DNA of 36,452 nucleotides from Caldilineales bacterium. Its GTDB lineage: Bacteria; Chloroflexota; Anaerolineae; J102. The stretch spans positions 1 to 36,452 of the forward strand of contig JAIBAP010000059.1 of assembly GCA_019695115.1 (NCBI GenBank), given 5' to 3'. A program made the translations under genes and the position numbers. Within the stretch, counting starts at the first letter, position 1; each line of letters opens with the position of its first letter. Positions 1 to 36,452 of the stretch are shown here, piece after piece. The notes below the pieces were generated by a model. The model was not told the origin of the DNA and made no database searches. It saw only the letters and a list, made by a program, of their open reading frames with translations.

Positions 1-270
1 TTGCGGCTGTGCCAGCAGCACGGCGTCGAACTGGAGGTGACGGACGAGGGCGACTACTGGGAAACGGGCGACCGCCAACGCCTGGCCGAACGCATGGGCT
101 TCCTCGACGCCGCCATCGGTCTGGTCCGGCAACAGGCCGGCAAGATCGTCAGCCAGGTCCTGGGCGAGGACGCCGTCGTCGAGGAGGCCGAAGTCGAGGT
201 CGGCAAGACGATCTCCGCCCCCCTGCCCGACTGGCGCCGCGACTGGGGCATCAGTGCCCACGAGAACTGA
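1..270 (+). CDS. C-terminal part of an unrecognised protein (5' end outside window)
   Basis: An open frame runs from the first base to a TGA at 268-270 and gives 89 residues. The TTG at position 1 is probably an internal leucine codon, so the gene most likely starts upstream of the window. The tail is acidic and mostly helical, with a glycine/valine/glutamate-rich segment and a tryptophan-rich end. I recognise no family. The next gene starts inside or just after its stop codon, which suggests the two are co-transcribed. Confidence 0.6.
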   Translation: MRLCQQHGVELEVTDEGDYWETGDRQRLAERMGFLDAAIGLVRQQAGKIVSQVLGEDAVVEEAEVEVGKTISAPLPDWRRDWGISAHEN

Positions 271-1258
271 AGTGGCCCTCGCCGTCCACTTCTGCCACCC
301 GCCCCAGCCCGACCACCTGGCCCTGCTCGCCCGCCTGCTCGACCCCGGCCTCACCCTCACCGCCGGCGCCGAGCTGCCCACCGAGCCGCCGGTCGAGATC
401 CTGGTCTGCGCCCGCCCGCGCCGCCAGCAACTGGCGGCCTGCCCCTCGCTGCGGGCTGTAATCATCCCCTTCGCCGGCCCGCCCGACGAGACCCTCGCTT
501 TGATGGCCGATTTTCCTGGGATCAGCCTCCACAACCTCCATCACAACGCCGCCGCCACCGCCGAAACCGCCCTCGGCCTGCTGCTGGCCGCGGCCAAATT
601 CATCTTGCCTGTCGATCGCAGCTTTCGCTCGCACGACTGGACGCCCCGCTACGAGCCGCCGCCCATCGCCATCCTGGCCGGGCGCACCGCCCTCATCCTG
701 GGCTACGGCGCCATCGGCCGGCGGCTGGCGGCGGCCCTGGCGGCGCTGGAGGTGCGCGTGTTGGCCACCCGCCGCGGGGCCGAAACGGTGACCGACGATG
801 GCGTGGCCGCAATCCACCCGCCCGGCCACCTGCACACCCTCCTGCCCCAGGCCGATATCCTGGCCATCACCTTGCCCCAGACCGCTGAAACCACCGGGCT
901 GATCGGCGCCGCCGAGCTGGCCCTGCTCCCGCCCGGCGCCCTGTTCGTCAATGTTGGCCGCGGCCCCATCGTCGATGAAGCGGCGCTGTACCAGGCCCTG
1001 CGTTCGGGGCGGCTGCTGGCGGCGGGGATCGACGTCTGGTGGCGCTACCCGGACGACCACGCCAGCCGCAGCCACACCCCACCCTCGGCCTTTCCCTTCC
1101 ACGAACTGGACAACGTCGTCCTCAGCCCCCATCGCGGCGGCATGGGCGGGGCCGAGGCGATCGAGACCCTGCGCTACACCGCCCTGGCCGGGCTACTCAA
1201 CGCCGCCGCCCGCGGCGAAGCCATCCCCAACCGCATCGACCTGGGCCGCGGCTACTGA
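254..1258 (+). CDS. D-isomer-specific 2-hydroxyacid dehydrogenase family protein
   Basis: This is a likely NAD(P)-dependent oxidoreductase of the D-2-hydroxyacid dehydrogenase superfamily, which interconverts 2-keto acids and D-2-hydroxy acids in the cytoplasm. The Rossmann motif ILGYGAIG lies near residue 150. The family signature NVGRGPIVDEAAL follows, with the catalytic Arg near residue 235, and the catalytic His is in SPHRGG near residue 293. The usual Glu of the D-V-F-x-x-E-P segment is not evident: the sequence reads DVWWRYPDD, so the Arg-Glu-His relay may be altered. The GTG at 254 overlaps the upstream stop codon; GTG at 272 is an equally possible start. At about 330 aa the length is normal. 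The substrate cannot be told from the sequence. Confidence 0.85.
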   Translation: MPTRTEVALAVHFCHPPQPDHLALLARLLDPGLTLTAGAELPTEPPVEILVCARPRRQQLAACPSLRAVIIPFAGPPDETLALMADFPGISLHNLHHNAAATAETALGLLLAAAKFILPVDRSFRSHDWTPRYEPPPIAILAGRTALILGYGAIGRRLAAALAALEVRVLATRRGAETVTDDGVAAIHPPGHLHTLLPQADILAITLPQTAETTGLIGAAELALLPPGALFVNVGRGPIVDEAALYQALRSGRLLAAGIDVWWRYPDDHASRSHTPPSAFPFHELDNVVLSPHRGGMGGAEAIETLRYTALAGLLNAAARGEAIPNRIDLGRGY

Positions 1259-1259
1259 T

Positions 1260-1288
1260 TTGCCAGTGCCGCCCGCCTGCGCTAAACT
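1260..1288 (+). promoter_or_regulatory. Predicted sigma-70-type promoter for the DUF2690 gene
   Basis: TTGCCA (1260-1265) and TAAACT (1283-1288) are separated by 17 bp. They lie just after the dehydrogenase stop codon and about 80 bp upstream of the next start codon. This is a pattern match only. Confidence 0.4.
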
Positions 1289-1366
1289 CAGAGTGGGGCG
1301 ACGGCTTGTTCGGGTCGCTTATACAACCCCATAGCCACCTTTCATAGACCGGCAAGGAGAGAGACC

Positions 1367-1855
1367 ATGTACTCGCACGATGGAGTTGCCAGAAATCGAT
1401 CCTGGCGTTGGCTGGCGCTGGCCGCCATCGCGGTCGCGATGCTGATGGCCGCGCTGCCGCAGATTGCCGACGCCGCCAGCGGCCCACGGTGCCGGGGCGT
1501 CAGTTGTCGCGGCAAGAACCCGCAGACGATGGGCTGCAGCCGCGATGCCGTCACCCTCGACATCACACCCAAGCCGGGGACGGCCGGGGCGGGCTACAAC
1601 CAATACACCGAACTGCGCTACTCACGGCGCTGCCAGGCCTATTGGTCGCGCGTCCGCAGCCGGCTGCCGGCAGGCAGCATCGTCTTCACCCGCGCCGCCA
1701 TCAAGGGCCACACCCAACAGACGCGGGTGGTCAACCCTGGCGGCACGCAGGCCATCAGCCGCATGTGGACCGGCCCTGCTGTTGCCTGCGGCGTGTCGGT
1801 GGCGAAGAGCGACCCCAGCTATATGCCGGTGGGCTGCGCCGGCGAAGCGCCGTGA
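1367..1855 (+). CDS. Secreted DUF2690-family protein
   Basis: A 162-aa exported protein. The N-terminus has basic residues and then a hydrophobic stretch (about residues 10-35) ending near an AxA-like site, consistent with a Sec signal peptide. The mature part carries paired cysteines (RCRGVSCRGKNP, MGCSRDA) and the segment ELRYSRRCQAYWSRV, typical of DUF2690, a secreted domain of unknown function best known from actinobacteria. A strong ribosome binding site (AAGGAGAG) lies about 8 nt before the ATG. A hairpin follows the gene. No enzyme motif is visible. Confidence 0.8.
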   Translation: MYSHDGVARNRSWRWLALAAIAVAMLMAALPQIADAASGPRCRGVSCRGKNPQTMGCSRDAVTLDITPKPGTAGAGYNQYTELRYSRRCQAYWSRVRSRLPAGSIVFTRAAIKGHTQQTRVVNPGGTQAISRMWTGPAVACGVSVAKSDPSYMPVGCAGEAP

Positions 1856-1867
1856 TTTGAGGTGCTT

Positions 1868-1902
1868 CAGGTGCGACGCACTTTGCAAGTGCGTCGCACC
1901 TG
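1868..1902. terminator. Bidirectional hairpin between convergent genes
   Basis: A perfect 15-bp stem (1868-1882 with 1888-1902) with a 5-nt loop lies 13 bp after the DUF2690 stop and 9 bp from the stop of the convergent GH13 gene. It has no long T-run. Position and strength suggest termination in both directions, or a dispersed palindromic repeat. Confidence 0.65.
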
Positions 1903-1910
1903 GATCCCTC

Positions 1911-4900
1911 CTACCTCACCAACTCCACCAACTTCTCCACCTGATAGCCCGCTTCAGCGTCGGCAGCCTGGAGAATGGCAAGCAGGTCATAGGCCGCTTC
2001 GATCTCGGCGGCGGCATGGTCGGGGTCGGCCGCCAGTTGGGCAGCTGCCAGTTGGCAGCCGGCCACCACCAGCAGGCTGTGCAAAAGCTCGGCGAATGAC
2101 TCCTTGTTGTACCAGAGCACGCCGCCAAAGCGGTTGACCTGCAAGAAGTTCTGCACATCGCGATCGCGCAGCAGGGTTTCGAGCAGGGCCGCCGCCAGGG
2201 CCGGGGCGGTGAGATCGGCGGAGGTGGAGCGGAACCACGCCTGGTGCGTGACCAGCGCCTTGAGCAAGGTGACGCTGCGCTGGGCGTCCTTCTGGCCCAG
2301 GTCTTGCAGGGCCTGGGCGACGAGCTTGCCCAGCAGCCACTCGTCCAGCCAGCTGCGGGCGCGGGCGGCGAAGTCGGCGTCGTCCACCGCCCGGCCCAGG
2401 GCATGGCTGAAGACCCAGGCGAACAAACCGCCCCAGGCGGCGGGCGTCTCGTCCAGACCGGCGCCCAGCAGGGCGGCGGTTTCGGCCCGCAGCCCCAGCC
2501 GCTCGGCCAGGGTCGGCAAACCCAGGGCCGCCTCCAGTTCCCGGCGGATGGTCGCGGCCAGCGCCTCCAGGTCGGGTTCAGGCGAGGGGGCGGCTTCAGC
2601 GGCGTCCTCATCGCCGGCAGCCGCCTGCTCGGCAGCCGCCTGCTCGACGGCCAAAACGCGCCGGGCGAGGAGGCCCACATCCAGCCCCAGCGCCGCCTCG
2701 CTGCCGTGGGCGGCGGCATCCACCGCCGCCCGCTCGGCCGCAAAGCGCCGCACCTCGCGCAACAGGGCCAGCACCTGGGCGCCGATGGCCTCCAGCTTGC
2801 CTGTGGCGTCCTCATCTTCGTCTGCCACGATTGGCAGGGCCGGCGCGTCGGGTGGAACGGTTTCATCGACCTGATCCGCGTTCATCCGCGTCACTCCGCG
2901 TACCCCACCCTCCTCCGCGTCCATCCCCGTCAATCCACGCACCCCACCCTCCTCGATTTCATCCGCGTTCATCCGCGTCACTCCGCGTACCCCATCACGC
3001 GCGTCGAACAGCCAGCGCAAGACGGTGGCGTTGACCAGCTCGCGGTAGGGATAGTGGAGCGGCTGCAAGAACAACTCCTTCACCGCCTCGGCCACGCTGG
3101 GCACGCCGCGACCGGCCAGATAGCCCGCCAGCTGCCGGTACTGCCCCCACTCGTTGTCCTGCACCTGCCGGAAATCGACGAAGACGTGCCGCTGATAGGC
3201 GCCCAGGCTGATATACAGCCCGCTCTCCACCAGTTCGCGGCCCTGGCGCAGATATTCCAACCCCGTCACCGCATCACGGAAGATCAGCCAGGCGCCGGGG
3301 TCGGACGAAAGCTCCAGGCCCTCGGCCAGCGTCTTCTGCCTGAGCTGGCCGCTGCCCTTGTCCAGATAGGCGGCCGAGGTGCGGATCCAGCCGCGGGTGT
3401 CGGCGAACTTGTTGTGGTAGACCACCAGGCTGCGCTCGTCGCCCGCCCGGTTGGAATAAGCCAGCACATTCTCGTTCACCAGGCCATCGGTCGTAAAGAA
3501 ATCATAGAGCAGGAAGTTCTGCACCTCGGCAAAGAGATAGCGCCGCTTGAGCAGCGGCGTGATCTCGCGCAGATGTCTGTCCACCAGCCAGCCATCGGGC
3601 GTTTCGTCGTAATAGGCGCGGCGGTACTCCATACCGTACTTCTCTTCGAAGCCCTCGAACTGGCCGTGCCCGAACATCGGCAGGCCCGGCACCGTGGCCA
3701 TGACTGTCGCCACGCCGAAATACTTGTCCCCCTTGCCGAACTGCGCCACCGCCGTCTCCTCGTCGGGGTTGCTCATAAAGTTGACATAGCGCTTGAGGAT
3801 TTCGGGGTCGAACTCGACCGTGTTCTTGATCAACTGGCGATACTTGTCGTTGTCCTCATCGCGCAGCATGTGCATGAAGGCGCTGTTGTACACCCGGTGC
3901 ATCCCCAACGTGCGCACGAAATAGCCCTCCATCAGCCAGAAAGCCTCGGCCAGCAGCAGGGTGTCGGGGGCCTCGGCCGCCACCCTGTCCACCACCTCCC
4001 GCCAGAACTCGACCGGGATGGCGGCGTCGAAGTCGGCCTTGCTCATGCCATGTTCGGCGCGCGAGGCGATGGCCCCGCCCGACCCCGGCTCCGGGAACCA
4101 CAGCCGCTGGATGTGGCGTTTGGCCAGGGTCATGGCGGCGTCGAAGCGGATGACCGGAAACTGCCGGGCCACATGCAGGATGGTCTGGATCACCGCCTCG
4201 CGCACCTCTGGCTTCAGGTAATCGAGTTGGGCGGTGTCGTTCCACGGCATGGTGGTGCCATCGTTGCCATGATAGATGAAACGCTCCTCCCCCGTCCACC
4301 GATCCGCGCGCTTGAACACCACGGCGGCGTCGGTGCGGTCGAAGTAGTGGTCTTCCAGCCGGATGGCCACGCGCTCGTCGGACGAGAGATCGGGGCCGCT
4401 GAAGCTGTAGGCCGGGTAGGGGCTGTGGCTCAGTTGCAGGAACCAGTCAGGATGCTGCACTACCCAGCGCGAATCGATGGCCATGTGGTTGGGCACCATG
4501 TCGCTGGCCAGGCGGATGCCGCGCTGCCAGGCCCGCTGCTTCAGGTCGGCCAGGGCGTCGGGGCCGCCCAGGTCGGCGGCGATGGCGTAATCGTGCAGCG
4601 AATAGGCCGACGCCACCGCCTCGGGGTTGCCCATCATCTGCTTGATCCGCTGCGAGGCTTTGGATCGCTCCCACAGCCCGATCAGCCACAGACCGGTGAT
4701 GCCGCGCTCGGCCAGCGCGTCCAGTTCGGCGTCGGGGATGGCGGCCAGGGTGGTGATGGGCCGGCCGTAGCTCTTGCTTAGCTGGTCGAGCCAGACGTAG
4801 GCATTGCGGGCCAGCAACACCAGCCGGGGCATCCAATCCCGGTCGGGGCTGTACTGCTCGATCTCGGCCTCCTGCCCGGCAAAGCTGATCGCCTCGATCG

Positions 4901-5744
4901 GGCCGGGGCCGGCGAAAACGGCCTTGTGTTCTTCGGCGATGAAGTCCAGGCTGCTCAGCAGGCGATAGAGATGCGGCCCGATCAGCCGCGTCCAACGGGT
5001 GCGCACGAACTCCAGCTGGCCCTCCAACGAATGGGGAGCGGCGCGCATCGGCGCCTGCAACATGTCCAGGAGGTTTTCCTCGCCCGACCCCAGCCCCTCC
5101 TGCCCGCGCAAGAACTCGGTCAGCCCGGCCACCATCTGCTGATAGGCGCTCCCCTGCTCGATGGCGTGGTCATCGAACAGTTCGAGATAGGGGGCAAAGG
5201 CCGGGTTGATGTTCGACAACCACAGCATCAACAATTCCTCGGTCTGCACCTCGCGATGCGAGAGGCCGCCAGTCTGGCCTTGCAGATAGTTCTCGAGTTC
5301 CAGCTCGCGGCGGTACACGGCCGCGGGCGGGAAGCGCTCGCCAAAACGCCGGAGGGTGGTCGCCACGGCCTCGTCCCCCAGTTGCTCGTTCAGGAAGTCC
5401 AGCGCCTGCCCCATCAGCGCGGGATTCACCTGCTGCCGGTGTTGGGCCAGGATGAGGTGCAACACCTCGTCGATGACGCCCAGGGCGTTGATCTCGCTGG
5501 CCCCGATCGCGCGCTCGGGAAAGCGCAGCAGGTCGCGACGGGCGTTCATCTTGTCGGCAAAGACGCGGGCGGCGTAGAAATCGGCGATGACGGCGTTGCC
5601 GCTGAAAGCGAAGATCGACTGGTCGAACTGGTAGAAGTCACGCGGGTCGCGGGCGACGTGGAACTCGAACACCGGCTGGCGGCGGATGGGGCCGGGCAGC
5701 GAAGGAATGGCGATGATGAGGGGGCGAGCAGCAGGGTGGGGCAT
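1911..5744 (-). CDS. Large GH13 (alpha-amylase family) protein with unknown N- and C-terminal regions
   Basis: A 1,277-aa protein without a signal peptide, so probably cytoplasmic. A GH13 barrel lies at about residues 380-860. Region I is DMVPNHM near residue 415. Region II is IRFDAAM with nucleophile Asp535. Region III is LLLAEAFW with acid/base Glu600. Region IV is FMSNPDEE with Asp661, where the usual His of NHD is Pro. This predicts activity on alpha-glucans or related glucosides. The first 350 residues and the Ala/Leu-rich helical last 350 match nothing I recognise. A repeat-derived segment is inserted in frame at about residues 917-957. The ATG at 5744 is preceded by AAGGAAG; the frame stays open upstream, but that would overlap the phosphatase gene. 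It lies 125 bp after the PhoD-like gene on the same strand. Confidence 0.85.
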   Translation of the reverse strand: MPHPAARPLIIAIPSLPGPIRRQPVFEFHVARDPRDFYQFDQSIFAFSGNAVIADFYAARVFADKMNARRDLLRFPERAIGASEINALGVIDEVLHLILAQHRQQVNPALMGQALDFLNEQLGDEAVATTLRRFGERFPPAAVYRRELELENYLQGQTGGLSHREVQTEELLMLWLSNINPAFAPYLELFDDHAIEQGSAYQQMVAGLTEFLRGQEGLGSGEENLLDMLQAPMRAAPHSLEGQLEFVRTRWTRLIGPHLYRLLSSLDFIAEEHKAVFAGPGPIEAISFAGQEAEIEQYSPDRDWMPRLVLLARNAYVWLDQLSKSYGRPITTLAAIPDAELDALAERGITGLWLIGLWERSKASQRIKQMMGNPEAVASAYSLHDYAIAADLGGPDALADLKQRAWQRGIRLASDMVPNHMAIDSRWVVQHPDWFLQLSHSPYPAYSFSGPDLSSDERVAIRLEDHYFDRTDAAVVFKRADRWTGEERFIYHGNDGTTMPWNDTAQLDYLKPEVREAVIQTILHVARQFPVIRFDAAMTLAKRHIQRLWFPEPGSGGAIASRAEHGMSKADFDAAIPVEFWREVVDRVAAEAPDTLLLAEAFWLMEGYFVRTLGMHRVYNSAFMHMLRDEDNDKYRQLIKNTVEFDPEILKRYVNFMSNPDEETAVAQFGKGDKYFGVATVMATVPGLPMFGHGQFEGFEEKYGMEYRRAYYDETPDGWLVDRHLREITPLLKRRYLFAEVQNFLLYDFFTTDGLVNENVLAYSNRAGDERSLVVYHNKFADTRGWIRTSAAYLDKGSGQLRQKTLAEGLELSSDPGAWLIFRDAVTGLEYLRQGRELVESGLYISLGAYQRHVFVDFRQVQDNEWGQYRQLAGYLAGRGVPSVAEAVKELFLQPLHYPYRELVNATVLRWLFDARDGVRGVTRMNADEIEEGGVRGLTGMDAEEGGVRGVTRMNADQVDETVPPDAPALPIVADEDEDATGKLEAIGAQVLALLREVRRFAAERAAVDAAAHGSEAALGLDVGLLARRVLAVEQAAAEQAAAGDEDAAEAAPSPEPDLEALAATIRRELEAALGLPTLAERLGLRAETAALLGAGLDETPAAWGGLFAWVFSHALGRAVDDADFAARARSWLDEWLLGKLVAQALQDLGQKDAQRSVTLLKALVTHQAWFRSTSADLTAPALAAALLETLLRDRDVQNFLQVNRFGGVLWYNKESFAELLHSLLVVAGCQLAAAQLAADPDHAAAEIEAAYDLLAILQAADAEAGYQVEKLVELVR
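2874..2994. repeat. Decamer-family repeat block inside the GH13 coding region
   Basis: An exact 34-bp direct repeat (2874-2907 and 2961-2994) flanks a decayed third copy (2914-2946). Within each copy the unit TCCGCGTTCA / TCCGCGTCAC recurs about every 10 bp. The unit resembles the intergenic decamers at 30076-30105 (TCCGTGTTCA). On the minus strand it encodes three imperfect peptide copies of the form GVRGVTRMNADE. Confidence 0.9.
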
Positions 5745-5780
5745 GAATGGCTTCCTTTGGTTCGGCGATGGCGGCAAGCT

Positions 5781-5854
5781 GTGGGCGGATGGCTGGGATG
5801 GGCGGATCGGATGGCGGTACTTGGTGGGCGGATAGCTGGGATGGGCGGATCGGA
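5781..5854. repeat. 31-bp direct repeat pair upstream of the GH13 gene
   Basis: Positions 5781-5811 and 5824-5854 are identical except for one base and are spaced 43 bp apart. They fill most of the 125-bp gap between the PhoD-like stop codon and the GH13 start. They could be protein-binding sites for the GH13 gene or a small local duplication. Confidence 0.85.
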
Positions 5855-5869
5855 AGACGGGAGGCGGGT

Positions 5870-7459
5870 TCAGGGGCCGAAGGTGCGGGTGCAGGAGACG
5901 GCCGGGGTGCGCTGATCGCTGATCGTCTGGCCGGCGTCGTTCTTGAGCGTGATCGTGGCCTGGCCGCCCTCCACCTCCACCAGCCCGTAGGAATAGGCGT
6001 CGAGATGCCGGCAATCGACCCCGATCAGATCGAGAGCGGCATGCATTTGCCCCACCGCCCCCGGTCCAATGAAACGCGTCAGCGCCTCTTCCAGCGTCAG
6101 GGCGGCGACGGGGCCGGTGATGGCTTCGTAAGCGATGGGGGCCGGATCGGTGAACTTGTCGAGATAGACATCGTTCATCAGGTTCATGTGGGCGTCGCCG
6201 CTGAGGAAGATGACGCCCGCGATCCCCTGGTCGCGGATGAAGTTCAGGATCTCGGCCCGCTCGGCCCCGTAGCCCTCCCAGCGGTCGTAAGGCCCCAGGT
6301 AGTACTGCTGGATCGGCACCTCGCTGATGACGAACTTAAAGGTCGCGCTCGAACTCGCCAGCGCCTGCTTGAAAGCCGCCTTCTGGGCCGCGCCCAGCAG
6401 GGTGCGGCTGGAGTCGGCGATGGCCTCGCGGCAACCAAAGGGCGGGATAGGCGACAGGCCGAGTTGGAGCCGGCCGGCCGAAGGCAGGGTAGGCGCCGAG
6501 TCTTCGATGCCGTTCTGGTCGAGGCAAAGCGGGCTGGCATCGGCGCTGCGGCACGAACGCAGGTCGAGGACGATGACATCGACCTCGCTCCCCCAATGGA
6601 AAAGACGGAACAAGGGCGGGCCGGCGCAGGCGCCATCGGCCGGCAGGTCGCTCTGGTTCACGGGCAGATACTCGCCAAAGGCCTGGCGGCCAATGGCATA
6701 GCGCCCCGGATCGACCGTCTGACCGGCGAAGTCGTTGATCACTTCGTGGTCGTCCCAGATGGCGACGGTCGAGACAGAGGCCAACAGATCGCGCAGGGCG
6801 GGGTAGCTGCGGTTCAGGCGGTAGAGGGCGCGGTAGTCGGCCAGGGTTTGGGCGGGGCCGGAGGGGCGCAGAAAAGAGTCGGCGTAGACCGTATCACCCA
6901 GGTAAACGAAGAAGTCGGGCTGATCGGCCCGGATGGCCGCCAGCGCCTGGAACTCGTTGATCCCTGGCTGCCCTTCCACCAGGGCGCCGTCGGTGTCGCC
7001 GCTGAAGGCGAAACGGACGGGGGCGGCTTGGGCGGGCAGGGGGGCGGTGCTGAAGCTGCCGGTGGGGCTGGCAAGGCGGCCCCAACGCCAGCGATAGAAG
7101 TAGCGCTGGCCAGAGGCGAGACCGTTTGCCCGCACCTGGGCGGTGAAATCGGCGGCGGCAGTGAGGGTGACGGGGGTGGTGAACACCAGCTGGCCGAAGT
7201 CGGCGCTGGCGGCCACCTCCAGGGCGAGGGTGACTTCGCTGCCCCCGCGCGTCCACAGGGTCGCCCCGGCGCCGGTTGCATCCCCGCTGGCCACCCCCTC
7301 GCTAAACTGCGGCCGCGGGCCGGCCCGCAACAGCAGCGGCAGATGCACGGTGCTCAACGCCGTTGCCGGCTCCCCGCCGCCGTTGGCGCCAACCACAGTG
7401 ACGCCATAGACCATGACGGCGACGAGAAAGGCCAGGAGGGGAACGATGAGGCGCTTCAT
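5870..7459 (-). CDS. PhoD-like alkaline phosphatase/phosphodiesterase, exported
   Basis: A 529-aa metallophosphatase of the PhoD family, which hydrolyses phosphate mono- or diesters outside the cytoplasm. A hydrophobic signal peptide covers about residues 3-25. The N-terminal PhoD domain shows FSEGVASGDATGAGATLWTR. The metal-site motifs appear in order: RFAFSGDTDG, FVYLGDTVYAD, AIWDDHEVINDF, and FLSGDAHMNL. A segment with SEVPIQQYY and DRWEGYGAER precedes the last metal motif, as usual for the family. No Tat twin-arginine is evident. It is the first gene of a minus-strand pair with GH13 and has its own predicted promoter. Confidence 0.92.
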   Translation of the reverse strand: MKRLIVPLLAFLVAVMVYGVTVVGANGGGEPATALSTVHLPLLLRAGPRPQFSEGVASGDATGAGATLWTRGGSEVTLALEVAASADFGQLVFTTPVTLTAAADFTAQVRANGLASGQRYFYRWRWGRLASPTGSFSTAPLPAQAAPVRFAFSGDTDGALVEGQPGINEFQALAAIRADQPDFFVYLGDTVYADSFLRPSGPAQTLADYRALYRLNRSYPALRDLLASVSTVAIWDDHEVINDFAGQTVDPGRYAIGRQAFGEYLPVNQSDLPADGACAGPPLFRLFHWGSEVDVIVLDLRSCRSADASPLCLDQNGIEDSAPTLPSAGRLQLGLSPIPPFGCREAIADSSRTLLGAAQKAAFKQALASSSATFKFVISEVPIQQYYLGPYDRWEGYGAERAEILNFIRDQGIAGVIFLSGDAHMNLMNDVYLDKFTDPAPIAYEAITGPVAALTLEEALTRFIGPGAVGQMHAALDLIGVDCRHLDAYSYGLVEVEGGQATITLKNDAGQTISDQRTPAVSCTRTFGP

Positions 7460-7494
7460 AGACCGGCAAAAAAGTGAGCGGAAAGTCGGCGCTC

Positions 7495-7523
7495 ATTATC
7501 CCCCCTCCCGCCCAGATGCCCAA
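7495..7523 (-). promoter_or_regulatory. Predicted promoter for the PhoD-like gene
   Basis: On the minus strand TTGGGC (7523-7518) and GATAAT (7500-7495) are separated by 17 bp. The -10 lies about 36 nt before the ATG at 7459. Pattern match only. Confidence 0.5.
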
Positions 7524-7591
7524 ATATCCCGCCGCCAGCGCGCCGCTAACGCGCCGCCAGCGGTTGTCCGCTCGCCAAGACAATGTACAAG

Positions 7592-7748
7592 TTGGTACAA
7601 TATGACGCAGATCATATACAGGGGGCGCGGACTGTGTATTACTATAGATGCTTCACCTCCCATCTGGCACCCCTCATCGGTGCACCTCCTTTCAGTGTGT
7701 GTGTGTGTGGAGAGACCCCCGGCGCTAACAACGCCGGGGGTTCTCTTT
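7592..7748 (+). ncRNA. Candidate small RNA of about 120 nt with its own promoter and terminator
   Basis: A possible promoter is TTGGTA (7592-7597), 17 bp, TATACA (7615-7620). The -35 region overlaps an inverted repeat TGTAC-N6-GTACA. The predicted transcript from about 7627 contains a small GCACC/GGTGC hairpin (about 7668-7684) and a GT-repeat tract. It ends in a strong hairpin (arms about 7712-7724 and 7732-7745) followed by TTT. No plus-strand gene follows for 440 bp, so a leader role is unlikely. I do not recognise an RNA family. The rest of 7460-7816 shows no coding signal. Confidence 0.35.
7712..7748 (+). terminator. Intrinsic terminator-like hairpin
   Basis: The stem is built from CCCCCGGCG and CGCCGGGGG with the 7-nt loop CTAACAA, extended by GAGA/TCTC across one bulged T, and followed by a short T-run. 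It would end plus-strand transcripts from the 7.6-kb region. Confidence 0.65.
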
Positions 7749-7816
7749 GTGGGGCAGGAGGGCGCCAGGGGTGGCTGCTGCGCCCCTGCCGCCCAGATGA
7801 TGCTCAGGGACCCGTC

Positions 7817-8041
7817 TCAGGCCCCGGCGAGATCGCTTGTCTCGGCCCCGGCCGGGCGCGCCTGCTGAAAAACCCCGTGCATCCAGCGCACCCAGGCGAA
7901 AAGCGCGATCAACTCGGCCAGGGCCTCGACTTCGACATCGAGCGCCGAGGCCATGCGCTCGTAGACGCGCGGTATCCGCCCCGCGACGACATCATCGACG
8001 AATTCATTGAGGACGGTTTCGGTTCGGCTGGCATTGTTCAT
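7817..8041 (-). CDS. Small uncharacterised protein, 74 aa
   Basis: A minus-strand frame starts at ATG 8041, preceded by the purine-rich AAAGAGAGAG. Translation gives an acidic, Val/Ala-rich, probably helical protein (segments NEFVDDVVAGRIPRVYERM and EVEALAELIALFAWVRWMHG). The frame is open further upstream, but those starts have no ribosome binding site. No domain is recognised. It is divergent from the threonine-synthase-like gene and converges on the small-RNA hairpin. Confidence 0.5.
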   Translation of the reverse strand: MNNASRTETVLNEFVDDVVAGRIPRVYERMASALDVEVEALAELIALFAWVRWMHGVFQQARPAGAETSDLAGA

Positions 8042-8134
8042 CGTTGCACACTCTCTCTTTGGCCAAGACGAAGTGAGGGGTCGATTGGTAACTGGCTGCG
8101 CCCGCCTCTTGCCGGCCTGTGCCGCCGCCGCCGG

Positions 8135-8164
8135 TTGGCGAGACTTGCGCCTCTGGTTTACAAT
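8135..8164 (+). promoter_or_regulatory. Predicted promoter of the threonine synthase-like/rnc operon
   Basis: TTGGCG (8135-8140), an 18-bp spacer and TACAAT (8159-8164, 5 of 6 consensus) lie 22 bp before the ATG at 8187, giving a short leader. Confidence 0.5.
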
Positions 8165-8186
8165 CAAGCGTCAGCATTCGCCCACT

Positions 8187-9299
8187 ATGCCGCACCCCAC
8201 CTTCAAGCTCCGCTGCCGTTTCTGCAACCAACCGGTCGATTGGCCGCCGCCAAGCGCCCGTTGTGCGCGCCCTTCTTGCCGCGGCCCCTTGCAGCCGCGC
8301 GCCAACATCGTCTTCGACCCCAGCCTGATCGAGCCGTCGGAGCAAGGGATGTGGCGCTACCGGCACCTGCTCCCGCCGCTGCCCGATAACCCGGTCACAC
8401 TCGGAGAGGGCTTCACCCCCCTGCTTCCCCTCCCCGAGGCGCGGTTCCAGATCCAGGTCAAGAACGAAAGCCTGAACCCCACCGGCAGCTACAAAGACCG
8501 CGGCGCCGCCCTGTTGATCAACAGCGTCGACGGCGATCAGGTCGTCATCGACGATTCCTCCGGCAATGCCGGCGCCGCCCTGGCGGCCTACGCTGCCCGC
8601 GCCGGCCGCCGCGCCCGTATCTACGCGCCGGCGCGAGCGCCCAAAGCAAAACGCGACCAGATCCTGCGCTACGGGGCCGAGTTGGTGCCCGTCCCCGGCA
8701 CGCGCACCGATGTCACCCTGGCCGCCGAAGCCGCCGCCGAAGCCGACGATGTCTTCTACGCCAGCCATGTCTGGCACCCCGGCTACGCCATCGCCATGCA
8801 AACCGTCGCCTGGGAGATTTGGGAACAGATGGGCGGGCGAGCGCCCGATTGGGTCATCCTGCCCGTAGGCAATGGCGCCCTCTTGCGCGGGGTGCGTTGG
8901 GGTTTTCGCGCCTTACAGAAGGGCAAACGCATCCGCACCCTGCCGCGGCTGGTGGCCGTCCAGGCGGCCAACTGCGCCCCGCTTTGCGCCCTCAGCCGCG
9001 GGGCCTACGACCCGGCCACGTTCAAGGCCCGGCGCACCATCGCCGATGGCGTCAGCATCGCCCACCCCCCCTTGTTGGAGGCCATGTGGGCAGCCGTGGA
9101 AAAGACCAGGGGCCTGGTCGTCGCCGTGCCCGAAGCGGCCATCCGTCCGGCGTGCAGTGAGCTTGCCCGCCGCGGCTTCTTCGTCGAACCGACGGCCGCC
9201 CTGCCCTACGCCGCCCTCAGCCAATTGCAGGAAGCGATCTCGCCCGAAGATGCCGTCGTCCTCATCCTCACCGGTCATGGCTTCAAGTCCGTCCGCTAG
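8187..9299 (+). CDS. Threonine synthase-like PLP-dependent enzyme
   Basis: A 370-aa fold-type II PLP enzyme close to threonine synthase, which converts O-phosphohomoserine to threonine. An N-terminal zinc-ribbon-like set of cysteines (C10, C13, C26, C31) is typical of the threonine synthase/TrpB-like group. The PLP lysine is K103 in NPTGSYKDRG. The phosphate-binding segment DDSSGNAGAALAAYAA follows. A glycine-rich VGNGALLRG loop and a C-terminal ILTGHGFK complete the fold. Threonine ammonia-lyase or another beta-replacing lyase remains possible. The reading frame continues upstream, but ATG 8187 fits the promoter and the start of the zinc ribbon. Its stop overlaps rnc by 23 bp. Confidence 0.88.
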   Translation: MPHPTFKLRCRFCNQPVDWPPPSARCARPSCRGPLQPRANIVFDPSLIEPSEQGMWRYRHLLPPLPDNPVTLGEGFTPLLPLPEARFQIQVKNESLNPTGSYKDRGAALLINSVDGDQVVIDDSSGNAGAALAAYAARAGRRARIYAPARAPKAKRDQILRYGAELVPVPGTRTDVTLAAEAAAEADDVFYASHVWHPGYAIAMQTVAWEIWEQMGGRAPDWVILPVGNGALLRGVRWGFRALQKGKRIRTLPRLVAVQAANCAPLCALSRGAYDPATFKARRTIADGVSIAHPPLLEAMWAAVEKTRGLVVAVPEAAIRPACSELARRGFFVEPTAALPYAALSQLQEAISPEDAVVLILTGHGFKSVR

Positions 9300-10047
9300 A
9301 AACGCCTTCCAGCTCGTGCTCGACTTCGAACAACGGCTGGCGGTCTCGTTCAACGACAAGACCCTGTTGCTGCGCGCCCTCACCCATCGCTCCTACCTCA
9401 ACGAATCCGCCCTCAACTTCGCCGACAACGAACGCCTGGAATTCCTGGGCGACGCCGTGCTCGATCTGCTGGTGGCCGAACTGCTCTATCAACGTTTCCC
9501 CGAGCTGCACGAAGGCTTTCTGACGGCCATGCGCTCCAGCCTGGTGCGCCGCGAGGCCCTGGCGCAATTCGCTCGCCAACTCGAGCTGGGCCAACACCTG
9601 CTGATGGGCCACGGGGAAGAGGAAAGCGGCGGGCGCGAGCGCGACGCCATCCTCTGCGCCGCCTTCGAGGCCATCATCGGCGCCATCTACCTCGACCAGG
9701 ATCTGGCTGTCGCCGACCGCTTTCTCCGCCCCTTGATCGAACCCGAGCTACAAGCCCTGCGCAACGGCCAGATGCAAAAAGACGCCAAGAGCCTGTTGCA
9801 GGAATGGTCGCAGGCGACGCTCAACGAGACGCCCGCCTATGTCACGGTCGAGACCAGCGGCCCCGACCATGCCCGCGAGTTCACCGTGGCCGTGCGCATC
9901 GGCGGCGCCACCTATGGGCTGGGCCGCGGCGCCAGCAAGCAACGCGCCGCCCAAGAGGCCGCCGGCGTCGCCCTGTCGGCCCTGCAAGCCCCGAAGCCGG
10001 CCCCTGAGCCGGAAGCCCCACCTCCTCCTGAACCCACCCTGCCATGA
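9277..10047 (+). CDS. rnc: Ribonuclease III
   Basis: A 256-aa double-strand-specific endoribonuclease that processes rRNA and other structured RNAs. The signature NERLEFLGDAVLDLL at 51-65 holds metal-ligand candidates E55 and D59. The second catalytic segment reads ILCAAFEAIIGAIYLD at about 125-140. E131 is present, but the position that is Asp in most homologues (as in ILADxFEA) is Ala128. A dsRNA-binding domain follows at about 165-240 (DAKSLLQEW, GLGRGASKQRAAQEAAGVAL), then a Pro/Glu tail. The ATG at 9277 overlaps the upstream gene, and the stop overlaps the next start as ATGA, so the three genes are translationally coupled. Confidence 0.95.
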   Translation: MASSPSARNAFQLVLDFEQRLAVSFNDKTLLLRALTHRSYLNESALNFADNERLEFLGDAVLDLLVAELLYQRFPELHEGFLTAMRSSLVRREALAQFARQLELGQHLLMGHGEEESGGRERDAILCAAFEAIIGAIYLDQDLAVADRFLRPLIEPELQALRNGQMQKDAKSLLQEWSQATLNETPAYVTVETSGPDHAREFTVAVRIGGATYGLGRGASKQRAAQEAAGVALSALQAPKPAPEPEAPPPPEPTLP

Positions 10048-10262
10048 GACGCTTCAACCGCGGCTATGTCTGGCTGTTCCTGGCCGTCCTCATCGTTGCC
10101 CTGCTCTCGGTGCGCTGGACGCACCAACAGTTCGAGGGCCGCTACCAGGCCCGCATGGAAACCATCGCCGGCTACACGCTCGACGACTGGCTGACCGTCC
10201 TCAAGCTCGACGACCTGCTCGGCGACCCGCCCGTGACGCCGCAGCCACCCCCGAATCCGTGA
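10044..10262 (+). CDS. Small single-pass membrane protein
   Basis: A 72-aa protein with basic MRRFNRGY followed by one transmembrane helix (about residues 8-24), then a soluble segment and a Pro-rich end. Its start overlaps the rnc stop by 4 bp. The last codons and stop lie inside a perfect 32-nt palindrome shared with the convergent gene. Function unknown; the coupling and membrane helix support a real gene. Confidence 0.7.
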   Translation: MRRFNRGYVWLFLAVLIVALLSVRWTHQQFEGRYQARMETIAGYTLDDWLTVLKLDDLLGDPPVTPQPPPNP

Positions 10263-10281
10263 GCCGGCTCACGGATTCGGG
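10250..10281. terminator. Perfect 32-nt palindrome containing both convergent stop codons
   Basis: Arms 10250-10265 and 10266-10281 are exact reverse complements with no spacer. The plus-strand stop TGA (10260-10262) and the minus-strand stop (10269-10271) sit symmetrically in the arms, so both proteins end in PNP. It is probably a bidirectional terminator; no T-run follows on either side. Confidence 0.85.
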
Positions 10282-11744
10282 TCGTATTTGCATCGCTGCC
10301 CGCCCAAGCCGTTGAAGTAGATACAGAGCTTGATATAGGCCGGGCGCCAGAAGGTCTGGCCGGGGGGGCTGGGGTCCATGATCGACCAGTGATACTGCTC
10401 GGTGGCAGCCGTCCACTCGGCGTCGGGCATGTAGATCAACGACATCAAGCCCACCCACGGCCAGTTGGCGGCCGCATACTGGTAGGCGCGCACCAGATAG
10501 TCGCCCTGCACGTTGGGGTCGATGCCGGCCCCGGCCCCGTGCCAGTAGTAGGGGCTGTCGCTGCGCGGGTCCGACGTCCAGCCGAACTCCAGCACGACAA
10601 CCTTTTTGTCGGCGTCGCCGAACTGCTCCATGATGCGGCGGATGTCTTCGATATGGCGGAACGAATAGACGCGCAGCCGCTCGGCCGGGCTGGGGTCGTT
10701 GTTGTAGAACTTGGGGTTGCCGGCGATGGTGGCCGGGTCGGTTTCGGGTGCGACGGCGTAACCGGCGCCATGCACCCCCAACATATCGAAATAGCCGTCG
10801 CTGTTGCCGCCCATCGCCTCGTACATCTGGCGGTAGAACTTCTCGTCGTACATGGCGTCGGCCTGGTCGGCGGTGGTAGGAGCCATGCCGGCCGTGATCA
10901 CGATGGCGTTGGGGTCAGCGGCCTTGACGGCCCGATAGGCCCGCTGTAGCAGCCGCGCATAGCCAGCCGGGTCGACCGTCTTGTTGCCCCACTCGCGCGC
11001 CAGATTCGGTTCGTTCCAGATCTGATAAGCCTGGATGCGCCCGCGGTAACGCTGGGCCAGGGCGCCGACGAATTCGGCAAAGAGCTCGGCGTTTTCGGGC
11101 GGGTTGCCGGCCCAGAACGGCTTGTCGGCTGCGGGCGAGGCCCGCACCAGCAGCTTCAGCCCGTGCTGCTCCGCCTGTTGGACGATGCGGTCGGTGCGCG
11201 ACCAATCGAACTGGCCCCGGCCGGCGCCCTCGATATCCTGCCAGGCAAACCACTGTTTGACCCAGTTGAAGCCGGCGTCCTTCATCAGGCCCAGGTCGCG
11301 GTCGGCCACCTCGGGCCGCCACCACAAAAAGGCCTGGGCACCGTAATCGGGCGACCGCATGCCCGGCGAGACCGGGGGCCGCTGCGGGACAGGGGTGGCG
11401 GTGGGGGGCGCCGCAGTCGGCGTGGGCGGCTCGGCGGTGGGGGTGGCATCGGCCGGCGCCGTCGCTTCAGCCGGGGCGGTGGTCGCCGTCGGCTCAGCCG
11501 GGGTGGGGCTGGCGGGCGGCTGGGTGGCCAGGCCGCTGTCGGGCAGTGGCGTGGGCGAGGCCGCCGCAGATGCCGCGGGCGGGGTGGGTGTTTTCGTCGG
11601 CGTGGGCGTGGCCGCGGGCGCTCCGCCCTGGCAGCCACCCAAGAACAGCACCGACGCCGCCAGCACCAGCATCAACCCACCCGTCAGCATCCCAAAAAGA
11701 AAAGATGATGCCTGGCGCCGGCTGTGAGTGTTTTCTCTACGCAT
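10269..11744 (-). CDS. Lipoprotein with a C-terminal cellulase-like (GH-A type) glycoside hydrolase domain
   Basis: A 491-aa predicted lipoprotein. A lipobox LFLGGC gives lipidated Cys38 after a hydrophobic signal. A Thr/Pro/Ala-rich linker spans about residues 42-135. A TIM-barrel glycosidase-like domain fills the rest. The candidate acid/base Glu is in YQIWNEPNL after beta-strand 4, and the candidate nucleophile Glu is in VVLEFGWTS after strand 7, as in clan GH-A (GH5/GH39-like). The barrel strongly resembles the C-terminal domain of the upstream 1,060-aa protein. The frame stays open to 11825, but ATG 11744 places the signal peptide properly. No clear ribosome binding site is seen. Likely role: anchored polysaccharide hydrolysis or carbohydrate binding at the cell surface. 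Confidence 0.82.
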
Positions 11745-11767
11745 GTGTGGATGATAGGAGAAAGCGT

Positions 11768-11815
11768 TTGCGTGTTGCGTAGTCCGCACCAGAGTCCGTC
11801 CTACGCAACACGCAA
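11768..11815. repeat. 15-bp perfect inverted repeat between the two glycosidase-like genes
   Basis: Arms 11768-11782 and 11801-11815 are exact reverse complements around an 18-nt loop. The right arm is CTACGCAACACGCAA, which contains the heptamer ACGCAAC also tandemly repeated at 17822-17842. Position suggests a terminator or attenuator between the 1,060-aa and 491-aa genes, or a mobile palindromic repeat. Confidence 0.85.
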
Positions 11816-11826
11816 GACGAAACATG

Positions 11827-14800
11827 CTATTTCGGCATGTTCTTGATGGCGTCGTACACCGGCCGCCCCCACACCGCCCATTGCGCCAGCTCGGTGCCGG
11901 GGTTGGTGATGCCGAAGTTCAGGTTCCAGAGCAAGGCCGGGCCAACATAGCCAGTGCCGCGCATCCACTGGTAGAACTCGGCCGTCCAGCGGGCTTGTTC
12001 GTCCAGCGAGTTGTCGTTGGCGTAGCCATAGGCCGGGTGCAGGGCGCCGCCGGCAGCCCAACCGAATTCGGTCGGCCAGACGCGCTTGTTGCCATCGCCG
12101 TACTTCAGCATGATGTTGCGGTAGCCTTCCACGGTCGAGCGAGCCGACCAGGAATGGTGTGGGCTGTCGCACGGGCCGCGGAAGCTGGCATTGTCGCTGA
12201 TGATGAAGTCACAGGCTTGCTGCCAGCCGATGCTAGGCGGGACGTTGTAGCCGCTGGGGTGGGAGCCGATCCCGTCGGCGTAGTTCTTCAAGCCGAAGCG
12301 GTACATGGCCTCCAGATACTGGAAGTCGTCGATGGCGAGGGCGCCGACATTGCCGGCCGGCGTGAGCGCGCCGCTGATGACCATCGTCTGCGGGCAGGCG
12401 GCCTTGATCGAGGCATAGGCGCGCTTCAGCAGTTCCATGTAGCGGGCCGGGTCGAGCGGCTCATTGCCCCATTCGTAGTGCAGGTTCTGCTCGTTCCAGA
12501 CTTCGATGGCCTTGACCTTGCCGCAGTAACGACCGGCATAGGCGCCGACGAAATTGGCGTAGGTTTGCGGGTCCGCCGGCGGGCCTTCGACGCCGAAATC
12601 GGTGTTGCCGGGCCGCGCCCAGTTCGGCGATTTGACGATGGAGACGAGGATATTGAGGCCCTGCCCAGCGAAGAAGTTGACGAGATCATCCTGCCAGCTA
12701 TAGGCGCCAGGCCCGCCTTCCATGTCTTTCCAGGGCGCCTGCCATTTGACCCAGTTGAAACCGGCGTTTTTGATGGCGCTGGCGGCAAAACCCAGGTCGG
12801 CGCCGCCGTAGGGCTGGATCTGCATCCCGTAGCCAAAGCTGCCGCCGCCGGCCGGACGCGGCGCCGGCGGGTTGCTGCCGCCAGAGGCGGGTGCTGGGGC
12901 AGGAGCAGCAGCCACCTGCACCGGCGGCGCCGGGATGTCCGTGGCGACGGCTACCTCGGCCACCGGGCCTGAGACGCGCACGCGATCGGCAACGATCCAA
13001 ACCGGTTTACCGTCGCTGCCTTCCAACTGCCACCAGCTGCCGTTCTGGTTCTTGCCGATGATCTTCATCTGCTGGCCGGCCGCCAGCTGGCCCACGGTGG
13101 GATAGGCGGTGCCCGGCCCCTGCCGCAGGTTGGTAGTCCCCGTCGCCACGGCCACCGCAAACGGCAACGGCGTGGGGGTGGGGGTGACGGTGGGCGTAGG
13201 GGTGAATTCGGGGGTGGGGGTGGGCGTGGGGGTGAAGGTTGCCACCGCCACCGGCGCCGATTCCTGGGTGGCAATCGGCTGCTCGCCCTTCATCAGGGCC
13301 ATCTTGACGGTGTAGACGCCGGGCTGGTCGGGGATGTCGAGGTTCGCCGGCTGGTTGAGGCCCGTCGCCGCCTGGGCCACCACCGCCCCTTGCGCGTCCG
13401 TCACCGTCCAGCTCTGGCTGAGAGGGGCCTCGGCCATGGAGGGCGAGCCGCCGGTGGCGTAGTTCTGCAGGGTCGTCCAGGTGGCTGGGTCGATGTCGCT
13501 GTTTTCGAGCGCCTCGATATAGGCGCCGCCCAGGTTGAAACGGTTGGCCAGCGAGAGCTTTTGGGCCAGGCTGACGCCATCTTCCAGGAAGACGATGCGC
13601 TCGTTGCCCGACTGGTCGAGATAGCGATACCACGAGATGCCGGTGGCGGGGTCGAATTGCAAGTTCGATGCCACCAACTGCGGTTGCGTGCTGGCCAGGA
13701 TGTTCTCGCCGGGTTGGACGACCTGGCCGTTGGTGGCGACATTGCCCGTCAGCGCCGCCAGGGCCTCGTTGTAGCCGCGGAAGATGAAGTAGTTGCCGGC
13801 CTGCTCGACCGTGCGCGCGGGGAGGCGCAACTGAATCTTGGCGCGGTTGATTTCATCGGTCGCCCACGCCAGCAGTTTCTCCATCGCCCCGCCGGGTGCA
13901 TAGTCCAGGGGGTTGTCCGAGCCGGGGATGACGATGTAGTCGGCGGCGGCGCCCAGGGCGCGCCAATCATAGCCGTAGCTTTCCCAGGCGTCGTCGGCCA
14001 CCTGCGATGGCGAATCGACAAAGACGGCGAGTTGCTTGCCATCCTGGTGCAGCCGGCCGGCCAGATTGCTGACGAAGCGGGTGAACTCGTTGCGCAGAGG
14101 CGGATCCACCCCGCGGTAGTCGATGGCGATGCCCTGGTAGGGGCCGCTGGCGGCCAGTTCGGCCAGGGTGTTGATCTGGATTTCCTGCATACCGCCATCG
14201 ATCAGCAGGTTGGCCAGCAGGTCGGTGCGCGGCGTCTGGCCGGTTTCGTAGTTGCGGGCGGTGGCAAAGGTCTTGTAGGGCGCATCAGTCGCCGCCGGCA
14301 GCTCGGTCACGCCATCCACGCTGCCATCGCCACGCAGCAGGAGGGCGGTGGGGTAGAGGATGGTGACGCCGGGCGCAGCTTCGGGCGGCAGGGTCTGGCC
14401 TCGCGGCAGGGCGGCGCCTACGACCGGCAGGGTGGGGCTTGTCTGGACGACGGCAAAGGCGGTGGGGGTCAGGTTGACATCCAGTTCCAACCGCTCTTCG
14501 TCGGCGACCAGCCTGCTCGGCAGCCATTCCCAGCTCTCACCATTCCAGTTGTAGATATCAAGGGTCTCGTAGGGCAGAGAGTCGTTGGGGATTGGCACGC
14601 TGATGCTGCTGCGACGGGGGATGTCGCCGTTGATCGCCAGCTGATAGATGGGGCTGCGCGGGCGCAGGTTGGCCGGGAGGGCGCCGGCGGCCCGGCGCAT
14701 CTCTTCCGAGGCATCGCCGCGCTCGAAATCGGCCCGCGGCAGCGAGCTGAGTTTGGCGTAGGTCTGGGCATTGGGGCGGAGGCCATCGGCCGGGAAGATG

Positions 14801-15009
14801 ACTCGCGTGCCATCGGGGTCCGCCACCTGGCCGGAAGCGGCGTCGATGGGCGTGTAGCCGATGTTGCGGATGCGGTCGAAGATCTGAACTGGCGGGAGAA
14901 GCAGGATCACGATCACCAGGGCGGGGATGATCAGGAAGGTGAGGACCCGGCCCGTGTTTTTGCTCTCGAGAAAGCGGCCAAAACCGCCAAGAAAGGTGCT
15001 GTCTTGCAT
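11827..15009 (-). CDS. Membrane-anchored multidomain protein: GH18-like, Thr/Pro linker, SH3b, cellulase-like domain
   Basis: A 1,060-aa envelope protein. One transmembrane helix at about 22-42 anchors it, with the remainder predicted outside. A GH18-like barrel follows (about 190-520), with [10 protein letters not shown] near residue 293 where chitinases have DxxDxDxE. The acid Glu position reads Arg, so this domain may not be catalytic. A Thr/Pro linker lies near 590-620, then a bacterial SH3 (SH3b) domain at about 625-690 ([22 protein letters not shown]). A Pro/Ala linker precedes the clan GH-A-like barrel (735-1058), with Glu in EVWNEQNL and Glu in [12 protein letters not shown] precedes the ATG. 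It has its own predicted promoter and heads the pair with the 491-aa lipoprotein. A cell-wall or exopolysaccharide role is likely. Confidence 0.82.
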
Positions 15010-15188
15010 GATGGGGATGCGACTCCTGGAAAAAATTCACCCGGCGATTGCCTGTGGTTGCAGGCCGTTGGCGGCAGCGGCAGGCATGGCGACGGGTGGG
15101 TTGCAGGGTGGCTGGGTTATTGGGGGATGCGTCAAGGTCGCGCAGGGAATGCACGAGCGATCGATGCCGCGGGGGGTAAGGCGGCGGG

Positions 15189-15217
15189 ATTGTAGCATAT
15201 GGACTTGGCGCAGGCAA
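15189..15217 (-). promoter_or_regulatory. Predicted promoter for the 1,060-aa envelope protein
   Basis: On the minus strand TTGCCT (15217-15212) and TACAAT (15194-15189) are separated by exactly 17 bp. The start codon lies about 180 bp downstream, leaving a long leader with no gene in it. The rest of the 350-bp divergent gap holds only the promoter described next. Confidence 0.5.
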
Positions 15218-15317
15218 ACCGAAATGGGGCCAGGGGGCCGGAGGTCAGGCGCTGCTGAGACCGTGACAGGCCGGACGAACGGCGGCAAAGCGGCGCCGTG
15301 GCGTCGCCGGAGCCTGC

Positions 15318-15351
15318 CGATTTCGACCGGCGCGGGCGAGCCGTGTATACT
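15318..15351 (+). promoter_or_regulatory. Predicted promoter giving a leaderless transcript
   Basis: TATACT (15346-15351, 5 of 6 consensus) lies only 8 bp before the ATG at 15360, with no ribosome binding site between. A poor -35 candidate lies about 18 bp upstream. Transcription would begin at or very near the start codon. Confidence 0.45.
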
Positions 15352-15359
15352 CTTGGGCC

Positions 15360-16703
15360 ATGCAACCAAGCACAACCCCCACTGGCGGCGTCAGTCCATC
15401 CGGCCGCCGCCGCCTCTCCCGGATTCCCTGGCCGCTCTTGGCCGGATTCGTCGTCCTCATCTGCGCGGGGGTGTCGCTCATCGGCTATGGCCTCTATCTG
15501 ACGCGGCAAGGGCAGGAAGATTTCTCGACGCCTGGCGATGCGCTCCGCCCCGACCGCATCCTGGCCGGGCTGGCTGTCTCGACCCTGGCCGGTTCGACGC
15601 CCGACCTGCTTTACCGGAAGGCGATGGCCGCCGATTCGGTGGAGACGGTGGCAGCCGAGGCCCTGACCAACGCCCAACTGCCCACCACGCAACGGCTGGG
15701 CTGGCTGACTGTAGCCGGCCGGCGCTATGCCCTGGGGGACGAAGCCAGGCGAGCCACCGGGCTTTATCAGCTGGCGGCGGACCTGGCGGTGTTGCAGCCG
15801 AATCTCTCCGACAGCCAGCGGGCCGAGAGCCTGTTGGCTGTGGCCGAGGGGTGGGTCGAACTGAAAGAAGGAGACCGGGCCAGAGAGGCGCTGACGCAGG
15901 TCAGCCTCGTCGCCGAACGCAGCCCGATGATCGAGCCGCCCATCCGCAAGCATCTGCTGGACGAAGTGGGCCGGCTTTACACTGCGCTTGGCGATGCCGA
16001 CGCCGCTCGCGTCGCCCGCGCCCTGCCTGCCGACGCCCTGGCCGGGCCTTTCGTCCCCAGCCTCGACCCTCTGGCCCAGATCCAGGCGGTGGGGCCGCCC
16101 GCCTTCCCAGCGGCCGTGGCCGACGCCATCGCCCGGCGACAGGCGGCGGCGCAGGGTTTCGTCGGCAGCTGGGCCGACCGCCAGGGCCAGGTGGCTCCGG
16201 GCGCGCTGTCGCAGCTCGAGCAAGCCCTGCTGGACGAGGATGTCCTGCGCTCGGCCTACTACAGCGCCCGGCTGCAGGATGTCACGCTTTCGCCGCTGGA
16301 GCGGGCCAGGGTGCAGTGGGATCAGGCGCAGTGGCTGGCGATCAAACATCGTGCCGCCGGCGGCCTCTTTGGCACGATGCTGGTGGCCAACTGGAAGGCC
16401 GAGTTGCCCGCCATCCGCCAGGCCACGCACGATGCCTTCGTCCAGGCCGAGGAGCTTTTACGCCAACACATCGAGACGCTCCCGCCCGAACAGCAGGCCG
16501 AGGCGACCTACAATCTCTATCGGGTGGCCCTGATCTGGAGCGCGCTGGGCCTGAACCCGGATGCCGACCTCGTCTTCCTGGCCAATGCCATGAACGACGC
16601 CTTGCTGCAATGGCAAGGGGCCGACGGCCTGATGACGGTCGCCAGCATTGGCCCCGGCGACGAAGTCCATTTCAAGCTGATCGACGCCGGTCAGACGGAG
16701 TAG
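15360..16703 (+). CDS. Membrane-anchored helical (TPR-like) protein of unknown function
   Basis: A 447-aa protein with a short basic, Pro-rich cytoplasmic N-terminus and one transmembrane helix (about residues 27-47), followed by a long alpha-helical region. Several segments alternate as in tetratricopeptide-like repeats (RATGLYQLAADLAVLQPN, SLLAVAEGWVELKEGDRAREAL, EVGRLYTALGDADAARVARAL), so a scaffold role outside or at the membrane is plausible. No catalytic motif is visible. The ATG follows a -10 box so closely that the mRNA is probably leaderless. It is divergent from the envelope glycosidase gene. Confidence 0.7.
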   Translation: MQPSTTPTGGVSPSGRRRLSRIPWPLLAGFVVLICAGVSLIGYGLYLTRQGQEDFSTPGDALRPDRILAGLAVSTLAGSTPDLLYRKAMAADSVETVAAEALTNAQLPTTQRLGWLTVAGRRYALGDEARRATGLYQLAADLAVLQPNLSDSQRAESLLAVAEGWVELKEGDRAREALTQVSLVAERSPMIEPPIRKHLLDEVGRLYTALGDADAARVARALPADALAGPFVPSLDPLAQIQAVGPPAFPAAVADAIARRQAAAQGFVGSWADRQGQVAPGALSQLEQALLDEDVLRSAYYSARLQDVTLSPLERARVQWDQAQWLAIKHRAAGGLFGTMLVANWKAELPAIRQATHDAFVQAEELLRQHIETLPPEQQAEATYNLYRVALIWSALGLNPDADLVFLANAMNDALLQWQGADGLMTVASIGPGDEVHFKLIDAGQTE

Positions 16704-16709
16704 GGGGGC

Positions 16710-16758
16710 GTGAGGCGTGAAACGTGAGGCGTGAGGCGTGAAACGTGAAACGTGAAAA
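16710..16758. repeat. Heptamer array GTGAGGC/GTGAAAC, seven units
   Basis: Seven consecutive 7-bp units: GTGAGGC, GTGAAAC, GTGAGGC, GTGAGGC, GTGAAAC, GTGAAAC, GTGAAAA. The array starts 6 bp after the stop of the TPR-like gene. Confidence 0.95.
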
Positions 16759-16769
16759 AGAGCAAGAAA

Positions 16770-16879
16770 ACGCTTTATTCGTGTCATTCGTTCATTCGTG
16801 TCATTCGTGATCTTCGGTCTGGGTACGCCTTATTCGTGTCATTCGTTCATTCGTGTCATTCGTGATCTTTTGTATGGGT
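16770..16879. repeat. Tandem 55-bp duplication covering the rsmI start codon
   Basis: Copies 16770-16824 and 16825-16879 differ at only 4 positions, and a third copy begins at 16880 inside the gene. Each copy contains ATTCGTGTC/ATTCGTTC sub-repeats. The upstream copy has CTG where the downstream copy has the rsmI ATG. Confidence 0.92.
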
Positions 16880-17722
16880 ACGCTTTATCTCGTTTCGACT
16901 CCCATCGGGAATCTGGAGGACATTACGCTGCGGGCGCTGCGGGTGCTGGGCGAGGCATCGCTGATTGCCGCCGAAGACACACGCCACAGCGGACGGCTGT
17001 TGCAGCATTTCGGCATCGACAAGCCGCTCCTCAGCCTGCACGAACACAACGAGGCCGGACGCATCCCCACCCTGCTGGCTGCGCTCGCTCGCGGCGAGGC
17101 GGTCGCCCTGATCACCGACGCCGGCACCCCGGCGCTTTCGGACCCCGGCCACCAGCTGCTGCGCGCCGCCATCGCCGCCGGGCACACGCTCACGCCCATC
17201 CCCGGCCCCAGCGCCCTGTTGGCCGCCCTGATCCCTTCCGGCCTGCCCAGCGACCGCTTTCTCTTCCTGGGTTTTCCGCCGCGACGGCCCGCCGCCCGGG
17301 CCGAGCACCTGCGGGCGACCGCCGCCGAACCGGGGACCCTGGTCTGGTTCGAGTCGGCCCAGCGCCTGCCGGCCCTGCTGCAAGACATTGCCGCCATCCT
17401 CGGCCCCGACCGCCGGGTGGTCGTTGCCCGCGAGCTGACGAAACTGCACGAGAACTTCTGGCGCGGGACGGCTGAGGAGGCTGCCAGGGTCTTCAGCCAG
17501 CCGCCGTTGGGTGAGATCGTGGTGCTAGTCTCCGGCGCGCCGGACGAGGCCGCCCCTGCTGCCGGCGGCGAGGTCGCGACCGCCCTTGCCGCCCTCCTGG
17601 CAGGCGGCCTGGCTCCCACCGAAGCCGCTCGCCTGCTGGCCTCGCTGACGGGGCTGCCGCGCCGGGCTTTGTATCGGCTGGCAACCGGCCGGGTGGAGGA
17701 CGACGAGCCGGCCGGCGGCTAA
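16874..17722 (+). CDS. rsmI: 16S rRNA (cytidine(1402)-2'-O)-methyltransferase RsmI
   Basis: A 282-aa SAM-dependent tetrapyrrole-methylase-fold enzyme that 2'-O-methylates C1402 in the 16S rRNA decoding centre. Family motifs are clear: LYLVSTPIGNLEDITLRA at the start, AAEDTRHSG, SLHEHNE, ALITDAGTPALSDPG, PIPGPSALLAAL and FLGFPPRR. The C-terminal part continues with VVVARELTKLHENFWRG and a helical tail. ATG 16874 puts the conserved GTLYLVSTPIGN segment at the N-terminus. It lies at the end of a tandem duplication, with no clear ribosome binding site. Confidence 0.95.
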   Translation: MGTLYLVSTPIGNLEDITLRALRVLGEASLIAAEDTRHSGRLLQHFGIDKPLLSLHEHNEAGRIPTLLAALARGEAVALITDAGTPALSDPGHQLLRAAIAAGHTLTPIPGPSALLAALIPSGLPSDRFLFLGFPPRRPAARAEHLRATAAEPGTLVWFESAQRLPALLQDIAAILGPDRRVVVARELTKLHENFWRGTAEEAARVFSQPPLGEIVVLVSGAPDEAAPAAGGEVATALAALLAGGLAPTEAARLLASLTGLPRRALYRLATGRVEDDEPAGG

Positions 17723-17743
17723 AACCTGGATGCGCCCTCGCCA

Positions 17744-17842
17744 GCGTTCACCCCGTTCGCACCCCCATGCACACGCCGGCGTTCATCCCGTTCGCACGTC
17801 GGCGTGCTCACTCCGCAAGTGACGCAACACGCAACACGCAAC
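17744..17842. repeat. Repeats downstream of rsmI: 19-bp direct pair and ACGCAAC heptamers
   Basis: Positions 17744-17762 and 17779-17797 match except for one base (period 35). A 10-bp hairpin with one G-T pair (17772-17781 with 17797-17806) may terminate rsmI. Three ACGCAAC heptamers follow at 17822-17842. Confidence 0.8.
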
Positions 17843-17883
17843 ACGCGTAGGCAAATCGTAGGGCGGACGTGCGCCAGAGGGGT

Positions 17884-17912
17884 TTGACAGTTTCAGGCTC
17901 CGGCGCGATACT
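17884..17912 (+). promoter_or_regulatory. Strong predicted sigma-70 promoter upstream of the structured RNA
   Basis: A perfect TTGACA (17884-17889), a 17-bp spacer and GATACT (17907-17912). Predicted transcription start is near 17919. Confidence 0.65.
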
Positions 17913-17918
17913 AACCCC

Positions 17919-18038
17919 AGACGCGCTGAGAGCAATGCTCGCTCCCCGGTGCGCAGGAAGCCCCGCCATGAACATGGTTGCCGTGGTTCTCAGTCCGACA
18001 GTACAGGCGCTCGCAATCGTCGCGGGCGCCTGTTTTTT
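17919..18038 (+). ncRNA. Candidate structured RNA (about 120 nt) or leader of the SWIM gene
   Basis: The segment runs from a consensus promoter to a strong terminator. CTGAGAG (17926-17932) can pair with TTCTCAG (17987-17993), closing a domain with smaller hairpins such as CCATG-AA-CATGG (about 17966-17977). The terminator lies 55 nt before the SWIM start codon. It could be a stand-alone small RNA or a riboswitch/attenuator controlling the SWIM gene. I compared it by eye with TPP, cobalamin, fluoride and SRP RNA patterns and none fits. Confidence 0.5.
18003..18038 (+). terminator. Intrinsic terminator
   Basis: ACAGGCGC (18003-18010) pairs with GCGCCTGT (18026-18033), the inner stem extends further, and a run of six T follows (18033-18038). 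Confidence 0.85.
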
Positions 18039-18092
18039 GTGCTCACGGCGGGTCATCGTCACCCCCATCTACGCTCACAGGAGGCAGCGCGA

Positions 18093-18356
18093 ATGGATTC
18101 GGCAATGATCAGCAAGATCATGAAAGCCAAGCAGTATGCGCAAGAGCGCGACCGGATGCACTTTCGATCGTTCACCGTCGTCTTCACCGGCGACCATCGC
18201 GATCACACCGTCACCTACGACATGGGGCGCTGGAACTGCAATTGCGATTTCTTCCTCCAGCGCGGGGTATGTAGCCACACGATGGCAATGGAGCGGGTGC
18301 TGGAAGGGATGCTGCCCGCAGTAGCCGAGGCCGCATTGACGCCCGTCATGGCGTAA
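18093..18356 (+). CDS. Stand-alone SWIM zinc-finger protein, 87 aa
   Basis: A micro-protein made almost entirely of a SWIM domain: C49-x-C51-x8-C60-x-H62 (WNCNCDFFLQRGVCSHTMAMERVL), the CxCx(n)CxH signature of a zinc-binding fold that contacts DNA or protein in larger SNF2, transposase and plant proteins. Residues 1-45 form a helix and a beta-rich segment (FRSFTVVFTGDHRDHTVTYDM), as usual before the motif. AGGAGG lies 9 nt before ATG 18093. It is preceded by a promoter, a structured RNA candidate and a terminator, so expression may be conditional. Function unknown; a nucleic-acid-binding adaptor is the simplest guess. Confidence 0.85.
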   Translation: MDSAMISKIMKAKQYAQERDRMHFRSFTVVFTGDHRDHTVTYDMGRWNCNCDFFLQRGVCSHTMAMERVLEGMLPAVAEAALTPVMA

Positions 18357-18368
18357 ACGGTACACACG

Positions 18369-18398
18369 GGCGGGGCCGGTCGTGATGCCGGTCCCGCC
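18369..18398. terminator. Hairpin between convergent SWIM and EamA genes
   Basis: GGCGGGGCCGG (18369-18379) pairs fully with CCGGTCCCGCC (18388-18398) including one G-T pair, loop 8 nt. It lies between two convergent stop codons. Confidence 0.7.
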
Positions 18399-18399
18399 C

Positions 18400-19281
18400 C
18401 TAGCCCTGCACCAGCCAGACGCCGACCACGATCAACGCCCCGCCGAGGACGATCCAGATCGTGAGTGGTTCGCCCAGGACGGCGACTGCAAGCACTGCCC
18501 CCACCAGGGCAGTGGCATAGAGATAATGGCCCACGCGCGAAGCGGGGGTGTGGGCCAGCATATCCTGCCACCAGAAATTGCCCAGCGCGCCGGCGCCCAG
18601 GCCCAAAGCCAGCAGGCTGGCCCATGTCAGTGGCTGGCGGGGCCAGAAATCGGCCTCGGCCACGACAAAAGGCAACAGGGCGAGCAGACCGGTCGTCACG
18701 GCCAGGGCCAGCAACACCAGCGGGGGGGTGGAGGCCAGCAGGCGCTTGCTATAGATGATATAGATGGCCGCCGAAAGAGCCGAAGCGGTAGCCAGGACAT
18801 CCCCGCGCCACGTCTGCAGACCAAACTGCAACTCGGCCAGCTGCCCACCCGAAAGCGCCACTGCGCCCAGCAGCCCCAACCCCATGCCGCCGACCGCGCG
18901 CCAGCTGGGGCGCTCGCGCAGCCACGCCACCGCCAGGGCCACGACGAAGATGGGGGTCAGGTTGATCAGAAAACTGGTGTTGAAGACGGAGGTGTAGCCC
19001 AAAGCCAGGTTTTGCAGCCCGTAGAGGAGCGAAAAGCCGATGACGCCCAGAGCCGCGTAAGCCCACGGCCGCTGGCGAAACAACTGCCAGGCGACCCTGC
19101 CCTGGCCCGAAGCCAGGACAACACCCCAGATGGGGCCAAGCGCCAGCGCCCAGCGCCAGAAGGCCGTCGCCATCGGCCCGATCTCGCGCAGGGCCAGGGC
19201 CACGAAAAAGATCGCCGATCCCCACAGCACGACCACGATCACCGGCATGATCTGCCGCCATGGCGGCTGCTGGAAACTCAT
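18400..19281 (-). CDS. EamA/DMT-superfamily membrane transporter
   Basis: A 293-aa integral membrane protein with about ten transmembrane helices in two EamA halves (drug/metabolite transporter superfamily). The first half begins PVIVVVLWGSAIFFVALALREIGP and continues FNTSFLINLTPIFVVALAVAWLRERPS. The second half shows ASALSAAIYIIYSKRLL and GHYLYATALVGAVLAVAVLGEPLT, both typical. The family exports amino acids, nucleosides or other small metabolites; substrate unknown. Its start overlaps the smc stop by 4 bp (ATGA), so it is translated with smc. Confidence 0.9.
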   Translation of the reverse strand: MSFQQPPWRQIMPVIVVVLWGSAIFFVALALREIGPMATAFWRWALALGPIWGVVLASGQGRVAWQLFRQRPWAYAALGVIGFSLLYGLQNLALGYTSVFNTSFLINLTPIFVVALAVAWLRERPSWRAVGGMGLGLLGAVALSGGQLAELQFGLQTWRGDVLATASALSAAIYIIYSKRLLASTPPLVLLALAVTTGLLALLPFVVAEADFWPRQPLTWASLLALGLGAGALGNFWWQDMLAHTPASRVGHYLYATALVGAVLAVAVLGEPLTIWIVLGGALIVVGVWLVQG

Positions 19282-22200
19282 GGCGGGGCCGCCTCGAGCC
19301 GGTCGCCCTGCAGCCGCAACGAAAGCGCCTGCGACACACTGTCGGCGCCCATGCTGATGCCATAGATGGTATTGGCGGCCTCGATCGTGCCACGGTTGTG
19401 TGTGATCAGAATGAACTGGGCCTCGCGCGCCAACTCGCCCAACACCTCGCGCACGCGGCCGACATTGGCCTCGTCCAGCGCCGCATCCACTTCGTCCAGG
19501 ACGCAGAACGGCGTCGGACTGACGCTGAGGATGGCAAAGACGAGGGCGGCGGCCGTCAAAGCCCGCTCGCCGCCAGAGAGCATGGACAGGTTGGCCGCTT
19601 TCTTGCCGGGCGGGCGAGCGACGATCTCGACCCCGGTCGTATTCAGGTCGGCGGCGTCGGTCAGCATCAGCTTGGCCGTGCCGCCGCCAAACAGCCGGGT
19701 GAAGTAGCGGGTGAAGGCTTTGGCCACGGCCTCGAAGGTGCGTCGGAACTCCATCTCCATCAACTGATCCAGCTCGGCGATCACCTTCTGCAAACCGGCG
19801 CCGGCTTCTTCCAGGTCGGTCGCCTGCTGGACGAGGAAATCATGCCGGGAGTGGGTGGCGGCGAACTCGGCCTGGGCGCCGGGGTTGATCGGCCCCAGGC
19901 GGGCGATCACGCTTTTCAGGCGATGGATTTCCGCCTCGGTTTCCAGGGGCAACGAGTCGACGTTGGGCAGAGCGGTGACGATGTGATCGAAGGGCAGCGG
20001 CTCCTGCGCAGCTACGCCGGGTTCGGTCTCGGCCGACACCAGCCCGAAATCATGCTCGATCTGGCTGCGCAGATAGGAGAGGTGGTCGTCGGCCCGCTGC
20101 TGTGCCAGTTGCGCCTGGTTGAGATGCAATTGCTCCTGATGCAGTCGATTGCGGAGGTTCTCGCCCTGGCGCTCGTGCTCCAGCCAGCCGGCCTCGAGCT
20201 GGTCGAGTTCGGCCTGGGCGGGGTCGATCCTGGCCGCCAGATCCCCGTAGGCGGCATCGGTCAGGCTGTGCTCCGCCGACAGCCGGGCCAGGTCGGCCTC
20301 GAGGGCGACGATTTCAGCGGCGAGGGTCTGGTCGCGGCGCTGGCGCGCGGCCATCTCGGCTTCGGTCTGCTGCAGGGCGGCGCTGTGGCTCTCGACCAGC
20401 GCCCCCTGGCTGCGTCGCGTGGCTTCGATGGCGTCGAGCCGGGCCTGGGCCTGCGCCACCGCCTGCACCAGACCGGCCGTCGCCAGCGCAGCCAGCCGTT
20501 CCTCCAGGGCGGCGATGCGGGCGGCCGCCTGTTCTTGCTGGGCCTTGAACTCGTCGGTCTCCTGCCGCAGCCCCGCCAGCTGCCGGCCCAGGTTCTCCAT
20601 CTCCCCGGCCAGCTTGGCGGCGCGCTCGCGGCGCCAGGCTTCGGACTGACGGGCGCGGTCGATGGCCGCCTGGGTGCGGGCCAGGCCGGCCGTGCGCTGG
20701 CGCTCGGTCTCACCCAGGGCCGACGCCTGCCGCACCAACTCGGTCAGTTGTTCGTCCACCGCCCGCAGGGCCTGGTTCAGCCCCTCGACCTCCTGGCTCA
20801 GCCCCCTGGCGCTGGCCTCGACCTCGGCGATCTGAGCGGGCAACACCCGCCATTCGCGCTCGCGGGCCAACATCCCGCCCTTCTGCTTCTGGTCGCGGCT
20901 GCCGCCGCTGACGCTGCCGCCGGGATGGACGTAATCGCCTTCGAGGGTGACGAGGCGGGGTCGCTCCTGGCGCCCGCTCTCGGCGCGGGCCTCTCCCCGG
21001 CTGAGGCGCCGGGCCGCGGCCAGGTCGGTCACGACCAGGATCTGGCCGAGCAGCAGCTCGACGGCGGGGCCAACCTGGGGATCGAAGCCGATCTGATCCG
21101 CCGCCCAGCCAATGACCCCCGTCTCGCGCGGGAGGGGGAGACGAGGTTGTGGGCGGAGATTGTCGAGGGGCAGGAAAGTGGCCCGGCCGCCCTGCGTCTG
21201 TTTGAGATAGGCGATGGCCGCCTCGGCATCGTCCCAGCCGGCGACGACGACATCCTGAATCCGGGTGCCCAGGGCCACCTCGATCGCTTGCTCGAAACGG
21301 TCGGGCACATCCAGCAAGGTGGCCATGGGGCCGAAGACGCCGCTCAATTGCCGGCGCTGGCTGGCGGCCATCACCTGGCGCACGCCCGCGAACAGGCCCT
21401 CGCCCTCGCTGCGCAGGCGGTCGAGCAGGTCGAAACGGGCGCGCAGGGCGCGCAATTGCGCCTCCAGTTCGGCCCGCTGGCCTTCGATCTGCCCGCGCCT
21501 GGCGATCAATTCCTGGCGGCGCTTCTCGGTCGCCTGGTGTCGCTGGCGCAGGGCGGTGATGTCCTCGCCCAGCGTGCGGAGGTCGGCGCTGGCGGCATCG
21601 AACTCGGCCTGCAGACGGGCGGCTTCGGCGGCGGCGGCATCGGCGGCGCTCAGTTCGGCGCTGCGTTCGGCCTGGACGGTCTGGCGGCGCTCTTTGGCCT
21701 GAACGATGCGGTTCTCGCGGTCGGCCAGACGGGTGCTGAAATCGAGATGTTTGCGCCGCACGGTCGCCAGGTCGGCGTCGGTCTGGCGGCGTTCGTTTTC
21801 GAGGGCGGCCAGTTCGCCGCGGGCCTGAGCCAGGCCATCCTGGTGCTCTTGGCGTTGGGCGATCACCGTCCTCAGCACAGCCTCGGCGGCAGCCAGTCGT
21901 TCGCCCTCGCCCTGGCGCCGCGCCGACAACACCTGTAACTCCTGCCCGGTGCGGGCGCGGTCGGCCCCCAGGCTGCGCAGACGCTCGCCGCCAACGGCTT
22001 GCTCGCGAGCCAGTTGGTTGCGGACGCCGGCCTGAGCATCGAGTTGCCGCCGCCACTCGGCCAGCTGCGCCCGCAACTCGGTCTGGCGCTGACGCAAGGC
22101 GGTCGTGGCCAGACTGTGGGCGTCGATCGCACCCTGGCTGCGGTCGAGGATGGTCTGCCACTGGGCGACGGCGGCGCGGGCGTCCACCAGCTTGCCCAGG

Positions 22201-22910
22201 GCCAGCCGCCAGTTGTAGCCATACCAGACGAGCAACAGCTTGCGCAATTCGGCGCCGAATTCCTCATATTGGCGGGCGCGCTCGGCCTGGCGTTCCAGTT
22301 GGCGCAGGCGGGGGCTGATCTCGGCGATGATGTCGCGCACGCGGTTCAGGTTGTCGCCGGTCTGCTCCAGCTTCTCCAGGGTTTGGCGGCGCTTGTTGCG
22401 ATAGGTGGTGATGCCCGCCGCTTCCTCGAACAGTTCGCGGCGGTCTTCGGGGCGGAGGGCCAGGGCCTGGTCGATGAGACCCTGGCCGATGACCAGGTGG
22501 GTGCGGCGCCCCAGGCCCGAACGGTCGAGCAATTCCTGCACGTCGCGCAGCCGCACCTTCTGGCCGTTGAGAAAATACTCGTTCTCACCCGAACGGTAGG
22601 CGCGACGCCCGATCACCACCTCGTTGAAATCGAGCGGCAGCCAGTTGTCGGTATTGTCTAGGGTGAGGACGGCCTCGGCCATGCCCATGCGGGCGCGCTC
22701 GCTCGACCCGTTGAAAATCATGTCATCGGTTTTTTTTCCCCGCAAAGCGGTGTAGGATTGCTCGCCCATCACCCAGCGCACGGCGTCGGCCAGGTTGGAC
22801 TTGCCGCTGCCGTTGGGGCCGACGATGGCGGTGATGCCTTCGTCGAAGATGAATTCGGTTTTGTTGGCGAAGGTTTTGTAGCCGTGGAGATGGAGCTTTT
22901 TCAGTCGCAT
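19278..22910 (-). CDS. smc: Chromosome segregation protein SMC
   Basis: A 1,210-aa SMC ATPase that, with ScpA/ScpB, condenses and segregates the chromosome. The N-terminus [20 protein letters not shown] is the standard SMC start. Walker A is GPNGSGKS at 31-38. Two long Gln/Glu/Arg/Ala-rich coiled coils flank a hinge at about 515-640 ([37 protein letters not shown]). The C-terminal head has the signature [13 protein letters not shown] near 1108 and Walker [13 protein letters not shown] near 1135. Length is normal. It is followed by the overlapping EamA gene and preceded by a membrane protein gene on the same strand. Frame is intact. Confidence 0.97.
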
Positions 22911-22946
22911 GGGGCAGAAGGCGGCCCGAACCCAGGGGGGTTCTGG

Positions 22947-23666
22947 TCAGCGGATCAGTGAGCGCAGGGGCGAGGCCAGGAGGGAGGGGAGCAGGAGATG
23001 GAGGAGGAAGGCGAGGAGGAGGGCAAGGAGGCCGGTGAGCGCCAGGCGCCGGCGGTCGCGCGTCAGCAGGCCGTGGACATTGCCCGTGACCAGCGGTTCG
23101 GCCATGAACACGCTCAACGCCGCCCAGGCAACGATCTCGGCCAGGGTCCAGGGCGGGAGGCCGGCAACCACGGCCAGAGGGCTGGCGGCGTCGAGAAGGT
23201 TGGCCGTCCACAGGCCCAGGATGCTCAGTTCGCGAGCGGCGACGATGAGCGGCAGCAGGCCGGCGGTGAGGGCGCCGCCCGCCAGCAGCAGGCCGGTGCG
23301 CCGGAGGAAGGCCGGGAGCCAGGAGGCCGCTGGCTCACTGGCGCCGCCCTGACCGCCCAGCCACAGCATCTGGCTGGCGATGAACTGCGTGCTGCCCGGC
23401 ACGGCCGCCTGGGCCTCCATCTGGCCCAGGGCCCGGCCGGCGACGAGGCTGATCAGGAAGACCAGGGCCGCCCAAAAGACGACGAAGCGCACGGCGACAT
23501 CGACGCGGGCATGGCGCAGCGACCAGAGCAGAAACGGCCAGACCAGGAGGCCGCCGATCACGGGCATGGCAGTTTGCTGCCGGGTGACGAAGCCTATGAC
23601 CATGCTCAGGGTCAGGCCCACGGCCAGGGCAAGATAGAGGATCGGGTCAGCGGCAAGGAGGCGCAT
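22947..23666 (-). CDS. Polytopic membrane protein of unknown function
   Basis: A 239-aa protein with about six hydrophobic segments (LYLALAVGLTLSMVIGFV, MPVIGGLLVWPFLLW, FVVFWAALVFLISLVAG, LLLAGGALTAGLLPLIVAA, and a C-terminal LTGLLALLLAFLLHLLLPSLL). This arrangement resembles Yip1-like membrane proteins but is not a clear match. The ATG at 23666 is preceded directly by seven C and an array of ACCTGCG/ACTTGCG heptamers, so there is no normal ribosome binding site. It lies upstream of smc on the same strand, gap 36 bp. Confidence 0.7.
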   Translation of the reverse strand: MRLLAADPILYLALAVGLTLSMVIGFVTRQQTAMPVIGGLLVWPFLLWSLRHARVDVAVRFVVFWAALVFLISLVAGRALGQMEAQAAVPGSTQFIASQMLWLGGQGGASEPAASWLPAFLRRTGLLLAGGALTAGLLPLIVAARELSILGLWTANLLDAASPLAVVAGLPPWTLAEIVAWAALSVFMAEPLVTGNVHGLLTRDRRRLALTGLLALLLAFLLHLLLPSLLASPLRSLIR

Positions 23667-23785
23667 GGGGGGGCAAGTCGCAAGTCGCAGGTGGCAGGTC
23701 GCAGGTTCTTCGTTGATTGTTGATTGTTGATTGTTGATTGTTGATTGTTGACTGTTTCTACTTGTCTACTTGCCTACCTACTCTT
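23667..23785. repeat. Composite short tandem-repeat leader upstream of the membrane protein gene
   Basis: Read on the minus strand towards the gene: CAAGTAGA-type octamers (plus strand about 23757-23785), then six CAATCAA-type heptamers (23713-23754, TTGATTG on the plus strand), then ACCTGCG/ACTTGCG heptamers (23675-23706), then a C-run (23667-23673) touching the ATG. The same order of modules is found at 35383-35482. Confidence 0.93.
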
Positions 23786-23814
23786 CACCCCCCCAGTCAG
23801 TGTAGCACGCGGGG

Positions 23815-24675
23815 TCAGGGCGCTGGCAAGATTTCGTGCGGGGGGTGGCGGGGTGTGCGCAGGAGGCGGCGGGCCAGGTCGTCGACCAGGATCAGGCGGC
23901 GGGGGGCGACGAAATCGGGCGGGGTGGGGAGGCCGAGGATGCCGGCCGGGTCGAGGCCCAGCCGCCGGCACAGCAGCAGGCCGAATTCGTAGCGGCTGAG
24001 CGGTGAAGGCCCGGCCAGGTTGAGGACGCCGGTGAAGGAGCCGCCGGCCAGCTCGACCAGGCTGGCTGCCAGGTCGGGGGCATAGACCGGGCAGCGGATC
24101 TGGTCGCTGAAGAGGGTGATGGTCTGCCCCGCCCGCAGGCCCTCGACCAGCCAGGTGGTGCTGTGGTCGAGCGGGTCGAAGCCATAGATGAGCGAGGTGC
24201 GAACGATGACCGGGGCGGGATGGAGACGGCGCACCAGGTTCTCGGCCCGGGCTTTGGCGCGGCCGTGCGGGTTGAGGGGGTCGGGCTGACCGGGAGGCGG
24301 TTCGGGACAGGGCAGGGCCGTCTCGTCATAGCGGTCGGCGGCGCCGTCGAAGATGATGTCGGTCGAGAGGTGGATCAACCGGGCGCCGGTCTCGGCGGCG
24401 GCGGCGGCGATGTGGGCGCTGCCCTGAACGATGACGGCGTCGAAGTCGGCCGGCTGGCGAGCGATGGCGGTGTGGAGGATGAGGTCGGGGCGGATCGAGC
24501 GTATGGCCGCGTTCACGGCCCCGGCTTGGGTGATATCCAGCGCCAGCGGCGTGAGGCCTGGACGCGAGGCAACGGGCCGGCGGTGGCAGCCGGCCCATAC
24601 CCGCCAGTCGGCGGGCAGGTGGTCGAGCAGGCGCCGGCCCAGGTAGCCGCCGGCGCCGGTGATGAGGACGCGCAT
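23815..24675 (-). CDS. RmlD-like NAD(P)-dependent sugar reductase (dTDP-4-dehydrorhamnose reductase family)
   Basis: A 286-aa extended short-chain dehydrogenase of the RmlD substrate-binding family, which reduces 4-keto nucleotide sugars such as dTDP-4-dehydrorhamnose. The Rossmann motif GAGGYLG lies at residues 7-13. LIHLSTDIIFDGAADRYDE matches the STDYVFDG region. The active-site segment reads NPHGRAKARAE: His137 stands where the catalytic Tyr of YxxxK is expected, with Lys141 present. Enzyme activity may therefore be changed or lost. ATG 24675 (MRVLITGAG) is preferred over 24687 by family alignment. It is 70 bp downstream of the CrtI-like gene on the same strand. Confidence 0.82.
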   Translation of the reverse strand: MRVLITGAGGYLGRRLLDHLPADWRVWAGCHRRPVASRPGLTPLALDITQAGAVNAAIRSIRPDLILHTAIARQPADFDAVIVQGSAHIAAAAAETGARLIHLSTDIIFDGAADRYDETALPCPEPPPGQPDPLNPHGRAKARAENLVRRLHPAPVIVRTSLIYGFDPLDHSTTWLVEGLRAGQTITLFSDQIRCPVYAPDLAASLVELAGGSFTGVLNLAGPSPLSRYEFGLLLCRRLGLDPAGILGLPTPPDFVAPRRLILVDDLARRLLRTPRHPPHEILPAP

Positions 24676-24745
24676 CGAGCGGCCCATGCTAAGGCCGCCA
24701 GCCCCAAAATGCCAACTCCAGATGCGGCCAGCAGGGGAGGCTTGC

Positions 24746-26254
24746 TCAGGGTGTCGAGGTCAGGAAGGGCTTGCCGTCGGCGTAGCACAGCAGTTGCACC
24801 ACGTTCCGGCCCGAAATCGCCGCCATCGGCACGGTGCCGCCCGGTTCGACCCACTGTCCGCACTGGTAGAAATGGCCCAGTCGGGGCAGCGTGTTGGCCA
24901 TGCCGGCGATCATCATCCGCATCGTCTGTTTCGTCAGCAGCCAGCCGCAGGTCGAACCGAGCCAATTGCCGGTGTAGCGTTCGTAGCTCAGCGGCGTTGC
25001 CACATCGCAGACCTCGATCTGGTTGCCGAGGCCGGGGTAGATGCGCTCCAGAAAGCCAATCACCTGCTCGGCCACCTGCGACTGCTCGCTGTCATACAGT
25101 CTTCGCCCGTAGATACGTTGCCAGTAGCCGTAGTCGCTACGGATCATCACCTCGATCACCGAGTGGCCGGCGGGCGCCAGGCTGGGGTCGAAACAGTAGT
25201 GCTTGACGCCGACTTCCTGGCGCTGCTCACCGGCAAGTTCGAGCGGCTGCTCCAGCAGGTAGGTGACCCAGTGCGGCTCGCGGCTGAGGTCGCGCTGCAC
25301 GCCCAGCGAGACCTGCACCTGTGAATGGATGGGCATGCGCCCTCGGTAGAGTCGATCGAGCCTGGCATGGGTGTAGTTGCCGTCGAGCAGATCGTAGACC
25401 GTCTTGTAGCCATCGGCGGCCGAGATGACCGCATCGGCCCGGTGTTCGCTATCGTCATAGAGCCTGACCCCCACGGCCCGGTTGTTCTCGACCAGGATCT
25501 TCTCCACCTGGGCCTTGTAGTGGATCTGCCCACCCAACTGTCGGTAGCGCTGTTCGATGGCGCGAGCGAAGGCCAGCGAACCGCCGGCCGGGAAGGCGGC
25601 GTTGCCGGTGTGCATGGCCGCCAGCACCGACAGGGCGCCGATCATGGGGATTTCGGGCCAGCCGAAGACGAGGGCCATTGCCCTGGTCAGCAAAGGGTCG
25701 CGGAAACGGGCGCCGAACTCCCCCGCCGACACTGTCGCCCAGCGGGCCAGGGCGCCCACGAACGGCAGCATCGCCCGGCCCAGGGCCATGCCATCGGCCG
25801 GCCTCATCAACGACTTCGGCTTCTGTCTCATCGCCGACATGTCGAAGCGGGTGAACAGCCGCACACCGTCGGCAAGGCGCTGGCTGAGCCTGGCATCGGC
25901 CGGCGAGAGCGCCGTCATGTGCTCTTGGAGACGGTCGGGGTCGCAGTAGGCGATGAAGGTGCGGCCATCCGGCGCGGTGACGCGCATCAATTCCTCATGG
26001 TCGATCATCGCCCGGCCCTGCACTGCGCCCAGTTCTTCCCACAGGCGATGGAAAGGCTGGCCGGCGCCAGAGCCAAACAGATAATGGATGCAGCCATCGA
26101 AGACATAGCCCTTGCGCTCCCAGGCGGTGCAAAGGCCCCCCGGCAGATCATGCAACTCGAAGATTTGGCTGCGATAGCCGTTCATTTGGGCGTAGCAGCC
26201 TGCGGCCAGCCCGGCAATGCCGGCGCCGATGATGATAAGCGATTTGTTGGACAT
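24746..26254 (-). CDS. CrtI/phytoene-desaturase-like FAD-dependent oxidoreductase
   Basis: A 502-aa flavoprotein of the phytoene desaturase/amine oxidase group. The FAD-binding motif IIIGAGIAGLAAG spans residues 7-19. A second diagnostic motif, DLPGGLCTAWERKGYVFDGCIHYLFGSG, follows, as in CrtI and carotenoid isomerase-like proteins. A mid-protein motif GGSLAFARAIEQRYRQLGGQI corresponds to the region before the second FAD contact. The C-terminus has GQWVEPGGTVPMAAISGRNVVQLL. No other carotenoid gene is in the window, so the substrate is open. ATG 26254 puts the nucleotide motif at the N-terminus. A palindrome overlaps its predicted -35 box. Confidence 0.88.
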   Translation of the reverse strand: MSNKSLIIIGAGIAGLAAGCYAQMNGYRSQIFELHDLPGGLCTAWERKGYVFDGCIHYLFGSGAGQPFHRLWEELGAVQGRAMIDHEELMRVTAPDGRTFIAYCDPDRLQEHMTALSPADARLSQRLADGVRLFTRFDMSAMRQKPKSLMRPADGMALGRAMLPFVGALARWATVSAGEFGARFRDPLLTRAMALVFGWPEIPMIGALSVLAAMHTGNAAFPAGGSLAFARAIEQRYRQLGGQIHYKAQVEKILVENNRAVGVRLYDDSEHRADAVISAADGYKTVYDLLDGNYTHARLDRLYRGRMPIHSQVQVSLGVQRDLSREPHWVTYLLEQPLELAGEQRQEVGVKHYCFDPSLAPAGHSVIEVMIRSDYGYWQRIYGRRLYDSEQSQVAEQVIGFLERIYPGLGNQIEVCDVATPLSYERYTGNWLGSTCGWLLTKQTMRMMIAGMANTLPRLGHFYQCGQWVEPGGTVPMAAISGRNVVQLLCYADGKPFLTSTP

Positions 26255-26297
26255 AAGAACGCTGCCAAACCTCGACAAAAATGTGATTTGCGCACCC

Positions 26298-26343
26298 ATT
26301 ATCGCTACACCCGCACTCCCTGACTATGATGGGCGTCATAGTC
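26298..26343 (-). promoter_or_regulatory. Predicted promoter and overlapping palindromic operator for the CrtI-like gene
   Basis: On the minus strand TAGTCA (26326-26321), 17 bp, GATAAT (26303-26298). A perfect inverted repeat GACTATGA-N6-TCATAGTC (26322-26343) covers the -35 box. The rest of the 320-bp gap up to the Uma2 stop shows only a possible coding remnant (26400-26575) on the minus strand, without a start codon. Confidence 0.5.
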
Positions 26344-26573
26344 GTTCAAGGTTCTGGCGAAGCCCCTGTCACACTGTGTCGAAGAAGCGACCACTGTGGC
26401 AGGGCGATGTCGCTCATGTCTATCACAACACCAGCGGATCGCGCCGAAACGCTTTGCCGCCCCCCTGTCCCCGTGCTAGACTGATCTCCTTCGCATTTGC
26501 GTACGCACGGTACTGCTCCAAGGTGACGATATCGGCGCCGACGCCCGCTCGGTCTACCAGGTCCTGCTTGCCC

Positions 26574-27164
26574 TCACCTGAGCAGACGCACTTCGCTTAT
26601 GTCGACTTTCTCGTAGACATCCGTCAAAGCCAAATGGCAACCTATGGACGGCAACTCGATGGCGTCTTGCAGTTGCTCATATTCTGATAACAACCATCTA
26701 TTGTCGGCCTGGCGCACGAAATGCTCGATATAGCATCGTTCCTGCGAAATGAGCAGGTATTCTTCGAAAGATTCTAGCTTACGGTAGTGCTCGAATTTCT
26801 CGCCATGATCGTAGCCAGCAGTTGTTTTCGATAATACTTCGACGATCAGCGTAGGATTGAGCAAAGTATCCTGGACTTGGTCATCGAAGCGAGGCTGGCC
26901 GCACACAACCGATACGTCAGGGTAGGTGTACATGCCGGTGACGCTCACCTTGACGCGCATATCACTTGGAAAAACATCGCACTGGCGCTTGCGGAGTTGA
27001 GCATGCAATGACGCAACCACATTTGCTGCAATCAAGTTGTGGCGGCGGCTGGCCCCGGCCATAGCAAAAATGGCGCCAGCGTAATACTCGCTCTTGCTCT
27101 CAGCCAGTCGCTCCAGCGCCAAATACTCTTCAGGTGTGATAAAGGGTTGGACTTCTGCGTGCAT
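26574..27164 (-). CDS. Uma2 family (DUF820) putative endonuclease
   Basis: A 196-aa protein of the Uma2/DUF820 family, a PD-(D/E)XK nuclease-like fold abundant in cyanobacteria and Chloroflexota. Seen: ITPEEYLALERLAESKSEYYAGAIFAMAGASRRHNLIAANV at the start, then TYPDVSVVC (conserved PD), LIVEVLSKTTAGYDHGEKFEHYR (conserved E-V-L-S and K) and YLLISQERCYIEHFVR. These match the family core. The physiological role is not established for the family. Its composition is visibly less GC-rich than its neighbours, consistent with horizontal transfer. The promoter appears to give a leaderless mRNA. Confidence 0.92.
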   Translation of the reverse strand: MHAEVQPFITPEEYLALERLAESKSEYYAGAIFAMAGASRRHNLIAANVVASLHAQLRKRQCDVFPSDMRVKVSVTGMYTYPDVSVVCGQPRFDDQVQDTLLNPTLIVEVLSKTTAGYDHGEKFEHYRKLESFEEYLLISQERCYIEHFVRQADNRWLLSEYEQLQDAIELPSIGCHLALTDVYEKVDISEVRLLR

Positions 27165-27170
27165 GGCTGA

Positions 27171-27199
27171 ATCATAGCAAATGAAAAGCCCGACGACAA
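27171..27199 (-). promoter_or_regulatory. Predicted promoter of the Uma2 gene, leaderless
   Basis: Minus strand TTGTCG (27199-27194), 17 bp, TATGAT (27176-27171). The -10 ends 6 bp before the A of the ATG, so transcription should start at or beside the start codon. Confidence 0.5.
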
Positions 27200-27230
27200 C
27201 ACCTCGGCTGCCGATAGCTGTGGCGCGCTG

Positions 27231-27258
27231 TTGAATTCGACAGCACCAAGGTTACAAT
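27231..27258 (+). promoter_or_regulatory. Predicted promoter of the lipoprotein gene
   Basis: TTGAAT (27231-27236), 16 bp, TACAAT (27253-27258), 33 bp upstream of the ATG. A small CCGCCA/TGGCGG hairpin lies in the short leader. Confidence 0.5.
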
Positions 27259-27291
27259 GCCGCCAATCACTCACTGGCGGAGACGATTCCC

Positions 27292-28209
27292 ATGCGAAGC
27301 ATCCTCATCTTCCTAACCCTTCTCGCCCTCCTCACCCTCACCGGTTGCCAGGCGTCGCTGCCGCTGTCGATCGTGCCCAGCACGATCACGCCAACGCCGA
27401 ACGGGCCAACCGCGCCGGCCACGGGCGGCGCCACCACGACGCCCACGCTCACCGACACGGTTCCGCCGCCCTCGCCAACCGCCTCGGCGACGCCGCCGCC
27501 CAGCGCGACGCCGACCGCCACCGAGACGCTCACCGCCCCGCCCACGCCCACCGCCAGCCCCAGCCAAACGGCGACGGCGCTGCCAACGGCGACCGTCCCG
27601 CCCACGGCCACGGCCACCGCCAGCCCCACCCGCACCCCCACCGCCCTGGCGCAGTTGCGCCGCCTTAGCCCCACACCCACGCGGCGGACATTCACCGCCA
27701 CGCCCACTCGCCCCCGCCTGCTGCCGACGCGCACGGCTACTCGCCCGGCTACTCGCCCGGCCAGCCCCACCCTGCGGCCGCCCACTCGCACACCCACTCC
27801 TTCGGCCACGGTCAGGCCAAGTCCCGCCCGCCTCCGCATCGAGATGACGGAGACGCAACTGAACAAGTTGGTGCGCGATGCCATCGCCAAAGACCCCAAC
27901 ACGCCCGTCCGCAGCATCAGCATCGACACGAAAGCCGGCAAAGTGGTGATCACCGCCGTGGCGCGCCTCGGCTTCTTCAACGTCAACCTCGAGATCACGG
28001 TCGTGGTTGACGTCCGCAACGGCCGGGCGACGCCGGTCATCCAGGAAATCCTCGTCAACGGCCGGCCCGCCACCGGTTTTCTGCGCCAGCAAGTCGAAGC
28101 GGCCCTGCAACCCTACCTGAATCAGATCGCCGACATCAGCAAGGATATGTACGTCGAATCGGTCAAGATCAGCGAGAGTGGGCTGACCATCGACGGTCGG
28201 CCGAAGTGA
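27292..28209 (+). CDS. Lipoprotein with a long Thr/Pro linker and a small conserved C-terminal domain
   Basis: A 305-aa predicted lipoprotein: signal MRSILIFLTLLALLTLTGC with lipidated Cys19, then about 155 residues of Thr/Pro/Ala-rich linker (many TPT, TAT and PTR steps), then a folded domain at about 178-303. The C-terminal domain reads IEMTETQLNKLVRDAI, SISIDTKAGKVVITAVARLG, INGRPATGF-like VNGRPATGF and SVKISESGLTIDGRPK. This alternating strand pattern resembles the LmeA/DUF2993-type lipid-binding fold, but I am not sure of the family. Probably surface-exposed; function unknown. Confidence 0.8.
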   Translation: MRSILIFLTLLALLTLTGCQASLPLSIVPSTITPTPNGPTAPATGGATTTPTLTDTVPPPSPTASATPPPSATPTATETLTAPPTPTASPSQTATALPTATVPPTATATASPTRTPTALAQLRRLSPTPTRRTFTATPTRPRLLPTRTATRPATRPASPTLRPPTRTPTPSATVRPSPARLRIEMTETQLNKLVRDAIAKDPNTPVRSISIDTKAGKVVITAVARLGFFNVNLEITVVVDVRNGRATPVIQEILVNGRPATGFLRQQVEAALQPYLNQIADISKDMYVESVKISESGLTIDGRPK

Positions 28210-28238
28210 AGCCAGGCGGCGCCGCCCCCCCTGCGATC

Positions 28239-28304
28239 TTGACAAGCCGCGGATTCTACTGTATGGTTTGCCACAATGAAATCGATACCATGAAATCGAT
28301 ACAT
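28239..28304 (+). promoter_or_regulatory. Promoter with two tandem LacI-type operator sites (first URO-D gene)
   Basis: TTGACA (28239-28244), 17 bp, TATGGT (28262-28267). Two abutting 14-bp sites follow: TGAAATCGATACCA (28277-28290) and TGAAATCGATACAT (28291-28304). Both have the central CG of LacI-family operators and the same left half as the perfect palindrome before the LacI-URO-D gene. Confidence 0.75.
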
Positions 28305-28333
28305 CTGTCATTCGTCGTTCAGGAGTCTGCACC

Positions 28334-29452
28334 ATGAACTCGAAAGAAAGAATGCTCACGGCCCTGCACCGGGGCAAGCCCGACCGCCTGCCCGTGACCG
28401 TGCATCAGTGGCAGCAGTATCATCTGGACAAGTATCTGGGCGGGGTGGAGCCGCTGGAGGCCTTCCAGATTGTGGGGATGGATGCCTCGATCCAATATTT
28501 CGCCGACATGGGGCAGTTCTGGCTGGTGGACGCCGACTTCAGCAAGTTCTCGACGCCAGAATGGCGAGACGAGATGACGGTCGTCAGCAGCGACCCCGAC
28601 AACCGCATCAACCACCATGTGGTCACCACGCCCGAAGGGGTGTTGACCTACAAGACGGCCGGCAACCTCATGACCACCTGGGTGACGGAATACCTGGTCA
28701 AACACGACGAGGACATCGACCTGATCCGCAAGTACATGCCCGTCCCGGCCCTCGACCCCAAACCGGTGGCCGAACTCTACGACCGCATCGGCGACAAGGG
28801 CATCTTGCGCGGCTTCGTCTGGGGCGACCAGGCGGGATGCTGGCAACACGCCTGCTGCCTGCACCCCACCGAGGACATGATCCTGGCCTGCATCGACAAA
28901 CCCGACTGGGTGCACGAATTCCTCGGCATCCTGTTGGAGAAGAAACTGCGCTCGGTGGAGACGATGGCCGGGGCGCGCTTCGACCTGATCGAGACCGGAG
29001 GCGGCGCCGCCTCCTCGACCGTGATCTCGCCCGCCCTGCACGCCGAATTCTGCACGCCCTACGACCGCCAGCTGCATGACGCCCTGCATGGCGCTGGCTT
29101 CGACCTCATTGCCTATCATACCTGCGGCGGCACGTTCAAGATCGAGAATCTGATCATGGCCAACGGCTGCGATGTCTCGGAGACGCTGGCGCCCAAAAGC
29201 ATCGGCAGCAACCAGGAGCCGTGGGATTTCCAGGCCAAAGTTGGCGGCCGGCTGGCGGTGATCGGCGGCATGGATCAGTTCTCGGTGCTCAGCGATGGCA
29301 CGCCCGCACAGATCCGGGCGATGGTTTTCAAGCTGTTCGAGACGGTGGGCAGAGATGGCGGCTATGTCTGCTCGGCTTCCGACCATTTCTTCGAAACGCC
29401 GGTCGAGAACCTGCGCATCTTCGCCGAGGCCGCGCACGAGTGCGTGTATTGA
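28334..29452 (+). CDS. URO-D/MtaA-like methyltransferase family protein (HxC type)
   Basis: A 372-aa protein of the uroporphyrinogen decarboxylase superfamily. It starts with ERMLTALHRGKPDRLPV, the family N-terminus, but lacks the RQAGR substrate motif of true HemE, so it is probably a corrinoid- or cofactor-dependent methyltransferase-like enzyme. The zinc motif of MtaA-type enzymes (HxC plus a distant Cys) is present: H262-T-C264 (YHTCGGT) and C346 (GGYVCSASDHF). The end PVENLRIFAEAAHE is typical. CAGGAG precedes the ATG. It is transcribed from a promoter with tandem LacI-type sites and is the most complete metal-site version of the four URO-D domains here. Substrate unknown. Confidence 0.87.
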   Translation: MNSKERMLTALHRGKPDRLPVTVHQWQQYHLDKYLGGVEPLEAFQIVGMDASIQYFADMGQFWLVDADFSKFSTPEWRDEMTVVSSDPDNRINHHVVTTPEGVLTYKTAGNLMTTWVTEYLVKHDEDIDLIRKYMPVPALDPKPVAELYDRIGDKGILRGFVWGDQAGCWQHACCLHPTEDMILACIDKPDWVHEFLGILLEKKLRSVETMAGARFDLIETGGGAASSTVISPALHAEFCTPYDRQLHDALHGAGFDLIAYHTCGGTFKIENLIMANGCDVSETLAPKSIGSNQEPWDFQAKVGGRLAVIGGMDQFSVLSDGTPAQIRAMVFKLFETVGRDGGYVCSASDHFFETPVENLRIFAEAAHECVY

Positions 29453-29461
29453 GGATTGATC

Positions 29462-29490
29462 CGCGAAGAGCGCGAAGGGGCGCGAAGAAA
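29462..29490. repeat. Short GCGAAG-type repeat after the first URO-D gene
   Basis: Three units of the form CGCGAAGAG, CGCGAAGGGG, CGCGAAGAAA follow the stop codon. The remainder of the 210-bp gap shows no other signal. Confidence 0.8.
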
Positions 29491-29666
29491 CGTCGTACTA
29501 CAACCGCACTTGTCATGCTGAGTCATCCATGCCGCGCGGCGGGATGCGCCCGAGCAATGAACTCCCACCCTGTCTTTCCGAACGGGTCGATCTGGCGTTC
29601 TGTCGCTTCGACCAGCCAGTGAGGAATCCCCAAGTCAGAAGTTCATAAGCAGGTGAACACCCACGA

Positions 29667-30023
29667 ATGCCCACACGCAGCGAACGCATCTATCTATGTC
29701 CTCGCGACAATGGCCAGCCAGGCTGGGTCATGGACTTTCCGGCGTGGTGGAATCGCAGCGGCTTCTTCGAGAAGTACGGCCCCTTCGAGAAGCAAGGCTC
29801 ACGTTGGTTCGACACCGGCAATCCCTGGTACGTGGACTACGCCTTACTCCTGACCATGAGCGAAGCGGCGGCCTGGGATAAACAATGTCGAAAAGCATTT
29901 GCGGAGGACTCGCGAAATCAGCAGGCTGCGATAGCGGAAGCAATGCGTCTCCTGGCAGGGAGGCTCGATGCGGCCCAATGGGTCATTGTCGAGTCCTACG
30001 AGTGGGAGTCGGGCCTGGAATAG
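29667..30023 (+). CDS. Uncharacterised protein, 118 aa
   Basis: A frame from ATG 29667, with AGCAGGTGAA about 10 nt upstream, encodes a soluble protein rich in Trp and Tyr (GQPGWVMDFPAWWNRSGFFEKYGPFEKQG, FDTGNPWYVDYALLLTMSEAAAWDKQC). Composition looks protein-like and the central segment looks folded, but I do not recognise the family. It lies between the URO-D gene and the LacI-URO-D promoter without a clear promoter. Somewhat lower GC than neighbours. Confidence 0.5.
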   Translation: MPTRSERIYLCPRDNGQPGWVMDFPAWWNRSGFFEKYGPFEKQGSRWFDTGNPWYVDYALLLTMSEAAAWDKQCRKAFAEDSRNQQAAIAEAMRLLAGRLDAAQWVIVESYEWESGLE

Positions 30024-30075
30024 AATCCGCCTGGGCGGTCTGCTGCGTCCATCGTCAGCTAGGCTTTCAATCTCA

Positions 30076-30105
30076 ATCCGTGTTCCTCCGTGTTCATCCG
30101 TGTCC
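30076..30105. repeat. Intergenic decamer repeat (ATCCGTGTTC type)
   Basis: Three 10-bp units, ATCCGTGTTC, CTCCGTGTTC, ATCCGTGTCC. This is a widespread kind of intergenic repeat and is related to the block inside the GH13 gene at 2874-2994. Confidence 0.9.
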
Positions 30106-30179
30106 AGGAGCCTTTTCTGACCGTCTACCAGGGTCGCGATCGAGGCCACACACGAGGCCCGTTAGTCGCTGCGGCTTTC

Positions 30180-30244
30180 TTGACAAACGCTCTGGGCTGC
30201 GTTATCATCGCCATGATGAAATCGATTTCATGATATCGATTTAC
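30180..30244 (+). promoter_or_regulatory. Promoter with two tandem LacI-type operators (LacI-URO-D gene)
   Basis: TTGACA (30180-30185), 17 bp, TATCAT (30203-30208). Two abutting 14-bp sites follow: TGAAATCGATTTCA (30217-30230), a perfect palindrome that fits the LacI/CcpA consensus TGWAANCGNTNWCA at all positions, and TGATATCGATTTAC (30231-30244), more degenerate. They sit at about +3 to +30 and predict autorepression. Confidence 0.8.
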
Positions 30245-30294
30245 ATCATCATTTTCCTCTCCCCCCTCCCCTCCCCAACCACGAGGCGCAGGTA

Positions 30295-32580
30295 GTGACC
30301 ACCATTAGCGATGTCGCTAAACGAGCGGGCGTTTCGCCAGTCACGGTTTCACGGGTCATCAACGACCTGGGAAACGTGAGCCTGGCCACGCGCGAGCGGG
30401 TGGGGTTGGCGATCCAGGAATTGGGCTATGTGCCGAGCGGGGTGGCGCAGAGCCTGCGCTCGAAACGGACGCGCTCGCTGGCCCTGATCGTGCCCGACAT
30501 CCAGAACAGCTTCTGGACGACGGTGGCGCGTGGGGTCGAGGACGCCGCCCAGAGCAAGGGCTACTCGGTCTTCCTCTGCAACACCGACGAAAACCCCGCC
30601 AAGCAGCGACGCTATCTCGAGGTGGTGATCGGCCAGCGGGTCGATGGCGTCATCATCGCCCCCTACGATTCCGACGGCGCCAACCTGGCGCCGCTGCGCG
30701 ACCGCGAGATTGCCACGGTCGTCATCGACCGCCACATCGAGGGGTGGGACACCGACACGGTCAACAGCGACTCGATCGCCGGGGCGCGGGCGCTGACGCA
30801 ACATCTCCTCGGCCTGGGCCACCAACGCATCGCCATCATCACCGGCCCGGCCACCACCACCACCGCCGCCGACCGCGTGACGGGCTATCGCCTGGCCCTG
30901 AACGAAGCCGGCCTGACGCCTGACGAGCGGCTGATCAAATATGGTGAGTTCCGTTCGGCGGTGGGCGAGCGGCTGACGCACGAGGTCTTCGACGCCGGGC
31001 TGGCGCCGACGGCCATCTTCGCCGCCAACAACGTCATCGCCATCGGCGTCATGGCCGCCCTGGAAAAACGCGGGCTGCGCGTCCCGCACGACATCGCCCT
31101 GGTCTGTTTCGACGACCTGCCCAACACCTCGCTGCTGTTCCCGTTCTTCACCGTGGCGGCCCAACCGGTGTACGAAGTCGGCGTCAATGCCGCCCAATTG
31201 CTGTTCAGCCGGCTGGAAGCCGAGGCCCCGCTGCACCCGCGCCATGTGGTGCTTCCCACCCGTCTCGTCATCCGCCACTCCTGCGGCAGCAAATGGCAGC
31301 GCGGCATCGACTTTGGCATCAGCCTGCCCCTGCCTGCCGCCGGCCAAGACGAGACCCGGCTGGTGCCGCCGCTCGGCCCGGCCGCGCTGCGGTTGGCGGC
31401 GATGGGATGGGACGGCGCCGCCGCTGGCGAGACCCGGCCGACCAGTTACGACAACTCTGACATCGACCGGCTGCTCAAGGCCCTGCGCCATCAGGAACCC
31501 GACCGCATCCCCCACCTGGAGTTCTGGATCAGCAGCCGCCCGGTGCTGGAATATGTGCTGGAACGACCGCTGGAGAACCCAAGCCCGGACGAGAAGACGG
31601 GCGAGCCGCTCATCCAGCCGGAGGAACACATCGAGTTTGCACAACGGTTGGGCATGGATGCGGTGACCTGCCGTTTCATCTGGCGGCCCAACAATGTCTA
31701 TCGCCAGGCGTCGGACGGGAGCAGGCACTATGTGGATGGCACGGTCAAGACCTGGGCCGACCTGGAGAACCTGGAGCCGCCGCCGTCGCTGTTAGATCAA
31801 CTCAACCATCTGGAGCGTTATCTGCGGGCCAGCCAGGGCACGGGGGTGGGTGTGGCGCCCGATTTCAGTTCGTTTTTCGACAGCGCCCTCCTGGCCGTTG
31901 GCATGCAGGACGCCCTCTACCGCTTCCACGATGACCGCGCCTTCCTGGAGCATCTGATGGATACGCTTCTGGCCCACCAGGAGCGCGTCGTGCAGGCAGT
32001 CTGCGACCGTTTTGGCGATGATCTGGCCTTCGTCCTGATCAACGATGACGTGGCTCACAATGCCGGCCTCCTCATCCACCCCGACATGTTCGCCCAGATC
32101 TTCCCGCACCGCCTGCGCCGGCTGATCACCCCGGCCAAAGAGCGCGGCAAAGCGGTGGTCTTCCACTCGGATGGCAGGCTCGATCGCCTGCTGCCGCTGC
32201 TGCACAGCGCCGGTGTAGACGCCGTCCACCCGGTCGAGCCGGAAGCCAACGACATCCGGGAGCTCAAACACGAGTGGCAAGGCAAACTGGCCTTCATCGG
32301 CAATATCCCCACCTTGCTGCTGGCGCACGGCAACGCCGCCAGCATCGAGGAGCGTGTGCGCGTTCAGTGCCAGCAATTGGGGCCAGGCGGGGGCTATGTG
32401 CTTGGCAGCTCGACCAGCATCATGGAGGGCATCCCCCCGCGCAATTTCGTGACCATGACGCAGGCCGCGCACAAGTACGGCCGCTATGGCTCACTCGGCA
32501 GCCTGGCCTGGCAGTTCGACCCCGTGGTTTCGAGCAACGGCCGGGTGACGGCCGGCACGACGAAGGAGATGACAAGATGA
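30295..32580 (+). CDS. LacI-type repressor fused to a URO-D/MtaA-like methyltransferase domain
   Basis: A 761-aa protein with two complete halves. Residues 2-55 form a LacI helix-turn-helix and hinge (TISDVAKRAGVSPVTVSRVIND, GVAQSLRSKRT). Residues 60-340 form a periplasmic-binding-protein-like sensor domain ending in the usual LPTRLVIRHSC. A linker of about 55 residues follows. Residues 395-745 form a URO-D-like barrel (LLKALRHQEPDRIPHLEFW). Its metal site reads H624-S-D626 instead of HxC, and the distal Cys is replaced (GGYVLGSSTSI). The frame is continuous and no start codon with a ribosome binding site occurs at the junction. The GTG start (30295) follows a weak GAGG. It overlaps the next URO-D gene by 4 bp. 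It probably controls the tandem operators at 28277 and 30217. Confidence 0.88.
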   Translation: MTTISDVAKRAGVSPVTVSRVINDLGNVSLATRERVGLAIQELGYVPSGVAQSLRSKRTRSLALIVPDIQNSFWTTVARGVEDAAQSKGYSVFLCNTDENPAKQRRYLEVVIGQRVDGVIIAPYDSDGANLAPLRDREIATVVIDRHIEGWDTDTVNSDSIAGARALTQHLLGLGHQRIAIITGPATTTTAADRVTGYRLALNEAGLTPDERLIKYGEFRSAVGERLTHEVFDAGLAPTAIFAANNVIAIGVMAALEKRGLRVPHDIALVCFDDLPNTSLLFPFFTVAAQPVYEVGVNAAQLLFSRLEAEAPLHPRHVVLPTRLVIRHSCGSKWQRGIDFGISLPLPAAGQDETRLVPPLGPAALRLAAMGWDGAAAGETRPTSYDNSDIDRLLKALRHQEPDRIPHLEFWISSRPVLEYVLERPLENPSPDEKTGEPLIQPEEHIEFAQRLGMDAVTCRFIWRPNNVYRQASDGSRHYVDGTVKTWADLENLEPPPSLLDQLNHLERYLRASQGTGVGVAPDFSSFFDSALLAVGMQDALYRFHDDRAFLEHLMDTLLAHQERVVQAVCDRFGDDLAFVLINDDVAHNAGLLIHPDMFAQIFPHRLRRLITPAKERGKAVVFHSDGRLDRLLPLLHSAGVDAVHPVEPEANDIRELKHEWQGKLAFIGNIPTLLLAHGNAASIEERVRVQCQQLGPGGGYVLGSSTSIMEGIPPRNFVTMTQAAHKYGRYGSLGSLAWQFDPVVSSNGRVTAGTTKEMTR

Positions 32581-33641
32581 CACTCAGTTCTCGCCAGCGC
32601 GTGCTGACGGCGTTTTCGCACCAGGAACCGGATCGGACGCCCTGCTGGCTGGGCGCTTCGCCGGAATGGAAGCAATTGGCGCGCGACTACCTGGGCCTGG
32701 CCGACGACGAGGCCCTGCTGCACTACCTGGGCGATGACTTCCGCCGGGTGTTCAGCAAGTATGCCGGGCCGGACGAACGCAGCCCGGACAAGATGCTATC
32801 GCCCGAGGCCACCTGGCGCTCGCCCTTCGACATCGAACGACACGGCTATGGCTATGGCATGCCCCTGGTCAGTCCCTTGAAGAACGCCACCCTGGCCGAG
32901 GTCCACGCCTTCCCCTGGCCCGACCCGGAGTGGATGGACGTCTCGCACATCCGCGACGAGGCGCGGCAATACGAACACGAGTACGCCATCCTCGGCGGCG
33001 AATGGTCGCCCTTCTGGCACGATGCCATCGACCTGCTCGATTTCGACGGCCTCATCTACCAGATGTACGACGACCCGGAGGTGGTGGATGCGGTGATGAT
33101 GTACACGTCCGAGTATTACCTAGCCGTCAGCAGGCGGATTTTCGAGGCCGTGGGCGACGCCATCGACATCTTTTTCATCGGCAACGACTTCGGCGCCCAG
33201 ACCGGGCCGATGCTCAGCCCCCCGCTTTTCCGCCGCTTCGTCCTCCCACATCTGCAGAAATTCGCCGATCTCGGCCATGAATTTGGCAAGCGGGTGGTGC
33301 TGCACACCGACGGCTCGCTCCGCCCCCTCCTGCCCGACATGATCGCCATCGGTCTCGATGGCATCCAATCGGTGCAACCCTATTGCACCGGCATGGCGCT
33401 GGACGGCCTCAAGCGGGACTTTGGCCACGACCTGACCTTCATGGGCTGCGTCGATACCCAGGCCCTGATCGAGACCACGGCCGAGGGCGCCCGCCAGCTC
33501 ACCCTGCGCACCCTGGAGACGATGATGCCCGGCGGCGGCTTCATCGCCTCGCCCAGCCACGATTACCTGCTCCCCGAAACCCCGGTCGAAAACGTCATCG
33601 TCATGTACGAGACGATCCGGGAGTGTGGGGAATATCGGTGA
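32577..33641 (+). CDS. URO-D/MtaA-like family protein (HxD type)
   Basis: A 354-aa URO-D-superfamily protein starting RQRVLTAFSHQEPDRTPCW. It lacks the HemE RQAGR motif. The metal-ligand position reads H243-T-D245 (VLHTDGSLRPLL), as in the preceding fusion protein, and the distal segment GGFIASPSHDYLLPETPVENV has no Cys. The ATG overlaps the upstream stop (ATGA) and AAGGAG lies at the right distance, so it is translationally coupled to the LacI-URO-D protein. The two HxD proteins may work as a pair. Reaction unknown. Confidence 0.87.
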   Translation: MTLSSRQRVLTAFSHQEPDRTPCWLGASPEWKQLARDYLGLADDEALLHYLGDDFRRVFSKYAGPDERSPDKMLSPEATWRSPFDIERHGYGYGMPLVSPLKNATLAEVHAFPWPDPEWMDVSHIRDEARQYEHEYAILGGEWSPFWHDAIDLLDFDGLIYQMYDDPEVVDAVMMYTSEYYLAVSRRIFEAVGDAIDIFFIGNDFGAQTGPMLSPPLFRRFVLPHLQKFADLGHEFGKRVVLHTDGSLRPLLPDMIAIGLDGIQSVQPYCTGMALDGLKRDFGHDLTFMGCVDTQALIETTAEGARQLTLRTLETMMPGGGFIASPSHDYLLPETPVENVIVMYETIRECGEYR

Positions 33642-33644
33642 TCG

Positions 33645-33721
33645 GAGATTAGAGATTGGAGATTGGAGATTGGAGATTGCCGATCCCCAATCTCTAATCT
33701 CTAATAACCAATAACCAATCC
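33645..33721. repeat. Heptad array with internal inversion, 11 units
   Basis: Eleven consecutive 7-bp units: GAGATTA, four GAGATTG, CCGATCC, CCAATCT, CTAATCT, CTAATAA, CCAATAA, CCAATCC. The right arm is the reverse complement of the left (13-bp perfect arms GATTAGAGATTGG / CCAATCTCTAATC) and the heptad register is not broken by the inversion. It ends just before the rhaM ribosome binding site. Confidence 0.93.
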
Positions 33722-33737
33722 CAAAGGAGTCCCACCC

Positions 33738-34076
33738 ATGAAACGCTACGGTCAAGTCATCGGCGTCAAACCAGAACGATTGGAGGAATACAAACGGTAT
33801 CATGCTGCCGTCTGGCCGGAGATTTTGGATATGATCCGGCAGTGCAATATCGTCAATTACTCGATCTATTACAAAGAGGTAGCTCCAGGAATGCCGCTGC
33901 TTTTCGCCTTCTTCGAATATATTGGCGATGATTTTGACGCCGACATGGCCAAGATGGCTGCCGATCCCATGACGCAAAAGTGGTGGGATGTGATGATGCC
34001 CATGCAAGCGCCGGTGCCCTTGCGCGCAGATGGCGAATGGTGGGCGAATATGGAAGAAGTCTTCCATACAGATTGA
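33738..34076 (+). CDS. rhaM: L-rhamnose mutarotase
   Basis: A 112-aa protein of the RhaM (RhaU) family, which interconverts alpha and beta anomers of L-rhamnose (dimeric alpha/beta ferredoxin-like fold). Seen: MKRYGQVIGVKPERLEEYKRYHAAVWPEIL with the conserved Tyr and His, NIVNYSIYYK, LLFAFFEYIGDDFDADMAKMAADPMTQKWWDVM with the Trp-Trp pair, then MEEVFHTD at the end. Full length. Strong ribosome binding site AAAGGAG. No rhamnose isomerase or kinase is in the window, so it may act on another 6-deoxyhexose or a methylated rhamnose. Confidence 0.92.
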   Translation: MKRYGQVIGVKPERLEEYKRYHAAVWPEILDMIRQCNIVNYSIYYKEVAPGMPLLFAFFEYIGDDFDADMAKMAADPMTQKWWDVMMPMQAPVPLRADGEWWANMEEVFHTD

Positions 34077-34077
34077 T

Positions 34078-34190
34078 ATTGGTTATTGGTTATTGTTGTA
34101 TGTCATTGCGAGGCCGTAGGCCGAAGCAATCCCAAACTTTCTCATGCGATTTGGGGATTGCTTCCTTGCACTAATAACAAGTAACCAATC
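34078..34190. repeat. Nested repeat element: heptamers around a TCATTGCGAG...GAAGCAATC palindromic repeat
   Basis: ATTGGTT heptamers (34078-34098) and inverted-type AATAACA/AGTAACC heptamers (34172-34190) flank a core containing GGCC-GTA-GGCC and the 11-bp inverted pair GAAGCAATCCC (34123-34133) / GGGATTGCTTC (34154-34164). The core is a known widespread type of bacterial dispersed repeat. Confidence 0.88.
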
Positions 34191-34214
34191 TCCCCTTTCC
34201 AAAGGATGCTACAC

Positions 34215-35384
34215 ATGGAACGCTCCGCCAAAACATTAGCCAAAGTCGAAAGAATGCGCCGGGCGCTGCATCACCAGGAGGCCGATCGAGTGCCGATCAG
34301 CGATTTCTTCTGGGGCAGCTTCGTCAACCGTTGGCGCCAGGAGATGGGCCTGCCCGCCGATGCCGACATCTACACCTACTACGACCTCGATTGGCAGGTC
34401 ACCATCCCCAACATGGACCCGCACATCAAGTCGTTCGAGACGCTGAAAGAGACGGACGAGGATGTGGTGGTCAAGACCGGTTTCGAGGCCACCATCCGCA
34501 AAAAGTTCGCCGACCCCATGCCCGAATGGCTGGAGTTCGGCCTGACCAGCATCGAGCAGACCGCGACTTTCCAGTTTGACGACCCCTGGGACGAGCGCCG
34601 CTATTTCAGGGCCGGGGACAACCAGATCGCCGGGGTGGGCGACGGGTTCGCCCGCAACTCGCCCGCCTGGGTAGAGACAGTCAAAAAGCTGCACCCGGAT
34701 TTCGCCGTCTTCGGCAGTGTGTGCGAGGCCAACGAATACATGACCCGGATCGTCGGCCCGGAGAACAATCTGCTGTGGGTGGCGCTCTATCCCGACGAAT
34801 ACGCCCGCTTCATCGAACGCACAATGGAGTTCGCCATCGGCGTCCTGCAGGCCCAGATCAAGGCTGCCGATGGGCTTCTGGATGGCATGGTCATCTGGGG
34901 CGATGTGGCCTACAAGAAGGATGTCTTCTTTGCCCCCGACTGGTGGCGGGCGCACTACAAGCCCTATCTGACCGAGATGGTGCGGATTTGCCACGAGGCC
35001 GACCTGCCGGTGATCTACCACGGCTGCGGCAATGTCAAGCGCATCATCCCCGACTTCATCGAGACCGGCATCGACGCCTACAACCCGCTGGAAGCGAAAG
35101 CCGGGCTGGATGTGGTGGATCTGCGCCGGCAATACGGCCACACTTTCGGCTTCTGCGGCAACATGAGCGTGATCGACTGGGCCGAGCTCAGCCCCGCCGA
35201 ACTCAAGCCCATCGTTCTCCGCAAGCTGAACGCGGCCAAAGGCGGCGGCATGATCTTCCAGTCTGATCACTCCGTCCCTACCAACGTCTCCGCTGCCAAC
35301 TACGATTATGTGGTCAAGCTCGTGCGCGAGTGGGGGCAGTATCCGCTGAAGTTGGGCGAGTATGATATTCCTGATTTGAATTGA
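34215..35384 (+). CDS. URO-D/MtaA-like methyltransferase family protein (HxC type, third ligand missing)
   Basis: A 389-aa URO-D-superfamily protein with the N-terminal pattern RMRRALHHQEADRVPISDFFW. It has H269-G-C271 (YHGCGNVKR), matching the HxC part of MtaA-like zinc sites, but the distal segment reads GGMIFQSDHSVPTNVS without Cys. It also shows DGMVIWGDVAYKKDVFFAPDWW, a segment found in sugar-catabolic URO-D relatives. ATG 34215 is chosen because AAAGGA lies 9 nt upstream; the ATG at 34206 would be too close. A repeat element lies before it, and an array separates it from the creatininase gene. Confidence 0.87.
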   Translation: MERSAKTLAKVERMRRALHHQEADRVPISDFFWGSFVNRWRQEMGLPADADIYTYYDLDWQVTIPNMDPHIKSFETLKETDEDVVVKTGFEATIRKKFADPMPEWLEFGLTSIEQTATFQFDDPWDERRYFRAGDNQIAGVGDGFARNSPAWVETVKKLHPDFAVFGSVCEANEYMTRIVGPENNLLWVALYPDEYARFIERTMEFAIGVLQAQIKAADGLLDGMVIWGDVAYKKDVFFAPDWWRAHYKPYLTEMVRICHEADLPVIYHGCGNVKRIIPDFIETGIDAYNPLEAKAGLDVVDLRRQYGHTFGFCGNMSVIDWAELSPAELKPIVLRKLNAAKGGGMIFQSDHSVPTNVSAANYDYVVKLVREWGQYPLKLGEYDIPDLN

Positions 35385-35482
35385 GTAGACAAGGAAACAA
35401 GTAGACAAGTAGACAAGGAAGAGAAGTCAACTTGCAGCTTGCCACCCGCCACCTGCCACCCGCCACCCACCACCTGCCCCCC
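35383..35482. repeat. Composite tandem array touching the creatininase start codon
   Basis: Six 8-bp units (35383-35430; GAGTAGAC, AAGGAAAC, AAGTAGAC twice, AAGGAAGA, GAAGTCAA) then seven 7-bp units (35431-35479; CTTGCAG, CTTGCCA, CCCGCCA, CCTGCCA, CCCGCCA, CCCACCA, CCTGCCC) and a C-run ending at ATG 35483. No Shine-Dalgarno sequence remains. Same modules and order as 23667-23785 on the other strand. Confidence 0.93.
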
Positions 35483-36262
35483 ATGCACCTCCACCGCCTC
35501 CTACCCCACCAGTTCCGGCAAGCCATCGATGAGAAATGGCCGTTGCTCGCGCCCACCGGCTGCATCGAATATCATGGCCCGCACCTGCCGCTGGGCGTGG
35601 ATACGATGATCGTCGAGGAGTTGCTGGCGCGGGTGAGCAAGCGCATGCCGTGCATCGTGGCCCCGCCATTGTGGTATGGCCCTGCCAGCTACGCCGTCTC
35701 TGGCCCGGAGCTGGGCTCGCTGGACGTGAGCACCGAGCGTTTCGGGCGACACGTGAAGGACGTGCTGGCCGGGTTCTGGGACATGGGCTTCCGGTGGATC
35801 ATCGTCGGCGTCCACCATCAGGGCCTGGACGGGCCGGAATCGCTGGCCATCCGCCAGGCCGCTGCCGAGGTCATGTTCGAGCGCAGCTACGCCGAGCGCG
35901 GCAAAGCCTGGTGGGGCAAGGCCCCGTTGGAGGCGCAGGACAACGTCTTCGAGCGCATCCAGGTCTGGCCCAGCGTGCTGCCCGAGGCGGCAGCCCAAAA
36001 GATCGAGATGGGCGACCACGCCGGCTTCTACGAAACCTCGTACATCCTGGCCGCGCATCCAGAGCTCGTCGATCTGAACAAGTTGGGCATGAATCCCCCC
36101 TGGTACACGAACACATCGACCAGCAGAGCCCGCGAGGCCACAGCCCAGGCCGGTGAACGGATGCTGGGGATCATGGCCGACGCCTGGGTGAGCAGACTCT
36201 CGGCCATGACCCGCCCTAAACGTCCTTCTCCGAATGAAGTGACAGTTAGCGGTTTGTTTTAG
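35483..36262 (+). CDS. Creatininase-family metal-dependent hydrolase
   Basis: A 259-aa protein of the creatininase superfamily. E29, H31 and D40 (PTGCIEYHGPHLPLGVDT) fit the metal-binding spacing of the family, and GDHAGFYETSYILAAHPELVDL matches the later conserved region. The usual NGHGGN motif is replaced by VGVHHQGLDG. Creatininases open cyclic amides; some relatives open cyclic sugar or keto-inositol intermediates (IolN-type 3-dehydro-scyllo-inosose hydrolase), and the HHQ variant with WYGPASYAV may point to that side. The context of rhamnose mutarotase and URO-D proteins also suggests carbohydrate catabolism. The start lacks a ribosome binding site because a C-rich array precedes it. Confidence 0.85.
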   Translation: MHLHRLLPHQFRQAIDEKWPLLAPTGCIEYHGPHLPLGVDTMIVEELLARVSKRMPCIVAPPLWYGPASYAVSGPELGSLDVSTERFGRHVKDVLAGFWDMGFRWIIVGVHHQGLDGPESLAIRQAAAEVMFERSYAERGKAWWGKAPLEAQDNVFERIQVWPSVLPEAAAQKIEMGDHAGFYETSYILAAHPELVDLNKLGMNPPWYTNTSTSRAREATAQAGERMLGIMADAWVSRLSAMTRPKRPSPNEVTVSGLF

Positions 36263-36266
36263 CGTA

Positions 36267-36343
36267 GTAATTGGTAATTGGTAATCAGATATCCCTCAAT
36301 TACCAATTACTAATTACCAATTACTAATTACCAATTACCACAA
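36267..36343. repeat. Heptad array with internal inversion, 11 units
   Basis: Units: GTAATTG twice, GTAATCA, GATATCC, CTCAATT, ACCAATT, ACTAATT, ACCAATT, ACTAATT, ACCAATT, ACCACAA. The right side is largely the reverse complement of the left, with the 7-bp register kept throughout. Total length equals that of the array at 33645-33721. Confidence 0.92.
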
Positions 36344-36443
36344 TACCACACACAGGAGGCAAAGAAGACGACGAATATCCACGCTTATCCACCATACTAT
36401 CCTTATTCCACCCTTTCAATCTCATCAAGAAGGAGAGACTCCC

Positions 36444-36452
36444 ATGTCTGAA
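36444..36452 (+). CDS. Start of a gene cut by the window end
   Basis: ATG TCT GAA follows AAGGAGAG at the proper distance (36430-36437), so translation most likely begins here. Only three codons are visible, so nothing can be said about the product. It is probably part of the same regulon. Confidence 0.6.

Follow-up and report, generated by a model that had tools for sequence, protein, structure and literature searches.

The window, the whole 36,452-nucleotide stretch analyzed here from the Caldilineales genome G000, carries a 761-codon open reading frame on the forward strand (30295-32580, +) that joins a LacI-type repressor to a URO-D barrel. A GTG codon at 30295 is the sole start that yields a whole helix-turn-helix (HTH) domain. 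Pfam places the LacI HTH at residues 3-48, a Peripla_BP_1/3 sugar sensor at 60-330 and URO-D at 391-728, all above their gathering cut-offs. The N-terminal PF00356 HTH followed by a PF00532/PF13377 effector-binding domain assigns the protein, and all 20 fusions described below, to the LacI family. The URO-D domain (PF01208) scores 62.3 bits against a curated cut-off of 23.9 and spans profile positions 4-346 of 346, which places it as a full-length member of that superfamily. The initial annotation had described both halves as complete and separated by a linker of about 55 residues, and the protein agrees with it on each point. The barrel falls far below the cut-off of the MtaA/CmuA methyltransferase family (TIGR01463; 27.6 bits vs 235.4), and the position taken as equivalent to the H-x-C metal site of those enzymes is occupied by H624-S625-D626, the HxD that had been reported.

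Structure prediction had been proposed as a check. An AlphaFold model computed from a 34-sequence alignment shows two confident folded parts, the LacI part and the barrel (mean pLDDT 84.6, pTM 0.54), with a weak linker between them in which residues 333-340 and 372-383 fall below a pLDDT of 50. Given the low pTM and this linker, the mutual orientation of the two parts is not fixed by the model. The best Foldseek hits are CcpA, PurR and RbsR, and the putative sugar triad of the sensor consists of R194, N246 and D273.

The fusion gene is followed by a second URO-D gene (URO-D 2), whose start overlaps the fusion stop (ATGA at 32577), and then by the genes listed in Table 1. Against the NCBIfam equivalog for L-rhamnose mutarotase, the rhaM-like protein does not reach the cut-off. 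The creatininase-family gene lies 190 bp from the contig end, which falls within a single operon as judged from relatives. The operon appears to continue on contig C68 of the same genome, which opens with the next operon gene and is therefore probably the adjacent contig. On the other side, a gap of about 840 bp separates the fusion gene from the end of an additional URO-D gene (28334-29452).

Table 1. Features of the locus, in positions of the window (+, forward strand;., no strand assigned).
Feature	Position	Strand	Basis
Operator-like site TGAAATCGATACCA before upstream URO-D gene	28277..28290	.	Sequence
Upstream URO-D gene, possible regulon member	28334..29452	+	Pfam; operator-like site
Operator, perfect palindrome TGAAATCGATTTCA, 14 bp	30217..30230	.	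Site type conserved ahead of 17/20 fusion genes
Second, abutting, less conserved operator TGATATCGATTTAC	30231..30244	.	Abutting pair in relatives
LacI-URO-D fusion gene, 761 aa	30295..32580	+	ORF, Pfam, AlphaFold, relatives
LacI helix-turn-helix, residues 3-48	30301..30438	+	Pfam PF00356
Periplasmic-binding-protein-like sugar sensor, residues 60-330	30472..31284	+	Pfam PF13377/PF00532
Linker, residues 333-386, with conserved SLPL...LVKPL-type motif	31291..31452	+	Alignments
URO-D barrel, residues 387-735	31453..32499	+	Pfam PF01208, AlphaFold model
H624-S625-D626, taken as equivalent of MtaA HxC position	32164..32172	+	Alignments
Second URO-D gene of operon (URO-D 2)	32577..33641	+	Pfam; same order in relatives
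rhaM-like mutarotase gene	33738..34076	+	PF05336
Third URO-D gene of operon (URO-D 3)	34206..35384	+	Pfam; relatives
Creatininase-family gene	35432..36262	+	Pfam; relatives

The fusion is real and is not confined to this genome. Whole-genome searches in Chloroflexota (400 genomes of the phylum, 396 of the class, 20 of the order) recovered 20 intact full-length copies in Anaerolineae, the window copy included; in every one a single frame holds HTH, sensor and URO-D, and each of the Pfam families is recognized (20/20). A possible 21st copy, truncated in G401 where its contig ends, lies outside this count. A peptide-pattern search of contigs had returned one locus only, a limit of that method. 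None of the 20 frames contains a stop, and at none of the joints is there a conserved internal start preceded by a ribosome-binding site; a chance arrangement or artefact does not produce such a set. The initial annotation had named separate genes in relatives and a lost stop codon as grounds for doubting the fusion, and the relatives instead bear it out. An assembly error or lost stop is ruled out by the same joint in 20 genomes, among them the one-contig genome G621. It is scarcely conceivable that a sequencing error joined two genes or that an internal start yields a separate URO-D protein: a GC-rich frame does by itself favor long open frames, but the identical joint and the conserved linker motif speak against both.

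Pieced together across relatives, the fusion gene is the first gene of an operon that includes a sugar ABC transporter, a B12-binding corrinoid protein, a standalone URO-D protein (UroD1) and L-fucose isomerase (FucI). On one contig, G405 carries the fusion, URO-D 2, the rhaM-like gene, URO-D 3, the ABC transporter, the corrinoid protein and UroD1. From URO-D 2 onward G401 has the same order, with a creatininase gene after URO-D 3 and fucI after UroD1; in G000 the operon is split between the end of the window and C68. FucI of G000 scores 1034 bits against an L-fucose isomerase equivalog cut-off of 850. The corrinoid protein is of a methyltransferase-cognate type and has both B12-binding domains; its DxHxxG motif is present in 13/13 sequences. 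Its gene directly follows the fusion in four relatives (G649, G428, G478 and G656), belongs to the same operon in others, and lies on a separate contig in G000. The G000 genome also encodes two corrinoid-activating (RACo-type) proteins and pterin-binding family proteins; no GH29 fucosidase was found in it.

Other members have a different setting. In G621 and G462 the fusion lies beside genes for an FGGY kinase, fucI and DUF4432, and G457 has a similar context but no fucI in the stretch seen; none of the three has a corrinoid gene in that stretch. The G662 and G453 genomes, both incomplete assemblies, gave no fucI match. From gene neighbors we infer that UroD1 and the corrinoid protein demethylate O-methyl-fucose or a similar 6-deoxysugar, with FucI taking the freed sugar; the identity of the sugar is a guess from the same neighbors. 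An alpha-amylase-like gene of about 1170 amino acids follows the fusion and corrinoid genes in the two relatives scanned (G478, L097:12307-15840; G649, L092:4080-7574).

The 14-bp palindrome at 30217-30230 to which the initial annotation had drawn attention proves to be conserved before the relatives' fusion genes and is mostly doubled. In the window, a distance of 64 bp separates the end of TGAAATCGATTTCA, which TGATATCGATTTAC abuts, from the fusion start. Sites of this type, allowing up to three mismatches, lie within 150 bp of 17 of the 20 fusion genes, against 0.23 expected and a maximum of 2 in 200 Markov resamples; no such site precedes the standalone uroD1 gene (0/12 genes). Two operators abut exactly in 14 of the 20, an arrangement found in none of the resamples (0 in 200). 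At the level of sequence, the site is a palindromic operator with a central CG near its target genes, as is typical of the LacI family. These conserved operators are most naturally read as a sign that the operon is autoregulated, and the fusion protein very probably represses its own operon. The operator-like site TGAAATCGATACCA, which ends 43 bp before the upstream URO-D gene, suggests that the regulon may extend beyond the operon.

In the tree, the fusions' LacI parts group together as a single clade (support 97/94), from which we consider that the fusion probably arose once. Its sister (97/96) is an unfused fuc-operon LacI of G416 (L047:16967-18208), which carries part of the linker motif and then an early stop, without URO-D. 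This stop lies 68 bp before fucI, leaving no room for a barrel, and the G416 genome (79% complete) gave no close UroD1 match although fucI is present. The G416 protein is a possible pre-fusion form; either a C-terminal tail preceded the barrel or G416 lost the barrel. In the URO-D tree one branch (94/92) parts fused from standalone copies, with longer branches on the fused side, and the order of the two forms is not settled by it. The fused barrel, 61% identical to UroD1, is related to this protein of the same operon but has diverged from it.

Comparison of the two forms points to a changed role for the fused barrel. Fused copies keep 48-85% of the 155 positions that are invariant in 12 standalone copies. 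The pocket was delimited by a rule, as the strand ends of the model, rather than from a structure with bound ligand; in 19 of the 20 its positions are retained less often than the remainder (p 1.4e-4, a guide only as the copies are related). G000 keeps 28 of 36 invariant pocket positions, so that some catalysis may be possible there. The HxD of the enzyme-like half is no special trait of the fusion: the standalone copies have it in 12/12 cases and the fused copies mostly lose it. The Asp is kept in four of the 20 (G000, G417, G621 and G536), the His is lost in seven, and the motif reads Y-T-R in G428, G478 and G656. Over the 36 pairs among nine genomes with both copies, mean identity is 76% for the standalone protein, 51% for the fused barrel and 70% for the LacI part, and in no pair does the fused barrel match the conservation of the standalone copy. 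Where not saturated, dN/dS of the fused barrel is about 0.06-0.27, and purifying selection still acts on it. Faster drift combined with low dN/dS is more in line with an altered function than with decay.

The sugar triad is intact in 16 of the 20 fusions. In G428, G478 and G656 (L096, L097 and L098) it is broken, with R194 and N246 replaced by C and S. Here the URO-D half is 81-89% conserved vs 70-86% for the sugar sensor, and its dN/dS is 0.06 for G478/G656. In these members the barrel may do all of the sensing or catalysis, and with the triad broken one mechanism may not fit all members.

The reading that we prefer, with a probability of roughly 0.5, is that the fusion represses its own operon and has two sensors, the second recruited from the methyltransferase of that operon. 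The HTH would bind one or both palindromes at 30217-30244, and the ligand of the LacI sensor would be a sugar, with L-fucose or a similar 6-deoxysugar the probable candidate. The C-terminal barrel would be a duplicate relative of UroD1, the protein encoded beside the corrinoid protein, turned from an enzyme into a sensor for the predicted demethylation substrate of UroD1, a methylated sugar. The operon would be released when the methylated sugar, the free sugar or both are present. The repressor function, the identity of the sugar, demethylation by UroD1 and a ligand for the URO-D domain are all points that we infer. That the URO-D half senses a methylated substrate or cofactor, as first proposed, is plausible. 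G416, whose LacI has no barrel and whose genome gave no UroD1 match, is in line with this explanation. Against it speak the fusions with no corrinoid gene in the stretch seen (G621, G462, G457), the incomplete genomes with no fucI match (G662, G453), the broken triad of G428, G478 and G656, the largely kept pocket of G000 and the failure to find a GH29 fucosidase in that genome.

The barrel may alternatively act as a trigger enzyme, still a working methyltransferase for the operon's corrinoid protein, with catalysis or substrate turnover controlling DNA binding. We regard this as possible but doubtful. The four relatives with the corrinoid gene directly downstream of the fusion, in which no close standalone UroD1 was found, would suit such an enzyme, as would the broken triad and better-conserved URO-D half of G428, G478 and G656. 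HxD and most of the pocket are kept in G000 and G417, and UroD-family methyltransferases can do without zinc, as in CdmB (PMC13222342). However, the Asp is lost in 16/20 copies and the His in 7/20, which include all three of G428, G478 and G656, and at least nine genomes hold both forms, with the standalone copy always the better conserved. It is unlikely that the URO-D half docks the corrinoid protein and reads methylated versus free B12; the repressor would then gauge the demethylation machinery and not a small molecule, a function that would have replaced sugar sensing in the clade of the G428 type.

A purely structural part is also quite unlikely. The barrel would here only join LacI dimers into tetramers that bind cooperatively at abutting operators, with no ligand. 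The abutting pairs before 14/20 fusions, the stronger drift of the pocket than of the rest of the barrel, and the homodimeric state of its relative CdmB (PMC13222342) are in keeping with this. Yet in a study of 110 operons (PMC4052901) ordinary LacI-family regulators, too, have sites that abut or overlap at a spacing of about 13 bp, so the barrel is not needed for such sites, and S526, F527, D584 and C459, at or near the predicted pocket, never change in the 20 fused and 12 standalone copies. Finally, the barrel could be a superfluous, decaying passenger of an accidental fusion. Its faster drift points that way, as does a segment around residues 472-485 that is missing from several copies, with larger losses in G662 and G550; 20/20 intact frames at deep divergence, amino-acid change well below synonymous change and a URO-D domain that Pfam still detects in 20/20 copies make it very improbable.

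The fusion shares its HTH, sensor, operator type and sugar triad with LacI/GalR repressors such as RbsR, PurR, CcpA and LacI. These stop where its linker begins, whereas the fusion adds a complete 350-residue barrel. The LacI family has been described as rigid in domain structure (PMC4052901), and one survey counts GalR/LacI among the families promiscuous in their companion domains (PMC5882156); in view of that survey, we do not claim that other LacI fusions are absent. The fold of the barrel is that of the UroD superfamily corrinoid methyltransferases (MtaA, O-demethylase methyltransferase I, CdmB). A model of standalone UroD1 aligns with UroD (Z 29.7, rmsd 3.1, 318 aligned) and with the MtaA-type structure 4ay7 (Z 26.8, rmsd 3.5, 312 aligned). 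Genes for UroD-type O-demethylase methyltransferase I adjoin a corrinoid protein gene, as is seen in relatives of the fusion. MtaA differs in its HxC, and the fusion, besides scoring far below the MtaA/CmuA cut-off, is joined to a repressor.

In MocR regulators, which pair a GntR HTH with an aminotransferase-like part, an enzyme fold likewise serves as sensor (PMC5320631). In these regulators the enzyme-like fold is the only sensor, whereas in the fusion a different enzyme family is added to a complete LacI sensor. As the initial annotation had supposed of this form of regulator, no LacI fused to URO-D is described in the open-licence literature searched, and no relevant open-licence paper was found on LacI-kinase fusions or on corrinoid demethylation of methylfucose. 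The fusion represents a conserved three-part LacI member whose third part is related to a protein of the operon that it seemingly controls. Fused copies range from nearly intact to heavily altered beside a standalone relative, making the change from enzyme to sensor traceable. Corrinoid-dependent methyl removal from deoxysugars in Anaerolineae would be an apparently undescribed route.

The G000 genome also shows a large expansion of URO-D-like genes, with more than 20 matching places in a search of the genome with its own sequence, and seven places with a B12-binding_2 domain. A 1196-aa open frame that contains a LacI-sensor-like match (G000:C3:134126-135016) may encode another multi-domain regulator.

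What the first reader, a model, noticed from the sequence alone, without database searches (positions are those of the whole stretch)
33738..36262. Rhamnose mutarotase and creatininase-like hydrolase inside a methyltransferase regulon: possible pathway for O-methylated deoxysugars or cyclitols
The neighbourhood combines an anomer-converting enzyme for L-rhamnose, URO-D-like methyltransferases and a creatininase-family hydrolase with a variant HHQ motif. No rhamnose isomerase, kinase or aldolase is present. One pathway that would use all three is demethylation and ring opening of a methylated 6-deoxyhexose or keto-inositol. This is speculative.
Basis: inference. Interest (0 to 1): 0.6.

Follow-up and report, generated by a model that had tools for sequence, protein, structure and literature searches.

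The report
Operon for demethylating and using fucose
This is the front half of a gene cluster of a Chloroflexota bacterium that looks built to take up a methylated form of the sugar L-fucose, pull the methyl group off with a vitamin B12 protein and feed the sugar into metabolism, switched by a repressor fused to a copy of one of its own enzymes.

Summary
The genes are there, but the sugar label is wrong and the cluster is larger. The "rhamnose mutarotase" (33738-34076) is closest to solved L-fucose mutarotases (117 bits, against 37 for E. coli YiiL/RhaM). The window is a whole contig whose last 127 bases equal the first 127 of contig C68. C68 continues with a sugar ABC transporter, a methyltransferase-type corrinoid protein, another URO-D protein and a true L-fucose isomerase (1058 bits, cut-off 775). 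The same order recurs in relatives. So a methylated 6-deoxyhexose pathway is supported, as an L-fucose rather than rhamnose or inositol pathway. A parallel rhamnose version lies elsewhere in the genome and in relatives.

Unexpected: the regulator at 30295-32580 is a LacI repressor fused in frame to a copy of the corrinoid-linked URO-D enzyme. I found it in 10 inspected fucose loci; 8 of the 9 with upstream DNA share a promoter with LacI-type operators. The fused copies diverge faster than the free enzymes and 7 of 10 have lost the HxDG motif, suggesting a sensor made from a spare enzyme. O-demethylation itself is inferred, not shown: one URO-D (34215-35384) pairs with the mutarotase across phyla, mostly without a nearby corrinoid gene.

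The parts
28277..28290 (+). Second operator-like site, TGAAATCGATACCA (2 mismatches), just before the 28334 URO-D gene
   Evidence: 2 matches in the window, 0.05 expected by chance, 0 of 100 shuffles with 2
28334..29452 (+). URO-D superfamily protein (W0), probable member of the regulon
   Evidence: PF01208 place; mtaA_cmuA 58.5 bits, below cut-off; orthologues in L115, L133, L134
30180..30208 (+). Promoter: TTGACA (30180-30185), 17-base spacer, TATCAT (30203-30208)
   Evidence: sequence; same layout in 8 of the 9 fused loci with upstream DNA (by eye)
30216..30244 (+). Operator: perfect 16-base palindrome ATGAAATCGATTTCAT and an overlapping second site just after the -10
30295..32580 (+). LacI repressor fused in frame to a URO-D domain (761 aa; LacI about residues 1-333, URO-D 391-728)
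   Evidence: PF00356, PF13377, PF01208 in one ORF; fusion seen in 10 inspected loci
32577..33641 (+). URO-D superfamily protein (W2), candidate methyltransferase
   Evidence: PF01208 1.8e-26
33738..34076 (+).
   Evidence: PDB 7byu/7byw 3e-33 against 1x8d 2e-8; TIGR02625 below cut-off
34215..35384 (+). URO-D superfamily protein (W4) with HGCG and FCGN motifs; partner of the mutarotase across phyla
35483..36262 (+). Creatininase-family hydrolase with HHQ in place of the creatininase HYE
   Evidence: PF02633 3.6e-37; alignment to creatininase; conserved HHQ
36326..36452 (.). 127 bases identical to the start of contig C68: the operon continues there
36444..36452 (+). First codons of the sugar-binding protein of the ABC transporter, cut by the contig end; complete at C68:119-1486

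Best explanation
The window end plus contig C68 form one L-fucose-type catabolic operon with corrinoid-dependent O-demethylation. Proposed flow: a sugar ABC transporter imports an O-methylated L-fucose or a small glycoside of it; the PF05336 enzyme interconverts its anomers; URO-D superfamily methyltransferases move the methyl group from the sugar oxygen to the cobalt of the corrinoid protein (C68:3811-4446), the best candidate being the URO-D gene next to it (C68:4792-5865); the corrinoid is kept active by RACo/AcsV-type activators and unloaded to tetrahydrofolate by AcsE-type methyltransferases encoded elsewhere; free L-fucose enters metabolism through FucI (C68:6245-8062). The operon is switched by a LacI repressor fused to a copy of the corrinoid-linked URO-D enzyme; that copy probably reports the methylated sugar, or the state of the corrinoid protein, to the DNA-binding part. 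Shown by computation: gene content, contig continuation, conserved order, families, fusion, operator-like sites, faster divergence of the fused copies. Inferred: substrate, every reaction, direction of methyl transfer, sensor role.
For: 127-base identity of contig ends. FucI above both equivalog cut-offs. Mutarotase nearest to L-fucose mutarotase. Corrinoid protein with PF02607 and PF02310, best NCBIfam matches all methyltransferase corrinoid proteins. Corrinoid gene and its URO-D side by side in 6 of 7 loci with a free enzyme of this clade (in L185 only a partial corrinoid gene at the contig end). Known O-demethylase and haloalkane MT1 enzymes belong to the UroD superfamily (PMC13222342, passages and section 9). 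Genome holds RACo on C28 and C16, AcsE-like proteins, CFeSP subunits. C68 URO-D fold nearest to MtaA 4ay7 (model pLDDT 67). Independent rhamnose twin: G006 has mutarotase, URO-D, RhaA and corrinoid protein in a row. Fused regulator in 10 loci, operators, divergence.
Against: No methyl ether substrate is shown. No MT2 or activator gene lies in the operon itself. W4 with the mutarotase occurs in Spirochaetota, Acidobacteriota, Planctomycetota and Bacteroidota loci, usually without a corrinoid gene in the fetched stretch (Corr in 7 of 80 loci, all of them records titled Chloroflexi/Chloroflexota, Anaerolineae, Caldilineae, Caldilineales or Caldilineaceae), so W4 need not be a corrinoid enzyme. 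The family f15 loci (L115, L133) have FucI and four or more URO-D genes but no corrinoid gene in view. Fused regulators also sit in fucose loci with no corrinoid gene in the fetched stretch (L189, L200, L206). No fuculokinase or aldolase was seen in the G000 operon. In the window itself the fused URO-D keeps HxDG and NDD, so it may still be catalytic.
Confidence: 0.58

Rival explanations
1. An L-fucose operon in which the URO-D proteins do some other chemistry on fucose or fuculose (for example metal-dependent C-C or C-O cleavage), with the corrinoid pair serving a side reaction.
For: W4 and the mutarotase occur together in 41 of 80 loci over several phyla, with FucI in a Spirochaetes MAG (L252) and with alpha-L-fucosidases in Bacteroidota (L305; in L304, Carboxylicivirga sediminis, W4 and fucosidases without a detected mutarotase), mostly with no corrinoid gene in view. 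W4 has a different motif, HGCG and FCGN, from the HTDG of the corrinoid-linked enzyme.
Against: Corrinoid protein and URO-D adjacent in 6 of 7 free-enzyme loci; the only profile match of W4 in the PDB is MtaA, a methyltransferase, weakly (0.0037). Corrinoid genes outside the fetched stretches were not searched.
Confidence: 0.25
2. The sugar is fucose, but the methyl group removed is on a linked group (a methyl glycoside or a methoxylated aglycone), not on the fucose ring.
For: Known UroD-superfamily O-demethylases act on methoxylated aromatics (PMC13222342, section 9).
Against: Sugar isomerase, mutarotase and sugar transporter share the operon with the methyltransferases; no aromatic-catabolic gene was seen in it.
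Confidence: 0.1
3. One reading: L-rhamnose or a keto-inositol is the substrate and the creatininase opens a ring.
For: PF05336 family name; creatininase profile match to IolN (9e-20).
Against: FucI downstream; L-fucose mutarotase similarity; IolN score 70.9 of 245; creatininase not seen in 8 of 14 close loci (some of these contigs are cut).
Confidence: 0.04
4. A methyl-sulfur or other methylotrophic system like the type 1 mlp clusters, next to a fucose operon by chance.
For: URO-D proteins resemble MtaA.
Against: All MtaA/CmuA models score far below cut-off; the order is kept in several families with fucose genes.
Confidence: 0.03

Closest known systems
Corrinoid-dependent O-demethylase systems of acetogens and archaea (MtvB, OdmB, VdmB, MtoB) and the related Cdm system
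   Same: UroD-superfamily methyltransferase beside a small corrinoid protein; RACo-type activators and methyl-THF methyltransferases in the genome
   Different: Sits in a sugar operon with transporter, mutarotase and FucI; the characterised members named in section 9 act on aromatics or haloalkanes
Type 1 mlp gene clusters (Kountz and Balskus, PMC10418091; abstract, outline and one passage seen)
   Same: Clusters of MtaA-like UroD-superfamily proteins of uncertain substrate, widespread in bacteria and archaea
   Different: Those are tied to methyl-sulfur or methyl-selenide; the paper has no occurrence of sugar, carbohydrate, LacI or Chloroflex
Isomerase-type L-fucose catabolism (FucI, mutarotase, kinase, aldolase)
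   Same: FucI equivalog and an L-fucose mutarotase-like protein
   Different: Several URO-D proteins and a corrinoid protein added; kinase and aldolase not seen in the G000 operon
LacI-family sugar repressors
   Same: HTH, sugar-binding-protein-like domain, palindromic sites at the promoter
   Different: Carries a C-terminal URO-D domain homologous to an enzyme of the operon

Membership tests
Corrinoid O-demethylase system | MT1 of the UroD superfamily | tested here: met
   PF01208 in each URO-D protein scanned; fold nearest to 4ay7 MtaA
Corrinoid O-demethylase system | Cognate corrinoid protein beside the MT1 | tested here: met
   C68:3811-4446, PF02607 and PF02310; adjacent in 6 of 7 free-enzyme loci
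Corrinoid O-demethylase system | MT2 (methyl-corrinoid:THF) and activating enzyme | tested here: inconclusive
   Present in the genome (C28 AcsE-like and RACo, C16 RACo, C9 AcsE-like), not in the operon
Corrinoid O-demethylase system | Methyl transfer from a methyl ether to cobalt | not testable with these tools
   needs an enzyme assay
L-rhamnose mutarotase RhaM (TIGR02625) | Equivalog score at or above 99.6 bits | tested here: not met
   51.5 bits
L-fucose mutarotase (7byu/7byw type) | Full-length sequence similarity well above RhaM | tested here: met
   117.5 bits over residues 2-112 against 37.4 for 1x8d; no equivalog model was matched
L-fucose isomerase FucI | Equivalog cut-offs 775 and 850 bits | tested here: met
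   1058 and 1034 bits
Creatininase / IolN | Equivalog cut-offs 235 / 245 bits | tested here: not met
   79.7 and 70.9 bits
MtaA/CmuA methyltransferases (TIGR01463) | Subfamily cut-off 235.4 bits | tested here: not met
   27.6 to 84.0 bits in the eight proteins matching it
LacI repressor | LacI HTH and periplasmic-binding-like domain | tested here: met
   PF00356 9.6e-18, PF13377 4.5e-34
LacI repressor | Palindromic operator with central CG at its promoter | tested here: met
   binding itself not tested

The most novel reading that the evidence does not exclude
Anaerobic bacteria have a corrinoid route for stripping methyl groups from deoxysugars (fucose and, in a parallel set of loci, rhamnose), and its fucose branch is controlled by a one-protein sensor made by welding a spare, decaying copy of the sugar methyltransferase onto a LacI repressor, so that the ex-enzyme domain reads the methylated sugar or the corrinoid protein directly.
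Probability: 0.4. Interest if true: 0.78.

Novelty: new variant of a known kind. Interest (0 to 1): 0.62.

Why it matters
O-methyl sugars cap many plant and microbial glycans (recalled). The demethylation route I know of (recalled) uses oxygen through a cytochrome P450; a corrinoid route would explain how anaerobes use these sugars and would give a function to part of a very large group of URO-D proteins (30 places in this genome alone). The fused repressor is a natural case of an enzyme copy that seems to be turning into a sensor, with free relatives in the same operon for comparison.

Tried and rejected
Rhamnose reading: rejected for this locus, kept for C16. IolN / cyclitol ring opening: rejected on score and patchy presence of the creatininase. 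Fusion as assembly error: rejected, it recurs in 10 loci from ten genomes. Operator search in the whole genome: 28 places with up to 2 mismatches, about 8 expected by scaling; only the window site is exact; the others were not followed, so no regulon outside the locus is claimed. W4 structure model was poor (pLDDT 47) and was not searched. Perfect CG-centred palindromes were not found near the other fused genes; the sites there are imperfect. Literature: ten searches, of which 17, 24 and 25 returned nothing; no listing showed a corrinoid sugar demethylase or a LacI-URO-D protein, but the library holds open-licence papers only. For PMC13222342 I saw passages and section 9; for PMC10418091 the abstract, outline and one passage; for all others the search listings only.

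Limits: the 70% identity split was chosen after seeing the data. 62 of 67 mutarotase places were fetched (5 not: G383, G315, G275, G233, G299). The script put L139 (70%, no URO-D) in the lower group; I count it in the upper one. FucI and RhaA samples were the top-scoring places not already fetched, not random. Neighbourhood labels come from small profiles built here from a few sequences each.
Full report
OBSERVATION. The window holds the reported genes: a PF05336 protein (33738-34076), a URO-D protein (34215-35384), a creatininase-family protein (to 36262), with further URO-D proteins at 28334-29452 and 32577-33641 and in the C-terminal half of a 761-residue protein at 30295-32580 whose N-terminal half is a LacI repressor. 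The genes from 30295 to 36262 all run on the + strand with short gaps.

THE SUGAR IS FUCOSE-LIKE. The PF05336 protein scores 51.5 bits against the L-rhamnose mutarotase equivalog (cut-off 99.6). Its best solved matches are L-fucose mutarotases 7byu and 7byw (117.5 and 117.4 bits), far above E. coli YiiL 1x8d (37.4) and the other rhamnose mutarotases (32 to 33).

THE LOCUS CONTINUES. The window is a complete contig of 36452 bases. Its last 127 bases are identical to the first 127 of contig C68 of the same assembly. C68 then carries a sugar-binding protein, two permeases, a corrinoid protein (PF02607 3.3e-22, PF02310 1.1e-26), a URO-D protein and an L-fucose isomerase (PRK10991 1058 bits over a cut-off of 775; TIGR01089 1034 over 850). 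The join is inferred from the overlap and from synteny: in G009 the order URO-D, mutarotase, URO-D, creatininase, binding protein, permeases, corrinoid protein, URO-D, FucI lies on one contig (L110). G100 (L132) shows mutarotase, URO-D, transporter, corrinoid, URO-D, FucI. In G001 the operon breaks at a contig end within the corrinoid gene and a second contig starts with corrinoid, URO-D, FucI (L111, L185).

HOW TIGHT IS THE LINK. In 396 genomes of the class, the window mutarotase has 67 places in 64 genomes at E up to 1e-22. I fetched 62 of the 67. Of the 15 at 70% identity or more, 14 have a URO-D gene within 4 kb (exception L139, G134); of the other 47, 5 do (L147, L149, L153, L155, L165). 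The threshold was set after looking. Among 20 top-scoring FucI places not fetched before, 5 have a URO-D gene in the fetched stretch (L193, L196, L199, L200, L206); among 20 top-scoring RhaA places, also 5 (L212, L217, L220, L222, L229).

A RHAMNOSE TWIN. The second PF05336 gene of this genome (C16) lies among four URO-D genes with RhaA, a protein with a rhamnosidase hairpin domain, a DUF4037 protein and a beta-lactamase-fold protein. In G006 a mutarotase, a URO-D gene, RhaA (701.8 bits, cut-off 572) and a corrinoid protein stand in a row. This is an independent pairing of a deoxysugar isomerase with the methyl-transfer machinery.

THE METHYL SIDE. The UroD superfamily includes corrinoid O-demethylases (MtvB, OdmB, VdmB, MtoB) and haloalkane dehalogenases (PMC13222342, passages and section 9). 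The predicted fold of the C68 URO-D protein is nearest to the methyltransferase MtaA (4ay7, 6.6e-10), then to uroporphyrinogen decarboxylases (the model is middling, pLDDT 67). No hemE model appears among its NCBIfam matches and the MtaA/CmuA models score far below cut-off, so it is a member of the superfamily, not of those families. The genome holds RACo proteins on C28 and C16, AcsE-like methyltransferases on C28 and C9, and corrinoid iron-sulfur protein subunits on C28. Thus the parts of a complete system exist, but MT2 and activator are not in the operon; in G005 a RACo gene lies 2.4 kb beyond the regulator gene.

THE FUSED REGULATOR. One open frame joins LacI and URO-D in the window and in nine other loci: L111, L112, L113, L114, L130, L135, L189, L200, L206; L206 is cut at its start. 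Three further candidates (L238, L239, L286) were seen but not inspected. Five near loci (L115, L131, L133, L134, L136) have a LacI gene not fused. In the tree of 109 URO-D domains the ten fused ones and seven free ones form one group (SH-aLRT 100), six of the seven free ones being next to a corrinoid gene and the seventh (L135) behind a fused gene on a short contig (quick method). Over 191 columns that never vary among the seven free enzymes, the fused copies differ at 33 to 97 (17 to 51%); each free enzyme, left out in turn, differs at 1 to 17%. HxDG is kept in 3 of 10 fused copies (window, L111, L200) and changed in 7. So the fused copies look freed from catalysis in most lineages, not clearly in the window.

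THE SWITCH. In the window TTGACA, 17 bases, TATCAT is followed by ATGAAATCGATTTCAT and an overlapping second site. By eye, 8 of the 9 fused loci with upstream DNA (all but L189, where the gene lies behind others) have TTGACA, a -10-like box and one or two similar sites. A further site stands before the 28334 URO-D gene: 2 matches in the window with 0.05 expected. In G001 the same site precedes a class II aldolase that scores under the rhamnulose-1-phosphate aldolase cut-offs (157.4 of 170 and 116.1 of 400.95), and in G010 the transporter genes.

RESULTS AGAINST. The URO-D protein W4 (34215-35384) is found far outside Chloroflexota: 280 relatives in named genomes, best 80 kept. Of these 80, 41 have the mutarotase, 7 FucI, 7 a corrinoid gene (all Chloroflexota-type records) in the fetched stretch. 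In Spirochaetes L252 the order is LacI, FucI, mutarotase, W4; in Bacteroidota L304 and L305 W4 lies by GH29 and GH95 genes. W4 is thus a fucose-linked protein whose chemistry may not need a corrinoid. Its HGCG motif was found in 79 URO-D frames of these 80 loci, 78 of them with a later CGN. Many Acidobacteriota loci show no fucose gene in view.

THE CREATININASE. It keeps HHQ where creatininase has HYE and was seen in 6 of the 14 closest loci. It is an accessory; its role is unknown, perhaps hydrolysis of an acyl or lactone group. This is the weakest part of the account.

VERDICT. The sugar is most likely L-fucose, the methyl carrier a corrinoid protein on the next contig, and the most novel element is the repressor fused to a copy of the pathway enzyme.

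Noticed in passing
G000 C16:11515-20460 (L042) and L118, L127, L128, L129: Rhamnose-type clusters pair RhaM with several URO-D genes and, in several of them, a DUF4037-like protein and a beta-lactamase-fold-like protein of unknown role (family tested in L042 only).
   Followed up: partly
G000, 30 URO-D places: URO-D genes stand near other sugar genes in this genome: FGGY kinase and class II aldolase on C42, FGGY kinases on C77 and C18, GH38 on C11, GH31 on C43.
   Followed up: partly
L304 (Carboxylicivirga sediminis JR1): A named strain carries W4 beside GH29 and GH95 family genes with no corrinoid gene within the fetched stretch.
   Followed up: partly
window 34096-34172 and 35377-35507: Intergenic stretches match many places of the genome: dispersed short repeats between genes (70 matches in all).
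   Followed up: no
G000 C9:67242-75152 (L317): MttB-like gene, AcsE-like gene and two corrinoid proteins in one array: a separate methylamine-type system.
   Followed up: no
L286 (Betaproteobacteria MAG): Candidate LacI-URO-D fusion outside Chloroflexota beside the mutarotase and W4.
   Followed up: no
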